In this document: positions 1 to 64,000 of the stretch, piece by piece
How positions within the stretch are numbered: the first letter of the stretch is position 1
Layout: each line of letters starts with the position of its first letter
Assembly (NCBI RefSeq): GCF_019464495.1
Contig: NZ_CP080492.1
Coordinates: 1,922,001 to 1,986,000 of the forward strand
Direction: 5' to 3'
Source: Leucobacter luti
GTDB lineage: Bacteria > Actinomycetota > Actinomycetes > Actinomycetales > Microbacteriaceae
Length of the DNA stretch: 64,000 nucleotides
Translations under genes and position numbers: made by a program
The notes under the pieces: model-generated
Databases searched by the model: none
The model's input: only the letters and a program-made list of their open reading frames with translations
Told to the model about the DNA's origin: nothing

Positions 1-1
1 C

Positions 2-1309
2 ACGATCGACCGCAGCATTGCGCGGCTCGCGATCCCCGCACTGGGTGCGCTCATTGCTGAGCCGCTCTTCCTCGTCGTCGATTCTGCGCTCGTTGGCCAT
101 CTCGGCATGGCTCCGCTCGCGGGGCTCGCCGTTGCTGGCGCGATCCTGCAGACCGCAGTTGGGCTCATGATCTTCCTCGCGTACTCCACCACCCCACTCG
201 TCGCACGCCGTCGGGGCGCCGGGGATGTCCGCGGCGCAGTGCAAGCAGGTATCGACGGACTCTGGCTTGCGCTCGGGATCGGGGCTGTCGTCGGCACCGC
301 GCTCTGGTTCCTGAGTGAGCCGCTGATCACCGCGTTCGGGGTCGCACCCGACGCTGCCGAGCAGGCACGGATCTACCTGTCGATTTCGTGCGCAGGGATC
401 CCAGCGATGCTCGTGGTGTTCGCCGCGAGCGGTTTGCTACGCGGCCTGCAGGACACCCGCACTCCACTCACCGTCGCGACGATCGGCTTTGCCATCAATG
501 CGGTGCTGAACTGGTGGTTCATCTACGGACTCGGATTGGGTATCGGCGGCAGCGCACTCGGCACGGTGATTGCGCAGTGGGGCATGGTGGCCGTCTACCT
601 GCTGGTGATCGTCCGCCACGCACGCCGCGCTGGGGCGGGATTCCTGCCGCGCCGTGACGGGCTCGGGCATGCTGGGCGGAGCGGCGGCTGGCTGTTCGTG
701 CGCACACTCGGGCTGCGGGCAGCCCTGCTCGCGACGGTGTTCGCCGCCACGAGCCACGGCACCGCAGCCACCGCGGGGTACCAAATCGTGTTCACGATCT
801 TCTCGACCGCGGCCTTCGCGCTGGACGCGCTCGCGATCGCCGCGCAAGCCCTCATCGGCGATGCGCTCGGGGCACGCAACGCAGCGCGGGCCCGGTTCGT
901 AACCAGGCGCAGCATCTTCTGGGGCGTGAGCTGCGGAATCGTGTTCGGGCTCCTGCTTGCCGCTTCGAGCCCCGTGCTCGGCCGAGTATTCACGAGCGAT
1001 CCCGCTGTGCTCGCGATCCTCACCCCTGCGCTGCTCGTGCTGGGGATCTCCCTCCCGCTTGGAGGGCTGGTGTTCGTGCTTGATGGTGTGCTCATGGGCG
1101 CTGGCGATGCGCGCTATCTCGCGTGGACGAGCGTGCTCAACCTGGCCGTGTACTTGCCCATTCTGTGGGCGCTGACTGTGCTGGTGCCGAGTGGCGCGCC
1201 CGCGCTGGTGGCACTGACTGCAGGGTTCACCATCGTGTTTATGCTGGCCCGCGCAGTTACCCTTGGGCTGCGCACACGCGGCGGACGCTGGGTGCGGCTC
1301 GGAGTATGA
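2..1309 (+). CDS. MATE family efflux transporter, 5' partial
   Basis: Multidrug and toxin extrusion (MatE) carrier of the DinF-like branch; such proteins export cationic drugs or metabolites using an ion gradient. The open frame runs in from base 2 without a start codon. The first residues visible (LAIPALGALIAEPLF and VDSALVGHLG) are the typical first-helix motif of the family, so probably only about 10-20 residues lie outside the window. About 435 residues are visible with roughly 12 hydrophobic segments in two MatE halves (residues about 1-190 and 220-420). The next gene follows on the same strand after 102 bases with its own promoter, so it is probably not co-transcribed. Substrate unknown. 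Confidence 0.9.
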   Translation, partial: TIDRSIARLAIPALGALIAEPLFLVVDSALVGHLGMAPLAGLAVAGAILQTAVGLMIFLAYSTTPLVARRRGAGDVRGAVQAGIDGLWLALGIGAVVGTALWFLSEPLITAFGVAPDAAEQARIYLSISCAGIPAMLVVFAASGLLRGLQDTRTPLTVATIGFAINAVLNWWFIYGLGLGIGGSALGTVIAQWGMVAVYLLVIVRHARRAGAGFLPRRDGLGHAGRSGGWLFVRTLGLRAALLATVFAATSHGTAATAGYQIVFTIFSTAAFALDALAIAAQALIGDALGARNAARARFVTRRSIFWGVSCGIVFGLLLAASSPVLGRVFTSDPAVLAILTPALLVLGISLPLGGLVFVLDGVLMGAGDARYLAWTSVLNLAVYLPILWALTVLVPSGAPALVALTAGFTIVFMLARAVTLGLRTRGGRWVRLGV

Positions 1310-1399
1310 CTCGCGATCCGCGACAGGGATCCGGAACCGCCTGCGATCTCTCCCCGCTCTGCCTCAGTGGGCACCCGTGACAGAGCGTGGTTGGCCCCC

Positions 1400-1405
1400 T
1401 AGACT
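1400..1405 (+). promoter_or_regulatory. Promoter of MFS gene (leaderless)
   Basis: -10 TAGACT at 1400-1405 with -35 GTGACA at 1377-1382 (17-nt spacer). Six bases separate the -10 from the GTG start at 1412, so the transcript should begin at or next to the start codon. Confidence 0.65.
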
Positions 1406-1411
1406 CATCTG

Positions 1412-2689
1412 GTGAGTACCCCCGACGCCGCGCTCCGACTGCGCTCCGCCAGACGATGGACCCTCGGCGTGCTCGCCGTTTTCGCCCTGCTCGGAACTGG
1501 TTTCGGGAGTTGGCTGAGCCGCCTCCCCGCCGTGCGAGATCATCTTGGCGCCACCACGCTCGAGATGAGCGTCTTTGGTCTGACGCTGGCGCTGGGCTCG
1601 CTCGCCGGCCTCATCTTCTCTGGTCGCACCGTCACGTGGCTGGGGCCGCAACGCACCCTCGCTGTCGGCGTGATTGGCCAAGCAATCGCGATGCCCGCAG
1701 CTGCCGCGCTGTTCTGGGCGCACTTGCCGGTCCCCGCCGCCGCGTGCCTCGCGGTGTTCGGCATCACTTTCGCGACCTCCGATGTTGCAATGAACGTGAG
1801 CGGTGCGGCGGCGGAGCGCGCGCTGGACAAGCCGAGGATGCCGCTGTTCCACGCTGCGTACAGCCTCGGCAGCGTGGGTTCCATGGGGCTCGGCGCCGTG
1901 GCAGAAGCACTCAAGATCCCCGTCCCCGTGCACCTCGGCGCGCTGTTCGTGCTCATCGCCGTCGGCGTATTGTGTGCGCTACGAGTGATCCCGAACACAG
2001 CGCAGTCAAGCGATCACGAACAGCTGCCGCCCGCGAGCGTGCACACGGGTCCGATCCCGATTGTGGCCGCGGCTGAGCCCGTGACGCCAGTGGGGCCGGC
2101 ACCTCGTGCGTATTCTCCGTGGCGAGACCCACGGATTCTCATCATCGGCGTGATCGCGATGAGCATGAGCCTTGCCGAGGGCACCGCGAGTGACTGGTTG
2201 CCGCTCGCGCTCGCTGATGGTCGCGGCTTCGCGAATGAGGCCGGAGCATTGACGCTGGGCGCATTCTTCGTCGCGATGACACTGACGCGCATCGCGGGCT
2301 CCTGGCTCCTCACCCGCTTTGGACGCGTCGCCGTGCTGCGTGGTGGAGCGCTACTCGTGGTGCTCGGCGTGGTCGTAGTGATTCTCGTGCCGAGCACGTG
2401 GGCGAGCGTTGTCGGCGCAGTGCTGTGGGGCGTGGGGTGCGCATTCGGCTTCCCGGTGGGGATCTCCGCCGCGGCCGACAACCCGAAGACGGCGGTGCGC
2501 GATGTCGCAGCCGTGTCTGCGATCGCGTACACCGCATATCTCCTCGGCCCCATGCTCATCGGGTTCCTGGGCGAGCACTTCGGGCTGCTGCGCGCGTTCT
2601 GGCCGATCGTGGTTTTTGCTGCAATCGCGTTCATCTGCGCTGGCACTGCGCGCGAACCTGCGCGGAAGGGCCTGGCGGAGGCGTCGTAG
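1412..2689 (+). CDS. MFS transporter
   Basis: Major facilitator superfamily protein of 425 residues with about 12 hydrophobic helices and a long polar central loop (about residues 190-230, rich in Pro, Ala, Val). The first half carries GTGFGSWLSRLPAVRDHLG, and the overall pattern resembles the FucP/YbjJ-like MFS carriers that actinobacterial annotation pipelines label only as MFS transporters. GTG start chosen because a clear -10 box lies 6 bases upstream and no ribosome binding site is visible. The substrate cannot be read from sequence. Confidence 0.85.
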   Translation: MSTPDAALRLRSARRWTLGVLAVFALLGTGFGSWLSRLPAVRDHLGATTLEMSVFGLTLALGSLAGLIFSGRTVTWLGPQRTLAVGVIGQAIAMPAAAALFWAHLPVPAAACLAVFGITFATSDVAMNVSGAAAERALDKPRMPLFHAAYSLGSVGSMGLGAVAEALKIPVPVHLGALFVLIAVGVLCALRVIPNTAQSSDHEQLPPASVHTGPIPIVAAAEPVTPVGPAPRAYSPWRDPRILIIGVIAMSMSLAEGTASDWLPLALADGRGFANEAGALTLGAFFVAMTLTRIAGSWLLTRFGRVAVLRGGALLVVLGVVVVILVPSTWASVVGAVLWGVGCAFGFPVGISAAADNPKTAVRDVAAVSAIAYTAYLLGPMLIGFLGEHFGLLRAFWPIVVFAAIAFICAGTAREPARKGLAEAS

Positions 2690-2757
2690 CGGAACCGCAT
2701 CCGGTGCAGCCGCGCCCGGCCCGTCACCGTGCACAACTTGCGGCTGCAAAGTACGGG

Positions 2758-2763
2758 TAAACT
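2758..2763 (+). promoter_or_regulatory. -10 box of nucS (leaderless)
   Basis: TAAACT followed by 7 bases and then GTG at 2771. Supports the shorter start of nucS over the GTG at 2729, which lies upstream of this box. Confidence 0.6.
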
Positions 2764-2770
2764 ACGGCGC

Positions 2771-3463
2771 GTGCGAATCGTTGTTGCTGACTGCTCTGTC
2801 GACTATGCCGGCCGGCTCTCGGCCCACCTGCCCCGGGCCAAGCGGGTCCTCATGCTCAAAAACGACGGCAGTATCCTCGTGCACTCTGACGGTGGCTCCT
2901 ACAAGCCACTGAACTGGATGAGCCCCCCGTGCTCGCTCGCTCCCGTCGAGCTCGATGCCGAGCAGGAAGCAGCCGGCATCGTGGAGGCCTGGCAGGTGGT
3001 GCACAAGAAGACCGCCGACAAGCTCATCGTCTCAATCTTCGAATTTTTCCACGACAGCTCACACGACCTCGGGCTCGACCCGGGCCTCATCAAAGACGGC
3101 GTCGAGGCGCATCTCCAGGAGTTGCTCGCCGAGCAAATCGAGCTCGCTGGCGCGGGCCACACCTTGGTGCGCCGCGAGTTCATGACGGCAATCGGCCCTG
3201 TCGATATCCTTGCGAAGGATGCAAGCGGTGGGTCAGTGGCCATCGAGATCAAGCGTCGCGGGGGCATCGACGGCGTCGAGCAGCTCACTCGCTATCTCGA
3301 ACTTATGAACCGTGACCCCAAGCTTGCGCCGGTGCAGGGCGTCTTCGCCGCGCAAGAGATCAAGCCGCAGGCGCGCACGCTGGCCGAGGATCGTGGGATC
3401 CGCTGTCTCGTGCTCGACTACGATGCGATGCGCGGCATGGAGGATCAGAACACCCTGTTCTGA
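2771..3463 (+). CDS. nucS: Endonuclease NucS
   Basis: Mismatch-specific endonuclease that in actinobacteria replaces MutS/MutL mismatch repair by cutting both strands at G-T, T-T or G-G mispairs; it works with the sliding clamp. 230 residues, the normal family size. The N-terminal DNA-binding half starts [15 protein letters not shown] and contains [16 protein letters not shown], a family signature. The C-terminal RecB-like nuclease core has GPVDILAKD followed by AIEIKRRGG, giving the Asp and Glu-x-Lys catalytic residues. The open frame extends to a GTG at 2729, but the family N-terminus and the -10 box at 2758 put the start at 2771. Confidence 0.95.
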
Positions 3464-3492
3464 TCGGTCCCGCCGGGCTCACTGCGGGCTCG

Positions 3493-3957
3493 CTACGGGC
3501 CCTCGACCCGACGCACGAAGAACACTCGGTCAAACCCGTCCTCGACGCGACGGTCGACCTCTGTGAATCCGCGTCGTGGATAGTACGCAAGATTCTCGGT
3601 CATTCGCGCGTTGGTGTAAAGCCGGATCTCGGGGAGCCGCAGTGAGACGGCCAGAGTTTCGGCGTGCGCCAGGAGCGCAGATCCCACTCCGAGGCCTTGC
3701 GCATCGGGGTGCACGGCCACATTCTCAATATGGAGTGACCCGTTGATGGGCTCACACACGAGTACCCCCACAATTCGCGCCTCATGTTGAGCCACGATCG
3801 CGTTCCCCGCCAAGACCGCAGAAGGATAGTCTGCGTGCATTGGTGCAGGCTCACGCCCGATACGTTCGACATACGGCGCATATGCGGCACGCACGAGGGC
3901 CTGAATGGCAGGTACATCGGTGCCCGCGGCACGCCTCAGCACCAGTCGCTCACCCAT
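3493..3957 (-). CDS. GNAT family N-acetyltransferase
   Basis: 154-residue acetyl-CoA-dependent acyltransferase. The acetyl-CoA loop reads VAVHPDAQGLGVGSALL (motif Q-x-x-G-x-G/A near residue 85), preceded by IGREPAPMHADY and followed by LPEIRLYTNARMTEN and YYPRRGF, matching small GNATs of the actinobacterial type. The start at 3957 rather than further upstream is supported by the family start MGERLVLRRA and by the CATACT -10 box 7 bases upstream. Convergent with nucS. Substrate unknown. Confidence 0.85.
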   Translation of the reverse strand: MGERLVLRRAAGTDVPAIQALVRAAYAPYVERIGREPAPMHADYPSAVLAGNAIVAQHEARIVGVLVCEPINGSLHIENVAVHPDAQGLGVGSALLAHAETLAVSLRLPEIRLYTNARMTENLAYYPRRGFTEVDRRVEDGFDRVFFVRRVEGP

Positions 3958-3964
3958 GCCTCCC

Positions 3965-3970
3965 AGTATG
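3965..3970 (-). promoter_or_regulatory. -10 box of GNAT gene (leaderless)
   Basis: CATACT on the minus strand, 7 bases before the ATG at 3957; no ribosome binding site in between. Confidence 0.5.
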
Positions 3971-4169
3971 AAGGATGCGCTTCTGGACAGCGCCGCGAAG
4001 CGCGGTGGGCGAAGCACTTGGGTGCGCTCCACGGGTCGCGCAGTTCTGCCGAACCCTGCAACTCGGCGCGACCCTGCAGTTCGGCCAAGTAGCGCAACTC
4101 TGCCGGGTCGCGCACCGCTCCAGGGCCAGCACCCAGCAGGGGTGCCGTTCAGCCCTGGTTCGTGAGGTC

Positions 4170-4235
4170 CATCCGCCGTGGAACACCCATCCGCCGTGGA
4201 ACGTCCATTCGCCCCGAAGCATCCATTCGCACTGG
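4170..4235. repeat. 18-bp tandem repeat, about 3.7 copies
   Basis: Units begin CATCCGCCGTGGAACACC at 4170, 4188, 4206 and 4224; the first two differ at two or three positions and the third is more degenerate. Lies just downstream (minus sense) of the small gene at 4252-4470. The stretch 4020-4130 before it also contains degenerate repeats around the word CTGCAACTCGG, so 3971-4251 holds repeats and no gene. Confidence 0.75.
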
Positions 4236-4251
4236 CCCCTCGACCGCGCGG

Positions 4252-4470
4252 CTATGCGCCGTCGTAGTTTTCCGCGCGGCGGATACGTCTCGGGTTCGTC
4301 GTGGCCTTGAGGAACAGGCGGACGAGCGATTGCTTCTTTTCGAAGTAGGCGTGCGCTTCAATTTCCCCTGCTGCAAATTGTTCGTCGAGTTCGCGCAGCG
4401 TATCCTCTGCCGCTGCAGCATCAAAGCGCGAGTATTGCTCGCCGAACTCCGTGCTTGATCGGATTCCCAT
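4252..4470 (-). CDS. Small SHOCT-like protein
   Basis: 72 residues, charged and helical, no membrane segment. The core LRELDEQFAAGEIEAHAYFEKKQSLV style segment (residues 24-50) resembles the SHOCT short C-terminal domain, in which a two-helix hairpin carries a Gly-x-Ile turn; the match is by eye only. AGGGGAG lies 4-10 bases before the ATG. Bracketed by two different tandem repeat arrays (4170-4235 and 4494-4578). Function unknown; SHOCT-like segments usually occur as appendages of membrane or oligomeric proteins, so a free-standing one is hard to interpret. Confidence 0.6.
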   Translation of the reverse strand: MGIRSSTEFGEQYSRFDAAAAEDTLRELDEQFAAGEIEAHAYFEKKQSLVRLFLKATTNPRRIRRAENYDGA

Positions 4471-4493
4471 GGCTCCCCTGATCTCTCACCCGC

Positions 4494-4578
4494 AACTGTG
4501 CCCCGAACGCAACCGTGCCCCGGACGCAATCGTGCACCAAACGCACCCGTGCAGCAACCGCAGTCGTGCCCCGAACGC
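4494..4578. repeat. 17-bp tandem repeat, 5 copies
   Basis: Five contiguous 17-base units starting at 4494, 4511, 4528, 4545 and 4562 with consensus AACCGTGCCCCGAACGC; units 1, 2 and 5 are closest, units 3 and 4 differ at 3-5 positions. It ends directly at the terminator hairpin 4580-4616. No protein-coding potential seen. Confidence 0.85.
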
Positions 4579-4579
4579 G

Positions 4580-4616
4580 GCACTGCCCGCCTCGACAGAG
4601 TCAAGGCGGGCAGTGC
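4580..4616 (-). terminator. Hairpin terminator of the coiled-coil gene
   Basis: Perfect 13-bp stem GCACTGCCCGCCT / AGGCGGGCAGTGC with an 11-base loop, 20 bases beyond the stop codon of the gene at 4637-4834 (minus sense). No long T run, as is common in high-GC actinobacteria. Confidence 0.75.
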
Positions 4617-4636
4617 TGGTTCGTTCTGGGAGCAGA

Positions 4637-4834
4637 CTACTTGTCGCGGAGCTCGTCCTTGACATCGTTTCTGGCCTTCACGGCATCGCGCTCAGCCTCT
4701 GCTCGCTTGACGTCCGCCTCAGCCCGGAGCTCATCGACCTTGTCCTTGGCTTTATCGACGGTGTCCTCGACGGCCTGACCGGCCTTCTTGACTGCGTCCT
4801 CAGCGTTGTGCTTTGCGTCTTCAAGAAATCCCAT
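4637..4834 (-). CDS. Small charged coiled-coil protein
   Basis: 65 residues, almost wholly A, E, D, K, R, V; heptad-like pattern from residue 5 to 62 (DAVKKAGQAVEDTVDKAKD and similar), no cysteine, no membrane segment. It resembles the LEA-like or CsbD-like small stress proteins of actinobacteria, but the match is compositional. Ribosome binding site AAGGGGGAAA lies just before the ATG. A 13-bp dyad TGGTGG-A-CCACCA at 4859-4871 sits upstream and could be an operator. 4872-5083 shows no gene. Confidence 0.7.
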   Translation of the reverse strand: MGFLEDAKHNAEDAVKKAGQAVEDTVDKAKDKVDELRAEADVKRAEAERDAVKARNDVKDELRDK

Positions 4835-5083
4835 GTGGTTTCCCCCTTCGTGAACCGTTGGTGGACCACCAGTCTTGCGCTAAAGTCTGGGAACGTCACG
4901 AGTCCAAGCTGAGTGCTTTGGGAAAATCCGGGCGTGTCCCTGCGCCGCTGATCCCCCGAGAGGCCAGCCCGGTCAAGGGCCACCACGCGCTTACACCACA
5001 TCTCTCAATCCGCGTGGCACCCTGGCCATCTCACCGCTCGGGCTGCGCTGCAGACGCACGCGGGTTTCTCGCCACACGCTCTC

Positions 5084-5752
5084 CTACTGCGTCACGAACT
5101 CGGCGGCTTCTCTGGCCGCGAGCCCCGCGAGGATCAGATCGAGACCGCGGCCAAAGGAGGCGTCAAGGTCGACAGCGGGGTCGACAGTGAGGTCGGCTGC
5201 GGGACGATCCGCTCGAGCCGGGATCGCGCCAGCAACAGCAGGATCTGCGGCGGTGGAAGCTGCGACAGGAGGGCCTGCGACCGCAGCGCCCGCGTCAACA
5301 AGTGCGCCCAGCGCGGCAGCCTGGCGGTGCGTCTGCGTCGACTGCGCGTGCCCGAATGTGTACAACAGGAGCGTGCGCGCACCATCGCTCCCCACGAGTT
5401 GCGCGAGCGAATTCTCAATGCGCGAGCGGCCAAGCCGGAACGCTGTTGCCGTCGCGACCACGTCTGCGCCATCGCGCACCGCGAGCATCGCTTCGCGGAG
5501 GTCGATGCACAACCGACGCGGATCCCCGGCAGTCCCCGCTCCTGAAACCGTGGTGACCCGCGGCCCCACTCCGAGCACGATCTCGTCAGCCATCAGTGCG
5601 AGCAGCGTCTGCTTGTTCGGCACGTGGTGGTACAGCGCGCTCGGCTGCACGTCGAGCGCCGCCGCGACGCGCCGCATCGAGCAGTTCTCGAGCCCCTGTT
5701 CATCAAGCACGCGCAATGCTGCGGCGACGACATCGGCGAGTGAGTTGCGCAT
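5084..5752 (-). CDS. bioQ: TetR family regulator, BioQ-like
   Basis: 222-residue TetR repressor. The N-terminal helix-turn-helix spans residues 1-50 with MRRVAAALDVQPSALYHHV, the recognition helix signature of the family. The rest is a typical all-helical ligand-binding half, here rich in Ala and Asp between residues 150 and 205. It is divergent from bioYMN, and two copies of a TGAAC-N3-type motif lie between them. Corynebacterium BioQ, also TetR, represses biotin genes through TGAAC-N3-GTTAC, so the assignment is strong by context. Its own -10 box is 6 bases from the ATG and its -35 region overlaps the operators, implying autoregulation. Confidence 0.75.
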   Translation of the reverse strand: MRNSLADVVAAALRVLDEQGLENCSMRRVAAALDVQPSALYHHVPNKQTLLALMADEIVLGVGPRVTTVSGAGTAGDPRRLCIDLREAMLAVRDGADVVATATAFRLGRSRIENSLAQLVGSDGARTLLLYTFGHAQSTQTHRQAAALGALVDAGAAVAGPPVAASTAADPAVAGAIPARADRPAADLTVDPAVDLDASFGRGLDLILAGLAAREAAEFVTQ

Positions 5753-5758
5753 ATTTTG

Positions 5759-5764
5759 ATCCTA
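5759..5764 (-). promoter_or_regulatory. -10 box of the TetR gene (leaderless)
   Basis: TAGGAT on the minus strand, 6 bases before the ATG at 5752. The expected -35 position (about 5782-5787) falls inside the operator. Confidence 0.6.
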
Positions 5765-5773
5765 GCGCTAACC

Positions 5774-5801
5774 TGAACACCATTCACCAGAACACTGTTC
5801 A
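5774..5801. promoter_or_regulatory. Double BioQ-type operator
   Basis: Two 13-bp half-palindromes in tandem: TGAAC-ACC-ATTCA at 5774-5786 and AGAAC-ACT-GTTCA at 5789-5801. The outer arms also form a larger dyad, AACCTGAACA at 5770-5779 with TGTTCAGGTT at 5796-5805. The site lies between the divergent TetR and bioY genes, so one repressor could control both. Confidence 0.75.
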
Positions 5802-5844
5802 GGTTGAGTCGTCTCGACCCAGCCCACCTGCTCAGAGGAGCCCT

Positions 5845-6471
5845 ATGACTGACACCGCCGCGCAGACTTCGACCTCGCGCAAGACCCGCCGCAGCAACCC
5901 GGCCACAGATCTCGCACTCATCGCCACGTTCGCAGCGCTCATTGCGGTCTGTGCGCTACTGCCAGCCATCAGCGTCGGCGGCGCCGTGCCCATCACCCTG
6001 CAAACGTTCGCAGTGATGCTCGCTGGCGCGGTGCTCGGTGCTCGCCGCGGCTTCCTCGCGGTATTGCTCTACCTCGCCGTCGGCGCGATTGGCCTCCCCG
6101 TATTCTCAGGCGGCGCCGCCGGCCTCGCCCCGTTTGCCGGCCCCTCAGTTGGGTACCTCGTCGCGTTCCCGTTCGCCGCTCTTGCCACCGGGTTCTTCGT
6201 GGAGCGCCTTCCTCGCAAGCGGATCGCTTCGAGCATCCCGCTCATCTTCATCTCCGGCCTCGCCGCGAGCTTCATCTTCATCCACCCGCTCGGGATCCTC
6301 GGGATGTCCTGGCGTGCCGATCTTACGCTCGGCCAGGCATTCCTCGCCGATCTCGCGTTCTGGCCCGGTGACGTCGTGAAAAATCTCCTCATGGGCCTCG
6401 TCGCCACGGCGGTGCACCGCGCCTTCCCCACGATCCTCCCGCCGCGCCCAGCGCGTAAGATCGCTGCGTGA
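5845..6471 (+). CDS. bioY: Biotin transporter S-component BioY
   Basis: Substrate-binding membrane subunit of the biotin energy-coupling factor (ECF) transporter. 208 residues with six hydrophobic helices; contains the family stretches VPITLQTFAVMLAGAVLG and YLAVGAIGLPVFSGG, and ends FWPGDVVKNLLMGLVAT. The start at 5845 has GAGGAG 4-9 bases upstream; the frame is open further upstream but that lies over the operator and the divergent gene. Stop codon overlaps the bioM start by 4 bases (GTGA). Confidence 0.95.
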   Translation: MTDTAAQTSTSRKTRRSNPATDLALIATFAALIAVCALLPAISVGGAVPITLQTFAVMLAGAVLGARRGFLAVLLYLAVGAIGLPVFSGGAAGLAPFAGPSVGYLVAFPFAALATGFFVERLPRKRIASSIPLIFISGLAASFIFIHPLGILGMSWRADLTLGQAFLADLAFWPGDVVKNLLMGLVATAVHRAFPTILPPRPARKIAA

Positions 6472-7355
6472 TTGAGTTTCGGAGCACCGCCGTTGTCGCA
6501 CCCGGCCCTGGGGGTGACACGACGGTACTGCACCCCATCTCCCTGACGCTCACCGAACGTCGGATCTCCATTATTGGGGCGAATGGTTCGGGCAAGTCGA
6601 CGCTCGCCAGGCTCATCAATGGACTGGTGGAGCCGAGCGCGGGGACTGTGCGCATTACCCCGGATCGCAGTGAGCACTCGGGGGCCGCTCCGAGCATCGG
6701 GCGAGGACATCACGCAGCAGGATCCACCGAGCGAGGAACCGCCGAAGCAGCCCCCGCTGCACCCCTGGACACCGGGCGCGACGGCGCCGCTGTGCGCCGC
6801 GCCGTCGGTTTCGTCTTCACCGATCCGGCGGCTCAGCTGATCATGCCAACCGTCGCAGAGGACATCGCGCTCTCGCTGCGCCGACGCATCCGCAACAAGG
6901 CCGATCGCCGCGCCGCCGCCCTCACTGCGCTGGAACGGTTCGGCTTGCGAGAACTCGCCGACCGCAGTGTGCACACCCTCTCCGGTGGCCAGAAGCAGTT
7001 GCTCGCGATTGCCACTGTGCTCGCCACAGACCCCGCCATTCTCGTCGCCGACGAGCCCACGACACTGCTTGACCTGCGCAACTCACTCCGTATCGGCGAT
7101 CTCCTCTTCACCCTCCCGCAGCAGCTCGTGATCGTCACCCACGACCTCGAACTCGCCGCCCGCGCGGATCGAACGCTCGTCGTCGCCGACGGCGCTGTCG
7201 TCTTCGACGGCGCCCCAGCCGGGGCGATTGCACACTACCGAGCGAGCGTCGCTGAGGAGCCCGACACCCGCGCGGGCACCGCCCCCGCAGCGGACACCCA
7301 CCGCGCTGCGGCACCGAATCCGGATCTGCCGTCCGCCCCAGAGATCACTCCGTGA
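6468..7355 (+). CDS. bioM: Biotin ECF transporter ATPase BioM
   Basis: ABC ATPase that powers biotin uptake with BioY and BioN. 295 residues, longer than the usual 230 or so. Walker A GANGSGKST (residues about 38-46), Q-loop region VGFVFTDPAAQLIMPTVAED, signature LSGGQKQ (about 167-173), Walker B ILVADEPTT. Two oddities: an in-frame Ala/Gly/Thr-rich insertion of roughly 35-40 residues between strand TVRI and AVRRAVGFVF (residues about 62-102), and a Pro/Ala-rich tail after residue 255. GTG start overlaps bioY; its stop overlaps bioN by GTGA. Confidence 0.93.
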   Translation: MIEFRSTAVVAPGPGGDTTVLHPISLTLTERRISIIGANGSGKSTLARLINGLVEPSAGTVRITPDRSEHSGAAPSIGRGHHAAGSTERGTAEAAPAAPLDTGRDGAAVRRAVGFVFTDPAAQLIMPTVAEDIALSLRRRIRNKADRRAAALTALERFGLRELADRSVHTLSGGQKQLLAIATVLATDPAILVADEPTTLLDLRNSLRIGDLLFTLPQQLVIVTHDLELAARADRTLVVADGAVVFDGAPAGAIAHYRASVAEEPDTRAGTAPAADTHRAAAPNPDLPSAPEITP

Positions 7356-8005
7356 GCACGGTGAGCCCACTCGGCGCGTATCTGCCTGGCCGGAGCGCGC
7401 TGCACCGGCTGCGCCCCGGGGCGAAGCTGCTTGGCCTCTTCGCGTTCGCGACCACTGTCGTCGCACTCCGTGGCACCGTGACGACCGCGCTCCTGCTCGG
7501 GATCGCGGTGTTGCTCGCGCTCTTCGCCGGCCTCCGCGGCCGCGACTTTTGGCGCGTGACGCGCGGCTTCGCGCTGATCGCAATCCCACTGTTCGCATTC
7601 CAGGCGTGGCAGAACGGGTGGGAGCGCGGTTTCGAGGTCGTGGGCGACCTGTTCGCACTGATCCTCGCCGCAAGCGCGGTCACCGCGAGCACGGCCGTTG
7701 ACGACATGCTCGACACCGTCGCCTGGGCACTCCAACCGTTGCGCCCGCTCGGCGTCGATCCCGAACGCGTCGCCTTCGCGTTCTCGCTCGTGATCCGCGC
7801 GATTCCGAGCATCCTCGAGGTCGCCCAGGAGACGAGGGCCGCAGCCAGGGCACGCGGGCTCGACCACAGCCTGCGCGCACGGGTCGTGCCGCTCGTACTG
7901 CGCTCCGTCGCACACGCGCAGCTCACTGGGGAGGCAATGACGGCCCGCGGCATCGGCGACGACGACACCGAGGGCGCCGGCAACCACGACGGCGACGAGC
8001 GATAG
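7352..8005 (+). CDS. bioN: Biotin ECF transporter T-component BioN
   Basis: Transmembrane coupling subunit (EcfT/CbiQ family), 217 residues. Hydrophobic helices near the N-terminus and middle; the two cytoplasmic coupling helices carry the Ala-Arg-Gly boxes seen as AAARARGLD (about residue 167) and AMTARGI (about 200). GTG start inside the bioM stop, so bioYMN is translationally coupled. The last 15 residues are acidic (DDDTEGAGNHDGDE). Confidence 0.92.
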   Translation: MSTVSPLGAYLPGRSALHRLRPGAKLLGLFAFATTVVALRGTVTTALLLGIAVLLALFAGLRGRDFWRVTRGFALIAIPLFAFQAWQNGWERGFEVVGDLFALILAASAVTASTAVDDMLDTVAWALQPLRPLGVDPERVAFAFSLVIRAIPSILEVAQETRAAARARGLDHSLRARVVPLVLRSVAHAQLTGEAMTARGIGDDDTEGAGNHDGDER

Positions 8006-8017
8006 CCGCCCACCACG

Positions 8018-8023
8018 TAGGCT
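8018..8023 (+). promoter_or_regulatory. -10 box of SseB-like gene (leaderless)
   Basis: TAGGCT, 7 bases before ATG 8031. Confidence 0.55.
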
Positions 8024-8030
8024 AGAGGAC

Positions 8031-8489
8031 ATGGTTCACGCCGAGATTCCCGAGGATGTCCACGCGGAGTACGCGAATGAGGGTGCGCGCGCAGCGCTCG
8101 ACGCCTTCCAGCAGACCCCGGATTACCCGCATCTCGCGGCGTTTCTCACGGCGCTACGCGACGGGTACCTCGTCATCGATGTCACGGGTGCGACCTCTCG
8201 GAAGCGCGGTGCACGCGTGCGCACGATCCGGTCCACTTCCGGCCAGCTCGTGCTTCCCATCTTCACGTCGATGGCAGAGTTACGCGAGATCGTGCCTGCC
8301 GATCGCCGCGACCAATTGCAGGGAGCAGTCATGGTGGCGCGCGAGGCGCTCGCGCTGATCGCCTCTGACCGCTTCGTCGCAGCGGAGTTCGACAAAGGCT
8401 CCGCAGCACTCGTGGTGCTGCGCAAGTATGTCGCTCTCGCAGCTGGCACGGATCAGATCACCGCTGAGTCGCTCGAAGCGATGCGCTAG
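8031..8489 (+). CDS. SseB N-terminal-like protein
   Basis: 152 residues, soluble. Residues 10-130 read as an SseB/YfdX-type N-terminal domain: YLVIDVTG, LVLPIFTSMAEL, then a hydrophobic helix and the end AALVVLRKYVALAA. Such proteins are common and uncharacterised in actinobacteria. Starts from a leaderless promoter and is not part of the biotin operon. The stop codon lies in a 14-bp tandem duplication (8475-8502). Confidence 0.7.
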   Translation: MVHAEIPEDVHAEYANEGARAALDAFQQTPDYPHLAAFLTALRDGYLVIDVTGATSRKRGARVRTIRSTSGQLVLPIFTSMAELREIVPADRRDQLQGAVMVAREALALIASDRFVAAEFDKGSAALVVLRKYVALAAGTDQITAESLEAMR

Positions 8490-8502
8490 AAGCGATGCGC
8501 TA
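8475..8502. repeat. 14-bp perfect tandem duplication across a stop codon
   Basis: GAAGCGATGCGCTA occurs at 8475-8488 and again at 8489-8502. The first copy plus the next base supplies the last residues (EAMR) and the TAG stop of the SseB-like gene. Confidence 0.9.
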
Positions 8503-8522
8503 AAAATCTCCCCCGGAAACAT

Positions 8523-8559
8523 CGCGAGCGGCCCATCCCGGAAGGGTGAGCCGCTCGCG
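8523..8559. terminator. Bidirectional hairpin terminator
   Basis: CGCGAGCGGC at 8523-8532 pairs with GCCGCTCGCG at 8550-8559 (10-bp stem, 17-base loop), between the convergent genes ending at 8489 and 8584. Confidence 0.7.
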
Positions 8560-8583
8560 AAGTTGCGCTAAGTGCTGGGCAGT

Positions 8584-9189
8584 CTAGATGGACTTCACCG
8601 AGAACGCGCGGATCACCTGCACGATTCCCATGACGACCATGGAGATACCGAGCAGCAGCCACAGGGTGACCGCTCCGAGCAGCGGCGAGAACAGCAGCAC
8701 GAGACCGGCGATCACGCTCACGACACCGTAGATGATGGTCCACACCTTGTTGTCACTCTTGCCCGCGACGGTGAAGGCCATCACACCCTCGAACAACCAG
8801 AGGATGCCGACCGTGATCGACAAGAAGAGCGCAATGACGACACCGGCCGCACCGATGTTGAGCATCATCACGATGCCACCGATGATGTAGAGCAGGCCGA
8901 GCAGGATGTGGCCTACTCGCGACCAGCCACCCATTGATCGACTGAAGATCGAGGAGCCGAGGTACACGACGCCCACGACGAGCGCGTACGCGGCCATGAC
9001 CACAGCCAGGATTTGCATGGCGACGGCGCCTGACTTCGCCGGGTTGAAAATGATGAGCAAGCCGAGCACCAAGGCGATGAGCCCGCCAACGCCAAAGGCG
9101 GTGCGGATCCCGTCAGTCAGTCGGGTCGTAACCTGTGCGTCACTGCCCGCAACGCCGCCCGGTGCGTTCTCAGTTGTGTTTGTGGACAC
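8584..9189 (-). CDS. HdeD-like (DUF308) membrane protein
   Basis: 201 residues with six hydrophobic helices in three repeated pairs (VGGLIALVLGLLIIF, MQILAVVMAAYALVVGVVYLG, IIYGVVSVIAGLVLLFSPLLG), the DUF308 layout of HdeD, an acid-resistance membrane protein in E. coli. The N-terminal 35 residues are polar and rich in Thr, Asn, Gly. GTG start chosen for the AAGGGGGA ribosome binding site upstream. Role in acid stress is not shown by the sequence. Confidence 0.85.
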   Translation of the reverse strand: MSTNTTENAPGGVAGSDAQVTTRLTDGIRTAFGVGGLIALVLGLLIIFNPAKSGAVAMQILAVVMAAYALVVGVVYLGSSIFSRSMGGWSRVGHILLGLLYIIGGIVMMLNIGAAGVVIALFLSITVGILWLFEGVMAFTVAGKSDNKVWTIIYGVVSVIAGLVLLFSPLLGAVTLWLLLGISMVVMGIVQVIRAFSVKSI

Positions 9190-9339
9190 GAGTCCCCCTT
9201 TGTGATGTGGCCACGACCCTCCAGGACGTGGCTATGCTTCATCTTTACCGCATCAGGGAGAATTCCACTAGGTCCCCCGCCGACCTCACGCAATTGCCGG
9301 ACGCCGTTCTGGCCCCCGCGGAACGGCGCAGCGATCCCA

Positions 9340-9384
9340 TAGGCTGAGGATGACCGCACGTGCGGCTCCCCGGGCCAGGCCCGG
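9340..9384 (+). promoter_or_regulatory. Promoter and structured leader of the cupin-GNAT pair
   Basis: -10 TAGGCT at 9340-9345. The leader then contains two perfect palindromes: CCGCACGTGCGG at 9354-9365 and CCGGGCC-A-GGCCCGG at 9370-9384, followed by AAGGAGGATC and ATG at 9407. One of the few genes here with a real leader; the rest of 9190-9339 shows no gene. Confidence 0.5.
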
Positions 9385-9406
9385 ATCTCGCGTATCAAGG
9401 AGGATC

Positions 9407-9697
9407 ATGAGCACTGGATCGAACGGCGAAGTACAGCTCGAGAACGAGCACTTCCGCGTCACGAAGTGGACCATCGAGCCCGGTGGCGTGATCCCCATGC
9501 ACCGCCACGAGTGTGAATATGTGGTCGTTCCGCTCGTCACCGGCACCATGTATGTGACCAACGCCGACGGCAGCGAGATCGTCGCCGCCCTCGTCACCGG
9601 ACAGAGCTACACCCGCTCGGCCGGTTCAGAGCACCAGGTAGAGAATCGCGGCAGCGACGCCGACGTGGTGTTCGTGGAAGTGGAGCGTCTCTCGTGA
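9407..9697 (+). CDS. Cupin domain protein
   Basis: 96-residue single-domain cupin. Motif 1 reads GGVIPMHRHECEYVVVPLVTG with metal-binding type residues His-x-His and Glu; motif 2 is near SYTRSAGSEHQVENRG with a further His. Start at 9407 set by AAGGAGG 6-12 bases upstream; an earlier ATG at 9350 lies only 4 bases after the -10 box and is probably not used. Overlaps the following acetyltransferase by GTGA. Function unknown. Confidence 0.85.
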   Translation: MSTGSNGEVQLENEHFRVTKWTIEPGGVIPMHRHECEYVVVPLVTGTMYVTNADGSEIVAALVTGQSYTRSAGSEHQVENRGSDADVVFVEVERLS

Positions 9698-10149
9698 GCC
9701 CCGTGCTGGTGCGCGCTGCCGCCCCATCGGATCGTGCAGCCTGGGAGCGGCTGTACCGTGGCTACCGCGATTTCTACGGCAAGCCCCACGATCCAGCAGT
9801 CTTTGAAACGGTCTGGGGGTGGCTCATGGATCCGGCCCACGAGTCGCGTGGCTTGATTGCGGAGGTGCGTGGCGAGCCCGTCGGGATCGGCCACTTCCGC
9901 CGCTTCTCCCGCCCAATCGACGGCGCACACGGGCTCTATCTGGACGACTTGTTCACCGCGGCAGAAGCGCGCGGCACGGGCGCAGGAAGTGCGATCCTCC
10001 AGCGCCTAGCCGAGATTGCAGCAGAGGAGGGCGCGACGATGGTGCGCTGGATCACCGCTGAGAGCAACGCGACAGCGCGCAGTCTCTACGACGGTGTCGC
10101 GACGCAGACCCCGTGGGTCACCTACGATCTCGCACCAGCGCAGCGGTAG
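9694..10149 (+). CDS. GNAT family N-acetyltransferase
   Basis: 151 residues. Starts VRAAAPSDRAAWERLYRGY, typical of GNATs; the acetyl-CoA pyrophosphate loop is TAAEARGTGAGSAIL around residue 95, preceded by the conserved LYLDDLF strand, and MVRWITAESNATARSLYD forms the last core strand and helix. Translationally coupled to the cupin gene. 10150-10234 shows nothing. Confidence 0.87.
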   Translation: MSPVLVRAAAPSDRAAWERLYRGYRDFYGKPHDPAVFETVWGWLMDPAHESRGLIAEVRGEPVGIGHFRRFSRPIDGAHGLYLDDLFTAAEARGTGAGSAILQRLAEIAAEEGATMVRWITAESNATARSLYDGVATQTPWVTYDLAPAQR

Positions 10150-10234
10150 CTCAGCGATAGCGCAACCGCAGCCCAACGGTCGCGAATCTCGGGCCCAGCG
10201 CCGCACACGGAGGCCCGCCTACTCAGCGGCCCCG

Positions 10235-10633
10235 CTATTCGCGCAGCCGCTCCGTGCCGGTCGTTGGCTCGGAGCGGCCGTGTGCGACGGAAGCGCCGCT
10301 GTCGTCAACCGAGACAAACACGATCTCGTCGAGCGTGAGCACCTCGCTGCCGGTCACCGCATTTTCCACGCGGCAGCTCAGCGTGATGGAAGTGCGCCCG
10401 AAGGCCGCAACGCGATACTCGAGTTCGAGCAGATCACCGCGGTCTGCGCGCGACACAAAGTTGATTGCTGACATGTGGCGCGTCACCACGTCAATCGACC
10501 CAAGCTGCGCGACCGCGACGATGGCGGCCTCCTCATCCACCCACTGCAGCAGGCGTCCGCCGAAGAGCGCACCGTGCTGGTTGAGGTCTTCGGGCTTGAC
10601 CCACTTGCGCACGATATGCCGATACTCACTCAT
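10235..10633 (-). CDS. Acyl-CoA thioesterase, hotdog fold
   Basis: 132-residue YciA/BFIT-type hotdog thioesterase. Key stretch NQHGALFGGRLLQWVDEEAAIVA carries the conserved Asn-His-x-Gly...Gly-Gly-x-x-x-x-x-x-Asp region, followed by the strand ELEYRVAAFGRTSITL. Hydrolyses acyl-CoA esters in the cytoplasm; chain length preference cannot be read. The -10 box lies 6 bases before the ATG. Confidence 0.88.
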   Translation of the reverse strand: MSEYRHIVRKWVKPEDLNQHGALFGGRLLQWVDEEAAIVAVAQLGSIDVVTRHMSAINFVSRADRGDLLELEYRVAAFGRTSITLSCRVENAVTGSEVLTLDEIVFVSVDDSGASVAHGRSEPTTGTERLRE

Positions 10634-10639
10634 GGCGCA

Positions 10640-10645
10640 AGCCTA
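10640..10645 (-). promoter_or_regulatory. -10 box of thioesterase gene (leaderless)
   Basis: TAGGCT on the minus strand, 6 bases before ATG 10633. Confidence 0.55.
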
Positions 10646-10744
10646 CTCACGGCGACTCCGCCACGGGCAATATTGTCACCGAGATCCTGCGCCGTGTGCA
10701 CGCCGTGTGCACGCCGCCTGCTCTACGTCTGCGCTCCGCCCCCA

Positions 10745-11467
10745 CTAGGTCTGCGACAGCCGTGACATCCGTTCAATGATCGGCACCGTGTCCGCGCGGC
10801 TGTGCTCAACGTGCGCCAGTGCCAGCGCGGCCGCGCGTTCGACCTGGCCACGCACGATCGCGTCGCAGAGGTCGCGATGCTCGCGATGCAGGTCGACGTC
10901 GTCACGCTCGTTGGCGATGTTGAACAGGCGCTTGACGCGTCCCCGAATCGGGAGCATCAGGTCTTGGAGGAGCGCATTGCCAGCCAAATCTACGATGGCA
11001 CCGTGAAAATCTGAGGTCACGCTGGCGATCGTGTGACTGTCTTCTCCTGCGAGCGCACCCTCCGCTGCGGAGAGCGCGCGCACCAGTTCGTCGCCCGGTT
11101 CGCCTGCCGCACACCGCGCAGCCGCGAGCCGCGCCGCCAGCACCTCCAGCGAAGCGCGCACGTCGAAGAGCTCGATCACGTCTGACAGCGCCATGGGAGC
11201 CACCACCGCACCGCGCCTGGGTAGCGTACGAATGTAGCCCTCTGCTTCGAGCCGAGGAAAGGCCTCGCGGATCGGCACGCGCGAAACACGGATCTCCTCG
11301 GCGAGATCGCGTTCCCGGATCCGGCTGCCGGTGGGGAGGCGTCCGTCGATAATCCGTTCGCGCACCCACTCGTACACGGCCTCGCCGCGTGTGAGGTGCC
11401 CGGATTCGGGACCCGCCTCCGCGGCGTGATCCAGCTCCCTCTTCATTGACATTCGCACCGATTCCAT
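10745..11467 (-). CDS. GntR family regulator, FCD type
   Basis: 240 residues. Winged helix at about residues 27-90 (YEWVRERIIDGRLPTGSRI, then LAEEIRVSRVPIREAFPRLE), then the all-helical FCD ligand domain with metal-type residues in DFHGAIVDLAGN and HREHRDLCDAI. Divergent from the APC permease with operator-like words between them, so it probably controls that transporter. The start is uncertain: the ATG codons at residues 1, 6 and 8 lack a clear ribosome binding site. Confidence 0.88.
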   Translation of the reverse strand: MESVRMSMKRELDHAAEAGPESGHLTRGEAVYEWVRERIIDGRLPTGSRIRERDLAEEIRVSRVPIREAFPRLEAEGYIRTLPRRGAVVAPMALSDVIELFDVRASLEVLAARLAAARCAAGEPGDELVRALSAAEGALAGEDSHTIASVTSDFHGAIVDLAGNALLQDLMLPIRGRVKRLFNIANERDDVDLHREHRDLCDAIVRGQVERAAALALAHVEHSRADTVPIIERMSRLSQT

Positions 11468-11549
11468 TCAACCGCACTCATCAGGCGCCCTGACCGCGCG
11501 TGCTCTCTATGATGCCCGCGGAGCAGCGGTGCACCAATTTCTTCTATTC

Positions 11550-11622
11550 TGGCATTCCAAAATCGGTTTTGAACACCATAATGGCGAGGAATTTCGCACT
11601 TTAGCAATTTCTGGCATACAAT
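11550..11622 (+). promoter_or_regulatory. APC permease promoter with GntR/FCD-type operators
   Basis: Palindrome TGGCATTCCA at 11550-11559 and a related word TGGCATACA at 11612-11620 that overlaps the -10 TACAAT (11617-11622); -35 TTCGCA at 11593-11598. TGG-N4-CCA dyads of this kind are usual for FCD regulators. This AT-rich patch (11530-11625) stands out in the GC-rich window. Confidence 0.55.
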
Positions 11623-11686
11623 CCATTCGGGCTCGGGCTGGTTTCGCGCCCCAGTGGGCCGTCCACCAGAGCAAAGGAGTCTGTGC

Positions 11687-13072
11687 ATGACCGATCCCAC
11701 CCTCGCCTCCGAATCATCGAGGCCGCGCACCATGAAGCGATCGCTGGGCCTGCCAGCGCTGATCGCTTACGGTCTCACGTCAATGGGCGTGCTCTCCGTC
11801 GTCTCGGTCTACGGTCCGGCAACTGCGCTGAGCGACGGCCACCTCCCCGCCGCCTACGTTGCGGCGATCATCATCATGCTGTTCACCGCGCACAGTTACG
11901 GGCGCATGGCCGCGCACGTCCCCATCACCGGCGGCGCATACGCCTACGCCACACGCGCATTCGGCCCAGCAACCGGCTTCCTCACTGGCTGGGTCATGAT
12001 GCTCGACTACCTGTTCCTCCCGATGGTGAACTTCCTCCTGTTCGGGCTCTACTTCAACAGCCTGTTCACGATGATCCCGTCGTGGGTTGGCACGCTCATC
12101 TGCATCGCGATCGTGGCGTTCTTGAGCGTCATCGGTGTGAGCTGGATCAAGCGCATGAACTCTGTGGTCATCGTCGCCTCAGTGCTCGTGATCATCGTGT
12201 TCCTCACGCTCGCGATCCTGAACGCCCCCGATCTCAGCTTCGAGGCCGTAATGACCCCGCTCTCACTCGGTGAGGGTGGGATCGGGCCGATCTTCGCCGC
12301 GGCGGCGATCGTTGCGTTCGCGTTCCTCGGTTTCGACGGTGTCTCAACGCTCGCGGAGGAGACAAAGGATCCCCGCCGCAAAGTGCCGAAGGGGATCGTG
12401 CTCTCTACGCTCTTCGCCGGGCTGGGCTACCTCGCGTTCTCGGTCGCCGGCAGCCTCATCGTGCCCGACTGGACACAGCTCGACAACCTCGACGCTGCCG
12501 GCACCGAGCTGATGCAACAGGCGGGTGGCGACGTGCTCATGGTCGTATTCGTCATTGTGAACGTTGTCGGTATCGTGCTCTGCGGCACCGCGGCACAGAT
12601 GAGCGTCAGCCGCGTGCTGTTCGCAATGGGTCGGGACCGGATCCTGCCACCCGTGCTCGCCCGCCTGCACCGGCGCTTCCGCACCCCGTACGTCGCAGCG
12701 ATCCTCGTTTCTGTGATCGCGCTCGTTGCCCTGTTCATCACGCTGGACCAAGCGGTCTACATGATCAACTTCGGCGCCCTCGTCGCGTTCGCCGTGGTGA
12801 ACCTCGCCACGATCAAGGTGCTGTTCTTCGACATGCGCTTGCGCAGCGGCTGGGGCCTCGTGCGGCACCTCATCATGCCCACCATCGGTTTCGTATCGAT
12901 CGCGTGGCTCTGGACCTCACTCGCGCCGTTCACCTACGCCCTCGGCGGGGTGTGGCTCGCGATCGGGATCGCGATCTACGTGGTGCGCCGCAAGCAGTCT
13001 GGCGGGCCGCTGGCGCTGCAGATCGACGGCGCCGCCACGGAGACGATGCCGACGCTGCAGTACCAGGACTGA
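11687..13072 (+). CDS. APC family amino acid/polyamine permease
   Basis: 461 residues with 12 hydrophobic helices. The first helix reads GLPALIAYGLTSMGVLSV, and VPITGGAYAYATRAFGPATGFLTGW is the APC consensus loop; FAFLGFDGVSTLAEETKDPRRKVP is the helix 6-7 substrate region. Resembles PuuP-like carriers for amines or amino acids. Start at 11687 has AAAGGAG 8-14 bases upstream. Probably controlled by the divergent GntR regulator; ends in a strong terminator. Confidence 0.9.
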   Translation: MTDPTLASESSRPRTMKRSLGLPALIAYGLTSMGVLSVVSVYGPATALSDGHLPAAYVAAIIIMLFTAHSYGRMAAHVPITGGAYAYATRAFGPATGFLTGWVMMLDYLFLPMVNFLLFGLYFNSLFTMIPSWVGTLICIAIVAFLSVIGVSWIKRMNSVVIVASVLVIIVFLTLAILNAPDLSFEAVMTPLSLGEGGIGPIFAAAAIVAFAFLGFDGVSTLAEETKDPRRKVPKGIVLSTLFAGLGYLAFSVAGSLIVPDWTQLDNLDAAGTELMQQAGGDVLMVVFVIVNVVGIVLCGTAAQMSVSRVLFAMGRDRILPPVLARLHRRFRTPYVAAILVSVIALVALFITLDQAVYMINFGALVAFAVVNLATIKVLFFDMRLRSGWGLVRHLIMPTIGFVSIAWLWTSLAPFTYALGGVWLAIGIAIYVVRRKQSGGPLALQIDGAATETMPTLQYQD

Positions 13073-13073
13073 C

Positions 13074-13110
13074 TGGTGCGCCGGCGCCGGTACATGGCGC
13101 CGGCGCACCA
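13074..13110. terminator. Strong bidirectional terminator
   Basis: Perfect 15-bp stem TGGTGCGCCGGCGCC / GGCGCCGGCGCACCA with a 7-base loop, starting 1 base after the APC stop and ending 10 bases before the inferred true stop of the convergent amidohydrolase. Confidence 0.85.
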
Positions 13111-13120
13111 GGAACGCGAG

Positions 13121-14680
13121 CTACTCCCCCGCGGGAACACCGGGGAAACAGCTCGGACGCGCTCGATCCGGCCACCGGAGCGAGCGCGTCGCGCTCCGGG
13201 TACGCGGCCCGCAGCCGCTCGAACACCAGCTGCCCCGCGCGGCGCAGCGCCGCCATATCCAGGCCGGGGATCGCGCTGTCGCGCAGGACGACGCGCCCCG
13301 CCACCATACTGAAGTGGGCGTCACGGCCCGTGCCCGCGAGCGTCAGCGTACGAATCGGATCGTCGATCACCCCCATGCGAAGATCGGCGAGCGAGAACGC
13401 GACCAGATCAGCCTGTGCTCCCGGCTCAATCCGGCCGAGATCGGGCCGTCGCAGTGCGGCTGCGCCCCCGAGCGTCGCAGCCGAGACGTACTCGGCGAGC
13501 ATGCCGCGCCCGAGGTCGCCATGCTGCGCTTTCGACAGCTGCACCCCGGTATCGATCGCGCGGATCAGGTCTGGGGGAACGAATCGCTGCCGAGCGCGAT
13601 GTTGACGCCCGCGTCGAGGTATTGCGAAAGCCGGTCGAGCCAGAACGCGTAGCGCGCGTTCGTCACCGGGCAGTGCACGATGGACGCGCCAGCAGCAGCA
13701 AGCGTCGCGAGGTCGCCGCGATCCTCACCGTGCACTTCGGGGTGCACATCGAGGTACACCCCGTGGGCGAGGATCAGTCGCTCGTTCAGGAGGCCGGTGC
13801 GCTCAAGCAGGCCGAGCGGCGTCGTGCCGCGCTCGCGCGACAGGATCCCGCGCTCCGATTCGAGACCCTGCGTGGCGTGGACGCGCACGAGCACGTCGCG
13901 CGACGCAGAGAGCTCAGCCGTGCGCCGCAACAGCTCGTCCGTGACTGTCTCAACTCGGCACGGCACGAGCACACCGGTCACGAGCGGATCGGCCAGCTCC
14001 TCGACCGTATCGAGAAAGCGGGCAGCACCAGCGAACGCTGCCTCTCCCTGCGCCGCATCCCAGTGGATACCGTGCGATCCGTCGGCGCGCGTGATGTGCA
14101 CACCGGAGCGATACGACGGGCCGAGGAACACCCGCAGCCCGAGCTCGCTCGCCGTGTGGGCCGTGTCAAGCAGGTCGTCGTGGGTTTCTGCCCACGCGCC
14201 GTGCAGCTCCGTCGCAATCGGCATGGCCGTCGTTACTCCGTGCAGCAGCAACTGCACCAGCCCGTAGCGACGCAGGGTCGACCGCTCGGCCGCACTGAGC
14301 ACCTCTCGCGGTTGCCGTGCGTAGACCTCCGACCACTCCAGACGGGCCTCGTGATCCGGGCTCCACCACGAGTCGAGCAGGAGGTGGTCGATATCGACGA
14401 GCCCCTCCAGGTCGATGAGGCCCGGCATGAGCAGGCTCTCACCCAGCTCGATCACCTCGTCGGCCCGCGCCGCGAGTGTCGCACCGCGCTCGCCAGTGGC
14501 GACCGCTGCGATCCGGTCGCCGGCGACGAGGACCACTGCGTCCCGCAGCTCGACGAACCCCGGATGCTGCGAGCCTGGAACCGCTGCCGGATCGGCCGCG
14601 ATCACGTGCGAGGCACGCAGCGCGACGGTGCGGGTGGCAGCGGCCTCAGCATCATCGCCAACGACCGAGCCCCCACTCAC
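13121..14680 (-). pseudogene. Amidohydrolase (chlorohydrolase/guanine deaminase type), two frameshifts
   Basis: About 519 residues if restored; metal-dependent hydrolase of the AtzA/TrzN/SsnA group acting on ring amines or halides. Seen: DEVIELGESLLMPGLIDLEG, HGVTTAMPI, VRVHATQG, ILAHGVYLDVH, VHCPVTNARY and GSDSFP. Frame 1 stops at 13565 right after GSDSFP, where the G run 13573-13577 lacks one base; adding it continues as PDLIRAIDTGVQLSKAQHGD and the rest of the domain. A second shift near 13143-13150 restores the first frame and gives the end FPGVPAGE with a stop at 13121, beside the terminator. Last gene of the minus-strand ABC operon; GTG start overlaps the ATPase gene. The usual metal-binding His-x-His near the start reads LEGLVD here, so activity is doubtful even if restored. 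Confidence 0.75.
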
Positions 14681-15528
14681 GAGGCCAGCTGCTCTCGCCG
14701 CTTCGGCTTCCAGCCGGGGCCGGGCACCGCGGCGCGCAGCGCCCGCGTGTACGGGTGCGTCGGGTTCGCCAGCAGCTCCGCGGTGACCCCCTGATCCACC
14801 ACCGCCCCGTTTTCCATCACGATCATGCGATCGGAGATCTGATTCACGACCGCGAGATCGTGCGAGATGAACAGGTAGCTCACCTGACGCTCAGCCTTGA
14901 TGTCGGCCAGCAGGTTCAGGATCTGCGCCTGAATCGACACGTCGAGCGCGGCAACGGCCTCGTCGAGCACGATCACCCCGGGGTCTGCGGCGAGCGCACG
15001 CGCGATCGCCACGCGCTGCCGCTGCCCACCGGAGAGCTCGCGCGGGTAGCGGTCGAAGAATCGCTTCGGCAGGCCGACCGCATCGAGGATGCCCTGCGCG
15101 CGCAGCCGCACCTCACGCGGGCCTGCACCGTGCAGCTTCAGGTTCGACGCGATGACGTCCCCGATCCGCTGCCGCCCGTTCAGTGAGGAGTACGGATCCT
15201 GGAACACGTACTGCACCGCCCGCGCGCGGGTGCGGCGATCACGCAGGGAGCGCGGCGCGGCCGTGCAGTCCAGGCCGCCAACCTCGATATGCCCTGAGGA
15301 CACGCGTTCCAGGCCGACGATCATCCGCGCAACCGTGGTTTTGCCCGATCCGGACTCGCCAACAATGGCGAGGCACTCGTCGGAGCCCAGCTCGAAGCTG
15401 ACGCCGTCGACCGCGGTGACATCCTCCCCCTTCGTACCGCGGGGTGCTGGAAACACTTTCGTGAGGTCGGTGACGCGCACCAGCGGCGTGCCGGCGGGAG
15501 CGGAGTGCGCGTTCGTGTGTGAGGTCAC
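14677..15528 (-). CDS. Oligopeptide-type ABC transporter ATPase (OppF/DppF-like)
   Basis: 283 residues. Walker A GESGSGKTT (about 55-63), Q-loop YVFQDPYSSLN, signature LSGGQRQR (about 164), Walker B VIVLDEAVAALD, and the C-terminal Opp tail NPTHPYTRALRAAVPGP. Second ATPase of a two-ATPase importer with the genes up to 19868. GTGA overlaps on both sides. Confidence 0.92.
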   Translation of the reverse strand: MTSHTNAHSAPAGTPLVRVTDLTKVFPAPRGTKGEDVTAVDGVSFELGSDECLAIVGESGSGKTTVARMIVGLERVSSGHIEVGGLDCTAAPRSLRDRRTRARAVQYVFQDPYSSLNGRQRIGDVIASNLKLHGAGPREVRLRAQGILDAVGLPKRFFDRYPRELSGGQRQRVAIARALAADPGVIVLDEAVAALDVSIQAQILNLLADIKAERQVSYLFISHDLAVVNQISDRMIVMENGAVVDQGVTAELLANPTHPYTRALRAAVPGPGWKPKRREQLAS

Positions 15529-16381
15529 AGTGCGGCCCTCTCCTTCAGCTCGTTGTGCAGTTCCAAGTTGTACTCGAGCACGGGGAGGCGGTCGAGCCGC
15601 TCCTCGATACTGGGGCGGGCGCCCAGCAACTCGACCGTGTACGGGTGCGTCGGTGCGTCGTACACGTGTGAACCCTGCTCGACAATCTCCCCGGCGTACA
15701 TCACCGCGAGCCGATCGCAGCAGGCGTTCGCGAGCTCCAGATCGTGGGTGATGAACAGCAGTGCGAGGCCGCGGGCCCTGCGCTGCTCGTCGATGATCGC
15801 CATCACGTCCGACTGCGCGGTGACGTCGAGCGCCGTTGTCGGCTCGTCCGCCAGCAGCAGCTCCGGCTCAGCGAGCAGCACACTTGCGATCATCACGCGC
15901 TGCAGCAGACCCCGGACAGCTCGTGCGGGTACTGCTTCAGCCGACGCTCAGCGTGCCGCACCCCGACCTCGTCGAGCAGCTGCACCGCGCGGCGCTCAAC
16001 ATCGGCGCGGGGCAGGCCCCGATCCCGCACCAGTGCCTCTGTGAGGAAGTCCCCAACGGTGTGCACGGGGTTCACGTGGGCGCGCGGATCCTGGAAGATC
16101 ATCCCAACGTCTGCGGCGCGGAATCGCCGCAGGCGTTCCCGCCCCATGTCGAGCACCGACTCCCCGTTGTACCGGATCGCCCCGGTGGTCTGGAAGCCAG
16201 GCGCCAGCATCCGCAGCACCGCGCGCGTGGTGAGCGACTTCCCTGATCCCGACTCTCCGACGAGGCCGAGCGCCTCACCGCGGTCGAGCGTGAGACTCAC
16301 CCCGTTGAGCAGGTCGAGCCTGCGGTACTTGGTGACCAGACTGGCGTGAAGGTCTGCAATTTCGAGCAGCGGTGCACTCAT
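15525..16381 (-). pseudogene. Oligopeptide-type ABC transporter ATPase (OppD/DppD-like), frameshifted
   Basis: Restored length 285 residues. Walker A GESGSGKSL and Q-loop GMIFQDPRAHVNP are in the first frame; the signature reads QYPHELSG and then goes out of frame to a TGA. The C run 15910-15913 (G in gene sense) is one base short; with it the protein continues GLLQRVMIASVLLAEPELLLADEPTTALD to the Opp tail. ATG overlaps the upstream permease stop (ATGA). Without the missing base the product would be a 162-residue N-terminal piece lacking Walker B, and the importer would have one working ATPase. Confidence 0.85.
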
Positions 16382-17262
16382 CGGAGGCTCCTTGCGTTCG
16401 AGGCGAGGCGGTCGCCAACAATGGTGATGCTCCACACGATGAGCACGATCGCGAGACCGGCGACGATCGCCTCGGTCGCGTTGCCGCGCAGCAGCGAGTC
16501 GAAGCCGCTCTTGACCATCAGGCCGAGATCAGCGGTGGGCGGCTGCACTCCGAGGCCAAGGAACGAGACGGCGGCGAGATCGATGACCGCGAAGCCGAGC
16601 GATGACACAGCCTGTGCGACCACGATCGGCTGCACATTGGGCAGGATCTGCTTCACGCTGATCCCCACCCCCGACTGGCCCTGGAGCCACGCGGCCTGCA
16701 CATAGGGCATGCCGCGCTCCCGCAGCGCAGCGCCACGCACCACGCGGGCGACGTATGGGATGTACCCGATCGAGAGCCCGACCACGACAGTGGGCAGATT
16801 CGGCCCGAAGATTGCGACCGCGATCAGCGCAAACACGATTCCGGGCACCGAGAACAGCACATCGAGTACCCACGAGATCACCGTGTCGACGCGGCCTCGA
16901 TTCCACGCGGCAACGAGCGCGAGCACGGTGCCAACGACGGTCGCGATGAGGATCACGAGCGTGGGTCCGAGCAGCGTGATCCGCGCCCCGAACATCAGGC
17001 GCGAGAGCAGGTCCCTGCCGAGCGCATCGGCGCCGAGCAGGTGCTGCGCGCTCGGCCCGGAGAGCGCAGCGAGCAGATCAGGGTAGTCGGGATCATACGG
17101 CGCAAGCCACGGCGCCAGCAGCGCTGCGAACACGAACACGGTCAGCACCGCTGCCGCGATAATTCCCGTCGGCCCGAGCTTGCGGCTCAGCCGGGTGAGG
17201 CAGCCGGGATCCTGTAGCGCGACGCGGCGGAGTGCGATCTGAGTCGTCGATGGTGCGGTCAT
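16378..17262 (-). CDS. ABC transporter permease (OppC/DppC-like)
   Basis: 294 residues. N-terminal tail, one helix (IIAAAVLTVFVFAALLAPWLAPYDP), a periplasmic loop with LLGADALGRDLLSRLMFGAR typical for OppC, then five helices with the EAA loop AAWLQGQSGVGISVKQILPNV. ATGA overlaps with both neighbours. Works with the OppB-like permease. Confidence 0.92.
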   Translation of the reverse strand: MTAPSTTQIALRRVALQDPGCLTRLSRKLGPTGIIAAAVLTVFVFAALLAPWLAPYDPDYPDLLAALSGPSAQHLLGADALGRDLLSRLMFGARITLLGPTLVILIATVVGTVLALVAAWNRGRVDTVISWVLDVLFSVPGIVFALIAVAIFGPNLPTVVVGLSIGYIPYVARVVRGAALRERGMPYVQAAWLQGQSGVGISVKQILPNVQPIVVAQAVSSLGFAVIDLAAVSFLGLGVQPPTADLGLMVKSGFDSLLRGNATEAIVAGLAIVLIVWSITIVGDRLASNARSLR

Positions 17263-18209
17263 TGTGTGCTCCCCAGCTGGATCCGCGGGTCGATGATCGT
17301 GTACAGGAAGTCGACGATCGCGTTGATGACCACAAATGCCACGACGAGCACGAGGATCACCGCCTGCACCACCGCGAAGTCGCGCTGCAGGATCGCACGC
17401 ACGAGCAGCGAGCCGAGGCCGTCAAGCGCGAACACGTTCTCGATCACCACGGCGCCGGCGATCAGCGTCGCCACAGTCAGCCCCAGCACGGTCGTGATCG
17501 GGATGAGCGCGTTGCGCAGAATGTGGCGGCGAATGATGAGGCCGGGCCGCAGACCACGTGCGACGGCGGTCTGCACGTGTTCGCGCCCCTCCTCCTCAAG
17601 CACCGAGGCGCGCGTGATCCGCGCTTGGTAGGCGGTGCTCGCCACGGCGAGAGCTGTGGCCGGCAGGATCAGGTGCACGAGTGTGTCGATCCCTCCGCTG
17701 CCGCTGCCGTTCGTGGGGAACCACCCGAGCCCGACCGCGAACACGCTGATCAGCGCGACACCGATGACAAACGCCGGCGTGGCGAGGCCGAGCGTGGCGA
17801 GCGTCGTAACGAGCTGGTCGACCCAGCCGCCGCGCAGCGAGCCCAGCAGCCCGAGGCCGACGCCCACCACCGCAATGATGAGCGTTGCCAGCGCAATGAG
17901 CGCAACGGTGGTGCCGACACGGCCACCGATCAGATTTGCAACCGGCTGCCGGTACACCACCGAGTCGCCGAGGTCTCCGCGGAACAGATCGCCCACCCAC
18001 GCGAAGTAGCGCACGAAGAACGGGTCGTCCAGGTGGTACTGGGCCGTGACCCGCGCGATCTGCTCGGCAGTCCCGCCGCGGGGCCCGAGCACGAAGCTCA
18101 GGGGACTCCCCGGGGCGAGATACAGCATACCGAAGACAACGAACGAGGTAATCAGCAGAACGAGCAGCAAGCTCCCCGATCGCCGCAAGAGGAATGCAGG
18201 GATGGACAC
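17259..18209 (-). CDS. ABC transporter permease (OppB/DppB-like)
   Basis: 316 residues, six helices. Starts FLLRRSGSLLLVLLITSFVVF, with YHLDDPFFVRYFAWVGDLFRGDLGDSV in the first loop and the EAA loop VLEEEGREHVQTAVARGLRPGLI, all OppB features. GTG start 3 bases after the binding-protein stop. Confidence 0.92.
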   Translation of the reverse strand: MSIPAFLLRRSGSLLLVLLITSFVVFGMLYLAPGSPLSFVLGPRGGTAEQIARVTAQYHLDDPFFVRYFAWVGDLFRGDLGDSVVYRQPVANLIGGRVGTTVALIALATLIIAVVGVGLGLLGSLRGGWVDQLVTTLATLGLATPAFVIGVALISVFAVGLGWFPTNGSGSGGIDTLVHLILPATALAVASTAYQARITRASVLEEEGREHVQTAVARGLRPGLIIRRHILRNALIPITTVLGLTVATLIAGAVVIENVFALDGLGSLLVRAILQRDFAVVQAVILVLVVAFVVINAIVDFLYTIIDPRIQLGSTQ

Positions 18210-18212
18210 GTG

Positions 18213-19868
18213 TTACTCCACGCCTCCGATAGTGGCGGCCCACGGGTATCCGAGGTACGCCGAGGACGCCGTGGCGCCTGAGATCTCGGTGTTCTGCACC
18301 AGGATGACCGGGAGATCCCCCATGGGCAGCCACGGCAGATCTCGCGTGATCTTCTCCTGCGCCGCGATCGTGTACTCAGCACGCTTGACCGGATCCAGCG
18401 TCTTGCGGGCGTCGGTGAGCTCCTGGGCCGCACCGTCGTACTTGATGAAGTTGTTCGTGCTCTCCGGCATGAACGTCGTGTAGACGTCGAGCGGATCCGT
18501 CACATTGCCGTAGTAGGTGGTGAAGAAGCCGTCGAGACCCTCGCGCGCCTTCGGGTCGAAGTAGAGGTTACCGAACTGCTCAACCGGGATCACTTTGGTT
18601 TCGATCGTGAGGCCGATGGCCTGGCCAGCAGCCTGGATCAGGTTGGCCGTCTGTTCGTGCACTGCGGAGGAGCCCTGCACGCCGAGCACGATCGGAGCGG
18701 AGATGTCACCAGCGTCGGCCAGGAGTTCCTTCGCGTGGGCGATGTCCGGCTGCATCTCGTAGCTGTCGAACGCCTCCTGGAACATCGCGCCAGCCTCGTC
18801 GTCACCGTAGTAGGCGGGCCCGGTGAGCACCGGCGATGGGATCGCGGCGCCTTGGAACACGACGTCGGCGATCGCCCGGCTGTCGATTGCCGCGAGCAGC
18901 GCCTCGCGCACCTTCGGGTTCGAGAAGGTGCCGGTCTCCTGGATCGCGCGCAACGACCAGAAGATGTATGACTTGCCGAAGGTGATGCTCGCGTCGCTGC
19001 CCTCGAGTTGGCTCAGGCCAGCGGGCGGCAGGTAGAAGAACTGGCCGTCAACATCGCCGGATCGCAGCGCGTTGACCGCGGTCGACTCGTCCGCAATGAA
19101 GCTGAAGGAGAGTTTCTCGACCTTCGGGATCAGCTGCTCATCCCAATAGTTCTCGTTCTTCACCAGGGTGATCGCCTTGCCTGGCTCCCAGCTTTCGAGC
19201 TGGAACGGGCCGGTGCACATCATGCCGCCCTGTGGTGTGCCGAATTGCTCGCCCGCCGCCTCGGCCGCGGCCTGCTGCACGATCGCTCCGGCGGCACTCG
19301 ACATGCCCTGTTCAAACAGGGCGTCAGGCTGTGTCAGCTTCACGGTGACCTGGTTCTCGCCTGATTTCTCAACCGAGGCGACGTTCTGGAAGTAGTCGGT
19401 CCAGTAGCTCGCCGTTTCCGGCCCGACCTGGCGGCCGAGCGAGTAGACCACGTCGTCCGCGGTGAGCGGTGTGCCGTCCCAGAACGTCACGCCGGAGCGC
19501 AGGGTGTAGACGTACGTCGTGTCATCCGGCGACTCGATCTTCTCCGCGAGCGCGTTCTCGATCGTGAGATCGGGGGTGATGCGGGTAAGTCCCTCGCAGG
19601 TGTTGGAATCGACCGTGTTCTCCGCGTAGTTGAAGGAGAGCATCGGGTCGAGCGACATCGGCTCGTACGGCAGGTTCCACGTCACCTCGGCGACCGGGTG
19701 TGCGCCAGGCTCCGTGGTGGTGGCGAGGCTGGCCGCATCGATGTCGAACTTCGCGGCGGCGTCACCGCCACCTCCGCCGCCAGGTGCGGCTCCTCCGCCA
19801 GCGCAGGCGGTGAGCGTCAGTGCCGCTGCGGCGAGCGCGCCGGTGAGCAGCAGGGTTCGTTTAGTCAC
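18213..19868 (-). CDS. ABC transporter substrate-binding lipoprotein (SBP family 5)
   Basis: 551 residues. Lipoprotein signal LLLTGALAAAALTLTACAGG with lipobox LTAC (Cys at about 22), Gly-rich linker, then an SBP_bac_5 domain (EPMSLDPMLSFNYAENTV; YVYTLRSGVTFWDGTPLTADDVVYSL). Such proteins bind peptides, nickel or small ring compounds; with deaminase genes on both ends of the operon a nitrogenous small molecule is plausible. GTG start behind AAAGGAG. The leader 19869-19968 is strongly strand-biased (C/A in mRNA sense) and has no gene. Confidence 0.9.
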   Translation of the reverse strand: MTKRTLLLTGALAAAALTLTACAGGGAAPGGGGGGDAAAKFDIDAASLATTTEPGAHPVAEVTWNLPYEPMSLDPMLSFNYAENTVDSNTCEGLTRITPDLTIENALAEKIESPDDTTYVYTLRSGVTFWDGTPLTADDVVYSLGRQVGPETASYWTDYFQNVASVEKSGENQVTVKLTQPDALFEQGMSSAAGAIVQQAAAEAAGEQFGTPQGGMMCTGPFQLESWEPGKAITLVKNENYWDEQLIPKVEKLSFSFIADESTAVNALRSGDVDGQFFYLPPAGLSQLEGSDASITFGKSYIFWSLRAIQETGTFSNPKVREALLAAIDSRAIADVVFQGAAIPSPVLTGPAYYGDDEAGAMFQEAFDSYEMQPDIAHAKELLADAGDISAPIVLGVQGSSAVHEQTANLIQAAGQAIGLTIETKVIPVEQFGNLYFDPKAREGLDGFFTTYYGNVTDPLDVYTTFMPESTNNFIKYDGAAQELTDARKTLDPVKRAEYTIAAQEKITRDLPWLPMGDLPVILVQNTEISGATASSAYLGYPWAATIGGVE

Positions 19869-19968
19869 GGGGACTCCTTTGTTCCAGTGTGGTGCGGTGG
19901 TGGTGCGGGTGTTGGGTGGGTGTTGTGGTGGGTGGTCGTAAGGGTGTGGTGCGGACGGCCGCTCGCGG

Positions 19969-21027
19969 TTAGCCGGTCACGTCAGCGCCGTGGCGCAGCA
20001 CGCGCGTCGGCGCCGGGCGGTCCACGACCAGCTGCGCGAGGTTCTGGGCGGCGAACTCCAGCCGGGTTGGCGCCGTGGCGCCCGCCCACTCGGCGAGATC
20101 CGGCAGCCCGAGCATCTCTCCGCCAGCCGTCGATGCGATCCGGAACGCCCGCTCCAGCTCAGCGTCGGTCATGGCACCGGTGCGGTAGGCCAGGAGGTGG
20201 GCTCGGTCGACCATGCTGCCAGAGCCGAACGGGCTCCAGGTATCGCGCACACCGTCTGACCCGGCGACGAGCCTGACACCGTGCTGCTCGAAGCGATCGA
20301 TATTCGGCACGGGATCGGGCCCGAGCGCGCAAGTGGCGATCCAGATCCCGGCCTCGGCCACGCAGTCGAGCGTCTCCCCGAGCGACGGGAGCGTCTCGTC
20401 GCACAGCGCGAACGCGTGCCCGATCGTGACGCGCCCCTGGCGGCCGCCTGCGACCGTGCGCGCTGCGATTTCGCGGATCTCCGCGAGCCCGTCTTCGCCG
20501 CCGTCGTGCAGGTGGATGTCGAGATCCCGTCCGGACTGATCCGCGAGCCCGAAGATCGCGTCGAGGTGTCCATGCAGGTCTCCCTCGATGCCGAGTGGGT
20601 CAATCCCTCCGACCAGATCGGCGCCCGCAGTCAGCGCGGCTGCCATGAGATCGAGCGTGCCGGGATCCGTGAGGAGCCCGAACTGGGGGAACGCCACGAT
20701 CTGCACGGTGAGGTGGGGTGCGAGGCGCTCGGCCGCGGCGCGCACGCCTTCGACGTTGCGCAGCCCCAGCTCGGTGGAGACATCAACGTGCGCGCGCATC
20801 GCGAGCGTGCCGTTGGCCAGAGCGTGCTGCATCAGCGCGTAGGAGCGATCCTCGACGCTTGACGGCAGGTCGAACTGGGTCGCGCGATCGTTCTCGATGA
20901 GCTCGGTGAGCGAGTGCGCCGGGCGACGCGACATCCACGGGTCGCCCCAGGTGGTCTTGTCCGGGTGGATATGGCTGTCCACGAGGCCCGGGGTCGCGAG
21001 CAGGTGGGGATTCGGGAGCACCGTCAT
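19969..21027 (-). CDS. Cytosine deaminase-like amidohydrolase
   Basis: 352 residues, TIM-barrel metal hydrolase of the CodA group. Metal and catalytic residues visible: DSHIHPDK (His19, His21), LDIHLHDGGEDG (His and Glu), TIGHAFALC, and GSDGVRDTWSPFGSG with the metal Asp, which matches the CodA pattern SDxVxDxWxPxG. Acts on a cyclic amide or amine in the cytoplasm; the exact base cannot be read. Lacks the usual N-terminal beta-sandwich extension, beginning almost at the barrel. Divergent from the FadR-type regulator. Confidence 0.82.
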   Translation of the reverse strand: MTVLPNPHLLATPGLVDSHIHPDKTTWGDPWMSRRPAHSLTELIENDRATQFDLPSSVEDRSYALMQHALANGTLAMRAHVDVSTELGLRNVEGVRAAAERLAPHLTVQIVAFPQFGLLTDPGTLDLMAAALTAGADLVGGIDPLGIEGDLHGHLDAIFGLADQSGRDLDIHLHDGGEDGLAEIREIAARTVAGGRQGRVTIGHAFALCDETLPSLGETLDCVAEAGIWIATCALGPDPVPNIDRFEQHGVRLVAGSDGVRDTWSPFGSGSMVDRAHLLAYRTGAMTDAELERAFRIASTAGGEMLGLPDLAEWAGATAPTRLEFAAQNLAQLVVDRPAPTRVLRHGADVTG

Positions 21028-21097
21028 GTGAGGCCTTTCTCAGTGAGGTTGCTCGCCCGGCCACAGTTTGGGATGGCGCGAATCAACTCGTCAGACA

Positions 21098-21110
21098 TAT
21101 GATAACCATA
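21098..21110. promoter_or_regulatory. Candidate FadR-type operator
   Basis: Dyad TATG-ATAAC-CATA in an AT-rich island between the divergent deaminase (start 21027) and regulator (start 21140). Confidence 0.45.
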
Positions 21111-21139
21111 CGACCTATCGAATCTGCAAGGATGTGCTT

Positions 21140-21823
21140 GTGCAACCAATCAACCGACGTTCCCTCGTCGACACTGTCGTCGACGAGCTGAAGCGCGAAA
21201 TCAGCGCTGGCCGCTGGGTGCCTGGCGATCGGATCCCCTCGGAGGCCGAACTCACCACGACACTCGGCGTCAGCAGGCCCTCCGTGCGCGAGGCGGTCCG
21301 CTCGCTCGTACAACTCGGGCTCCTCGAGACCAAACAGGGCGACGGCACCTACGTCATCGCCACCGATCCAACGCAGGTGGCGCTGCGGCGCGCGATTCAC
21401 TCGGCGGACAGCCGCGAAGTGATCCGGGTGCGGCGCGCGCTCGACGAACTGGCAGCCCGGGAGGCTGCAGAGCATCGCAGCGATACGGAACTTGCGGAGC
21501 TCGAGGGGCGACTCACAGAGCGCACTGCGGCCATCGCCGCGGGTGACGCCGAGGCATTCGCCGACGCCGATGTCGCGTATCACCTCGGTATCGCGCACGC
21601 CTCGGGCAACCGGCTGCTCGCCGATATCTACGCGAGCTTCGACGCCTCGCTCCGTGAATCAGTGGCAGACGCCTCGTGCCTCGCCCAGCGCAATGATCCC
21701 GATCGTGCCGATATGCACGTCGCGCTGTTCCAGGCCATCGCCGCGCAGGATCCGAATCGCGCGGCCGCTGCCGCGCTCGGAGTACTGGAGCAGCAAGAGC
21801 GTCTCCTCAATGAGCTCGACTGA
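21140..21823 (+). CDS. GntR family regulator, FadR/LldR type
   Basis: 227 residues. Winged helix with ISAGRWVPGDRIPSEAELTTTLGVSRPSVREAVRSL (in the first 65 residues), then an FCD domain with DADVAYHLGIAHASGNRLL and DMHVALFQAIAAQD, the metal-site histidines of the fold. GTG at 21140 chosen because AAGGA lies 7 bases before it; a GTG two codons upstream is possible. Likely represses the deaminase/ABC operon and its own operon with the MFS gene. Confidence 0.88.
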   Translation: MQPINRRSLVDTVVDELKREISAGRWVPGDRIPSEAELTTTLGVSRPSVREAVRSLVQLGLLETKQGDGTYVIATDPTQVALRRAIHSADSREVIRVRRALDELAAREAAEHRSDTELAELEGRLTERTAAIAAGDAEAFADADVAYHLGIAHASGNRLLADIYASFDASLRESVADASCLAQRNDPDRADMHVALFQAIAAQDPNRAAAAALGVLEQQERLLNELD

Positions 21824-23030
21824 GCGGCGCAGGGGGGTCTCAGCCGGTGTCCTGATCCTCGCGATCGGCTTGAGCGTCCGCTTCCCCATCACGTCCGTTT
21901 CCCCGCTGCTCGCCGATATCGGCACCGCCTACGGGCTCTCGGCTAGCGGGCTCGCAGCGCTGAGCTCACTTCCCGTACTGATGTTCGGGCTCGCATCACC
22001 CTTCGCCCCGCTGCTCGTGCGCCGGTTCGGGCTTTCCCGCGCGGTGACACTGCTCCTCGCGCTGCTCGCACTCGCCACACTCGTGCGCCCGCTCGCGACT
22101 CCACTGCTCTTTGCTGGAGTGATCCTTGGCGGAGCTGCGATCGCGCTGCTCGGGATCCTCGCGCCGCAGATCATTCGCCAGGGGCTCGCCCACCGCGGTG
22201 GCTTCTGGACCGGGGTGTACACGACGTCGTTCGGAGTCAGCGCGGCAGTCGGCGCAGCGTTCTCCGTCCCCCTGCTGCACGTGCTCGGCGAGAGCGTGTC
22301 GGCGGCGCTGATGGCGTGGGCCGTGCCGTTGCTCATCGCACTCGGGCTTGCACTCGGCTTCGGGCCGGGCCTTGCCGCCCCGGCGGGGTCCGAGCAGCTC
22401 GCTGCCCCCGTGCCGCGCACTTCGGTGTTTCGTGCACCGGGGATCTGGGCAGTGACCGGGTTCTTCGGATGCCAGGCACTCATCTACTTCGCACTCACCG
22501 CGTGGCTCCCGACGATCGCTCTGGATCGCGGCCTCAGCCCGAGCGCGGCAGGCCTGCTGCTCGCTTGGCTCAGTATCGCGGGCCTGCCCGCCTCCCTCGT
22601 TGCGCCAACGCTTGCGTCGAAACCGAGGCTGCGCACCCCGCTGATCGTGGGAGTCGCGCTGCTCTCAGCCGCCTCCCTGCTCGGGCTGGCCTACGGCCCG
22701 ATCGAATTCGCTCCGCTCGTGGTGGCACTGCTCGGAATCGCGCAGAGCGGGGCGTTCGGCCTCGCGATCGCACTCATCGTGTTCACCGCTCCAAGCGCAA
22801 GCCAAACGGCGGCGTTCTCCGCGGTGAGTCAGGGCGTGGGCTATGCGTTCGCCGCAGCGGGCCCACTCGTGCTCGGATTGCTGTCGCAGGCGAAAATCGA
22901 GTGGTCCGCAATCCTGCTTCTGCTCGTGGGGATTGCAGGTGTCGAGCTGGTATTCGGGGTGGCCGGATCGCGCGCCTCGCAGCGCGGAACGGGGCACTCC
23001 CCGGCTGCCGTCACGACCGCCGGGGAGTAA
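21810..23030 (+). CDS. MFS transporter, CynX/NimT-like
   Basis: 406 residues, 12 helices. The start RRRGVSAGVLILAIGLSVRFPITSVSPLL is typical for the cyanate/nitroimidazole (CynX) branch, as are GILAPQIIRQ and GFFGCQALIYFALTAWLPTI. The ATG overlaps the 3' end of the regulator by 14 bases, so both are co-translated. In context it may import or export the compound handled by the neighbouring deaminases. Confidence 0.87.
   Translation: MSSTERRRGVSAGVLILAIGLSVRFPITSVSPLLADIGTAYGLSASGLAALSSLPVLMFGLASPFAPLLVRRFGLSRAVTLLLALLALATLVRPLATPLLFAGVILGGAAIALLGILAPQIIRQGLAHRGGFWTGVYTTSFGVSAAVGAAFSVPLLHVLGESVSAALMAWAVPLLIALGLALGFGPGLAAPAGSEQLAAPVPRTSVFRAPGIWAVTGFFGCQALIYFALTAWLPTIALDRGLSPSAAGLLLAWLSIAGLPASLVAPTLASKPRLRTPLIVGVALLSAASLLGLAYGPIEFAPLVVALLGIAQSGAFGLAIALIVFTAPSASQTAAFSAVSQGVGYAFAAAGPLVLGLLSQAKIEWSAILLLLVGIAGVELVFGVAGSRASQRGTGHSPAAVTTAGE
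22996..23028 (+). terminator. Hairpin at the end of the MFS gene
   Basis: ACTCCCCGGC pairs perfectly with GCCGGGGAGT (13-base loop); it lies within the last codons of the gene, ending 2 bases before the last base of the stop codon. Confidence 0.65.
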
Positions 23031-23077
23031 GCGAGCGAAGAGGCCTCCGCCGCGCGGAGTGCGCTGCGCAGCATGCG

Positions 23078-23125
23078 CAGGCCCAGGCCCAGGCCCAGGC
23101 CCAGGCCCAGGCCCAGGCCCAGGCG
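23078..23125. repeat. Hexanucleotide tandem repeat, 8 copies
   Basis: Seven perfect CAGGCC units and a final CAGGCG. The array ends 4 bases before the -10 box of the next gene, so it occupies its spacer and -35 region. Confidence 0.95.
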
Positions 23126-23129
23126 AGCA

Positions 23130-23135
23130 TAGACT
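23130..23135 (+). promoter_or_regulatory. -10 box of SCO4848-family gene (leaderless)
   Basis: TAGACT, 6 bases before ATG 23142. The -35 position is inside the hexanucleotide repeat. Confidence 0.6.
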
Positions 23136-23141
23136 GTGGGC

Positions 23142-23360
23142 ATGGTCGTCTTCGCCGGAATCGTGCTGCTCATCAATGCCGTCTACAACATCGTGGTGTG
23201 GCCCCGATTCTGGACGCGAGTGGCTCACGATCCGCGCGCCCGGGATGATCAGGGGCGCGCCACGCGCTTCTTGAAGGTGCACGCGATCCTCATCGGGATC
23301 GCACTGCTCATCGCAGTGGTCTCTGCCATCGCCGGCGTCATGCTGCTCCTGCAGCCCTAG
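23142..23360 (+). CDS. SCO4848-family small membrane protein
   Basis: 72 residues with two hydrophobic helices (VVFAGIVLLINAVYNIVVW and ILIGIALLIAVVSAIAGVML) separated by a polar loop with FWTRVAHDPRA. This pattern is conserved across actinobacteria as the SCO4848 family, function unknown. ATG preferred to the in-frame GTG at 23136 because the -10 box ends at 23135. Confidence 0.75.
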   Translation: MVVFAGIVLLINAVYNIVVWPRFWTRVAHDPRARDDQGRATRFLKVHAILIGIALLIAVVSAIAGVMLLLQP

Positions 23361-23533
23361 TGCTCCGCAGGCTCGCTTTCGGGCTCGACAGTCTCGTGGC
23401 GGCCAGAGTCCGTGTGCGTCGCTGGTCCGAGATGCGAGGCTCCGCCCTCGTCCACCCACTCGTGGCCCTCATCGGTGTTGTGAGCTGGGTCCGACTCGTG
23501 ATCAGTCACACCCCGTCGCTGTTCATTCAACAT
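23357..23533 (-). CDS. Small acidic hydrophilic protein
   Basis: 58 residues, very rich in E, D, H, T, S, with no hydrophobic core (likely disordered). Ribosome binding site GGGAGGA lies just before the ATG at 23533, and the gene ends within the stop codon of the convergent membrane protein. No family recognised; could be a false ORF. Confidence 0.5.
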   Translation of the reverse strand: MLNEQRRGVTDHESDPAHNTDEGHEWVDEGGASHLGPATHTDSGRHETVEPESEPAEH

Positions 23534-23655
23534 CGTGTCCTCCCATCCGGATCTCACCACGTCGGATGAGATCACGTGGCCTCAGAATACGCCCGTCGCA
23601 CTGCCACGGCTACCCCTGGCCGATCTGATTCTCAGCGCGGAATCAGCTCCACGCC

Positions 23656-23661
23656 TAGGAT
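23656..23661 (+). promoter_or_regulatory. -10 box of cytidylyltransferase gene (leaderless)
   Basis: TAGGAT, 6 bases before ATG 23668. The preceding stretch 23534-23655 shows no gene. Confidence 0.6.
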
Positions 23662-23667
23662 GGAGGG

Positions 23668-24066
23668 ATGAAGCGGATCCTCACCTACGGCACGTTCGAT
23701 CTCCTGCACTGGGGTCACATCCGACTGCTGCGGCGTGCCCGTGCCCTCGGCGACTACCTCGTCGTCGCCGCATCGAGCGAAGAGTTCAACGCGGGCAAGG
23801 GCAAGAAGACCTACCATGACTTCGAAACCCGCAAGAACATGCTCGAGGCGGTGCGCTACGTCGACCTCGTGATCCCGGAGCACGCGTGGGACCAGAAGAT
23901 CGGCGACGTGCAGAAGTACGAGATCGACACCGTCGTCATGGGCGGCGATTGGGAGGGCGACCCCCGCTTCGAGGTGCTGCGCGACTACTGCGAGGTGATC
24001 TACCTCGACCGCACCGAGGGCGTCTCCACGTCCAAGATCAAAAAAGACCTCGGCGTCAACGCCTAG
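23668..24066 (+). CDS. tagD: Glycerol-3-phosphate cytidylyltransferase
   Basis: 132 residues, the normal size of TagD. Makes CDP-glycerol from CTP and glycerol 3-phosphate for wall glycopolymers. Nucleotidyltransferase signature GTFDLLHWGH (His-x-Gly-His at about 14-17), metal/ribose loop MGGDWEGDPRF, and RTEGVSTSKIK (RTxGxST) near the C-terminus. Stand-alone with its own leaderless promoter; no polymerase gene is adjacent, though an envelope glycan cluster lies at 50-55 kb. Confidence 0.93.
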   Translation: MKRILTYGTFDLLHWGHIRLLRRARALGDYLVVAASSEEFNAGKGKKTYHDFETRKNMLEAVRYVDLVIPEHAWDQKIGDVQKYEIDTVVMGGDWEGDPRFEVLRDYCEVIYLDRTEGVSTSKIKKDLGVNA

Positions 24067-24192
24067 CCCGCGCCTCGCCCCGGCAGCTCCGCGTCCTCAG
24101 TCGGGACGGGATACGACCACGATCTGATCCGCGGTGCGCCCCGGCGCCCTGGCACCCGCTCGCTCCGCACTCGTGCGCGCCGCACCACTAAA

Positions 24193-24240
24193 GGGCCCCA
24201 GTTGGCGGCTTCATCACGCGTGAAGCCAGCAGCTGGGACC
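24193..24240. terminator. Bidirectional hairpin terminator
   Basis: Core GGCTTCA (24207-24213) / TGAAGCC (24221-24227) with an outer CCCAG / CTGGG pair (24197-24201, 24233-24237), between convergent genes. Confidence 0.7.
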
Positions 24241-24270
24241 CCTCAGGAGTGGGACCGGGCGCGGAGCGCG

Positions 24271-25044
24271 CTACAGCACCTTCGAGAGAAACGCCTTCGT
24301 GCGCTCGCGCTGCGGATTGGAGAGCACCTCGGCGGGCACTCCGGACTCGACGACAACGCCGCCGTCCATGAACACGAGCTTGTCTGCGACCTCACGCGCG
24401 AAGCCCATCTCGTGCGTCACGACGATCATCGTCATGCCACTCTGCGCGAGCCCCTTCATCACGTCAAGGACCTCACCGACGAGCTCGGGATCAAGGGCTG
24501 ACGTGGGCTCGTCGAACAGCATCAGCTTCGGTTCCATTGCCAGCGCGCGAGCGATAGCAACACGCTGCTGCTGCCCACCCGACAGGTGCGCCGGGTAGTA
24601 GTCGTGCCGATCAGCGAGACCGACGCGCGCCAACAGGTCCAGCGCACGCGACTTCTGCGTTGCGCGGTCGCCCTTGCGCAGCAGCGTCGGTGCGAGCATC
24701 ACGTTTTCCAGTGCCGTCATGTGCGGGAACAGGTTGAAGCGCTGGAACACCATTCCGATGTCTCGGCGCTGCTTCGAGGCCTCACGCGGGTGCATCTCGT
24801 AGATCTTGTCGCCCTGCTGGCGGTAGCCGACGAGCACGCCGTCCACTGACAGCCGGCCGGCATTGACCGTCTCCAGGTGGTTGATGCAGCGCAGGAACGT
24901 CGATTTGCCGGAACCGGAGGGCCCCACGAGGCAGAGCACTTCACCACGCTGCACCTCAAGCGAGATGGACTTCAGCACCAGGTTTGAGCCGAAAGACTTC
25001 GAGACGCCCTCGGCCAGCACCATCGGTGTTTCTGTGGCGGTCAT
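24271..25044 (-). CDS. Polar amino acid ABC transporter ATPase (GlnQ-like)
   Basis: 257 residues. Walker [10 protein letters not shown], signature LSGGQQQR, Walker [15 protein letters not shown], and the C-terminal segment AKAFLSKVL style end [12 protein letters not shown] typical for GlnQ/HisP. Contains the insertion [26 protein letters not shown] overlap with the permease gene upstream. Confidence 0.94.
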
Positions 25045-26051
25045 AGGATTCCCCCTGATCGACGCGTGGACGGATCATCTTCGACGTAGTCGGGATCGTT
25101 CGGACCTACGACGCCAATGACTCCGGTCGCAATGCTCGGCTTCATCACATCAGGCCGCTGCGCGACCCCGCGTCCGAAGTGACGCTCGACGTAATACTGG
25201 CCAACCATCAGGATCGATGTGATCACCAGGTACCAGAAGGACGCCACAATCAGCATGGGCACCGGCTGGTAAGTGACAGACGCGATGTCTCGGGTACGCG
25301 TGTACAACTCGAGCGTGAACGGCACGGCGGTGACCAGCGATGTGGTCTTGAGCATGGAGATCAGCTCGTTGCCCGTCGGCGGGATGATCACGCGCATTGC
25401 CTGCGGCAACACGACGCGGGTCATCGTGTGCCACCAGCCAAGGCCGAGCGCTACTGCCGCTTCGTCCTGGCCCTTGTCGACCGACAGGAGGCCGGCGCGC
25501 ACGATCTCAGCCATGTACGCGGCCTCATTCAGCGCGAGGCCGATCACGGCGAGGGCGAAGTAGCTGAGCAGATCCTTGGTCGTGAGTGAGACCACGGCCT
25601 CGGTGAACGGGATGCCCAGGTCGATCGTCTTGTAGACGACCGGCACCATGCCCCAGAACACCAGCTGGACGTACACCGGAGTACCGCGGAACACCCAGAG
25701 GTAGACCCAGGACACCGCACGCACCACGGGGTTTGGTGAGAGTCGCATGATGGCGAGCGTGACGCCCAGCACCACGGCGATGATCATCGCGTAGATGGTC
25801 AGTTGGAGCGTGTACCCGATCGCCGAGATGACGCGGGTATCGAAGAGGTATTTGCCGACCTCGCCCCAGTTGTACACCGGGCGATTGAAGGCGGCATCAT
25901 AAATGAACAGTACCGCGATGACAGCAAGAACGACCGCGAAGACGGTGCGCCACGGGTGGCGCAACCGAATCGCTTCAATCGCCTGCGGGTCGATCTCGGC
26001 CTCGGGCTGCGGGGCGGGTCGCCCCGCAGCGCCGGGGGTGGTTTCGGACAT
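25041..26051 (-). CDS. Polar amino acid ABC transporter permease
   Basis: 336 residues. An N-terminal cytoplasmic extension of about 30 residues, a first helix, then the HisM/GlnP domain with [34 protein letters not shown] and the EAA loop [18 protein letters not shown]. It is the only permease, so probably a homodimer. C-terminal tail polar ([16 protein letters not shown]). Confidence 0.93.
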
Positions 26052-26070
26052 GACCCTGTCGCGTCCTCGG

Positions 26071-26964
26071 TTAGTTCTCGCCGGCGTTGACGGTTGCTTC
26101 CGTCAGCGCGCCCGACTCGATACCAGCGTCCGTGAGGATCTCGAGGTAGGTGCCGTCCTTGATGAGCGACTCAAGCGCAGCCTGCACGGCCTTCGTCATC
26201 TCGCTGTCCTTCTGCGTCGCGAATCCATACGGAGCCGCGTCGAACACCTCGCCGACCGTCTCGAGCTTGCCGTCAAGCTTGCTCACTGCGTCGCCCGTGA
26301 CCGGCAGGTCAGCGGAGAACGCGTCCGCCTGGCCCTGGACCACGGCGTTGGTGACCTCTGGCTGGCCGTCGAACGGCAGGATCTCGATGGCTTCCTTGCC
26401 AGCGTCGGTGCATGCCTTGGTCTTTGCGGGGAGTTCGTCGGTGTGCTGCACGGTGCCGGCCTGCACTGCGACCGTGAGGCCACATGCATTGTCGGGGTCA
26501 ACATCGGAGCCAACGGGCGCTGCCCACAGGCTGCCTGCGTTGAGGAAGTTCACGAAGTCAACCGACTTCTGACGCTCAACCGTGTCGGTGAACGACGATG
26601 AGCCCATGTCGAGTGCACCCTCCTGGATGCGAGGAATGATGCTGTCGAAGCCGAGAATCTCCCACTCGGGGGTCAGCCCCAGCTTGGATGACACGGCCTC
26701 AGCGAGGTCGACGCCCCAGCCAACCGGGTTGCCGTCGTTGTCCTTGTACTCGTTGGGCGGGTACTCGGCGTCGGTGCCGATCCGGAGCACACCAGCGTCC
26801 TTGATCTCCGCGGGGAGCAGCGCAACCGCTGCTTCATCTGCCGTAATCGAGGCCGAGGGCGTTTCTTCCTTCGGCGTGTCAGTGGCGCCATCGGCGTTGG
26901 TGCACCCGGTGAGGGTGAGCAGTGCGGCTGCGGCGAGCGCGGGAATCGCGTAACGAATCTTCAT
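26071..26964 (-). CDS. Polar amino acid ABC transporter substrate-binding lipoprotein
   Basis: 297 residues. Signal IPALAAAALLTLTGCTNA with lipobox LTGC, then an SBP_bac_3 domain (VLRIGTDAEYPPNEYKD; DSIIPRIQEGALDMGSSSFTDT; YLEILTDAGIESGAL). The ligand is a polar amino acid or opine by family. Start at 26964 set by GGAGAAA upstream. In 26965-27199 a -10 TACACT (minus strand, 27038-27043) and a 7-bp hairpin GGTGCCA/TGGCACC (27100-27121, perhaps the kdpE terminator) are visible, with no gene. Confidence 0.92.
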   Translation of the reverse strand: MKIRYAIPALAAAALLTLTGCTNADGATDTPKEETPSASITADEAAVALLPAEIKDAGVLRIGTDAEYPPNEYKDNDGNPVGWGVDLAEAVSSKLGLTPEWEILGFDSIIPRIQEGALDMGSSSFTDTVERQKSVDFVNFLNAGSLWAAPVGSDVDPDNACGLTVAVQAGTVQHTDELPAKTKACTDAGKEAIEILPFDGQPEVTNAVVQGQADAFSADLPVTGDAVSKLDGKLETVGEVFDAAPYGFATQKDSEMTKAVQAALESLIKDGTYLEILTDAGIESGALTEATVNAGEN

Positions 26965-27199
26965 TGATTTCTCCAATGTGGAACCAGGTCAAGTCTCCCT
27001 GTGAGCTGACATGGCTACGGTGCTGCGTGTCGGTCTGAGTGTACTGTGCAGGGAAGTCCGAATGATTACAGGGTCTCTACCAGGCTCCATAGTGGATCTG
27101 GTGCCAGGTCGAGATGGCACCCATCCTATCGAGGAAATCGCGCGGTTCAGCCAATTTTGCGTCGCATTCCCGGCACATAACATTCCGGTTAAGCGCGCG

Positions 27200-27919
27200 T
27201 CATTCCGTGCCATTCGAGGTCTCCAGCTCCAAGCGGTAGCCCATCCCCGGCTCGGTCAGCAGATGCCGCGGAGCACGCGCATCGCGCTCGAGCTTCTTCC
27301 TCAACTGCGACATATAGAGCCTGAGGTACCCGGTGTCCGTGACGTGATCGGTGCCCCAAATATGGGTCAACAACGTCTGCCGCGTCACGAGCCGCCCTGC
27401 GTTGCGCACCAGCAGGTCGATCATCTGCCACTCAGTCGGCGTGAGCCGAATCTGGCGTCTCCCACCCCCAGAAGCATCAACGACGCTGCGGGCCGCAAGA
27501 TCAATCGTGATCTCCCCGAGCGCAACGGTGAGCGGCTCGGGTTCCTCGCTCTGCGATTGCCGGGGAAGTCTTCGCGTCAGCGCGCGCACGCGGGCGAGGA
27601 GTTCCTCCACCGAGAACGGCTTCGTCAGGTAGTCATCGGCCCCCGCATCGAGCGCCTCCACTTTGTCGACGGTGCCCGCCCGGCCCGACACCACCAGAAT
27701 CGGTGCCTGCGACCAGCCCCGCACTGCGTGGATCACCTCGACACCATCGAGGTTCGGCATCCCGAGGTCGAGGATCAGAAGGTCGGGGTGGTGCGCTATT
27801 GCCGCAGTGATCGCCTCGGCACCGTCGGTCGCGGTCAGGATCTCATAGCCCTGCGAGGTCAGGGTGATGCGCAGCGCGCGGAGCAACTGCGGATCATCAT
27901 CGGCAATGAGCAGTTTCAC
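27200..27919 (-). CDS. kdpE: Response regulator KdpE
   Basis: 239 residues, OmpR family. Receiver domain 1-115 with acidic pocket DDD (residues 6-8), phosphoacceptor Asp in DLLILDLGMPNLDG (about 52) and Lys in LTKPFSVEELL; winged helix 135-235 with PTEWQMIDLLVRNAGRLVTRQTLLTHIWG. The GTG start overlaps the kdpD stop. Activates kdp transcription in the family when phosphorylated by KdpD. Confidence 0.93.
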   Translation of the reverse strand: MKLLIADDDPQLLRALRITLTSQGYEILTATDGAEAITAAIAHHPDLLILDLGMPNLDGVEVIHAVRGWSQAPILVVSGRAGTVDKVEALDAGADDYLTKPFSVEELLARVRALTRRLPRQSQSEEPEPLTVALGEITIDLAARSVVDASGGGRRQIRLTPTEWQMIDLLVRNAGRLVTRQTLLTHIWGTDHVTDTGYLRLYMSQLRKKLERDARAPRHLLTEPGMGYRLELETSNGTE

Positions 27920-30480
27920 TCGCTGGCCTCCTCGGGTGGTATCGGACGCGGCTCAGAACCATCAGTTCCCGGTTCACAATCACCACGCTCCGACGCGCCG
28001 CCAGCAAGTGTGGGATCGACCGCCAGCAGCGCCACGACCATCGTGAGTCCGCCTCCAGGGGTGTCCTCCGGTTCCAGTGTGCCACCCATCGCCTCGACGA
28101 AGCCCTTCGAGAGTGCCAGGCCGAGCCCCAGTCCGGTGCTGTTGTCGGTGTCCCCGAGTCGCTGGAATGGAACGAAGACCTCGCCCCGGCGATCCGGCGC
28201 AATTCCGGGCCCGTGGTCAATCACGCGCAGTTCAACGCGATCCGCGAAAGTGCTCGTTGCAATCAGCACCGTAGTGCCCGGAGGCGCAAAGCGACAGGCG
28301 TTCGCGAGCAGGTTCACGAGCACGCGCTGCAACAGCACGGGATCCGCGGAGGCGAGCCGCTCTCCGTGACCCAGCGCCAGCGAAACCTCCGCCGGTCCCA
28401 AACCGAGTTCGTCAAGAGCTGGCCCGATCGCGTCCGCTGGATCGAGTGGGGTGGTGTCGATCGCCATCGCGTCGGCCTGCAGCCTGCTGACATCCAGGAG
28501 ATCGGTCACGAGCCCTGTGAGCGCCGTGAGGCTCTCGTCGGCGGTCTCCAGGAGATCCCGCCGATCCTTGGGTGACATCGCGGTGCCGGCCGCACGGAGA
28601 CCACCGATGGCCGTGGTGGCCGCCGCGAGGGGCGCCGCAGGTCATGGCTGAGCGCTGAGAGCAGGGCGCCGCGCACACGATCCGAGGCCGCGATCGGCTC
28701 AATCTCACTCGCGGTTTCGGCGAGGTGCTGGTGCTCGAGTGCGGCGTCGAGCTGTGCGACGATGACCGCGAGAAGCCGTTGTTCGGAGGCAGGCAGGTCA
28801 GTTCCGTACAGCTCAAGCTCCGCGTTCTGCCCCACCCTGATGCGGCGGGCGAGATCCTGCCCCCGCGTCCCCGCCGACGCGATCACCACGTCGGCTTCCA
28901 CGAGCCGCGCACCCGCCAGGGAGAACGCCTCGCACAGGCGATCCACGAGCGCTTGGACGGCGTTGTCACCGCGGAGCACGCTGCCCGCGACAGTCTGGAT
29001 CAGCTCGGACTCGGCCGCTGCTCTCCGGGCGGTGCGGGCGGTGCGGCGGCCCGATCCACCACATAACTCACGAGCGCCGCGATCGTCATGTAGAGCAGCA
29101 GGGCGACCACGTGCAGGGGTCCGTGATCGTCACCGTGAATAGGGGGCGATGAACAGGAAGTCGAGGGTCAGCCCCGACAGGATTGCCGCGAACAGCGCGG
29201 GCCAGAGCCCGCCGACGAGCGCCACGATCACCACCAGGAGCTGGTAGCTGAGCACGTCACCGGTGATCGACTCCTGGCTGCGCATGGCGTACAGCACCCA
29301 GGTGAGCAGCGGACCACCGCCGAGCGCGAGCAGGAATCCGGCGAGGCGGCGGCGGCCGCTCAGGCCGCCCCCGAGTCGCGGCAGCGTGCGTGTCGCGCCT
29401 GCGGCTGCATGCGTCACAATGTGCACGTCGATATCGCCGGACTCTCGGATCACCGTCGAGCCGATCCCCGGCCCGGTGAATGCCGCGGCGAGGCGGCCCC
29501 GCCGGCTTGCCCCGAGTACCAGCTGCGTCGCGTTGTGCGAACGAGCGAACTCCACGAGCGCAGTGGGAATGTCGGAGCCGAGGACCTGGTGATAACTGCC
29601 GCCGAGCTGTTCCGCAAGCGCGCGCTGCTGCGCAAGTGCCGCAGGATTGCCGCTGCGGAGCCCGTCTGGACTCGTCACATGCACGGCGACGAGGGCACCA
29701 GCCGCCGCGCGCGCCGCGATTCTTGCACCACGCCGTAAGAGGGTCTCCCCTCCGGCCCACCGGTGAGTGCGACCACCACTCGCTCGCGCGCCTCCCACGT
29801 GCGGTCGATCCCGTGCTCGCTCCGATAGTTCGTGAGCGCCTGATCCACCTCGTCTGCGAGCCACAGCAGCGCGAGCTCACGCAGCGCGGTGAGGTTTCCG
29901 AGCCGAAAGTAGTTGGAGAGCGCCGCATCGATTCGCTCCGCGGGGTAGACGACGCCGCCTGCGAGGCGATCCCGCAGCGCCTGTGGCGCGAGGTCGATTA
30001 CCTCGATCTGATCGGCCTCACGCAGGAACCGATCCGGCACCGTCTCCCGCTGCGGCACTCCAGTGATCTGTTCGACCACGTCATTCACCGAGGCAATGTG
30101 CTGGATGTTCAGCGTCGACAGCACATCGATCCCGGCTGCCAGGAGCTCCGCGACGTCCTGCCACCGCTTTTCGTTGCGGGATCCTGCAGCGTTCGTATGG
30201 GCGAGCTCATCGACGAGCGCGAGGCCTGGCCGGCGTTCGAGCACGGCGTCAAGATCCATCTCCTCGAGCGCAACCCCTCGGTGTGACACTGTGCGCCTCG
30301 GCAGCGCGGGGATCCCAGCGGTCATCGCGGCAGTGGCCGTGCGGCCATGAGTCTCGACGACCGCGATCACCACGTCTTCACCAGCCCCGAGCAGCCGCCG
30401 CCCGTCCTCCAGCATCGCGTAGGTCTTGCCCACGCCGGGGCGGCACCGAGCAGCACTCGCAATCGCCCCCGTGCCGTCAT
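27916..30480 (-). pseudogene. kdpD: Sensor kinase KdpD, six frameshifts
   Basis: Potassium/osmotic sensor kinase; restored length 856 residues, normal for KdpD. Missing single bases inferred at 30435-30436 (inside the P-loop PGVGKTYAMLEDGRRL), 29747-29750, 29142-29146, 29116-29119, 29045-29046 and 28629-28632. Restored order: KdpD sensor domain with VVIAVVETHGR, Usp-like domain, four-helix DUF4118, GAF-like region, HisKA with SALSHDLRRPLAAA, HATPase with NLLANACRFAPPG and DHGPGIAP. Six missing bases make the length exactly divisible by three. ATG overlaps the kdpC stop; GTGA overlap to kdpE. Codon use stays normal between the breaks. Confidence 0.88.
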
Positions 30481-31096
30481 GCCGTACCCTCACTCTCGTC
30501 AAGGTCCAGGTTAAGCCGTAGCACGTTGACCCGGCGGTCACCGAGCACTCCAAGATCCGGAGCCTCGGTGTGCTGCCACGAGCGCGGCGACCTCCGCCGC
30601 GGGGATCCCACGTGCGGCTGCCACTCGCGCGACCTGCAGGGCAGCGTACTCCGGGCTGATGTGCGGGTCGGGCCGGAGCTCGATGCGGTGACGGCGTCAG
30701 CGGGGATCACCGACTCCGGAACGCCGTCACGGAGCGCGATCTCGGCCCTGCGCGCCGCGATCGCCGCGATCAGCTCGGGATGTTCCGGCCCCAGTTACTG
30801 CCGGAGGAGGCCCCCGCATCGTAGCCGTCACCCGCGGCAGAGGGTCGCGACTGGAAGTACTCCGGCAGGGCTGCCCCATCAGCATCGGTGAACGATTGTC
30901 CAATCAGCGCGGAGCCGATGACGTCGCCATCTGAGGTGGTCACGGTGGAGCCGTTCGCCTGCGCCGGAAGCGCGAGCTGCCCGATGCCCGTGACGAGAGC
31001 GGTGTAGCCGAGGCCGAGCACGAGCGTGCAGGCGAGGAGTGCCCGGATGGACACCCACACAGTCTTTCCCGCGGTGCGCGTTGCTGTGTTCATCAT
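30477..31096 (-). pseudogene. kdpC: K+-transporting ATPase subunit KdpC, frameshifted
   Basis: Chaperone-like subunit that helps KdpB bind ATP. N-terminal helix LLACTLVLGLGYTALVTGIGQ and GSALIGQSF, YFQSRPSAAGDGYDAGASSGSN in frame; then a break at 30793-30795 (one base missing before the GPEHPELIAAIAARRAEIAL stretch), a second near 30670-30672 (SSGLDPHISPEYAALQVARV region) and a third near 30572-30578 that returns to HTEAPDLGVLGDRRVNVLRL. Restored length about 206 residues, normal. ATG behind AGGAA. Confidence 0.85.
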
Positions 31097-31143
31097 GTGT
31101 GTTCCTATTCGGTCGAATTGAGTGCTGCAGAGGTGCAGGGTGC

Positions 31144-33322
31144 CTAAAACCCGGGAATCAGGCGCACGAGCAGATCGATCAGCCCGATTCCGATGAACGG
31201 CGTGATGATGCCGCCGAGTCCGTAGATCGCCAGGTTGCGCCCGAGCAGCTGCGCTGCAGTTGCCGGGCGGTAGCGGACACCGCGCAGCGCGAGCGGCACG
31301 AGAAACACGATCACGATCGCATTGAAGATCACCGCAGAGAGCACGGCGGAGGCTGGCGAGTGCAGCCCCATGATGTTCAGCACGGCGAGGCCAGGAAACG
31401 CTCCCATGAACAGGGCCGGGATGATCGCGAAGTACTTGGCAACGTCGTTCGCGATCGAGAATGTCGTGAGCGCGCCGCGGGTGATCAGCAATTGCTTGCC
31501 GATCGCCACGATATCGATGAGCTTTGTCGGGTCCGAATCAAGGTCAACCATATTGCCGGCTTCTTTCGCGGCAGAGGTGCCCGTGTTCATCGCCACCCCG
31601 ACATCGGCCTGCGCGAGCGCGGGAGCATCGTTGGTGCCGTCGCCGGTCATGGCCACGAGCCGGCCGCCCTCCTGCTCCGCGCGGATATAGGCCAGCTTGT
31701 CTTCCGGCGTGGCCTCCGCCAGGAAGTCATCGACTCCGGCCTCGTGCGCGATCGCTGCGGCAGTCAGGGGGTTGTCTCCCGTCACCATAACGGTGCGGAT
31801 CCCCATCGCACGGAGCTCACGGAACCGGTCGGTGAGCCCCTCCTTCACCACATCCTTCAGGTGGATCACCCCAGCAGGTGTGCCGTACCGTCAGCGCGTT
31901 TCTCCGCGACAACGAGCGGAGTGCCACCGGACTGCGAGATCCGCTCGACCACGGCGCGCAACTCAGCCGCTGCGCCATCCGGGATCGGCTCGCCGCACGC
32001 TTCGAGCCACGCGGCCACCGCCGATCCCGCCCCTTGCGCAGCTGCGATCCATCGGGGAAATCGAGCCCCGACATCCGAGTCTGCGCCGTGAACGGCACAA
32101 TGACGGCGGCCGGATCAGCGTCAAGCTGCACACCTTCCATGCGGGCGAAATCGACAATCGAAGTGCCCTCTGGCGTCGGATCCGCGAGCGAGGAGCGTGC
32201 CGCGGCCCTGGCAAACTCAGTCTCGTCCACGCCTCCCATGCGCACGAACGCACTTGCGCGGCGATTGCCGTAGGTGATCGTGCCGGTCTTGTCGAGCAGC
32301 AGTGTGGTGACGTCGCCGGCCGCCTCGACCGCGCGACCGGACATCGCGAGCACGTTGCGTTGCACGAGGCGATCCATCCCAGCGATCCCGATCGCCGAGA
32401 GCAACGCGCCGATCGTCGTCGGGATCAGGCACACCAGCAGCGCGACGAGCACCGTGATGCTGACCGGGGCCGCCGCGAATGAGGCGATCGGGCCGAGTGT
32501 CAGCGTGACTGTCACGAACACGATGGAGAGCGCAGCGAGCAGAATATTGAGGGCGATCTCGTTCGGCGTGCGCTGGCGTGCCGCGCCCTCGACAAGTGCG
32601 ATCATGCGATCGACAAAGGTCTCCCCCGGCTTCGACGTGATTTGCACCACGACGCGATCCGAGAGGATGCGCGTGCCGCCAGTGACCGCCGAGCGATCGC
32701 CACCAGCTTCGCGCACGACCGGCGCGGACTCGCCGGTGATCGCCGATTCGTCGACCGAAGCGATACCCCAGACGATGTCGCCATCGCCAGGCACTGGCTC
32801 GCCTGCCGAGATCACGACCACGTCGCCCAGTCGCAGCTCAGACGAGGCCACCTCTTCGAGCGTTGTGTGCCCTGCGGCAGGATCCGCCGTGGCGTCATAG
32901 TCCGTGACCCGGTGCGCGATCGTGCGCGTGCGGGTCTGACGGAGTGAGTTTGCCTGGGCCTTGCCCCGACCCTCCGCGATGGACTCTGCGAGATTGGCAA
33001 ACAGCACCGTGAGCCAGAGCCACACCGCGATCGTCGCCGTGAACGGCCAGGGCACCGGCGTGCCACCCGAGGCCTGCGGCCCGCCGAGAAACGGCTCGGC
33101 GATGGCGAGCGCCGTGGTGAGGGCAGCGCCGACCCACACGATGAGCATCACCGGGTTGCGGACCTGGTCACGCGGCCGGAGTTTGCGGAACGAGTCAGGC
33201 AACGCCCGACGTATTTGCGCCCACGTGAGCGTGGTGCGTGGCCGAGCGGCGGCGCGCACGGCTGCCGCTTGTTCGGCGGCCTCCCGCGCTGCCTGGTCGG
33301 GAGAGTGAGTGAGTGTGGACAT
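31144..33322 (-). pseudogene. kdpB: K+-transporting P-type ATPase KdpB, two frameshifts
   Basis: ATP-hydrolysing subunit; restored length 726 residues. First frame carries the actuator [25 protein letters not shown] and phosphorylation site [11 protein letters not shown]. After [14 protein letters not shown] the frame breaks at the C run 32030-32033 (one base short), continues [19 protein letters not shown] to ADGTAHLLG, breaks again at 31869-31872, and continues [11 protein letters not shown] through [13 protein letters not shown] and [18 protein letters not shown] to the C-terminal helices. Two bases after the kdpA stop. Confidence 0.9.
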
Positions 33323-33324
33323 AG

Positions 33325-34998
33325 TTACATCAGCCCTTCAGCCAGGGGACCCAGCGTCAGAATGGGGAAGAAGACAAGCGCGGTGACAAGCACCGCGGTG
33401 CCGGCCATGAGACCGACAAACAACGGGCGATGCGTCTGCAGAGTGCCGGAGGTCGCTGGCACCGTATCCTGCGCAGCGAGCGAGCCCGCGAGCGCCAGCA
33501 CGAGCGCGATCGGAACGAACCGGCCGAGGAGCATGGCAATACCGATCGTCGCGGTAAACCACGGGGTACTCGCGGTCAGACCGGCGAAGGCGGACCCGTT
33601 GTTGTTCGCACCGGACGCAAATGCGTAAATCACCTCGGAGAGCCCGTGCACACCGGGGTTCCAGATCGACTCGTTCACGACGCTGTCGCGCACCCCCGGC
33701 AGAGTGAAGCTCAGCGCGGTGCCGACGAGCACGAGCACCGGCATTACAAGGATGTACAGGCTCGCAAGCTTCATCTCGCGCGGGCCGATCTTCTTTCCGA
33801 GGTACTCCGGCGTACGGCCGACGAGCAGGCCGGCGATAAAGACGGCAATGATCGCGATGATCAGCATGCCGTAGAGGCCCGATCCGACGCCGCCGGGTGC
33901 GATCTCTCCCAGCATCATGTTCAGCATTGGCATCATGCCGCCCAGCGCCGTGAAAGAATCGTGCATCGCGTTGACGGCGCCCGTCGAGGTGAGCGTCGAG
34001 GCAGAGCCGAAGATCGTTGACCCCACGATCCCGAACCGCAATTCCTTGCCCTCGAGCGCACCGCCAGCGAGCGCGGGAGCCGTGCCGGCGCCTGCCAGCT
34101 CGAATGCCGTGAGCGCGGTCACTGAGACGAGTGCCAGCGACGCCATGACGGCGAGGATCGCGAGCCCCTGGCGGCGGTCTCCGACGAGCGTGCCGAGCGT
34201 GCGTGGGAGCGCGAAGGGAATCAGCAGGATCAGGAGCACCTGCACGAGGTTCGTCCACCCCGTCGGGTTCTCGAATGGGTGCGAGGAATTCGCGTTGAAG
34301 AATCCGCCGCCGTTCGTGCCGAGCAGTTTGATCACTTCCTGGGAGGCAACCGGCCCGCCCGGCACCTGCTGCGTGCCGCCGCTGAGCGTGGAGAGCTCCG
34401 TGAAGCCAGCGAAGTTTTGCACCACTCCGCCCGCGATCAACACGAGCGCACCGAGCAGTGAGATGGGAAGGAGGATCCGGAATGATCCGCGGATCAGGTC
34501 GACCCAGAAGTTGCCGATCGTGCCGGAACGACGGTACGCAAAGCCGCGCACCAGCGCGATCGCCACCGCGATCCCGGTCGCCGCCGACACGAAATTCTGC
34601 ACGGCGAGGCCTGCGAGCTGCACCGTGTAGCCGACGGTCAACTCAGGAGAGTAAGCCTGCCAGTTCGTATTCGCGACAAAAGAGATCGCGGTGTTGAACG
34701 CGACGCCTTCGGGAACCGGCGGCAGGCCGAGCGAGTACGGGAGCCACTGCTGTGTCCGCTGCAGCAGGTAGAGCATGAGGACGCCCACGAGGGAGAACGC
34801 GAGCACCGCACGCAGATAGGCCTGCCAGGACTGTTCGCTGCGCGGGTCCACTCCGATGACTCGGTACAGGAGCCGCTCAACGGCCCAGTCTTTTCCGCTC
34901 GTGTATACCCAGGCCATGTAGTCGCCGAGGGGGCGATAGGTGATGGCGAGCACCAGAACAATCGTGGCCACGGTGGCAAGAAATGCGACCCAGGCCAT
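33325..34998 (-). CDS. kdpA: K+-transporting ATPase subunit KdpA
   Basis: 557 residues, intact, normal size. Potassium channel-like subunit with ten helices and four selectivity-filter loops, for example [57 protein letters not shown] and [20 protein letters not shown]. Start codon overlaps the kdpF stop by one base. Confidence 0.96.
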
Positions 34999-35087
34999 CA
35001 GAACCGCTCCGGCTTCACGAGCGCGAACACGAGGTAGGCGATGGCTGCGAGGCCGAGCACTACGGCGAGGGTTTCGAAGACGATCAC
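34998..35087 (-). CDS. kdpF: KdpF small membrane subunit
   Basis: 29 residues, one helix: starts [19 protein letters not shown] and ends LVKPERF, the conserved KdpF ending. Stabilises the KdpABC complex in the family. GTG start overlaps the stop of the tiny ORF upstream (GTGA). Confidence 0.88.
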
Positions 35088-35167
35088 AGCTTGTCCACCG
35101 CCTTGCCGATCAGCGCGACGAGCGCGAAAAGGACGAGCGCGCCGAGAATGTAGACGACGTCGAGCAC
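35084..35167 (-). CDS. 27-residue membrane peptide upstream of kdpF
   Basis: One hydrophobic helix: [20 protein letters not shown] with the end GKAVDKL. GTG start with GGAG about 8 bases upstream; stop overlaps the kdpF start by 4 bases (GTGA), so the two are translationally coupled. I recall similar short ORFs before kdpF in other actinobacteria, but no function is known to me. Could act as a second KdpF-like subunit. Confidence 0.65.
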
Positions 35168-35310
35168 GAGGAGCTCCGTTCACAGGACCGCCGCGGGCGT
35201 GGCCCGCGGAGCACCCTGACCGGGTGCTCCTGTCAGTGCACCACGCTGCGCAGTCACCGATTCGGGGCCCTCACGAGATCCATACGGCGGCGGCTCGAAA
35301 CAGCCACAAT

Positions 35311-35334
35311 CCTGACGGTTCCCTAACGGTCAAT
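35311..35334 (-). promoter_or_regulatory. Candidate KdpE-type direct repeats and -35
   Basis: On the minus strand ACCGTTAGG and ACCGTCAGG are spaced exactly 11 bases apart (35322-35330 and 35311-35319), the spacing used by OmpR-family dimers, and overlap a TTGACC hexamer (35329-35334). About 145 bases upstream of the first kdp ORF. No other gene in 35168-35435. Confidence 0.5.
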
Positions 35335-35435
35335 CACTCACACGGGTGTTCAACGGTGTAGTGCGAGCGCAGAACGTGCGGAAGATGCAGATGTCATCGG
35401 ACCCTACTGATGACGGCGAGACGCCCCCACCGACG

Positions 35436-35473
35436 AACGAGGGGCACGCACCGTACGGTGCGTGCCCCTCGTT
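35436..35473 (-). terminator. Long perfect palindrome, terminator of the surface protein gene
   Basis: 19-bp arms AACGAGGGGCACGCACCGT / ACGGTGCGTGCCCCTCGTT with no spacer, 36 bases beyond the stop at 35510. Could also stop transcription coming from the kdp side if any. Confidence 0.85.
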
Positions 35474-35509
35474 CCGCTGTGAGCGTTTCTCACGCCCGCG
35501 GAAGTATCG

Positions 35510-38500
35510 CTAGTTGCCTGCTCCCCGCGTGCGACGGCCGCGCAAGACAAGTGCCGCGGCGCCCAGCAGGAGCAGCACAGCCCCGCCCAGCGCGTAGTGC
35601 CATGGGACTGCGCCACCCGTAACGGGGAGGCCTCCCAGAGTCACCACTCCACTCGGATGCTCGAGCGAGTCACCAGGCGTCGGGTCCGTGACAGGTGGCG
35701 TCTTCGTCGGTGGGACCGTGCCCGTCCCAGGAACCAGCTCCCGCACGATTACTCCGGCGTCCCACGTGGGGTCGATCCCCTGTGTCGCCCGAATCCCGCC
35801 CACAAGGTCTGAGTAGGAGTAGTCGAGCGTGAGACTCGAGTTCGTGTCGTTGAGCACGATCCAGGCACTGAAGCCATCCTTGCCCGCGTTGGAATCGAGC
35901 GCCGTGTTCCCGCCGCCCGTCTTCGTGAACTCGTACACTTTCGCCTGCGCCTCAGTGAGTTCAAACTGCACCCGGTAGCGGCCAGGGCGTAGCTCGTCGA
36001 AGACGTACAACCCGTGCGAGTCGGTCGTCGTTTCGCCGACGAGCGCACCCTGCGCGTCGAACAGACGGACGGTGACCCCGGGGAGGACGGATTCCGTCTG
36101 ATCCTGCAGGCCATTCTTGTTCGCGTCAATCCAGACCACATCGCCGATCGCATAGGTCTTCATGCGGAACCCGAAATCGAGCGTGGGGTCGCGATCCCCG
36201 TCATTCACCAGGTCATCGCGCGAGATGGCGACCCATGCTTCTGAGTCCTGGGCACGATCATCGCTGCCACCGGTCCGTGTCGGAGTCAGGCCCGCGAGCG
36301 CCTTCCGCGTATCAGCATCGTCGCGGTCGATCGAAACCGTGTAGGTCTCGCCCGGCTGCAGCGCTGGCAGATCAGTGAACTCGTACAAGCCGTTCTTGTC
36401 GGTCACCTGCGGCTCAACCGGATTGCCGTCAACGCCCAGCACCGGCTGGCCCGTCGGCCCGGTCAGCACGAGCTTGACGCCAGCGATCGGCTGCTCGTCA
36501 GGGTGCGTACCCTGCACACCATCACCATCAACGTCGAGCCACACGTAATCGCCCACCGAGACCGTCTTCACCGCGCTGCGCGGGGTGTTGAAGAACTTGG
36601 TGGCCGGCGAGGTGCCGTCGCCATTCACCACGAGCGCGACCGGAGTGCGATTCAGCACGTACCCCGCTGGGGCCTTCATCTCATGCACGGTGTACGTGCC
36701 AGGTACCTTGACCGTTGGCACCAAGTCGCCGCCAGCCGGACCGGCCATACGCAGCTTGCCGCCGACAACGTAGAGATCCGAGAGCACGACCTGGCCAGCC
36801 GAGTCGCGGAGCTCGAAGCGCGCATCGCGGTCTGTGATCGGCGTACCCGTGGGATCGAGCTCGTTGAGCTTCGAGATGTCGAGCGGGAAATCGTTGGTCG
36901 GGGTGATCGTCACCTTGTCCGAGCCGATAACGTTTTCCACCCCAACGCCGTAGTCAAAGTCAGCGATCCGCACCTTGAAGAACATCTCGACAAGCGTGCC
37001 GCCCTCGAGTCCCTGGTTCTTCGCGATCGTGATCCGGTTGTCAGCGGCGCTGTACTTCGCAGTGACTTGGCTCCCGGGAATCCGGTAGTCACCCGTGCCG
37101 ACTGTCACGCCGTCTTTCACCTGATCCGCGTCGACAAAACCAACGAACTCAAGGTTCTTGACCAGCTCATCCGTGATGTCGAACAGCATGTTCGTGTACC
37201 CGAGCGTCGGGATGAACTGCACACGATAGATGTACTCATCGTTCACGAGGGCACCGTCTGGGCCCACCTCAGCACGGAGATTCGTGGTGAACTCGTCTGT
37301 GGCCGGGTTGTACACCGTCTTCGTCACGTCAATCTCGCGGCCGCCAGCGCCAGCACGCGCGGTCGTCTTCGACGTGAATACGATCTCGCGATCCGCGCCA
37401 AGGAACTCCGCGCTGTTCTTCACCGAGATCGCGGCCTTCCCCTCGATGGGTCGAGTCGGGATCTGCACGGTGAACGTAAAGCCCTCGGTGAGCGGGCGGC
37501 TCGCCTCGCCCCACGCTGTGCCCTGCGGGAAGCTGGCAGTGGGGGTGAAGACGAGATCGTTCGCCTGGTTCAACGTCAGATCGAAACTGGTCTCATCGAG
37601 CGTGAAGCCCCCGCCGTAGTTGCCCGTGATCGACGCTGCGATCTGCGCCAGCGTGTCTTCGGAGACGTCGAGCACTGAGTGATCGACGTGATCAACGATC
37701 GTGGACTTCGCCGCGTCACCGATCCCGTTGGCAACGGTGAAAGTAAACGGTACCTGAGCGACAGTCTGACCCGGCTCGAGCACGATCGGCTTCGAGTCGG
37801 TGCGCTTGCTGAACTTGTTCTGATCGTCGATTCCGGACTTCGGATCCTTCGCCGTCACGACCTGGTGCCAGGTGCTCGCCTGCTGCGTGCCGCTAGCCGC
37901 ATACGCGAACTGCGCCTGGTTCTCAATGCCAGAGAACGAGCGCTTCGCATACGGGTTGTCGCTCGGATCCTCGGTCACCGTCGTGCCAGCGACGTTGACG
38001 AGCTCGGCTTTCACGCGCACGGCGTGCGACTGGGTGGTGTCTTTGCCGACATTGATCCGGATTGTCTGGCCCTCAAGCGTGTACGAGCCGATGTATTCAT
38101 CGCCGGCCAACGCCTCGGGCGTCACCCCTGAGACGAGCGTGTACTCGCCCGAGATGAACGCGTCATCGTTCAGCATCCACTGCAGGTTCGCCGGCAGCGT
38201 GTCCGTGATGACGACGTTGCGGTTCAGCGCGTACTTGGTCGAGGCAAAGTCCGCGAACTTCGTGAGATCAGCCGTGAGCGTGTAGGTCACGGGGAGGGCC
38301 GGGTCAAGTGTCACCCCGTCGTCCTTCACCGTGATCGGCGTGTTCCAGCTGAGATCGGAGCTCTTCAGAAACGCGGCGCCGGTGTCGGGTCGCGGGTCTG
38401 TTGGGGTGGTGGCCCCCACCCAGATGCTCTTGGACTTCGTCTCCCCGTTGATCGTTGCCGAGTTCTTCAGCTCGATCGAGAAGGGCGCACCCTCCTCATC

Positions 38501-39433
38501 TGCGACAGCATCGTACTGGGCTTGCAGTGCGGTGCGGAGTTGCTCAAGCGCCGCCGCATCGGTGATCTTCGCTTCGTAGCTCAGCACCGTGATCGAGTTC
38601 TGCGCGGCAGTAAAGGTGTGGCTGAACGAGGTGCCCGAGTAGCCAGGGATCGCCTGCTCCGCCTCGACGATTTTGTTCATGCCCTGCGCGTCCCACACCG
38701 TGGTCTGCGTCGCGAACGATCCTGGGACCAGGGTCATACCGGTTGCCAGCGTGTCTGCAATCGTCACTGGGCGCGCGTCCTGGGAATCCACAGTGATCGA
38801 GTAGCGGATCGGACGGGTGAGGTAGTCAGCGCCGAGCACCACCTGGCCGTCAACGATCTGTACACCGGAGAAGCCCGGGTTGTTGCTCTCCTTGCGGCTC
38901 CCGTTGCCGAACGTAGCGAAGCTGTCGCCCTGTTTCTTGAAGATGACGTCCTGCGCGGTTTGCTCACCGTTCACGCCCCAGTTCACCACCTGCTCGGAGG
39001 ATTCCGTGAGGGTATCGACCGTGAAGTCCAAGTCGATACTCCCGTTCGCCACGGGGATCGGATCCTTGAACGTGATGGTGAGGGTGCCGTCACCCAGCTC
39101 GAAGGACTCGACGGCGGAATTCTCCGCCGGTGCCTGGGAAATCGAGAAGCCCTTCGGCACCGAGATGACGGCCGTGTGGCCGGCCGCAATTGCGTCGCGG
39201 CTGTACTTGATGTTGAGCGTGTACGACTTCCCCTCAACGTAGACCGGCTGGCCGTTGTGGTGTTCGGATCCGCCTGGGATCTCGATCTCCACGGATCCTG
39301 TCGCGGCCATCGCTGGCGCGGCACTCACTCCTGTCGCGACGAGCAGTGCGGTCAAGACGCCAGCGAGCAGAGCAGAACGCCCGCGCCGACGCCGATTGGG
39401 CGCACCAAGTACACCCTGATATGCCGAAGGCAT
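35510..39433 (-). CDS. LPXTG-anchored surface protein with SpaA/SdrD-B-like domains
   Basis: 1307 residues. Signal peptide with RRRRGRSALLAGVLTALLVA and likely cleavage after SAAPAMA (about 44). Long N-terminal region of repeated beta-domains (about 45-845) with isopeptide-type features, a SpaA/prealbumin-like domain about 848-935 (DARFELRDSAGQVV; VHEMKAPAGYVLNRTP), two SdrD-B-like domains from about 955 (VGDYVWLDVDGDGVQ) and about 1093 (AIGDVVWIDANKNGLQD), Pro/Thr linker, sortase motif LPVTGG at about 1270, helix and RGRRTRG tail. Start at 39433 behind GGGGGA. Probable adhesin or pilus-type tip/backbone. A -10 TAGAGT (39583-39588, minus strand) would give a leader of about 140 bases. No sortase gene in the window. 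Confidence 0.88.
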   Translation of the reverse strand: MPSAYQGVLGAPNRRRRGRSALLAGVLTALLVATGVSAAPAMAATGSVEIEIPGGSEHHNGQPVYVEGKSYTLNIKYSRDAIAAGHTAVISVPKGFSISQAPAENSAVESFELGDGTLTITFKDPIPVANGSIDLDFTVDTLTESSEQVVNWGVNGEQTAQDVIFKKQGDSFATFGNGSRKESNNPGFSGVQIVDGQVVLGADYLTRPIRYSITVDSQDARPVTIADTLATGMTLVPGSFATQTTVWDAQGMNKIVEAEQAIPGYSGTSFSHTFTAAQNSITVLSYEAKITDAAALEQLRTALQAQYDAVADEEGAPFSIELKNSATINGETKSKSIWVGATTPTDPRPDTGAAFLKSSDLSWNTPITVKDDGVTLDPALPVTYTLTADLTKFADFASTKYALNRNVVITDTLPANLQWMLNDDAFISGEYTLVSGVTPEALAGDEYIGSYTLEGQTIRINVGKDTTQSHAVRVKAELVNVAGTTVTEDPSDNPYAKRSFSGIENQAQFAYAASGTQQASTWHQVVTAKDPKSGIDDQNKFSKRTDSKPIVLEPGQTVAQVPFTFTVANGIGDAAKSTIVDHVDHSVLDVSEDTLAQIAASITGNYGGGFTLDETSFDLTLNQANDLVFTPTASFPQGTAWGEASRPLTEGFTFTVQIPTRPIEGKAAISVKNSAEFLGADREIVFTSKTTARAGAGGREIDVTKTVYNPATDEFTTNLRAEVGPDGALVNDEYIYRVQFIPTLGYTNMLFDITDELVKNLEFVGFVDADQVKDGVTVGTGDYRIPGSQVTAKYSAADNRITIAKNQGLEGGTLVEMFFKVRIADFDYGVGVENVIGSDKVTITPTNDFPLDISKLNELDPTGTPITDRDARFELRDSAGQVVLSDLYVVGGKLRMAGPAGGDLVPTVKVPGTYTVHEMKAPAGYVLNRTPVALVVNGDGTSPATKFFNTPRSAVKTVSVGDYVWLDVDGDGVQGTHPDEQPIAGVKLVLTGPTGQPVLGVDGNPVEPQVTDKNGLYEFTDLPALQPGETYTVSIDRDDADTRKALAGLTPTRTGGSDDRAQDSEAWVAISRDDLVNDGDRDPTLDFGFRMKTYAIGDVVWIDANKNGLQDQTESVLPGVTVRLFDAQGALVGETTTDSHGLYVFDELRPGRYRVQFELTEAQAKVYEFTKTGGGNTALDSNAGKDGFSAWIVLNDTNSSLTLDYSYSDLVGGIRATQGIDPTWDAGVIVRELVPGTGTVPPTKTPPVTDPTPGDSLEHPSGVVTLGGLPVTGGAVPWHYALGGAVLLLLGAAALVLRGRRTRGAGN

Positions 39434-39660
39434 ATATCCCCCAATATGTATTTCGGGCGCCGTAGACGGGCGCACCGATTCCCCCGTGTATGTGTGGGCT
39501 GTGCGGTTCAAACCCCTGAACCGAGACCGCGCGATCCCCATCGCACGATCAGTACACCCCACGGGCGCAATCGCCCGCGTCGACTCTAGCAGCGCTGCGC
39601 ATGCCGGCCTGCCCCGGCGCAGGTCTGAGGAGGCGCCCGCTCCTGAGTTTGCCTGATGCA

Positions 39661-39666
39661 TAGGAT
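39661..39666 (+). promoter_or_regulatory. -10 box of glycerate kinase gene (leaderless)
   Basis: TAGGAT, 6 bases before GTG 39673. Confidence 0.6.
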
Positions 39667-39672
39667 TGCGGG

Positions 39673-40857
39673 GTGAGCATCGCAGCCCCAATCGTCGTCG
39701 TCGCCCCAGATTCTCTGAAGGGAAGCTGCACCGCGGGTGAAGCCGCGGCCGCCCTGGCGCGCGGGGTGCGGGCAGTGCTCGGGCCGACCGCCACCGTGCG
39801 AGAAGTGCCTCTGGCCGACGGTGGCGAGGGCACACTCGACGCACTGATTGCCGCCTGGGACGGGCGTATCGTCTCAATCCCCACCACCGATGCGCTCGGG
39901 CGTGCCGCTATCGGTCGGCTTGGACTCCACGCGCCTCCGCCTGCTGCGGCGAGTGTGCGGGCAGGTGCGCTCGCGATCATCGAGACAGCGGACGCCAACG
40001 GGCTCCTCGCGGTGTCAGATGTTCCGCAGCAGGCACTCGACGCAGACTCCTTCGGTGTCGGCACACTCGTCTTGGCCGCACTCGACGCCGGGGCCGATGA
40101 ATTGCTGCTGTGCCTGGGCGGCTCTGCGACCAGTGACGGGGGCGCCGGCCTGCTTCGCGCGCTGGGTGCACGTCTCCTCAATGCGGCTGGGGCCGATATT
40201 GCCCCCGGCGCGCGCGGCCTCACTGAGCTGACGACGATCGATCTCACCGGTCTCGACCAGCGTGCGCGTGCGGCATCCTGGCGCATTGCCTGTGATGTTG
40301 AGAATCCACTGACGGGGCCGCGCGGTGCCGCTGCCGTCTTCGGCCCGCAAAAGGGGGCAACCGAGGACGAGGTGGTCCACATCGATGCGGGGATCGTTCG
40401 ACTCACGGATGCTCTGGCGCCGCACAGCCCACTCCGTCCGGACGAGTTGCGCGCACAGCCCGGGCTCGGAGCAGCTGGCGGCCTTGCGCTCGGTCCGGTC
40501 GCGCTCATGGGGGCAACGCTCGTTCCCGGTGCCGAGCTGGTGAGCACCGCTGTCGGGCTGCCAGCGGCCCTCGCAGACGCGACGCTCATCATTACGGGGG
40601 AAGGCCGCTTCGACCGCCAGTCCTTCGACGGGAAAGTAGTCTCGCGGGTCATCTCGGATGCCCCTCCCGGCACCCCCGTCGTGGTGATCGCCGGATCAGT
40701 CGCGCTTTCTGGGGCCGAGCTCCGGGCAAAGGGCGTCACCGCGGCCTTCTCGATCGCGCCCGGCCCCGCAACGCTCTCCGAGCTTCAATCGAATTGCGTT
40801 GAGCTGCTCAGCGAGGCAGCCGCACGAGTGTGTGGAGTGTTCATCGCGCGTGGCTGA
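39673..40857 (+). CDS. Glycerate kinase
   Basis: 394 residues, GarK/GlxK family (glycerate 2-kinase type). Starts IVVVAPDSLKGSCTAGEAAAALARG, then VPLADGGEGTLDAL, LVLAALDAGADELLLCLGGSATSDGGAGLLRALG, and ITGEGRFDRQSFDGKVVSRV, all family blocks. Phosphorylates D-glycerate in glyoxylate/serine degradation. Monocistronic. 40858-40963 shows nothing. Confidence 0.93.
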   Translation: MSIAAPIVVVAPDSLKGSCTAGEAAAALARGVRAVLGPTATVREVPLADGGEGTLDALIAAWDGRIVSIPTTDALGRAAIGRLGLHAPPPAAASVRAGALAIIETADANGLLAVSDVPQQALDADSFGVGTLVLAALDAGADELLLCLGGSATSDGGAGLLRALGARLLNAAGADIAPGARGLTELTTIDLTGLDQRARAASWRIACDVENPLTGPRGAAAVFGPQKGATEDEVVHIDAGIVRLTDALAPHSPLRPDELRAQPGLGAAGGLALGPVALMGATLVPGAELVSTAVGLPAALADATLIITGEGRFDRQSFDGKVVSRVISDAPPGTPVVVIAGSVALSGAELRAKGVTAAFSIAPGPATLSELQSNCVELLSEAAARVCGVFIARG

Positions 40858-40963
40858 GCGACACCGCGCTGACGTGGGGTGCCGCGGTCACCGCTCAAAG
40901 CGGACCCTCTGAGCGAGGTTCCCGGAACCCTGACCCACGCCGCAGCCGGGATGCAGCGAGCGA

Positions 40964-41494
40964 TCAGCCTGCCTCGGGCCCTGGACGATCGATCGCGAAG
41001 GCAATGTGGGGCATCTCCACTCCGCGGTAGTGCTTCACGAAGCGCGTGCGCGCAGTCATCCCCAGCCGTTCGGCCACTCTGGCGGACGCAGTGTTCGTGT
41101 CGCGGACCTGCGCGTAGACGCGATGGGCAAGAAGCGTTTCGAACGCGTAGTCAAGGCACGCTGCAGCGGCTTCCGTCGCGTACCCGAGGTGCCAGTGCGC
41201 CCGGTTGAAGAGGTACCCCACTTCGAGCACCCGCTCGCCCGCGATCTCCTGCCAGGTGATGCCGCACTGCCCGATGACCTCGCCGCTGCTGCGCAATTCC
41301 ACCGCCCAGAGCCCGAATCCATCGGTGGCGTATCGCGTGAGGTTTTTGGTGAGCCACGCCCCGACCTCCGAGTCAGCGAGCGCCCCCTCATATGCCACCA
41401 TCGTCTCGGGATCCTGCAGGATCGCGCGCAGCGCCGGCATATCATCGCGCGTCATCTCCCGAAGCGACAGGTGGGCAGTCGTGAGTACTGGCAT
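40964..41494 (-). CDS. GNAT acetyltransferase, RimJ/RimL type
   Basis: 176 residues. Starts LTTAHLSLREMTRDDMPAL, then AVELRSSGEVIGQCGITWQ, EVGYLFNRAHWHLGYATEAA (acetyl-CoA loop Gly-Tyr-Ala-Thr-Glu-Ala) and NTASARVAERLGM, the RimJ/RimL ending. May acetylate a protein N-terminus or an amino compound. Leaderless start. Confidence 0.9.
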   Translation of the reverse strand: MPVLTTAHLSLREMTRDDMPALRAILQDPETMVAYEGALADSEVGAWLTKNLTRYATDGFGLWAVELRSSGEVIGQCGITWQEIAGERVLEVGYLFNRAHWHLGYATEAAAACLDYAFETLLAHRVYAQVRDTNTASARVAERLGMTARTRFVKHYRGVEMPHIAFAIDRPGPEAG

Positions 41495-41500
41495 GAGATC

Positions 41501-41506
41501 AGGCTA
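41501..41506 (-). promoter_or_regulatory. -10 box of RimJ/L-type gene (leaderless)
   Basis: TAGCCT on the minus strand, 6 bases before ATG 41494. Confidence 0.5.
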
Positions 41507-41537
41507 ACGCGAGGAGGTGTCCCCACCACGCGGGCCA

Positions 41538-41543
41538 TAGTCT
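41538..41543 (+). promoter_or_regulatory. -10 box of ICMT-like gene (leaderless)
   Basis: TAGTCT, 7 bases before ATG 41551. Back to back with the promoter at 41501. Confidence 0.55.
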
Positions 41544-41550
41544 GAGAGAC

Positions 41551-42531
41551 ATGGAAAACGCGTCGCCCCGGGCAGCTGGTCCGTGGTTCCTGCGTGACCG
41601 CCGCGTCGCACGAGGGTACTTTGCGGTGCAGGCCGCGGCGGGGGCGCTGTGGTGGATCGGAGTATTCACCCTCGACGGGGTGCGTCTGGCAACGCTCGGC
41701 GGGCTCGATCCCGTGCTCGTCTTCTGGCTCGATCTGCCGCTGTTCGTGTGTGCGTCAGCTCTTGCAGCTGCGGGGATTCGCAGCGCCAGCGCCGGTGTTG
41801 CATGCTGGTCCGTGCTCGTCACGGTCGGGATGGTGATCTACGCCACCGTCACCGGCCTCGCCGGCTGGGGCGCGCTCGTGATGCTGGCCGCGGCCGTCGG
41901 CAGCACCGGCGCAGCACTCATCCTCTGGGTCGGCCGTGTGCCGAGCGAGTGGCTGATCTCCGGCCCATTTGCATTCCGAACTGCACGCGTAACGAAGCGT
42001 GCTTCTCTGCTCTGGCTCACCGCGGCCCAGACCAGCGTATTCTGGGTCCTGTTTCTCGGTGTCTTCCCCGCGGCGATCGTGCTGCTCGAACGCCGGTGGG
42101 ACCTCGCCATCACATTCCCCCCAGCTCTGCGGCTGATCGGAATCGTGCTGTTTCTCGCGGGCAGTGTGCTCGGAATCTGGTCCGCCGTCACGATGGCAAC
42201 CCGCGGCCGCGGCACACCGCTCCCCGCCGCAATGACGACTGAGCTCGTGATCGCGGGCCCATTCCGTTTCGTGCGCAATCCGATGGCACTGGGCAGCATC
42301 ACCCAGGGCATTGCCGTGGGGCTCATGGCCGGTTCCTGGCTCATCGTGCTCTACGCGCTCGCCGGCGCACTCATCTGGGACTGGCTCATCCGCCCCCACG
42401 AGGAAGCGAATCTCAGCGTACGTTTTGACGAAGCCTTCGAGCGCTACCGCCGTGCGGTGCGGTGCTGGATCCCGACGTGGCGCAGGATCCCGTCCGGGCC
42501 AGCTACCACGCGTGCGGCTCGTAATCCTTGA
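41551..42531 (+). CDS. Membrane protein with ICMT/PEMT-like C-terminal domain
   Basis: 326 residues, about eight hydrophobic helices. Residues 190-310 resemble the isoprenylcysteine carboxyl methyltransferase fold: ATRGRGTPLPAAMTTELVIAGPFRFVRNPMALG followed by a helix and ends RPHEEANLSVRFDEAFERYRR, which holds the conserved Arg-Asn-Pro and Glu-Glu motifs that bind S-adenosylmethionine in the family. The N-terminal half is a separate four-helix region unknown to me. Methyl acceptor unknown. The 3' end overlaps the convergent SDR gene by 29 bases. Confidence 0.72.
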   Translation: MENASPRAAGPWFLRDRRVARGYFAVQAAAGALWWIGVFTLDGVRLATLGGLDPVLVFWLDLPLFVCASALAAAGIRSASAGVACWSVLVTVGMVIYATVTGLAGWGALVMLAAAVGSTGAALILWVGRVPSEWLISGPFAFRTARVTKRASLLWLTAAQTSVFWVLFLGVFPAAIVLLERRWDLAITFPPALRLIGIVLFLAGSVLGIWSAVTMATRGRGTPLPAAMTTELVIAGPFRFVRNPMALGSITQGIAVGLMAGSWLIVLYALAGALIWDWLIRPHEEANLSVRFDEAFERYRRAVRCWIPTWRRIPSGPATTRAARNP

Positions 42532-43819
42532 GGAAGCACCCGTAGACGTCCTCTTCGTCGACCTCACCGCGCACGATGGGGTCGTAGACACGGGCAGCGC
42601 CATCGACGAGATCGAGTGGCGCGTGGAAGCCCTCCTCCGCGAGACGCACCTTCGTGAAGTGTGGGCGCTCGTCGGTGATCCAGCCGGTGTCCACCGCGGT
42701 CATGAGGATCCCGTCGGTTTCAAACATCTCACCGGCGCTGGTGCGCGTGAGCATGTTGAGCGCAGCCTTCGCCATGTTCGTGTGCGGGTGGCCAGGACCC
42801 TTGTAGCGGCGGGAAAACTGCCCCTCCATCGCTGACACGTTTACGACATAGGTGCGGCGGGCAGGCGACGCAGCCATGGCGGCGCGCAGGCGGCTGATCA
42901 GGATGAACGGTGCGGTGGCGTTGCACAACTGCACCTCGAGCATTTCGAGCGGGTCCACCTCCTGCACGTGCTGCACCCAGCTGTTGACGTGGCTTACATC
43001 CGGGACCAGCCCGCCCGCGTCGATCGCCGTACCGTCGGCGTGCTTTTCAAGCGAGGACGATCCCGGCGCCATCGCACGCGCCGTGAGATCCGTCGCCGTG
43101 AGGTGCTGTGCCAATCCGGCCGCAACCGTGCCGGAGAGCGCTGACGTGGAGAGCGCGTCGAGCGAGACGGTGCCCGAGGCGTCAACCGATGACTGCAGTG
43201 CGCGCGGGTGCAGCTCCGCCGGGTGTCCGAGTGTCTCTGTCTCGGGGAGCCGTCCTGCCGGGAGCGGCTGCGACTCCGCGTCGGCCAGCAGCGAGTACGA
43301 GCCGGGCGAACGGCGCACCGTCTGCGCAGCATTGTTGATCAGGATATCGAGCGGACCGCGGGCCGCCACCGAATCGGCCAGCGCAATCACCTGCGAAGGG
43401 TCGCGCAGGTCGATGCCGACGATGCGAAGCCGGTCAATCCAGTCGTCCGAGTCGGGGAGCGACGCAAAGCGCCGGGCAGCATCACGCGGGAACCGCGTCG
43501 TGATCGTGGTGTGTGCCCCGTCGCGAAGCAATCGCAGTGCGATGTGCATCCCGATCTTCGCACGGCCGCCGGTCAGGAGCGCCCGCTTGCCCGTGAGGTC
43601 GGCGCGCGCGTTGCGTTTCCCATGACTAAACGCCGCGCACGAGGGGCAGAGCTGGTGGTAAAACGCGTCGACGACGGTGTATGGCTGCTTGCAGATGTAG
43701 CAATTGCGCGGCACGAGCAACTCACCGGCGATCGGCGTCTCCGCACTGGTGGAGAGCGGAAGGCCACGAGTCTCATCGTCGATGCGATCGGCGGCGCCTG
43801 TAGCGGTCGCTGCGATCAC
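42503..43819 (-). CDS. Zinc-ribbon-containing SDR-like oxidoreductase
   Basis: 438 residues. N-terminal zinc ribbon CYICKQPY...CPSC (about residues 40-60) then a Rossmann SDR domain: KRALLTGGRAKIGMHIALRLL, NNAAQT, VNVSAMEG. At the usual Tyr-x-x-x-Lys site the sequence is HTNMAKAALNM, so the Lys is present but Tyr is replaced by Thr four residues before it. A roughly 90-residue insert lies between NNAAQT and the last third. GTG start overlaps the upstream small gene by GTGA. Cofactor binding is likely, the reaction unknown. Confidence 0.8.
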   Translation of the reverse strand: MIAATATGAADRIDDETRGLPLSTSAETPIAGELLVPRNCYICKQPYTVVDAFYHQLCPSCAAFSHGKRNARADLTGKRALLTGGRAKIGMHIALRLLRDGAHTTITTRFPRDAARRFASLPDSDDWIDRLRIVGIDLRDPSQVIALADSVAARGPLDILINNAAQTVRRSPGSYSLLADAESQPLPAGRLPETETLGHPAELHPRALQSSVDASGTVSLDALSTSALSGTVAAGLAQHLTATDLTARAMAPGSSSLEKHADGTAIDAGGLVPDVSHVNSWVQHVQEVDPLEMLEVQLCNATAPFILISRLRAAMAASPARRTYVVNVSAMEGQFSRRYKGPGHPHTNMAKAALNMLTRTSAGEMFETDGILMTAVDTGWITDERPHFTKVRLAEEGFHAPLDLVDGAARVYDPIVRGEVDEEDVYGCFLKDYEPHAW

Positions 43820-44037
43820 CGCGCGCGGTCGGCGGCTGCGATGGTCTCGCGCTTCGTGCGGCGACGCTCACGCTTCTGCGCTTTGAACATGGAGGACGTC
43901 GCCCGCCGCAGTGCGGTGTGGTCGGAGTGCTCCGGATCAAGGTTCTGTGCGGCTGCCAGCACGCGCAGTGCGATCTCCAGCTCAGCGGGATCGATGTCGC
44001 TTGGGGCGGGCGCCGAGCCGCTCGGTGTTTCGGTCAT
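43816..44037 (-). CDS. Small basic protein co-transcribed with the SDR
   Basis: 73 residues: an acidic N-terminal half (DIDPAELEIALRVLAAAQN), then a basic helix KAQKRERRRTKRETIAAADRA. No recognised family; it could bind nucleic acid or the SDR. Leaderless start; its stop overlaps the SDR start. Confidence 0.65.
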   Translation of the reverse strand: MTETPSGSAPAPSDIDPAELEIALRVLAAAQNLDPEHSDHTALRRATSSMFKAQKRERRRTKRETIAAADRAR

Positions 44038-44044
44038 TGGGCCA

Positions 44045-44050
44045 ATTTTA
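44045..44050 (-). promoter_or_regulatory. -10 box of the small-protein/SDR operon (leaderless)
   Basis: TAAAAT on the minus strand, 7 bases before ATG 44037. Confidence 0.6.
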
Positions 44051-44110
44051 CGCCAGTGTCAGCGGAGAAAGCTCCGGGTGTGCAAGATCCGCTTGTTCCG
44101 TGCCCGGGGC

Positions 44111-44159
44111 TCGTGTCTGCAGCCTCAAGTCGCACATCGGCTTGGGGGTGCAGACACGA
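44111..44159 (-). terminator. Hairpin terminator of the NmrA-like gene
   Basis: TCGTGTCTGCA (44111-44121) pairs with TGCAGACACGA (44149-44159), with further partial pairing inside; 11 bases beyond the stop at 44170. Confidence 0.75.
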
Positions 44160-44169
44160 TGCGGACTCG

Positions 44170-45030
44170 CTATTGCCCGACTTCACGCAGCCACTGGGTG
44201 ACGGACCGCGGGGTGAGTCCGAGTCGCTGCTGCGCACTCGATTCGGCCGAAATCGTGTTGCGATCCTGCGCATTGAGCGCCTCGTAGAGGGCGACGACGG
44301 GAGCGGCGGCCGGCCCAAAGATGGGCGTAATGAGCTCCCCAAACTGCTCCGGCGTGATGCCCTCGAAGCGCACCTCACGGCCGAGCTGCGCCGCGAATGC
44401 TGCGGCAAGATCGGCGCCTTCCAGACCGGGCAGGTGGCCCACTGCCACGGTCCCGGTCACGGCCGGGTCGGTGAGAAGTCGCACCACAACCTCGGCGACA
44501 TCACGGTGGGAACTCCACGACACCGGGTACGCGGCAGGCAACGGGTAGCGCAGGATCCCTGTCTCACGGGCCGGTCCGTGCACGACCGGGAGGAGCAGAT
44601 TCTCGAGGTAGAGCCGGGGCGCAACAACGGCGTAGGAGACGCCGGAAGCTGCCACGGCGTCGATCAGCGTGACGAGCGGGTGGTCCGCCGGGGCCTGCAG
44701 CGGCGAGCCAGGCTCATCGACGATGACCCCGCTGGTCGAGATCACCACGCGGGCTGGGCGTGCGTCCGTGATGGCCTGCGCGATGGCCTCGGCCTGCGCC
44801 CGTGTCTGCTCGGGCGGCCCCATCGGGAGGTGCACGAAGACGCCAGTTGCGTCGGCGTATGCTGCGGTGAGCGCCTCCGGGTCGGCGAGGTCAATTGAGA
44901 CGCTGGCGACGCCATCAGGGACCGACTGGGTGTTGCGGACCGCGGCGACCGCGGGGACGCCTGCGGCCTGCAGCGCGGAGAGAACGGGTGAGCCTTGAGC
45001 GCCAGTGGCGCCGTGTACGAGAATCGTCAT
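44170..45030 (-). CDS. NmrA-like NAD(P)-binding protein
   Basis: 286 residues, atypical SDR of the NmrA/HSCARG type, close to NAD(P)H-quinone reductase-like YtfG. Cofactor loop ILVHGATGAQGSPVLSAL, then AVRNTQSVPDGVASVSIDLAD, and VAPRLYLENLLLPVV. Divergent from an HxlR regulator, the common arrangement for redox or electrophile-responsive genes. Confidence 0.87.
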   Translation of the reverse strand: MTILVHGATGAQGSPVLSALQAAGVPAVAAVRNTQSVPDGVASVSIDLADPEALTAAYADATGVFVHLPMGPPEQTRAQAEAIAQAITDARPARVVISTSGVIVDEPGSPLQAPADHPLVTLIDAVAASGVSYAVVAPRLYLENLLLPVVHGPARETGILRYPLPAAYPVSWSSHRDVAEVVVRLLTDPAVTGTVAVGHLPGLEGADLAAAFAAQLGREVRFEGITPEQFGELITPIFGPAAAPVVALYEALNAQDRNTISAESSAQQRLGLTPRSVTQWLREVGQ

Positions 45031-45040
45031 GTCTCTATTA

Positions 45041-45055
45041 GTGCATACGATGCAC
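45041..45055. promoter_or_regulatory. HxlR-type operator
   Basis: Perfect dyad GTGCAT-ACG-ATGCAC in the 66-base gap between the divergent NmrA-like and HxlR genes; it lies 10 bases before the NmrA-like ATG, over its likely core promoter. Confidence 0.7.
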
Positions 45056-45083
45056 CGGTTACGTCAACTGCACCAATGGCGCG

Positions 45084-45089
45084 TAGGAT
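45084..45089 (+). promoter_or_regulatory. -10 box of HxlR gene (leaderless)
   Basis: TAGGAT, 7 bases before ATG 45097. Confidence 0.6.
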
Positions 45090-45096
45090 GACTCAC

Positions 45097-45435
45097 ATGA
45101 ACGATGCAGAGCTCCCCGAGTGCGGTGTCGCCCGCTTCCTGATGCTGTTTGACGGCCCGTGGGCAACGCTCATCATTCGCGAACTCATGCACGGCTCCCA
45201 GCGCTTTGGTGAACTCCGCACTGAGCTCGATGGGATCAGTGCCCACACGTTGACGAACCGACTGCGATTGTTCGAGTCGCGTGGGATCGTGACGCGCACG
45301 GCCTATGCGGAGATCCCACCGCGCGTGGTCTATGAGCTGACGCCACTGGGCCTCCAACTGCGTCCGGTGCTCGACGCGATGAACGAGTGGGGCGTCACGG
45401 CCCCCGTCGCCGCATTCACCTCGGAAGCGGCCTAG
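45097..45435 (+). CDS. HxlR family regulator
   Basis: 112 residues, the whole protein being the winged helix: CGVARFLMLFDGPWATLIIRELMHGSQRFGELRTELDGIS and LTNRLRLFESRGIVTR, YELTPLGLQL. One Cys (residue 9) in the position that senses electrophiles in some HxlR/HypR proteins. Start at 45097 fits the -10 box; three codons further upstream remain open. Likely controls the divergent NmrA-like gene. 20-base overlap with the convergent FUSC gene. Confidence 0.88.
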   Translation: MNDAELPECGVARFLMLFDGPWATLIIRELMHGSQRFGELRTELDGISAHTLTNRLRLFESRGIVTRTAYAEIPPRVVYELTPLGLQLRPVLDAMNEWGVTAPVAAFTSEAA

Positions 45436-46494
45436 CTCTCCGCCGCGCCACCCACCGCACGGCCAGCACCAGCACCACGCTCACGGCAGCACCGAGCGCA
45501 GTCGCCAGCACGCGATCCACAAGCATGCCTGTCACCGGCTGCGGGGTCACAAGCTGCACCACGGCGAGCGCGAGCGGGGTCACGAACAGCAGCGCGATCC
45601 CGTAGCTGCGGCCGATCAGCACCTCCGCGAGGAGCTGACACAGCGCAATGACCCCGATCAGGAGCAGGGGCGGTGGATCCGGCAGCAGCACGGCCGCGGC
45701 AATGACGACCCCGCCGAGCGTGCCGACCACCCGGTGCAGCGCGCGCGATACCGAGTGCGGCGCACCCGGCGGCGGAATCACCGCGACGGCGCTGACCACC
45801 GCCCAGTACGCGTGGCCCTGGCCAAGGCCCAGCGCCAGCGCACCGGCGGCGAGCGCGGCCACGACGGTCTGCGCCACGCTCACCCACACCTCACCGGCGC
45901 GCAGACGCTCCGGCCGCAGCTCCGGCGTGCGCAACAACGGCCGCAGGAGGGGCGGCCCTCCCGCTCAAGCGCGGAGCGAAGGAGCCAGCCGGACAGACAG
46001 ATCAGAATCGCGAAGCACGCAGCGGCAGCAGCGATCCCGAGCCGCAGCCCGAGCCCGCCGGCCGGCACCGGCACCTGCACACAGACGAGAAACGCGAACG
46101 TTTGGAACACCGGCGTTGGTGGGAACAGCTGCCCCACCTGCGCCACCAGCATGCTCAGCACGAGCACGCCGACGAGGGCGGCAACGATCAACCACAGTTC
46201 GGCGCCAAGCAGCGCAAGCAGGGCACCGGTCCCGAGGCTCACCAGTAGCGTGAACGCTGCGAGCAGCAGGGAGCGCAACCGCAGGCGGTACGGTTCATTC
46301 CGACCGTAGAGCGCCGTCATAGCGCCGAACGCTGCGTAGGGCGCGAGATCGAGCCGCCCAGCCACGAAGAGCAGCAGCAGCGGCAGGCCGATTGCAATCC
46401 CGGCTCTGATCCCCACCTCAAGATCGAGGAAGCCGAGCCGCCGCCAGCCGCGCGGGCTGCCAGAAGAACTCAGAGCCGACTCAGCGGCTGCCAT
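45416..46494 (-). pseudogene. FUSC family membrane protein, one frameshift
   Basis: Restored length 359 residues. FUSC/aromatic acid exporter-like protein with two blocks of hydrophobic helices (PLLLLFVAGRLDLAPYAAFGAMTALYGR; then VVAALAAGALALGLGQGHAYWAVVSAVAVIPP). The frame breaks after LLRSALEREGRP at the G run 45949-45952, one base short; adding it continues PLLRPLLRTPELRPERLRAGE. ATG behind GGGGGAGC. Possible exporter; the substrate is unknown. Confidence 0.82.
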
Positions 46495-46554
46495 CAGCTC
46501 CCCCTCTGTCCCGCCGGATCAGACGCAGATCCCGGTTCTGGCTCGACTGCCGGA

Positions 46555-47076
46555 TCAGGCGCAGTTGCCGCACACACCCGAGAGTGCCATCAGCATGAAG
46601 CAGTTGGGGCACACGGGCTGCACGCGCTCAGGCTGCGCGTTCGGTTTCGCCTTGGGCTCCGCTTTTGGCTTGGCGGTTTTGCGAGCCCCGGATCGCGCTG
46701 CCTTCACCGGGCCGCGCTCTGCCGCGAGCTCCTCGGCCTCAATCGCCGCGCCCTTCCCGTGCACGGGGTGATCGACGGCCCATGCACCGGAGTGCCGCAC
46801 GCTCTGCCAGCGGGGCGCATTTCCGACCACGGCGATGATCTCATCCTCGGTCAGAAATCCGACCGTGTATCCCTTGTGCACCTGGAGGTCGGGCGCGTCA
46901 TCGGAACGCACGACGGTGATTCCGGCGTCTGAGCGCACCAGCCGCTCGATCGGCACCCGGTTCAGCAGGCTGCGCAGGAACACGCGGTTGGCCACAGGAG
47001 CACGCCGGTGCACCAGGGCTTCCTCCAGCGAACCGTAGCGGTTCAGGATGGATTCGTGTGCCGCTGACTGCTCCAT
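46555..47076 (-). CDS. Protein with C-terminal zinc ribbon
   Basis: 173 residues. Residues 1-115 form an unrecognised soluble domain (YGSLEEALVHRRAPVANRVFL; LTEDEIIAVVGNAPRWQ), then a Lys/Ala/Pro-rich linker (KPKAEPKAKPNAQPE) and a CPNCFMLMALSGVCGNC zinc ribbon ending two residues before the stop. Start at 47076 has GGAGGG 8 bases upstream; the open frame extends 20 codons further but lacks a site. Confidence 0.7.
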   Translation of the reverse strand: MEQSAAHESILNRYGSLEEALVHRRAPVANRVFLRSLLNRVPIERLVRSDAGITVVRSDDAPDLQVHKGYTVGFLTEDEIIAVVGNAPRWQSVRHSGAWAVDHPVHGKGAAIEAEELAAERGPVKAARSGARKTAKPKAEPKAKPNAQPERVQPVCPNCFMLMALSGVCGNCA

Positions 47077-47271
47077 GATGTGTGCCCTCCGAGAATACGT
47101 GCTGGCCCGAAAGGGCCATCTCCCAGTATCTCGCACCCTGGGCTATGCCCAGTACGGATTCGTCGCCACGGCACGCTCACGAGCCTCACCGGCCCTCCCC
47201 CGCCACCGTGCGCTGCAGCGCTGCAGCGCCTCATTCAAACTGGTGCGGACAGCCGGTGGCGCTGGGGTCTG

Positions 47272-47324
47272 CTGGATCACTCGGGCCGGTCGGATCAGTC
47301 GGGCCGGTTGGATCAGTCGGGCCG
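47272..47324. repeat. 18-bp tandem repeat in a gene-free gap
   Basis: TCGGGCCGGTCGGATCAG at 47281 and TCGGGCCGGTTGGATCAG at 47299, with partial copies on both sides. The surrounding gap 47077-47541 has several short open frames, none with convincing protein features. Confidence 0.7.
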
Positions 47325-47541
47325 AGGAGGGAGAGTGGGTCCGCCCCGTCCCCCTGGCACGGTTCCGAACGCTGGAGCCCGAGCGCTAGGGCATATACCT
47401 CTGGATGCTGGCTCACTCTGCGGCTCCTATCTGATCTGCACGCTGACACATGCAACGGTAGAAGCCCGAGCAGAGCACCGACGGGAACTCTGACCCGAAC
47501 CGTGCGTCAGCCAAAATGCTGCAGTGTTCAGACCCGCAGAC

Positions 47542-48513
47542 TCAGTGCTCGCGATCGAGATTCAGGTTCCGAGTGACCTCGCCCAGCCGCGCGCGCTCAT
47601 CCACGCGGCGGCGCTCAAGTTCGCCGAGGTGGGCGGGGGCCCGCGCACTGCCACGCTGAGCTGCGGCACCGGCAAAAATCACGATGGCGATCCCCACGAG
47701 TTGCATCAGCGTCGGCGATTGGCTGAGCACCAGGAGCCCGATCAGGATCCCGAACGCCGGTTCGATCGCCAGTAGCGTCCCGAAGGCGGTGTGCGTCATT
47801 CGGCGCAGCGCGAGCATTTCGAGCCCGAACGAGATCACCGGGGTAATCACCGCGATCCCAGCGACAAGCAGCAGCACCCACCACGCGGGATTGCCCGTCA
47901 CCACCTGCGGGATGCCAACGGCCGCGGTAAACACGGCAGCGATCGGGATCGTGAGCGCGAGGCCGCTGATCCCGGAAAACCGATCACCCACGCGCTGGGT
48001 GAGCACGTTGTAGAGTCCCCAGCAGACGCCGGCTGCCAGCGCGAAGCCGACGCCGATCAGGTCAATCTCCCCGTGCCACGGTTCGGTGAGCAGCACTACG
48101 CCCACGAAGGCAAGCAGCGGCCAGATCAGTGAGCCGCGCTTCTTGCTCGCGATCCCCGCCACCAGCAGTGGCCCGAGGAACTCGATCGCCACCGCGGTGC
48201 CGAGCGGAATGCGCTCCACCGCCGCGAGAAAGAACGTGGTCATGAATCCGGTCACGAGGCCGAGCCCCAGAAGCGGTGGAATATCGCTGCGCCGGATCGA
48301 GCGCACGCGCGGCCGCGCGATCAGCCACAGGATCGCGCCGCCGATGGTCATCCGGAGCCAGGCCGTGCCAGCAGGCCCCACCTCGGCAATCGCGGTAACC
48401 GAGAGCGCGTTCGAGAGCTGGATCAGCAGCATCGCCGCGATCGCGAGGGACCACGGCGGGATCCCTGTGCCTCGAATCCGGGTGTCCGTGCGCAGCACCG
48501 GTTCGGCGCTCAC
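47542..48513 (-). CDS. EamA/DMT family exporter (RhtA-like)
   Basis: 323 residues, ten helices in two EamA halves (LAIAAMLLIQLSNALSVTAI at the start; GICWGLYNVL-like AAGVCWGLYNVLTQRVGD at the second half), ending in a 30-residue charged tail (LERRRVDERARLGEVTRN). RhtA-like proteins export threonine or homoserine. GTG start overlaps the B3/4 gene by 4 bases, so it is translationally coupled to a regulator-led operon (49833-47542). Confidence 0.87.
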   Translation of the reverse strand: MSAEPVLRTDTRIRGTGIPPWSLAIAAMLLIQLSNALSVTAIAEVGPAGTAWLRMTIGGAILWLIARPRVRSIRRSDIPPLLGLGLVTGFMTTFFLAAVERIPLGTAVAIEFLGPLLVAGIASKKRGSLIWPLLAFVGVVLLTEPWHGEIDLIGVGFALAAGVCWGLYNVLTQRVGDRFSGISGLALTIPIAAVFTAAVGIPQVVTGNPAWWVLLLVAGIAVITPVISFGLEMLALRRMTHTAFGTLLAIEPAFGILIGLLVLSQSPTLMQLVGIAIVIFAGAAAQRGSARAPAHLGELERRRVDERARLGEVTRNLNLDREH

Positions 48514-49235
48514 GCGGTCACCACGCGACGCGTTGCCCGAACATCGGGGCCGAGACCGCGCAGCGCGGCCGTGAGCGCGTCCGCCGCTGCGGCGAGCGCG
48601 GCAGCGCTCATGGGCGCGAGACTGTCGCAGATGAACAGCGCGGATGTGGTCTGTTCGGTGAGCGCGGTGCGCCTCCCCTGCCGCCAGTTCCAGCGCCGGC
48701 AGGTCACCCCGGCGTTGTCGCGCCAGATCACCTCGCCCGGCTCCGGGTACTCGACAGTTGCTTCGCCATTGGCGATCGCGTCGAACGGCTCGTCGCCAGC
48801 AGCACGCACCAACTGGGCTGGCCCCTGGTAAGCCAGCAGATCCTCCCCTCCGAGTGGAATCTGGTGCAGCACCGAGATGGCGTTGTAGATATCGGTGAGC
48901 GGGTTCACCCTGGGCAGGCCGCTTTCAGCGCGGCGCGTCAGCGCTTCCAGGCTGTTGCGGGTGCGCTGTGGTTTCGCACCAAACGCCTGGTACGCCTCCC
49001 GCCAGGCAGCAATGTGCGGCAGCTCGGTCACCGGCAGCTGCGCGAGGAGTGCGCGCGCGTGCGCCTCGGCTGCGGCCACGAGTGCGTCGATCGCGCCGGG
49101 ATCCGCAGGCGCGCGCTCCGGAACGATGCCCTCGACCACGATGAGCACGGCGCGGTAGTCTCCCCGGAGCTCCTGGACTGCGGGATCCACGCGGCAGGCA
49201 TCGAGGAAGGCCGCGGCGTCCACCGGCTCAGCCAC
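48510..49235 (-). CDS. B3/B4 tRNA-binding domain protein
   Basis: 241 residues. Matches the free-standing B3/B4 domain known from the beta subunit of phenylalanyl-tRNA synthetase: WREAYQAFGAKPQRTRNSLEALTRR, LPRVNPLTDIYNAISVLHQIPLGGEDL, GEVIWRDNAGVTCRRWNWRQGRRT. Such proteins may act in tRNA editing or amino acid quality control. GTG at 49235 overlaps the regulator gene by 8 bases. Confidence 0.87.
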   Translation of the reverse strand: MAEPVDAAAFLDACRVDPAVQELRGDYRAVLIVVEGIVPERAPADPGAIDALVAAAEAHARALLAQLPVTELPHIAAWREAYQAFGAKPQRTRNSLEALTRRAESGLPRVNPLTDIYNAISVLHQIPLGGEDLLAYQGPAQLVRAAGDEPFDAIANGEATVEYPEPGEVIWRDNAGVTCRRWNWRQGRRTALTEQTTSALFICDSLAPMSAAALAAAADALTAALRGLGPDVRATRRVVTA

Positions 49236-49833
49236 GAGGCCCCTCCGCCTGACGCCGGGTGCCAACACCCGGTTCAAACACGGTGAGCGAGAACCGCGCA
49301 CCTGCCGGGTTCGGATTGGCGTAGGCGTGCGCGGTATCGCCAGAGAAACTCAGGGCGTCGCCGCGCTGCAGTTCGTGTGTCGCGCCGTCCACTTCGACCA
49401 CTATCGCTCCCTCCTGCACCTGCAAGAGTTCACGCGTGCCATCACTGTGAGCCTCACTCTCGTGGCGCTCATGCGGTGCGAGCGTCCAGTCCCACAGCTC
49501 GACCACGTCCGGTGCCGCGGTCGCGGCAACGAGCACCCCGCGGCCGCCAAGATCACCGCTCCAGAGCGCTGCGCCCGTCCCGGCGCGCACGAGCTTCGCC
49601 GCGCGCTGCGCTGGTGGCTCGACGAGTGCTGGCAGCCCGACGCCGAGTGCATCCGAGAGCCGCAGTAGCGTGCCAACGCTCGGGTTCACCGCCCCCTGCT
49701 CCACGCTCACCAGCATGCGGCGGCTCACTCCAGCGGCCGCCGCGAGCTCATCGAGGGTGAGGTCGCGACCCTTGCGTTCCTGTCGCACCCGCGCGCCGAT
49801 GACGCGCGCCAGCTGTTCGGTTTCCGTGTCCAC
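49228..49833 (-). CDS. XRE family regulator with C-terminal cupin
   Basis: 201 residues. Helix-turn-helix at about 8-62 (LDELAAAAGVSRRMLVSVEQGAVNPSVGTLLRL) and a cupin sensor at about 110-190 (LAPHERHESEAHSDGTRELLQVQEGAIVV; FSGDTAHAYANP). First gene of the operon with B3/4 and EamA proteins, a layout seen with amino acid exporters. GTG start chosen because a TATCGT -10 box lies 7 bases before it. Probably binds the GTGCAC pair over its own promoter. Confidence 0.88.
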   Translation of the reverse strand: MDTETEQLARVIGARVRQERKGRDLTLDELAAAAGVSRRMLVSVEQGAVNPSVGTLLRLSDALGVGLPALVEPPAQRAAKLVRAGTGAALWSGDLGGRGVLVAATAAPDVVELWDWTLAPHERHESEAHSDGTRELLQVQEGAIVVEVDGATHELQRGDALSFSGDTAHAYANPNPAGARFSLTVFEPGVGTRRQAEGPRG

Positions 49834-49836
49834 ACA

Positions 49837-49852
49837 GTGCACGATAGTGCAC
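49837..49852 (-). promoter_or_regulatory. Operator and -10 box of the XRE-cupin operon
   Basis: GTGCAC-GATA-GTGCAC; the TATCGT -10 box (49841-49846, minus strand) lies between and overlaps the two palindromic hexamers. Suggests direct autorepression. Confidence 0.65.
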
Positions 49853-49911
49853 GTTATGCGCATTGTCTAGGGCAGGGTTGCCGCACTGCGGAGCGTCAAA
49901 CACACTCATCG

Positions 49912-51564
49912 CTAGCCGGCCTGGGGAAATCCGCCTGGCTGCCCGCCGCCGGGGCCGCCCATACCTCCGCCCATCCCGGCCGCCGCCTCGCCGGCGGTCG
50001 CCGTGCCGAGCTCGTTGCCGCCGGCGCCGCCCGACACCAGCGTGTAGCTCTCGCCCACTGTGATCCCTGCCGCCGCGATCACCACTGAGCTCGCCGCCTT
50101 CTGCGCGGTTGCGGACACCACTGCCGCACCGGAGGCATCGGCCAACTCGATCTCCTGCCCCGCTGCGATCTGCGCGCTCACCATCGCCCAGCCGAGTGTC
50201 GATTCGGTGCCGGGTGTCTCCTCCATCCCGCCAGCACTGAACGCGATGATTGTGCCGCCGGTCACGGTGATCCCCCCGTTCGAGTCGAGCGCACCGTTGC
50301 CGCTGCGTGTCGGTCCATAGACGGTGATGTCGCCGCCGGTGACGCGCAGGGAGCCGTTCGAGTCGATGCCGTCGCCCTCTGCATCGACGGTGATGGTGCC
50401 GCCTGAGATTTCCAGCCGCTCGCCCGAGTCCTCCATCCCACCGCCACCCATGCCACCTGGGCCGGACTGCTGGGAATCCGTGGTCGCGCTGTTGCCCGAT
50501 GCGTTGATCCCATCGTCGGAGGAGACCAGGGAAACTGTGCCGGCGAAGACGCCGATATTGCCTGCCTCCACTGCCTCGTTCGACTCGGTCACGGTGATGT
50601 CGCCGCCGCCGATCGAGAGCACGACCTCACCCTTCACGCCGTCGTCGGTAGCAGCGACAGTGAGCGTGCCGCCGGTGATCACCGTGTCAGTCTGCGCCTG
50701 CACACCGTCATCGCCAGCGGTGATGTCGATCGTCCCGCCGCTCACGAGAATGTATCCCTTCGTCTCGTCGCCCTCCTGGTCACTCTTCAGCCCGTCGCCT
50801 CCGGTAGCCGTGAGCGCCAGAGTGCCGCCCTCCACCACGAGCGCGTCTGTGCCGCGCAGCGCGTCATCAACCGCGGTCACCGTGACCGTGCCGGAGAGGA
50901 TCACCAGATCATCCTTGCTCGTGATCCCGTCGTTGCCGTTCGCCGTCACCTGCAGCTTGCCGTCTCCCGAGATCGTGAGGTCGGCCGCGGCGTAGATGGC
51001 GGCGTTTGCCTCAGCGTCGTCCGCGTATGAGGCCGCATCTGACACCGCGTTTGTGCTGCCCTTGGCGAGCGAGATCGCCACGTCGTCGGCGGTCTGCACG
51101 TCGATCGCCGCGCCAGCGGAGTTCGTGATGGTGACACCGTCGAGGATCAGCACGACGAGCGCGTCCTCCGGGGCCGCGACCACCACCTGCCCGTCGAGCG
51201 TGCCGCTGAGCCGGTAGACGCCAGCAGCAGAAATGGTGATGGTGCCGTCTGCCGCCGCAACCGCGTCCGAGCTGGTCTTTGCGCTCGACCCGCTCAGCAC
51301 AACCTCAACCGCGTCGCTCGCCGCCCACTCGTCGTCGTTCACCGTCGTGTAATCCGCGTTCCCCGCGAGCACCTCAGTGGGGCTGAGGTCGCCGGTAAAC
51401 GTGGTGCTGACGGCCGGTGTTGCCGCGGTGGATTCCCCAGACGAGGCGGACTCGGAGCTCGCCGACGGCGCGGCGCCCGATCCGGCCCCCGACACTGCCG
51501 TGCAGCCGGTAAGGAGCGCCGCGCTCAGGGCGAGGGCAATGAAGGGGAAGACTGGTCGTTTCAT
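49912..51564 (-). CDS. Cthe_2159-type (DUF4353) beta-helix lipoprotein
   Basis: 550 residues. Lipoprotein signal FPFIALALSAALLTGCTAVS, Ser/Ala linker, then a long parallel beta-helix made of repeated turns such as ADLTISGDGKLQVTANGNDGI, ILVSGGTIDITAGDDGVQA and VTGGDITVYGPTRSGNGALD, with a Gly/Met-rich insert (GPGGMGGGGMEDSG) and a Gly-rich C-terminus. The Cthe_2159 family binds acidic polysaccharide; the Asp-Gly-rich turns suggest calcium. ATG behind AAAGGA and overlapping the VTC gene (ATGA). Surface-exposed. Confidence 0.85.
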   Translation of the reverse strand: MKRPVFPFIALALSAALLTGCTAVSGAGSGAAPSASSESASSGESTAATPAVSTTFTGDLSPTEVLAGNADYTTVNDDEWAASDAVEVVLSGSSAKTSSDAVAAADGTITISAAGVYRLSGTLDGQVVVAAPEDALVVLILDGVTITNSAGAAIDVQTADDVAISLAKGSTNAVSDAASYADDAEANAAIYAAADLTISGDGKLQVTANGNDGITSKDDLVILSGTVTVTAVDDALRGTDALVVEGGTLALTATGGDGLKSDQEGDETKGYILVSGGTIDITAGDDGVQAQTDTVITGGTLTVAATDDGVKGEVVLSIGGGDITVTESNEAVEAGNIGVFAGTVSLVSSDDGINASGNSATTDSQQSGPGGMGGGGMEDSGERLEISGGTITVDAEGDGIDSNGSLRVTGGDITVYGPTRSGNGALDSNGGITVTGGTIIAFSAGGMEETPGTESTLGWAMVSAQIAAGQEIELADASGAAVVSATAQKAASSVVIAAAGITVGESYTLVSGGAGGNELGTATAGEAAAGMGGGMGGPGGGQPGGFPQAG

Positions 51565-52508
51565 GATGCGATCCTTTGCGCTGGGAGGTGGAACTGCTGG
51601 GTGGAGGACACGGGGTGAGTTGGCGCGGGGAGCCGCGACATGCTGAGCGGGGTGGCCGTCGCGAACGGACCGGCAAGCGTGCGCGCCCACTTATTGCTGG
51701 GCAATTCGGGGTGCAGGGCAGCGGTGCCGGTGCCAAACTTGCTGATCCCGCTGGGGCGGTAGCCAGCACGCCAGAGTGCGCGATCCAGCTCGCTCGCGCG
51801 GCCGGCGGACTTCGACTCGAGGATCACGTGATCAGGCAGCCCGATCCCGCACGCAACCGCACCGCCAAGATCCGTGCCGTCGCTCCAGCGCAGCCGCGTA
51901 TCAATCGTGGCGCGGCTCCCCTCCGGCATGAGCAGCGTGGTGCGCTGGTATTGGCTCACCAGCGTCGGCCGCAGGGTAGCAACGAGCGCGGCATCGTGGC
52001 CGTGGTGTGTGAACTGCGCGGCGACGTACCTCCGGCCCGCAGCCGTGAGCGTCGCGCGGTCCGTCGGCGCGTATGCGACTCGCTCCTTCACCGTGGTGCC
52101 CCGGCCACTCTTGGTTTTGAGTTCCAGGAACGTCGATCCAGTGTCGAGGTAGCTGCGGGTGCGGAGCTTAAACCTGCGCCTGCGGCGCTGGGCGGTGAGC
52201 CTGAAGCTCAGGTGATCCGGGGTATCGAAGTACACCGAGTCGTAGGAGAAGTCGCGCCGGCCGTCGATCTCGAGGACGCGAGCGCGCGAGTCAATACGCT
52301 CGAGCAGCGCAGTGGCGGTTGCAACGGGGATCAGGTATTTCCGATCGACTCGAGTCAGCAGTTCGGCCTCGGACACAAGTTCATCGAGCGAGATCGGCGC
52401 GAGCCGGGCCAGGCAGTCGAGTGGGGCGAGTTCCTCTGCCACGGGTGCAGCAGATGCCACAGCTGTGGTGAATGCGGCGGGTGCAGCCCCAGGGTGCACG
52501 GAGGTCAT
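51561..52508 (-). CDS. VTC domain protein (polyphosphate polymerase-like)
   Basis: 315 residues. VTC domain at about 45-265 with ELLTRVDRKYLIPVATA, YDSVYFDTPDHLSFRL, RRRRRFKLRTRSYLDTG, FLELKTKSGRGTTVKERV and HVILESKSAG; the basic tunnel residues and acidic metal ligands of the triphosphate-tunnel fold are therefore present. In yeast the domain polymerises polyphosphate from ATP; in bacteria it usually sits, as here, beside DUF4956. ATGA overlaps on both sides. C-terminal 50 residues are Pro/Thr-rich. Confidence 0.88.
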   Translation of the reverse strand: MTSVHPGAAPAAFTTAVASAAPVAEELAPLDCLARLAPISLDELVSEAELLTRVDRKYLIPVATATALLERIDSRARVLEIDGRRDFSYDSVYFDTPDHLSFRLTAQRRRRRFKLRTRSYLDTGSTFLELKTKSGRGTTVKERVAYAPTDRATLTAAGRRYVAAQFTHHGHDAALVATLRPTLVSQYQRTTLLMPEGSRATIDTRLRWSDGTDLGGAVACGIGLPDHVILESKSAGRASELDRALWRAGYRPSGISKFGTGTAALHPELPSNKWARTLAGPFATATPLSMSRLPAPTHPVSSTQQFHLPAQRIAS

Positions 52509-53116
52509 CGCTCGACTCCAGCCGTCGCGACTAGTGCCGGATCGCGCCGCTTCTCACGCTTCGCCGCAGTGTCCAGGCGGAAGCGCACATCCACCAGCGT
52601 CGAGTCGTTCACGAGGTCCAGCTGCTGCACGGTAATCGCGGTGACCGTGGCCCCCAGCCGCGCCTCCAATTCTTCGCGCAGCTCCCGCTCGTCGGCAATT
52701 GCCCGGTCGAGACGCACCACTTGGTGCCGGCTGTTCGCGAGCACGGCCGGGTGATCCACCGCCCACAGCACCACCACGATGAGGGCGATGAGGCCGGTTG
52801 GGATGATCACGTTGCTCTGGGACAGCCCGCCGATCAGCCCCATCGCGAGCGCCGCGAAGTAGTACGCCACCTCGCGCTGCGAGATCTCGGAGGAGCGGAG
52901 CCGGATGATAGACAGCACGCCGAAGAGTCCCAGGCCGAGGCCCGCTGCGATCTCTGCCGATCCCAGCACGCTCGTGACGGCGAGCACTCCAACGTTCACA
53001 CCAAGGAACGCGACAACGAGGTCGCGCCTGCGGTGCCGCGGATAGTAGAGGCCACAGGCGAGGATCAGGGCCGCGACGAGGTCGACAGCGATGAGGATGA
53101 AATCGGGGGTGTTCAC
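52505..53116 (-). CDS. DUF4956 membrane protein
   Basis: 203 residues. Four hydrophobic helices in the first 120 residues (FILIAVDLVAALILACGLYY; LVVAFLGVNVGVLAVTSVLG; GLGLGLFGVLSIIRLRS; VIIPTGLIALIVVVLWAV) with the family motif RLRSSEISQREVAYYFAALA, then a soluble helical/beta C-terminus. Function unknown; co-occurs with VTC proteins, so it may be the membrane partner or channel. GTG start with AGGAG upstream. Confidence 0.88.
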   Translation of the reverse strand: MNTPDFILIAVDLVAALILACGLYYPRHRRRDLVVAFLGVNVGVLAVTSVLGSAEIAAGLGLGLFGVLSIIRLRSSEISQREVAYYFAALAMGLIGGLSQSNVIIPTGLIALIVVVLWAVDHPAVLANSRHQVVRLDRAIADERELREELEARLGATVTAITVQQLDLVNDSTLVDVRFRLDTAAKREKRRDPALVATAGVER

Positions 53117-53188
53117 TGAGGTCTCCTAGAGTTTGGGGCTGGAGCCAGCCCACTCGATATTCCTTGGTGCGAGCTATGTTTATGTGGC

Positions 53189-54280
53189 TCAACAGGCGGT
53201 GTGAGGCGAAGAGTCCGCCACCGCTGTACGAGAGATACCGCCAGCGCGGTACGCCGGGGCGAAGACTGAGGAGCGCTGCGTGCGGTAGCTCGTGCAGAAG
53301 AGCACGATTTCGGTAAGGAGCTTGGCGCCCCAGAGCGACATCCCGATCCCCGTGAGGTACGACAGCCACACGATGTTGGAGGCGAGCAGCACGGCAGCAA
53401 GCAACACGTAGGAGCCGAGCTGCCGCCACATTCCTTCACGCCCACGCCGAAGAAACACCACGCGCCGGTTCACGAAGAAGTTGACGCTCGCGCTCACCAG
53501 CCTGGCCGCGATGATCGACGGGACGAGGGCACCCGTGGCCGCCTGCAACAGGAACAGCGCGATCGTGTCGACGGCGAAGCCGAGCAGCGAGGACGCTGCG
53601 AACACCAGCGTCGGCAGCGTTACCCGCACGGAATCGAGCACTGGCCGAAAGTGGCTCGACTCGTTGCCCGCGAGATACACGGTCGCGATCGGGATCTCCT
53701 CGGCCGTGAAGCCGGCCCCGTGCAGTCCCAGCAACATCCGCTGCTCGTACTCAAACCGCTCGCCAGGCAGACCGATCAGCCACGGCACCAGCGCAGCGGG
53801 GAACCCGCGCAGCCCGGTTTGGGTGTCCGAAAGCGGCCACCCGGCAGCCGCTCGAAACAGCCTGCGGGAGATGTCGTTGCCCAGGCGGCTGCGCAGCGGG
53901 ACAGCGCCGTCGAAGGTGCGGCAGCCGAGCACCAGTGTTCGACCGTCGCGCTCGCCGAGGGCGCGGACGCGATCCGCCACCGCCACGATGTCGGCGCAGG
54001 TGTGCTGCCCATCCGCGTCGGCCGACACCACACCCTCGGACGGTGCGACCCCGTGCACGTGAGCGAGCCCGGTCTTGAGCGCGGCTCCTTTGCCCAGGTT
54101 GCGATCGTGGCGGAGGATCGTGGCGCCAGCCGCGGCCGCCCTGGCGAAGATTGAGGCGTAGGCGGGGCCCGATCCGTCGTCGACAACCACGATCCCGAGC
54201 CCGGGATCGGCTGCGGCGAGCGCGGTGACGAGCGTCGGGAGGTGTTCTGCCGGCTCGTAGGCGGGGATGAGTGCGATCAC
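53189..54280 (-). CDS. GT2 glycosyltransferase fused to GtrA
   Basis: 363 residues. Residues 1-215: GT-A family 2 glycosyltransferase (LIPAYEPAEHLPTLVTALA, VVDDGSG, RNLGKGAALKTGL, SADADGQHT with the Asp-x-Asp metal site, LSDTQTGLRGF). Residues 225-340: GtrA four-helix domain (LGFAVDTIALFLLQAATG, RLVSASVNFFVNRRVVF). Such fusions transfer a sugar to a polyprenyl phosphate and flip it. GTG start 3 bases after the glycosidase stop. Confidence 0.9.
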   Translation of the reverse strand: MIALIPAYEPAEHLPTLVTALAAADPGLGIVVVDDGSGPAYASIFARAAAAGATILRHDRNLGKGAALKTGLAHVHGVAPSEGVVSADADGQHTCADIVAVADRVRALGERDGRTLVLGCRTFDGAVPLRSRLGNDISRRLFRAAAGWPLSDTQTGLRGFPAALVPWLIGLPGERFEYEQRMLLGLHGAGFTAEEIPIATVYLAGNESSHFRPVLDSVRVTLPTLVFAASSLLGFAVDTIALFLLQAATGALVPSIIAARLVSASVNFFVNRRVVFLRRGREGMWRQLGSYVLLAAVLLASNIVWLSYLTGIGMSLWGAKLLTEIVLFCTSYRTQRSSVFAPAYRAGGISRTAVADSSPHTAC

Positions 54281-54283
54281 GGC

Positions 54284-55293
54284 TCAGCCCGCCACGTAGA
54301 GGATGTCGCTGGTGCCGCGCTCACCGCCGTTGGACGGCTGGTTCACCACCTCGCCGTTGAACACCATCGTGGAGGATCCACCGCCGTCGAGGTTGTACGC
54401 GGTCTCGGCGCCGAGCTCCCGCATGATCTCGGCGAGCTCGGTCATGGTGACACCGCGGCTGTAACCTTCGCTGCGACCGTCGACCACCACAAATACCAGG
54501 TGGTTCTCGTCGATGACGCCGACGGCAGTGCGCGGTTGTTCGCCCTGGATCGAGTGGTTGCCGAAGTTCGTGTCGACTTCGACGTCGTCAATGCCGCTCA
54601 GCACCGCGCCGTCCACGAGCAGCGCCGGCCCGAAGCTGAGAGTGCTCCACACTCCGGCGGCGAGCAGCTCTGCGGCGCTCGTCGCGGTTTCGTCGTAGAC
54701 CTTCACCGTGCCGTCGGTGTACAAGGCGAGCCCGGTGCGCGCCGGTTCATCTCGGTAGATCACGCCGTTGCGGATCTCGATTCCGGTCTCGCGGAAGCCG
54801 TAGTAGTCGCCGTTGATCGCGAACACAGCATCGTGATCCGCCGCGATCTCGCTCGTGGTCGCTGTGACGTTCGTGCCGAACTGGTTGGCGGCGAAGGCGG
54901 AGCGGAGTTCGGTCGCGTCACCGAGCGTGACGTCCGCGACGTAGTACGTGACCGTGTCGGATCCTGATCCGGTGCTGAGCTGCTGCACCGTGACAGCGGT
55001 GTCGCCGTTGGTGTAGCTGTCGGCGGTGAGCGTGGCGGCGTCAGTTGCGGCGTCCGCGTCTGTGCCTGCCGTGTTCGTGCCTGCCGTGCTGTGCGCGGCC
55101 TCGTAGGCGGCGACGTCGGCCACTTGCACATCGGGAATCAGAAACCGCTCGGCGGCCCACGCGGCGCCGCCCCTGCTGCGAGCACGACGGCCAGCGTCGC
55201 GGAGAGGATGATCGTGCGCGGCCGGATCCGGCGTCGTTTGGGGTCCGGATGCGCAGCCGGTGTGTGATCTTGGGGGCTCTGATTCGCTTCCAT
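54284..55293 (-). pseudogene. Phosphodiester glycosidase (NAGPA/DUF2233), one frameshift
   Basis: Restored length 336 residues. N-terminal cytoplasmic tail rich in Pro, His, Arg, one membrane anchor (TIILSATLAVVLAAGAA), then the extracytoplasmic domain: FAINGDYYGFRETGIEIRNG, LSFGPALLVDG, PRTAVGVIDENHLVFVVVDG and YNLDGGGSSTMVFNG, the NAGPA signature. The family hydrolyses sugar-phosphodiester bonds. The frame breaks at about 55161-55170 (one base short) between AVVLAAGAA and WAAERFLIPDVQ. First gene of the cluster. Confidence 0.83.
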
Positions 55294-55319
55294 GCCCCCA
55301 TGGAATGCAGCGAAACTAT

Positions 55320-55346
55320 GGATCCGCGCAGTGTTTGCGCGGATCC
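55320..55346 (-). terminator. Hairpin terminator
   Basis: Perfect 11-bp stem GGATCCGCGCA / TGCGCGGATCC with a 5-base loop, between the DUF1254 gene (ending 55457) and the glycosidase start. Confidence 0.8.
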
Positions 55347-55456
55347 TGATGGGATGCCGGTAAGTGTCCGCAGGCGCGGTACCGCGGGTGGGGTACGCGG
55401 TTCGTCCCGAGTCCCCCGCCCACGTGCGCGGCGCTATTGCGCCTCCCGCTGCCGGG

Positions 55457-56398
55457 CTACAGCGCCTCTGGCCGCGGTGCGGTCCAGCTGCCGTCGAGCA
55501 CCTCGGGGCGCGGACGATACAGCCGCAGCACGTAGTTCCAGCCGGGCATGATCGGGAGGGCGTTCGCGGCGCCGTCGAGCTCCACACCGAAGCGGATCGT
55601 CACCCCACCGTCCGCGTCCGGCGTCGCCGTGAGGCTGTTGATGCTGTTGACGCCGAGTGTGTTCTCCTCGAAGTACCCCGCAGCGTTATAGAGCGAGACG
55701 GACCAGAACGCGTCGACCGGGACGTCCGTGAGCCGCAGCCGGTACTCAGCGACGGGCAGGTTCTCGTCGACGCTAATGTAGGTCGCCTCATACTCAGGCA
55801 GGCCGCCCCACCCGGAAGCAGTGCCGAGCAGGTGCATGATCGGGTCCACCTCAGCTGCGGTGCCGAAGGAGTGGTCGTACTTACTCACGCCACGAGCAAG
55901 CACGAGGATCGCGTCGCGCGTCTCGGCCTGCGACTGCGCGTCGTACTCGGGCAGCGGGTACGCGCCAGATCCGCCGCCAACGAGGGTGAGCGCGTCCTGC
56001 AGCCGGTTGACCTCGGTGATGTCTTCTGGGCTGTTCGGATCGACGAGGATACGAACGATCAGGGCGGCGTAGTCCGTGCCCACGAGCTCGCGGGTGAGGA
56101 CGTGATCGCCCTCCTCGCTCAAGATCACCGGACCGTAGTGATCCTGGTTGATGACCCAGACCGAGATGTAGCGGTCGCCGGTGTCCGGCAGGGTGACCGT
56201 CACACCATCGCGGACGTCAACGATCGCACTGCTGTAGAGCGTGTCCCGGTTCTGGCGGATGATCGGCTGATCGTCGAGCGGCTTGAGGTCATACGTGTGA
56301 TTCCACGCCCCCAGTCCTGTGCCGGCTGCGAGGCGGGAGAACATCAGATCGCTCTCCGCGCGGTTGAAGTTGTGGACGTTGACGGGGATTGCGGTCAT
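55457..56398 (-). CDS. DUF1254/DUF1214 domain protein
   Basis: 313 residues, no signal peptide. DUF1254 part: IIRQNRDTLYSSAIVDVRDG and DTGDRYISVWVINQDHYGP; DUF1214 part: FWSVSLYNAAGYFEENTLGVNSINS and LPIMPGWNYVLRLYRPRPE. Family function unknown. Start at 56398 behind AAAGGA; the frame remains open far upstream only as a shadow of the GAP gene. Confidence 0.87.
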   Translation of the reverse strand: MTAIPVNVHNFNRAESDLMFSRLAAGTGLGAWNHTYDLKPLDDQPIIRQNRDTLYSSAIVDVRDGVTVTLPDTGDRYISVWVINQDHYGPVILSEEGDHVLTRELVGTDYAALIVRILVDPNSPEDITEVNRLQDALTLVGGGSGAYPLPEYDAQSQAETRDAILVLARGVSKYDHSFGTAAEVDPIMHLLGTASGWGGLPEYEATYISVDENLPVAEYRLRLTDVPVDAFWSVSLYNAAGYFEENTLGVNSINSLTATPDADGGVTIRFGVELDGAANALPIMPGWNYVLRLYRPRPEVLDGSWTAPRPEAL

Positions 56399-56445
56399 GA
56401 CGGATTCCTTTCGATGGAGTGGAGTGTGGGTCCTGGCCATGCGGA

Positions 56446-57123
56446 TCACAGTGCGGCGATTCCCTTGCCGAGCATGAGCACGCCGATCACGAGCAGCAGC
56501 AGCGTGGTGATCACCACGTTCTCGCGCGCGAGCCAGCTGTGCAGCGTCTCGAGCGGGGCACGCAGGCGGTCCGATGCCACTGCGAATGCGATCACGGGGA
56601 TCAGCACAGTGGATGCCGCGCACACCACGAAGACGGCCATCGCAATGGCTTCGGCCGACACGGACATCCCAGCGCCGCCGATGGTGACGCCGGCACTGGC
56701 GGCGACGAGGAGGTTCTTGGGGCGCGGGCCGGAGAGCAGGATCCCGAGGCCGAAGGCGCGACCGAAGCCGAAGGAGTCGATCGCGGCCATCCACTTGGGC
56801 AGTGCCGGATCGGCTCCCGGCTTCGGGCGCCTGCGCCACTGGGCCGCGGCGAGCAGGAGCAACAGGGCAGCGAGCACGAACTGCACGATGGCGCGCGTGA
56901 CGTTGGGGCCGTCGGAAGACTCGTGGGCGGGGAGCAACCCGGCGAAGAACACAAAGATGATGAGTGGGACCGCGATGCCGACGGTCCACCCGAGCAAGAA
57001 GCCGGGGCCGGTGCGCCTCGCGTTGGGTGAGAGCAGCATCAGAATCACCGAGATCAGTGCCATCGGACTGATCGCGATGGCGAGCGTGATGGGGAGGAGC
57101 TCCCCGATAACAGTTCCCAGCAC
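56446..57123 (-). CDS. GAP family (SfLAP-like) membrane protein
   Basis: 225 residues, six helices; LysE-like topology with LLPITLAIAISPMALISVILMLLSPNA, FLLGWTVGIAVPLIIFVFF and LGILLSGPRPKNLLVAASAG. In mycobacteria the GAP protein transports glycopeptidolipid to the surface. GTG start with AGGGGA upstream. Divergent from the LuxR regulator and probably co-transcribed with the DUF1254 gene. Confidence 0.85.
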   Translation of the reverse strand: MLGTVIGELLPITLAIAISPMALISVILMLLSPNARRTGPGFLLGWTVGIAVPLIIFVFFAGLLPAHESSDGPNVTRAIVQFVLAALLLLLAAAQWRRRPKPGADPALPKWMAAIDSFGFGRAFGLGILLSGPRPKNLLVAASAGVTIGGAGMSVSAEAIAMAVFVVCAASTVLIPVIAFAVASDRLRAPLETLHSWLARENVVITTLLLLVIGVLMLGKGIAAL

Positions 57124-57261
57124 GGCCAGTCCCCTCGTTCCTGTGGCGCAGCGTGTGATCCCGCACACACCAGACGCGTCCCCCGCGCTGATTGCATCCT
57201 CGCCTACTTTGGCCAGCGCGGGCAGGGGTCTCACCCTTCTCGGATGAGGGAGGTCCGTGAC

Positions 57262-57274
57262 TATTCTTAAGAAT
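57262..57274 (+). promoter_or_regulatory. LuxR-gene promoter with palindrome
   Basis: -10 TATTCT at 57262-57267 overlaps the perfect 12-bp palindrome ATTCTTAAGAAT (57263-57274), which ends one base before the ATG at 57276. Fits an autoregulatory site. Confidence 0.55.
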
Positions 57275-57275
57275 C

Positions 57276-58820
57276 ATGATTGCAGCCATCCGGGGGGCCC
57301 TGGCATCAGGAGAGCGAGAGCGTGCCACGAGCATGCTGCGCCAGAATTGGTTACGGCTACTGCTGGAATCACACACGAGCGAGCTCGAGCGGCTCTGCAT
57401 TGACTTCCCGGATCCGCATGATCCGCACCTGCTCCTGATCCGGGCCTGCTGTCGCGATCTCGCAGGTGACCCGCACGGTGCGGCGTTTCTGCGCGGCCAG
57501 GGGCTGCGCACGGCGGCCGACGACTTCGTCGCCTGCTTCACGAACCTGCTGCTCGCGCCGGACAATTCAACGAAGGCGGCGATTGCGGACCGGGCCAAGC
57601 TCGCGCTGTCGGAGTGCGGGCCAGAAGACGACTACCCGTCGGCGCTCTTCCTACTCGGGTGGACGGAAATCCGGCTCAGGCGCAACATTCCGGAGGCAAT
57701 CTCGCTGCTGCGCTCGGCCAGCGAGGAGGCCAGACTGCAGTCGCGAGACGCGACGTTCCGGCTCGCGCAGTCGAATCTCGCGTTCGCGTTGACCCACGCC
57801 GGGGCATTTTCAGAGGCGGAGCGGATCCTGGACGGACTCGATGCGCTCCCAGAGGCCGTGGAGACCGCCGATTGGGATCGCTTCGAGGGAGGTCTCAGGC
57901 CCTCCACCCGCGGCACGATTGCGTTTTGGCGCGGGGAATACGAAGCGGCCGCCACCCAGCTGCGGTCGATTGTGAGCACTGAGGCGCCAGGCACCAACTT
58001 TGAGGCACAAGCGCGGCTCTATTTGATCCTGACACTGATCGCACTGCAGCAGAAGGAGCGCTACCGCGAGGCCGCTGAGCTCCTGCAGGGGGTGAGCACC
58101 GCGGATAAACACGGGGTGCCGTGGGGCACGCTGCGCCGGGTGGTGGCGGCCTGGCTCGCCTATGCCGAGGGCCAGCCGGCGGTGGCGCTGCGGCTGGCGG
58201 CGCCGGCGGTGACACGCACTGGCGCGCCAGTGGCACACGCGCTGCTGGGCGAGCTGTATCAGCGACTGGATCAGGCTGATCTGGCGCGGCAGGCGCTGCG
58301 GCACGCAACGGCTACACCGCCGCCGCGCTACGCGCTGGTGAGCACGCTCGTCACCTCGGCGGCCCTGAGCTCCGTGGCGGGGCGCGGGCAGCAGGCGCAC
58401 GAGTTTCTGGACCGCGCGCTCGAGGCGGCCGCGCCGGAGCGGACCCTCAGCCCGTTCCTCGCCCCCGATCCGACAGTGAGCGACCTGCTGAGCGCCCACA
58501 CTCCCGGTGGGACGGTGCAGGAGCGCGTGCTCCGGGACGTATTCGCGCGGCGGGACGCAGTGTCTCAGGTGGTCACGGGAGTGCTGACACAGCGCGAGCG
58601 GGAGATCCTCGGCTATCTCCGCACCACCATGACCGCCGACGAGATCGCCGCGCAGCTCCGTGTCGCGTACCCAACGGTCAAGACACACATTCGCGCGATC
58701 TACCGCAAGCTCGGCGTGACCACCCGCCGCGCGGCGGTGCGGGCGGTGGATGCCGGGGAGATGGGCGATCTCCGCGTCCAGGTCTCCGGGCCGTCGGGCC
58801 GTGAGGTTGTGGGGTCATAG
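57276..58820 (+). CDS. LuxR family regulator with TPR-like sensor
   Basis: 514 residues. C-terminal LuxR helix-turn-helix at about 435-495 (LTQREREILGYLRTTMTADEIAAQLRVAYPTVKTHIRAIYRKLG). Residues 1-420 are all-helical TPR-like repeats resembling the C-terminal half of MalT/LAL regulators, but no Walker A ATPase domain is present. Divergent from GAP and DUF1254 genes, its likely targets. Confidence 0.87.
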   Translation: MIAAIRGALASGERERATSMLRQNWLRLLLESHTSELERLCIDFPDPHDPHLLLIRACCRDLAGDPHGAAFLRGQGLRTAADDFVACFTNLLLAPDNSTKAAIADRAKLALSECGPEDDYPSALFLLGWTEIRLRRNIPEAISLLRSASEEARLQSRDATFRLAQSNLAFALTHAGAFSEAERILDGLDALPEAVETADWDRFEGGLRPSTRGTIAFWRGEYEAAATQLRSIVSTEAPGTNFEAQARLYLILTLIALQQKERYREAAELLQGVSTADKHGVPWGTLRRVVAAWLAYAEGQPAVALRLAAPAVTRTGAPVAHALLGELYQRLDQADLARQALRHATATPPPRYALVSTLVTSAALSSVAGRGQQAHEFLDRALEAAAPERTLSPFLAPDPTVSDLLSAHTPGGTVQERVLRDVFARRDAVSQVVTGVLTQREREILGYLRTTMTADEIAAQLRVAYPTVKTHIRAIYRKLGVTTRRAAVRAVDAGEMGDLRVQVSGPSGREVVGS

Positions 58821-58822
58821 TT

Positions 58823-58932
58823 CCGCAGCACCGGAGGACCGCGGCACCGCTCGACCGCTGGACCGCAGGACCGCAAGGCCGCAGGACCGCAGAACCGCAA
58901 GGCCGCAGCACCGCAGAACCGCAGCACCGCAG
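58823..58932. repeat. 8-bp tandem repeat, about 14 copies
   Basis: Units CCGCAGCA, CCGCAGGA, CCGCAGAA, CCGCAAGG and variants follow each other without phase slip; the CCG start is kept in every unit and CCGC in nearly all. Begins 3 bases after the LuxR stop codon. Confidence 0.9.
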
Positions 58933-58944
58933 AGCGGAAGTGGA

Positions 58945-58980
<36 letters not shown>

Positions 58981-59040
58981 GCAGCCTCACCGCGTGGCGG
59001 CGTTTCCCAAGCGGCTCCTTGTGGCACAAGCGGTGCAGCG

Positions 59041-59159
59041 CGGCGCGGTCAGCGCAGTCGGCGCAAGCGGAGCAAGCGCGGCGCAATCGGCGCAGTCGGC
59101 GGGGTCGGCGCGGTCAGCGCAGTTCGCGCAGCCAACGCAGTATGTGCAGCCAGCGCAGC
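59041..59159. repeat. 9-bp imperfect tandem repeat, about 12 copies
   Basis: Consensus CGGCGCAGT with one 2-base phase slip near 59077. Together with the two arrays before it, the gene-free interval 58821-59267 is mostly simple repeats; open frames in it are low-complexity artefacts. Confidence 0.75.
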
Positions 59160-59267
59160 GCTACGCACTCCGCACGGCGCCTACCTGAGCTCTGAGCGGA
59201 GCTTCGATCCCCAACAGCTGTGCTGGCACTCTGTGCTGACATGCTCAGCTGATGTTGTGTGCCGCGG

Positions 59268-59918
59268 CTACTCCGGCCAGACGCCGGACGTGCCTCGGCG
59301 GTGTGAACCGAGCAGGTGGGTGTCGACGATACCGATGGCTTCCATGAGCGCGTACATCGTGGTGGGTCCGACGAATGCGAAACCCTCCTTGCGCAGTGCT
59401 TTTGAGAGCGCGAGCGATTCAGGCGATTTCGTGGGAATCTCCGCGAAGGTGCATGGTCGTGGCGTCTCAGCTGGCTGGAACGACCACACAAACTCGACGA
59501 GACCGGTGTGGTCTCGGAGCCGGATCGTGGCGTTGGCATTGGTGATCGCGGCCAGGATCTTGGCCCGATTCCGCACGATACCCGCGTCGCTCATCAGCCG
59601 CTCGATCTTGTCATCGTCGTACTGCGCGATGACATCCGGGTCGAAGCCGTCGAATGCTTCGCGGAAGGCTGGCCGCTTCCGCAGAATCGTCGCCCACGAA
59701 AGCCCCGCTTGGAATGCTTCCAGGCTGATCCGCTCGAACAGGCCCTGCTCGTCGCGCACCGGAACACCCCACTCGGTGTCGTAGTACTCACGCATGAGAG
59801 GGTCGGTCGCGGCCCAGACTGGGCGGGCGAGCCCGTCGTCGCCGATCACAATGCCCGGATCTGGCTGCTGCTTTCCCGGTTCCTGTCGTGCCGTGGGGTT
59901 TCGTCCGGTCTCCTGCAT
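59268..59918 (-). CDS. tag: DNA-3-methyladenine glycosylase I
   Basis: 216 residues. Removes 3-methyladenine from alkylated DNA. Family blocks: WAATDPLMREYYDTEWGVP, ISLEAFQAGLSWATILRKR with the active-site Glu, FDGFDPDVIAQY, KALRKEGFAFVGPTTMYALMEAIG. Three of the four zinc ligands of E. coli Tag appear replaced (Cys4 by Pro33, His17 by Tyr46, Cys179 by Ser; His175 kept). Three bases after the upstream membrane protein gene, hence an operon. The N-terminal 25 residues are polar extra sequence. Confidence 0.88.
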   Translation of the reverse strand: MQETGRNPTARQEPGKQQPDPGIVIGDDGLARPVWAATDPLMREYYDTEWGVPVRDEQGLFERISLEAFQAGLSWATILRKRPAFREAFDGFDPDVIAQYDDDKIERLMSDAGIVRNRAKILAAITNANATIRLRDHTGLVEFVWSFQPAETPRPCTFAEIPTKSPESLALSKALRKEGFAFVGPTTMYALMEAIGIVDTHLLGSHRRGTSGVWPE

Positions 59919-59921
59919 GGC

Positions 59922-60836
59922 TCAGATTCCCCGTTCGTTCAGGTACTCGTCGACGTGTTTGCGCACAAGCTCCCGCAGTTGTGCCTCAGTGAGCCTCGCG
60001 AGTGTCTCGTGCTCAGGGAGGGCCGCGATGTGCGGAGAGGCGTGGTTGTCTGAGACAGCCTGTTGACTCTGCGGGGTGCGAGGGTTCTGAACGACTGTGC
60101 CGGCTGTGATGCCGGCACCCTGCAAGCTTCGCGCAGCGGCTCGTGCGGCGTTCCGCTGCGTCACTCCAGCGATGATCACGATCGCGGCACCGGTGAGTGC
60201 CAGGATGATGAGACCCATCTGCAATTGCGACCAGGCGGAGCCGAGGTCGAGCCGCCACGGACTGTCGAGGATCAGGAGGACGCCGAGGACGAGCACTGAT
60301 CCCGCGACTGCAAATGTGACGTAATAGATGGTGCGGAGCATCTGCGAGGCCGAGATCCATCGGTACGCAAAGGAGATGAAGCCGAGCAGCACGAGGCCAC
60401 CCACCACAAAGTGCCCGGCCCCCTCGAGCTGGTCTTCAAATCCGAACCACGGGCTCCAGCCCGTGCTCGGGTCGCCGGCCGTAATCGAGGTGCGACCATC
60501 CGCCCACTTGGAGAACGGGGTGTAGTCCCACGCTGCATTCACGATGCCCAGCACGAAAGTGACGCCGGCGCCGATCCACACCGCTCTGCGGAGCCACGTA
60601 TGCTGCGCCGCGAGCGAGGCAATGAGGTACAGGTCAGCGACGAACACTCGCCAGGTGAGTGAGTAGGTGATCGAGTCGAACAGCCCGAGTGCAACAATGA
60701 GCGCGATCGCAACGCCGGACGCTGCGAGCACGCTGATCAGGATCCAGAACCCGCGTTTGGATCGGTCACCCGTGGTCAGTCGCCCGCCCACGCCCATCGC
60801 TCCGCTCACGCCGGTCCCACCTGTCGTACCTGTCAT
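59922..60836 (-). CDS. Multi-spanning membrane protein of unknown function
   Basis: 304 residues: Gly/Thr-rich N-terminus, seven or so hydrophobic helices (FWILISVLAASGVAIALIVALG; ADLYLIASLAAQHTWL; FVVGGLVLLGFISFAY; MGLIILALTGAAIVIIAGV) and a soluble C-terminal tail ending LTEAQLRELVRKHVDEYLNERG, which looks like a short amphipathic helix pair. No family recognised. Start at 60836 has AAGGAG upstream. A -10 TACCCT (60892-60897, minus strand) may serve the membrane protein-tag operon. Confidence 0.7.
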   Translation of the reverse strand: MTGTTGGTGVSGAMGVGGRLTTGDRSKRGFWILISVLAASGVAIALIVALGLFDSITYSLTWRVFVADLYLIASLAAQHTWLRRAVWIGAGVTFVLGIVNAAWDYTPFSKWADGRTSITAGDPSTGWSPWFGFEDQLEGAGHFVVGGLVLLGFISFAYRWISASQMLRTIYYVTFAVAGSVLVLGVLLILDSPWRLDLGSAWSQLQMGLIILALTGAAIVIIAGVTQRNAARAAARSLQGAGITAGTVVQNPRTPQSQQAVSDNHASPHIAALPEHETLARLTEAQLRELVRKHVDEYLNERGI

Positions 60837-60912
60837 GCCGAGCTCCTTCGTTTGGCGGGGCAATTGTGCCCCGACACGGTACTTCTCTCTTCAGGGTATC
60901 CAGCGGCGTATG

Positions 60913-60991
60913 CCAGGACTGCGGCAACTCCCCCGCAGAGTGTTTCCCGCCCGAGCTTTCCAGCACGAGGTTCCCCGCCAGGACTGCGGCA
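60913..60991. repeat. 14-bp direct repeat in a gene-free gap
   Basis: CCAGGACTGCGGCA at 60913-60926 and 60978-60991. The gap 60837-61185 otherwise shows no convincing gene. Confidence 0.7.
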
Positions 60992-61185
60992 CCCCTTTCG
61001 TATGGCTGTGATTCGGCACGAATCCCCGGGTAAGACCGCCACCCACGATTCTCCTTTCACAGCCTCTATGGGCCTCTCCGCTGCCGCTGCGCCTTTCCTC
61101 AGACGTCATCGTCACAGTTCTTGTTGCGATTCTCGGTTTCTCTCAGCTCGTGTTTCTGCAGCGGACGTCGGATTCCGAATCCCGC

Positions 61186-61857
61186 TCAGCCCGCAAGTCC
61201 GGTCACACGCATCGTGATGTTGATCCTCCCCCGCTCCAGTCCGCAGCCCTCCGGCGCGGTGCCCGGGTACACCTTCGGGATGCCATGGAACGCGAGCCTG
61301 GACGGGCCGCCGAATACGAAGAGATCGCCAGACGCGAGATCAAGGTCGGTGTAGGGCCTATTGCGAGTCTCAGTGTTGCCGAAACGAAACTTGCAGGTGT
61401 CTCCGATCGACAGCGAAACCACCGGCGCCGCGGAGCGCTCGTCTTTGTCCTGATGCATGCCCATGCGGGCGGTGTCGTCGTAGTAGTTCACCAGCGCGGT
61501 GTCGGGTGTGTAGTCGTCCCCCGCGCGCGGATTCCCCGTTGCGGCGCTCAGAGCCTTGCGACCGAGCCGAACCATCCAATCCGGGAACTCGAGCACCCGA
61601 TTCCCGTTCACGTCGACCGCCTCGCGCGAGTACTCGTATGGTCGCCAGTGCCACCCCAGGCACACGGTCTGCACGCTCATCTCGTGCCCACGCACTTTGG
61701 CGGCGCGGATGGGCACCGGCCCCTGCACCCACTCGTGGAAGCGGGTGACGATCCAGCGCTGTTCGTCCAGCGTGAGCCAGCCGGGCACGAAGTGCGCACC
61801 GGCAGGGAGCTCTGGGACGGGACGATCGATCATGTCGTCTCCGAACAGTGTGCTCAT
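61186..61857 (-). CDS. alkB: AlkB-like 2-oxoglutarate/Fe(II) dioxygenase
   Basis: 223 residues, the normal AlkB size. Oxidative DNA or RNA dealkylase. Iron ligands in MGMHQDKDE (His-x-Asp) and in the C-terminal His of LAFHGIPKVYPG; 2-oxoglutarate Arg in GRINITMRVTG; substrate lid CLGWHWRPYEYS. Start at 61857 has GGAG upstream. Near tag, so two alkylation-repair genes lie together. Confidence 0.92.
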   Translation of the reverse strand: MSTLFGDDMIDRPVPELPAGAHFVPGWLTLDEQRWIVTRFHEWVQGPVPIRAAKVRGHEMSVQTVCLGWHWRPYEYSREAVDVNGNRVLEFPDWMVRLGRKALSAATGNPRAGDDYTPDTALVNYYDDTARMGMHQDKDERSAAPVVSLSIGDTCKFRFGNTETRNRPYTDLDLASGDLFVFGGPSRLAFHGIPKVYPGTAPEGCGLERGRINITMRVTGLAG

Positions 61858-62011
61858 GCTGGGCTCCGATCTGTGTGGTCTCCGGGGGCCGGGCTGTTGG
61901 CTCTGATCCAGATTCTTGCAGGCACCCCTGACACTGGGTGGGAAGAACTGGCGCTGCTCAGCGGATCTGTGCATCGGCCAGGTGTTTGGCTCGATCAGGA
62001 GCGTTCGGTGC

Positions 62012-62017
62012 CAGACT
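62012..62017 (+). promoter_or_regulatory. -10 box of SDR gene (leaderless)
   Basis: CAGACT, 6 bases before ATG 62024. Confidence 0.45.
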
Positions 62018-62023
62018 GTGCCC

Positions 62024-62800
62024 ATGACGTACACGGCTCTCATCACCGGTGCTTCTGCTGGCCTCGGACAGGAATTCGCGCGGCAACTCGCCGGGTTTGG
62101 CGTACACCTGATCCTGGTGGCACGGGCGGAGGATCGCCTCACAACGCTCGCCAACGAACTCACAACGGATGCAGCAACTCCTGAGGTCCTCGCGTCCGAT
62201 CTCACCACCGAAGCCGGGCTTGAGCGCGTGGCCACACGGCTTTCTGATCCGGATCGCCCCGTCGACATTCTGATCAACAACGCCGGCTTCGGCGTATACG
62301 CGAGCTTCGAAACGAGCGACATCGCTGACGAGCGCCGACTCCAAGAACTGCTGTCATGGGCACCGCTGCGACTTTGCCACGCGGCGGTTCCTGGAATGCT
62401 GGATCGTGGCCAGGGCTGGATCCTGAATGTCGCGAGCGTCGCCGCCTTCACGCCGACCGGCACGTACGGAGCAGCGAAGGCGGCGGTCGTGTCGCTCTCA
62501 CGTTCACTGAATGCCCGGTATCGGCGACGCGGTGTGCGGGTCACGGCGCTGTGCCCCGGGCTGCTCGCAACGGAGTTTCACGAGCGCATGGGTGAGGATC
62601 ATCTCCCCCAGCTGCCGGCGATTGCCTGGGCCGACACCCGCCGCGTGGCGCGAGAAGGTCTCCGCGCGCTGCATGCCGGCCGGTCGGTCCTGCTCTCAGA
62701 CTGGCGCTATCGGCTCATGGGGCCGCTGACCCGAATCCTGCCCGATCGGCTCCTGGAGCGCGCATCCACAACGAACGCGCAAGCGGGTGTTTCCGCGTAG
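62024..62800 (+). CDS. Short-chain dehydrogenase/reductase
   Basis: 258 residues, classical SDR. Cofactor loop TALITGASAGLGQEFARQL, NNAGFGVYASF, active-site Ser in VASVAAF and Tyr-x-x-x-Lys in TYGAAKAAVVSLSRSL, then CPGLLATEFH. NADP preference suggested by Arg in LVARAEDRL. Substrate unknown. Short start chosen from the family N-terminus and the -10 box. Confidence 0.92.
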   Translation: MTYTALITGASAGLGQEFARQLAGFGVHLILVARAEDRLTTLANELTTDAATPEVLASDLTTEAGLERVATRLSDPDRPVDILINNAGFGVYASFETSDIADERRLQELLSWAPLRLCHAAVPGMLDRGQGWILNVASVAAFTPTGTYGAAKAAVVSLSRSLNARYRRRGVRVTALCPGLLATEFHERMGEDHLPQLPAIAWADTRRVAREGLRALHAGRSVLLSDWRYRLMGPLTRILPDRLLERASTTNAQAGVSA

Positions 62801-62819
62801 CCTGCGTGCGCTCTCAGAG

Positions 62820-62835
62820 TGTTGCACGTGAAACA
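62820..62835. other. parS: parS-like centromere site (ParB-binding)
   Basis: TGTTGCACGTGAAACA matches the bacterial parS consensus TGTTNCACGTGAAACA at every defined position and the fully palindromic form TGTTTCACGTGAAACA at 15 of 16. It lies in the non-coding gap 62801-62966. parS sites cluster near the chromosomal origin, which suggests where this window sits. Only one copy was found in the window. Confidence 0.75.
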
Positions 62836-62954
62836 CACGGCCTACTGCTGCGCAGAGAACTCGCGCTCCGGAGAGTTGAAATCGGGCAGATTCGACGCTC
62901 TGACGCCAAATCACTCTCTGAAGCAGCCCGAGCACGCCGCCGCAGACCCAGCGC

Positions 62955-62960
62955 TACTCT
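62955..62960 (+). promoter_or_regulatory. -10 box of agmatine deiminase gene (leaderless)
   Basis: TACTCT, 6 bases before ATG 62967. Confidence 0.5.
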
Positions 62961-62966
62961 GGCGTC

Positions 62967-64000
62967 ATGACTCCCTCCCGCCGCAGCTTCACCACTCTGC
63001 TCGGCCTCGGCGCCGTGACGCTGGGGCTCACCGCTTGCGCGCCCACAACTCGCAAGCACGGAACTCCTGGCGCCGATCCGGAACCGGATGCTTCCAGTGA
63101 GCCTCAGGCCTGGGTGATGCCCGACGAGGCAGCTCCCCACACCGCGACCTGGATGTCTTTTGCAGTGCGAGACGATATCTGGTCTCCCGAACTCGCCCCG
63201 GCTGTGCGGGCGACCCTCGTCGAAATTGCCAACGCGATCGCGGAGTTCGAGCCGGTGCACGCGCTCGTACCTTTCGGCGAGCCGGTAGTGGGGGCCGGTA
63301 CGGGAGTCACGCTCCACGAGCACGAGTGCGACGATCTCTGGATGCGCGACACCGGGCCAGTTTTCGTGCATTCTGCCGGTGAGAATCCGATCGCCGCCGT
63401 CAATTTCAATTTCAACGGGTGGGGCGAGAAGCAGGAGCACGCCGCGGACGCAACAGTCGCATCCGGGGTCTGCGCGTTCGCAGGCGTCGAGGAGCTGAAA
63501 ACTGAGCTCGTGCTCGAGGGCGGTGCGCTCGAAGTCGATGGCGAGGGCACTGCAATCATTACGGAGAGCTGCGTCCTCAACGACAACCGGAACCCCGGTT
63601 GGACAAAGCCGGACGTTGAGTCAGAACTTGCGCAGCTACTCGGTATTGAGAAGGTGATCTGGCTGCCCGGGATTGCTGGTGCAGACATTACCGATGGGCA
63701 CACTGACTTCTATGCGAGGTTTACGTCGCCGGGGGTGGTGGTCGCTGCCAGAGATGACTACCGCGGGAGCTTCGACTACGACGTCACGCGGGAACACCTC
63801 ACGATCCTGCGCGCCGCGACAGATGCGCGCGGGCGGCAGCTCGAGGTGCACGTGTTGCCAGCGCCGAAGAAGCTCCGGAAGGAGTTTTTGCACGATGACT
63901 TCGCGGCGGGATACATCAACTTTTACGTGTGCAACGGGGGCGTCATCGCCCCAGAATTCGGGGATCCGAAAGCCGACGCACACGCCAAACAGACGCTGAC
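62967..64000 (+). CDS. Agmatine deiminase family protein, exported lipoprotein form, 3' partial
   Basis: 344 residues visible, no stop before the window end. N-terminal Tat-type lipoprotein signal: SRRSFTTLLGLGAVTLGLTAC with twin Arg at 5-6 and lipobox LTAC (Cys 25). The porphyromonas-type peptidyl-arginine deiminase/agmatine deiminase domain follows: WMRDTGPVF, NFNGWGEKQEH, LVLEGGALEVDG, ITDGHTDFYARF and NGGVIAPEFGD. The catalytic Cys expected near the C-terminus is beyond the edge. Converts agmatine to N-carbamoylputrescine in the family; here probably outside the cell. Confidence 0.88.
   Translation, partial: MTPSRRSFTTLLGLGAVTLGLTACAPTTRKHGTPGADPEPDASSEPQAWVMPDEAAPHTATWMSFAVRDDIWSPELAPAVRATLVEIANAIAEFEPVHALVPFGEPVVGAGTGVTLHEHECDDLWMRDTGPVFVHSAGENPIAAVNFNFNGWGEKQEHAADATVASGVCAFAGVEELKTELVLEGGALEVDGEGTAIITESCVLNDNRNPGWTKPDVESELAQLLGIEKVIWLPGIAGADITDGHTDFYARFTSPGVVVAARDDYRGSFDYDVTREHLTILRAATDARGRQLEVHVLPAPKKLRKEFLHDDFAAGYINFYVCNGGVIAPEFGDPKADAHAKQTL

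Follow-up and report, generated by a model that had tools for sequence, protein, structure and literature searches.

The eukaryotic VTC complex pairs a polymerase, the TTM domain of Vtc4, with a Vtc1 channel, and Vtc4 is impaired when R264, R266 and E426 are changed together (PMC9911596, in excerpt). In Gram-positive bacteria, genes for CotH, a poly-phosphate polymerase and DUF4956 have already been described next to one another at pel operons (PMC7112168, in excerpt). Two further described systems deal with lipid-linked sugars: multi-component transmembrane glycosylation systems of the CsbB/GtcA/YfhO type, which include a GT-C enzyme with 8–13 helices (PMC8035078, in excerpt), and UshA of Bacillus subtilis, which resembles alpha/beta hydrolases and liberates UndP from UndP-linked sugars (PMC11898649, in excerpt). 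In the open literature that we searched, nothing was found on DUF4956 together with a VTC domain, or on GtrA combined with a phosphodiester glycosidase and a glycosyltransferase. Phosphodiester glycosidases of the NAGPA family are known from the animal mannose-6-phosphate uncovering enzyme, which cleaves alpha-linked GlcNAc-phosphate.

Results

The 64-kb stretch of Leucobacter luti DNA analysed here (the window) carries at 49912..55293 a five-gene set with the following features:

49912..51564, minus strand: Cthe_2159-family (PF14262) beta-helix lipoprotein, 550 aa (Pfam E 2.2e-76)
51561..52508, minus strand: VTC-domain (TTM fold) putative polyphosphate polymerase, 315 aa (PF09359 E 9.9e-26)
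52505..53116, minus strand: DUF4956 membrane protein, 203 aa (PF16316 E 3.8e-63)
53189..54280, minus strand: GT2-GtrA fusion, 363 aa (Pfam PF00535, Glycos_transf_2, and PF04138, GtrA)
54284..55129, minus strand: catalytic part of a NAGPA-family (PF09992) phosphodiester glycosidase (Pfam E 8.2e-41)
55138..55293, minus strand: signal anchor at the N-terminus of NAGPA; its frame differs from that of the catalytic part

The five-gene set is confirmed, and its members do form a unit. Every one lies on the minus strand, DUF4956 and VTC as well as VTC and Cthe_2159 overlap by 4 bases, 3 bases separate NAGPA from GT2-GtrA and 72 bases separate GT2-GtrA from DUF4956; the strand, the overlaps and the 3-base gap are as the initial annotation had described them. 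The NAGPA gene, in contrast, does not run as one open frame over 55293-54284, since the anchor and the catalytic part lie in separate frames: reading from the ATG at 55293 gives a signal-anchor frame that closes at 55138, the catalytic part (281 codons counted from the first in-frame GTG) occupies another, and the break falls near 55160. The window copy of NAGPA is thus devoid of an in-frame export signal or membrane anchor. NAGPA relatives carry theirs in frame, and L. luti P0122 has one continuous anchored NAGPA that is 96% identical to the catalytic part in the window.

Like the cotH-PPP-DUF4956 accessory set of pel operons (PMC7112168, in excerpt), the locus has a poly-phosphate-polymerase-like gene adjoining DUF4956 in an envelope-polymer setting; unlike that set, it has Cthe_2159 in place of CotH, for which profile PF08757 gave no match in the window's genome, and NAGPA and GT2-GtrA are added.

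A VTC/TTM domain is present by profile in the VTC protein (91.2 bits against PF09359, cut-off 23), whose own profile matches the yeast Vtc4 structure 3g3q (E 2.6e-12). The positions of Vtc4 K200, R264, R266, E279 and K281 are invariant in 20 aligned bacterial sequences; R116 and R118 of the window protein align with Vtc4 R264 and R266, and its E231, also invariant, aligns in the printed alignment with the glutamate at Vtc4 426. Judged by these alignments the protein keeps the catalytic residues of yeast Vtc4, in agreement with the polymerase type initially proposed for it. No hydrophobic helix was found in the VTC protein, and no SPX domain by Pfam. What the bacterial set has in common with the eukaryotic VTC complex is the VTC/TTM domain and the pairing of a (putative) polymerase with a small membrane protein; unlike that complex, it has no SPX domain, and a separate DUF4956 protein, a putative channel, replaces the Vtc1-type helices.

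The AlphaFold2 model of DUF4956 consists of five helices and a small C-terminal alpha/beta domain (pLDDT 87.2, pTM 0.70). Fold comparison gave no clear match, a point against the proposed channel role. The MgtC profile (PF02308) scored E 2.5e-4 and 21.8 bits, below its 31.4-bit cut-off, against the DUF4956 copy of locus L110 and had no match in the copies of the window or of locus L190; by hhalign, MgtC and DUF4956 gave E 0.002 (probability 14%) and E 0.011 (3.7%), against 0.7 for a control.

The Cthe_2159 protein has an LLTGC lipobox followed by a Ser/Thr-rich stretch, is acidic (44 D and 26 E vs 9 K and 6 R) and matches PDB 4peu (E 3.9e-37), the structure of Cthe_2159 of Clostridium thermocellum. 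Work on that structure reportedly points to acid-sugar or metal binding for the family. The window copy shares the family and the beta-helix core with the clostridial protein, but lies in an operon with VTC-DUF4956. The Pfam match, lipobox and 4peu match together bear out, as far as sequence goes, the surface lipoprotein of the initial annotation.

In the GT2-GtrA fusion, the GtrA domain (PF04138, E 7.2e-13) is of the flippase type, while the GT2 profile matches dolichol-phosphate mannose synthase 5mlz (E 2.9e-8) and also ArnC, which makes this part polyprenyl-phosphate-sugar-synthase-like by homology. The NAGPA profile matches the solved NAGPA/DUF2233 proteins 6ozd, 3ohg and 6pku. The two genes are tightly paired: GT2-GtrA directly follows NAGPA in 77 of 80 named loci and in 6/6 loci from a sample of relatives. 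At L171 and L190 NAGPA has no adjoining GT2-GtrA, and at L177 both lie within one frame. Natural GT2-GtrA-NAGPA fusion proteins were indeed found (n = 5), each with NAGPA at the C-terminus behind a hydrophobic stretch, and the model of one of them matches both solved NAGPA and DPM synthase/GtrB folds. In three database proteins (query included) from two genera, GT2-GtrA and CotH also share an open frame. The recurrent neighbours annotated at the 80 loci, namely the clusters present in more than six loci bar one in 8 loci, include no GT-C gene. Overlapping operons occur in many of these loci, and two-component-type regulators recur near them.

VTC and DUF4956 are same-strand neighbours at all 58 loci fetched around either gene, with Cthe_2159 nearby at 28 of the 58. 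DNA fetched around NAGPA contains VTC, DUF4956 and Cthe_2159 at 36 of the 80 loci, 35 of which also have GT2-GtrA. Pseudarthrobacter chlorophenolicus (L163) is an example of a soil strain in which every one of the five families is present. For 29 well-flanked NAGPA loci with no VTC nearby, 27 genomes were searched, and VTC was located elsewhere in 25 of the 27. The searches for NAGPA used a profile made from five VTC-linked copies and scored up to six candidates per genome class-wide and up to ten within the family. In an even draw of 199 family genomes, 12 had NAGPA, 26 VTC and 24 Cthe_2159; NAGPA coincided with VTC in 11 genomes (Fisher p 2.3e-10; by genus, p 1.1e-6) and with Cthe_2159 in 12, i.e. 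wherever NAGPA was present (p 4.7e-13; by genus, p 3.5e-9), all co-occurrence p values given here ignoring kinship, as the tree is not modelled. NAGPA and VTC were unlinked in 7 of the 11 genomes that have both. A sample of 60 relatives gave the same trend (NAGPA in 6, VTC in 19, both in 6; p 5.4e-4). Three NAGPA-bearing genomes run against the association: VTC had no match in G474, a member of the family sample, which has GT2-GtrA, DUF4956 and two Cthe_2159 genes; neither VTC nor Cthe_2159 was found in G360, a MAG; and in G367 VTC was not found and Cthe_2159 only as a fragment. Both modules, the sugar pair (NAGPA and GT2-GtrA) and the trio, are patchy within genus and family.

Because NAGPA is missing from 12 of the 23 family genomes in which VTC and Cthe_2159 both occur, the sugar pair is to be seen as an optional addition to the VTC-DUF4956-Cthe_2159 trio, on which it depends genome-wide. 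That in relatives the sugar genes nearly always accompany the trio, even far apart in the genome, suggests one cell-surface pathway. The gene-neighbourhood search suggested in the initial annotation was thereby carried out, and the families are far from rarely together in relatives (58/58 for VTC with DUF4956, 77/80 for NAGPA with GT2-GtrA, 11/12 and 12/12 for NAGPA with VTC and Cthe_2159); locus pairing and genome co-occurrence support the proposed joint working of the five genes well beyond the window.

Discussion

We tentatively propose, with a probability of roughly 40%, that the five genes constitute one cell-envelope pathway of two modules, a VTC-DUF4956-Cthe_2159 core and a NAGPA/GT2-GtrA add-on. 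In the core, cytosolic VTC would polymerise phosphate from ATP, membrane-embedded DUF4956 would anchor VTC and let the chain pass to the outside, where the Cthe_2159 lipoprotein would receive or hold the product. In the add-on, GT2-GtrA would make a polyprenyl-phosphate-linked sugar inside and then flip it, and membrane-anchored NAGPA would attack the sugar-1-phosphodiester of this lipid on the outside. The sugar would pass to an acceptor belonging to the core, either the lipoprotein or the exported polymer, with release of the carrier lipid. NAGPA would thus fill the place of the GT-C transferase: as in the CsbB/GtcA/YfhO type of system, a lipid-phosphate-sugar synthase and a GtrA flippase (fused here) are encoded beside a membrane-anchored enzyme, but this enzyme is of the NAGPA family and has one anchor.

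Since NAGPA is tied first to GT2-GtrA (77/80 loci, fusions), a polyprenyl-phosphate-sugar is its likeliest substrate. This is the substrate class of UshA, although the folds differ and the NAGPA activity is a proposal. The products of GT2 synthases like that for dolichol-phosphate-mannose are held to be beta-linked, and NAGPA may not accept such a donor given the alpha linkage of the GlcNAc-phosphate that its animal relative cleaves. The fullest version of the scheme, in which Actinobacteria export polyphosphate via VTC-DUF4956, have it capped or decorated with polyprenyl-phosphate-borne sugar by a NAGPA-fold enzyme, a lipid-sugar-dependent transferase of a new kind, and hold it by a beta-helix lipoprotein, we regard as a long shot. 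The two-module proposal gives the recurrent, little-studied bacterial VTC-DUF4956 pair a concrete set of partners and a testable pathway, and with it the idea that NAGPA-family proteins can work on polyprenyl-phosphate-sugars. If true, a GT-C enzyme would not be indispensable to every transmembrane glycosylation system, and deletion of two genes would put bacterial surface polyphosphate directly to the test.

Several alternatives have to be weighed. The sugar pair might glycosylate the Cthe_2159 lipoprotein (or CotH) itself, with polyphosphate made in parallel and not serving as acceptor. The presence of Cthe_2159 in 12/12 NAGPA-bearing family genomes as compared to VTC in 11, the two Cthe_2159 genes kept by G474 without VTC, the GT2-GtrA-CotH single frames and the Ser/Thr-rich stretch behind the lipobox would all fit; however, no acceptor motif is known and 11 of the 12 genomes have VTC as well, and we consider this reading unlikely. 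Alternatively, NAGPA might do no more than free polyprenyl-phosphate from stranded polyprenyl-phosphate-sugar, with transfer left to an unlinked GT-C. Its family name of phosphodiester glycosidase, its pairing and fusions with GT2-GtrA and the liberation of UndP by UshA (PMC11898649, in excerpt) are in line with such recycling, which nevertheless seems rather improbable to us, as an enzyme for recycling only would not have to depend on VTC-DUF4956-Cthe_2159 and the alpha/beta hydrolase-like fold of UshA is a different one.

The model of the initial annotation, from which the togetherness of the five genes, the VTC type and the surface lipoprotein stand, had the cluster make a phosphoglycan whose sugar-phosphodiester side groups NAGPA trims or edits. 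The known chemistry of NAGPA and the link to VTC as a pathway are compatible with trimming, but the pairing and fusion with a lipid-sugar synthase/flippase place the NAGPA substrate before polymer assembly, and the five-gene set has no polymerase for a sugar-phosphate chain; this part of the model is not supported, and we hold it to be just as improbable as pure recycling. It is more doubtful still that pair and trio are independently selected envelope genes, gained together through a shared lifestyle with no direct biochemical coupling: the patchiness of both modules and the nearby regulators are consistent with this, whereas the overlapping operons, the nested distribution across the 199 genomes and the lack of linkage in 7 of 11 NAGPA/VTC genomes argue against it.

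The gene set and its NAGPA frame

The five genes lie together on a chromosome-sized contig (3,408,875 bases):

49912-55293, minus strand: five-gene set with Pfam matches to Cthe_2159, VTC, DUF4956, GT2 plus GtrA, and NAGPA

The 4-base overlaps and the 3-base gap between the genes agree with the initial annotation. One point needs amending: the frame of the NAGPA membrane anchor, which starts at 55293, is not that of the catalytic part. In the assembled sequence the gene occupies two frames, 55138-55293 (anchor) versus 54284-55129 (catalytic), split near 55160 in a GC-rich stretch, and in relatives, including Leucobacter luti, NAGPA is one continuous anchored protein. The split may be genuine or an artefact of assembly. 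The nearest named proteins for both DUF4956 and NAGPA come from Leucobacter, with 96% identity for the L. luti NAGPA, which makes Leucobacter the most probable genus. Elsewhere in the window, short tandem repeat arrays occur at 58823-58980 and 23078-23124 (units of 8, 16 and 24 bases; AGCGAC and CAGGCC hexamers).

VTC, DUF4956 and a predicted surface protein form a recurrent core

Counting the genome itself, a VTC match was found in 19 of the 60 genomes sampled as relatives and a DUF4956 match in 39 of the 296 sampled from the class. Neighbourhoods were taken around 18 VTC places and 40 of 46 DUF4956 places (leaving out the own genome, one place already in the set and four with weak matches). 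VTC and DUF4956 stood together on the same strand at all 58 resulting loci, accompanied by Cthe_2159 at 28 and by GT2-GtrA and NAGPA at 4. At seven loci (L103-L108, L110), where VTC and DUF4956 score lower, CotH lies downstream in place of Cthe_2159; the CotH profile was derived from loci of the same set as was searched, and Pfam confirmed CotH in all five proteins scanned (from L110, L092, L203, L117 and L180). Parts of this arrangement are already published: for pel operons, PMC7112168 describes DUF4956 and CotH together with a poly-phosphate polymerase gene, and PMC2879425 describes VTC and CotH as neighbours in Clostridium perfringens. The DUF4956 of L110 (L110:9786-10463) weakly resembles the MgtC profile, and in the genomes of Actinomyces massiliensis (L152) and A. 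gerencseriae (L183) two tandem DUF4956-VTC pairs precede one Cthe_2159 gene (L209 and L219, respectively).

Among 20 aligned VTC sequences, 21 positions besides the start Met are invariant, with matches to the yeast polyphosphate polymerase Vtc4 at K200, Y241, D243, R264, R266, Y268, E279 and K281; Vtc4 is impaired by joint change of R264, R266 and E426 (PMC9911596). In the model of DUF4956 a small alpha/beta domain accompanies five helices, and L68, S69, R72, R74, F87 and L154 are invariant in 19 sequences; by analogy only, the protein might provide an exit path.

The NAGPA and GT2-GtrA pair is tied to the core

The five-gene association is real and recurrent. When the genome contigs were searched with a NAGPA profile and the best 80 of at least 564 confirmed relatives kept, GT2-GtrA directly followed NAGPA at 77 of the 80 loci, the exceptions being L171 and L190, where none is seen, and L177, where both share one frame; the same order held at all six loci of the relatives sample. 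The fetched DNA of 36 of the 80 loci contained DUF4956, VTC and Cthe_2159, and 35 of these GT2-GtrA as well. Among the 36 are loci of Microbacterium, Arthrobacter, Nocardioides, Modestobacter, Actinoplanes, an Acidimicrobiales MAG and Longilinea arvoryzae, which lies outside the Actinobacteria and is the single case lacking GT2-GtrA. At two further loci (L138, L156) the trio is partly visible within short flanks, and at 42 both VTC and DUF4956 are absent from the fetched DNA, 29 of them with more than 8 kb on each side. All five families are also present at L182 of Rothia nasimurium, where GT2-GtrA is split in two. NAGPA relatives also occur on large plasmids of Actinomyces oris (NZ_CP116225.1 81017-81745) and Paenibacillus cellulosilyticus (NZ_CP054609.1 39914-40642).

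Whole-genome VTC searches for 27 of these 29 well-flanked loci (leaving out L146 and L177) found VTC elsewhere in 25 genomes, with DUF4956 around 24 of the 25 places and Cthe_2159 around 21; the genomes of the remaining four carry Cthe_2159 at another site, and one of these places has CotH beside DUF4956. Of the two genomes without VTC, a Herbiconiux MAG (G360) has no Cthe_2159 either, and a Rothia nasimurium genome with NAGPA and GT2-GtrA (G367, locus L176) has only a fragment of Cthe_2159.

Across 199 genomes of the family, NAGPA occurs in 12 (threshold 1e-80; two partial matches, G517 and G486, at about 1e-110), VTC in 26, Cthe_2159 in 24 and CotH in 13. With kinship ignored, the NAGPA genomes include VTC in 11 of 12 (Fisher p 2.3e-10; 1.1e-6 by genus, 85 genera), Cthe_2159 in 12 of 12 (4.7e-13; 3.5e-9 by genus, 85 genera) and CotH, commoner there, in 5 of 12 (p 3e-4). 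By coordinates, NAGPA and VTC are close in four of the 11 genomes and on separate contigs or hundreds of kilobases apart in seven. The twelfth (G474) yielded no VTC match, has DUF4956 three bases upstream of one Cthe_2159 gene and carries a second Cthe_2159 adjoining NAGPA and GT2-GtrA:

L223:7248-9371: DUF4956 directly upstream of Cthe_2159
L222:5937-9610: NAGPA, GT2-GtrA and second Cthe_2159

Conversely, 12 of the 23 family genomes carrying VTC and Cthe_2159 lack NAGPA, and two of the three with VTC and no Cthe_2159 carry CotH. NAGPA was found in 6 of 60 relatives, all six with VTC, and the class sample gave four full-length matches, all in genomes with DUF4956, besides 15 weaker ones confined to its final third. 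As a limitation, the copies that went into the NAGPA profile, five in number, were all VTC-linked; orthologues (E <1e-140) are nevertheless set apart by a clean gap from other NAGPA proteins (E >1e-24) in the relatives and class samples.

Fusion proteins and a proposed chemistry

Among the best 120 of 246 matches to a Homoserinibacter GT2-GtrA-CotH frame, three proteins from two genera (query included) share this architecture and five are GT2-GtrA-NAGPA fusions (P0285, P0288, P0298-P0300). The latter are not read-through of the operon, because NAGPA is C-terminal in the fusions and upstream of GT2-GtrA in operons. A hydrophobic stretch separates GtrA from NAGPA in all five. The P0288 model (mean pLDDT 85.6, pTM 0.54) comprises a GT2 domain, five helices (four of them long, the fifth poorly predicted) and a NAGPA domain, its halves matching DPM synthase/ArnC/GtrB and solved NAGPA proteins; the low pTM makes domain placement unreliable. 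With GT2 in the cytosol, the five modelled crossings would place NAGPA outside. At L117:10828-13176 and L123:10818-13175, a single open frame covers GT2-GtrA and CotH, and a signal resembling a lipobox lies where the two meet.

Multi-component glycosylation systems, as outlined in PMC8035078, combine a synthase of the GT-A type and a flippase with a GT-C transferase. Apart from the families above, the recurrent neighbour clusters scanned at the 80 NAGPA loci were those of an ABC transporter (21 loci), a response regulator (20), a histidine kinase (7) and an MFS protein (7), with no GT-C partner among them; the scan covered the clusters present in more than six loci except one in 8, and a rare GT-C partner may exist. 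The response regulator lies near NAGPA, for example at L116:7382-9606 and similar loci. Some GT2-GtrA proteins among the best 120 of 246 are annotated with a PMT_2 GT-C domain, as in P0311, whose score (24.8) falls below the cut-off (26.1).

We propose that NAGPA would remove the sugar from a polyprenyl-phosphate-sugar donor, by transfer or hydrolysis, because such a donor is a sugar-1-phosphodiester, the bond class from which NAGPA proteins take their name, and because Bacillus subtilis UshA offers a precedent, showing that a bacterium can possess an UndP-sugar hydrolase (PMC11898649). A limited search of open-access literature turned up nothing on NAGPA paired with GT2-GtrA or on a link of this pair with VTC; each family is already known, and the pathway that they would form together is apparently undescribed.
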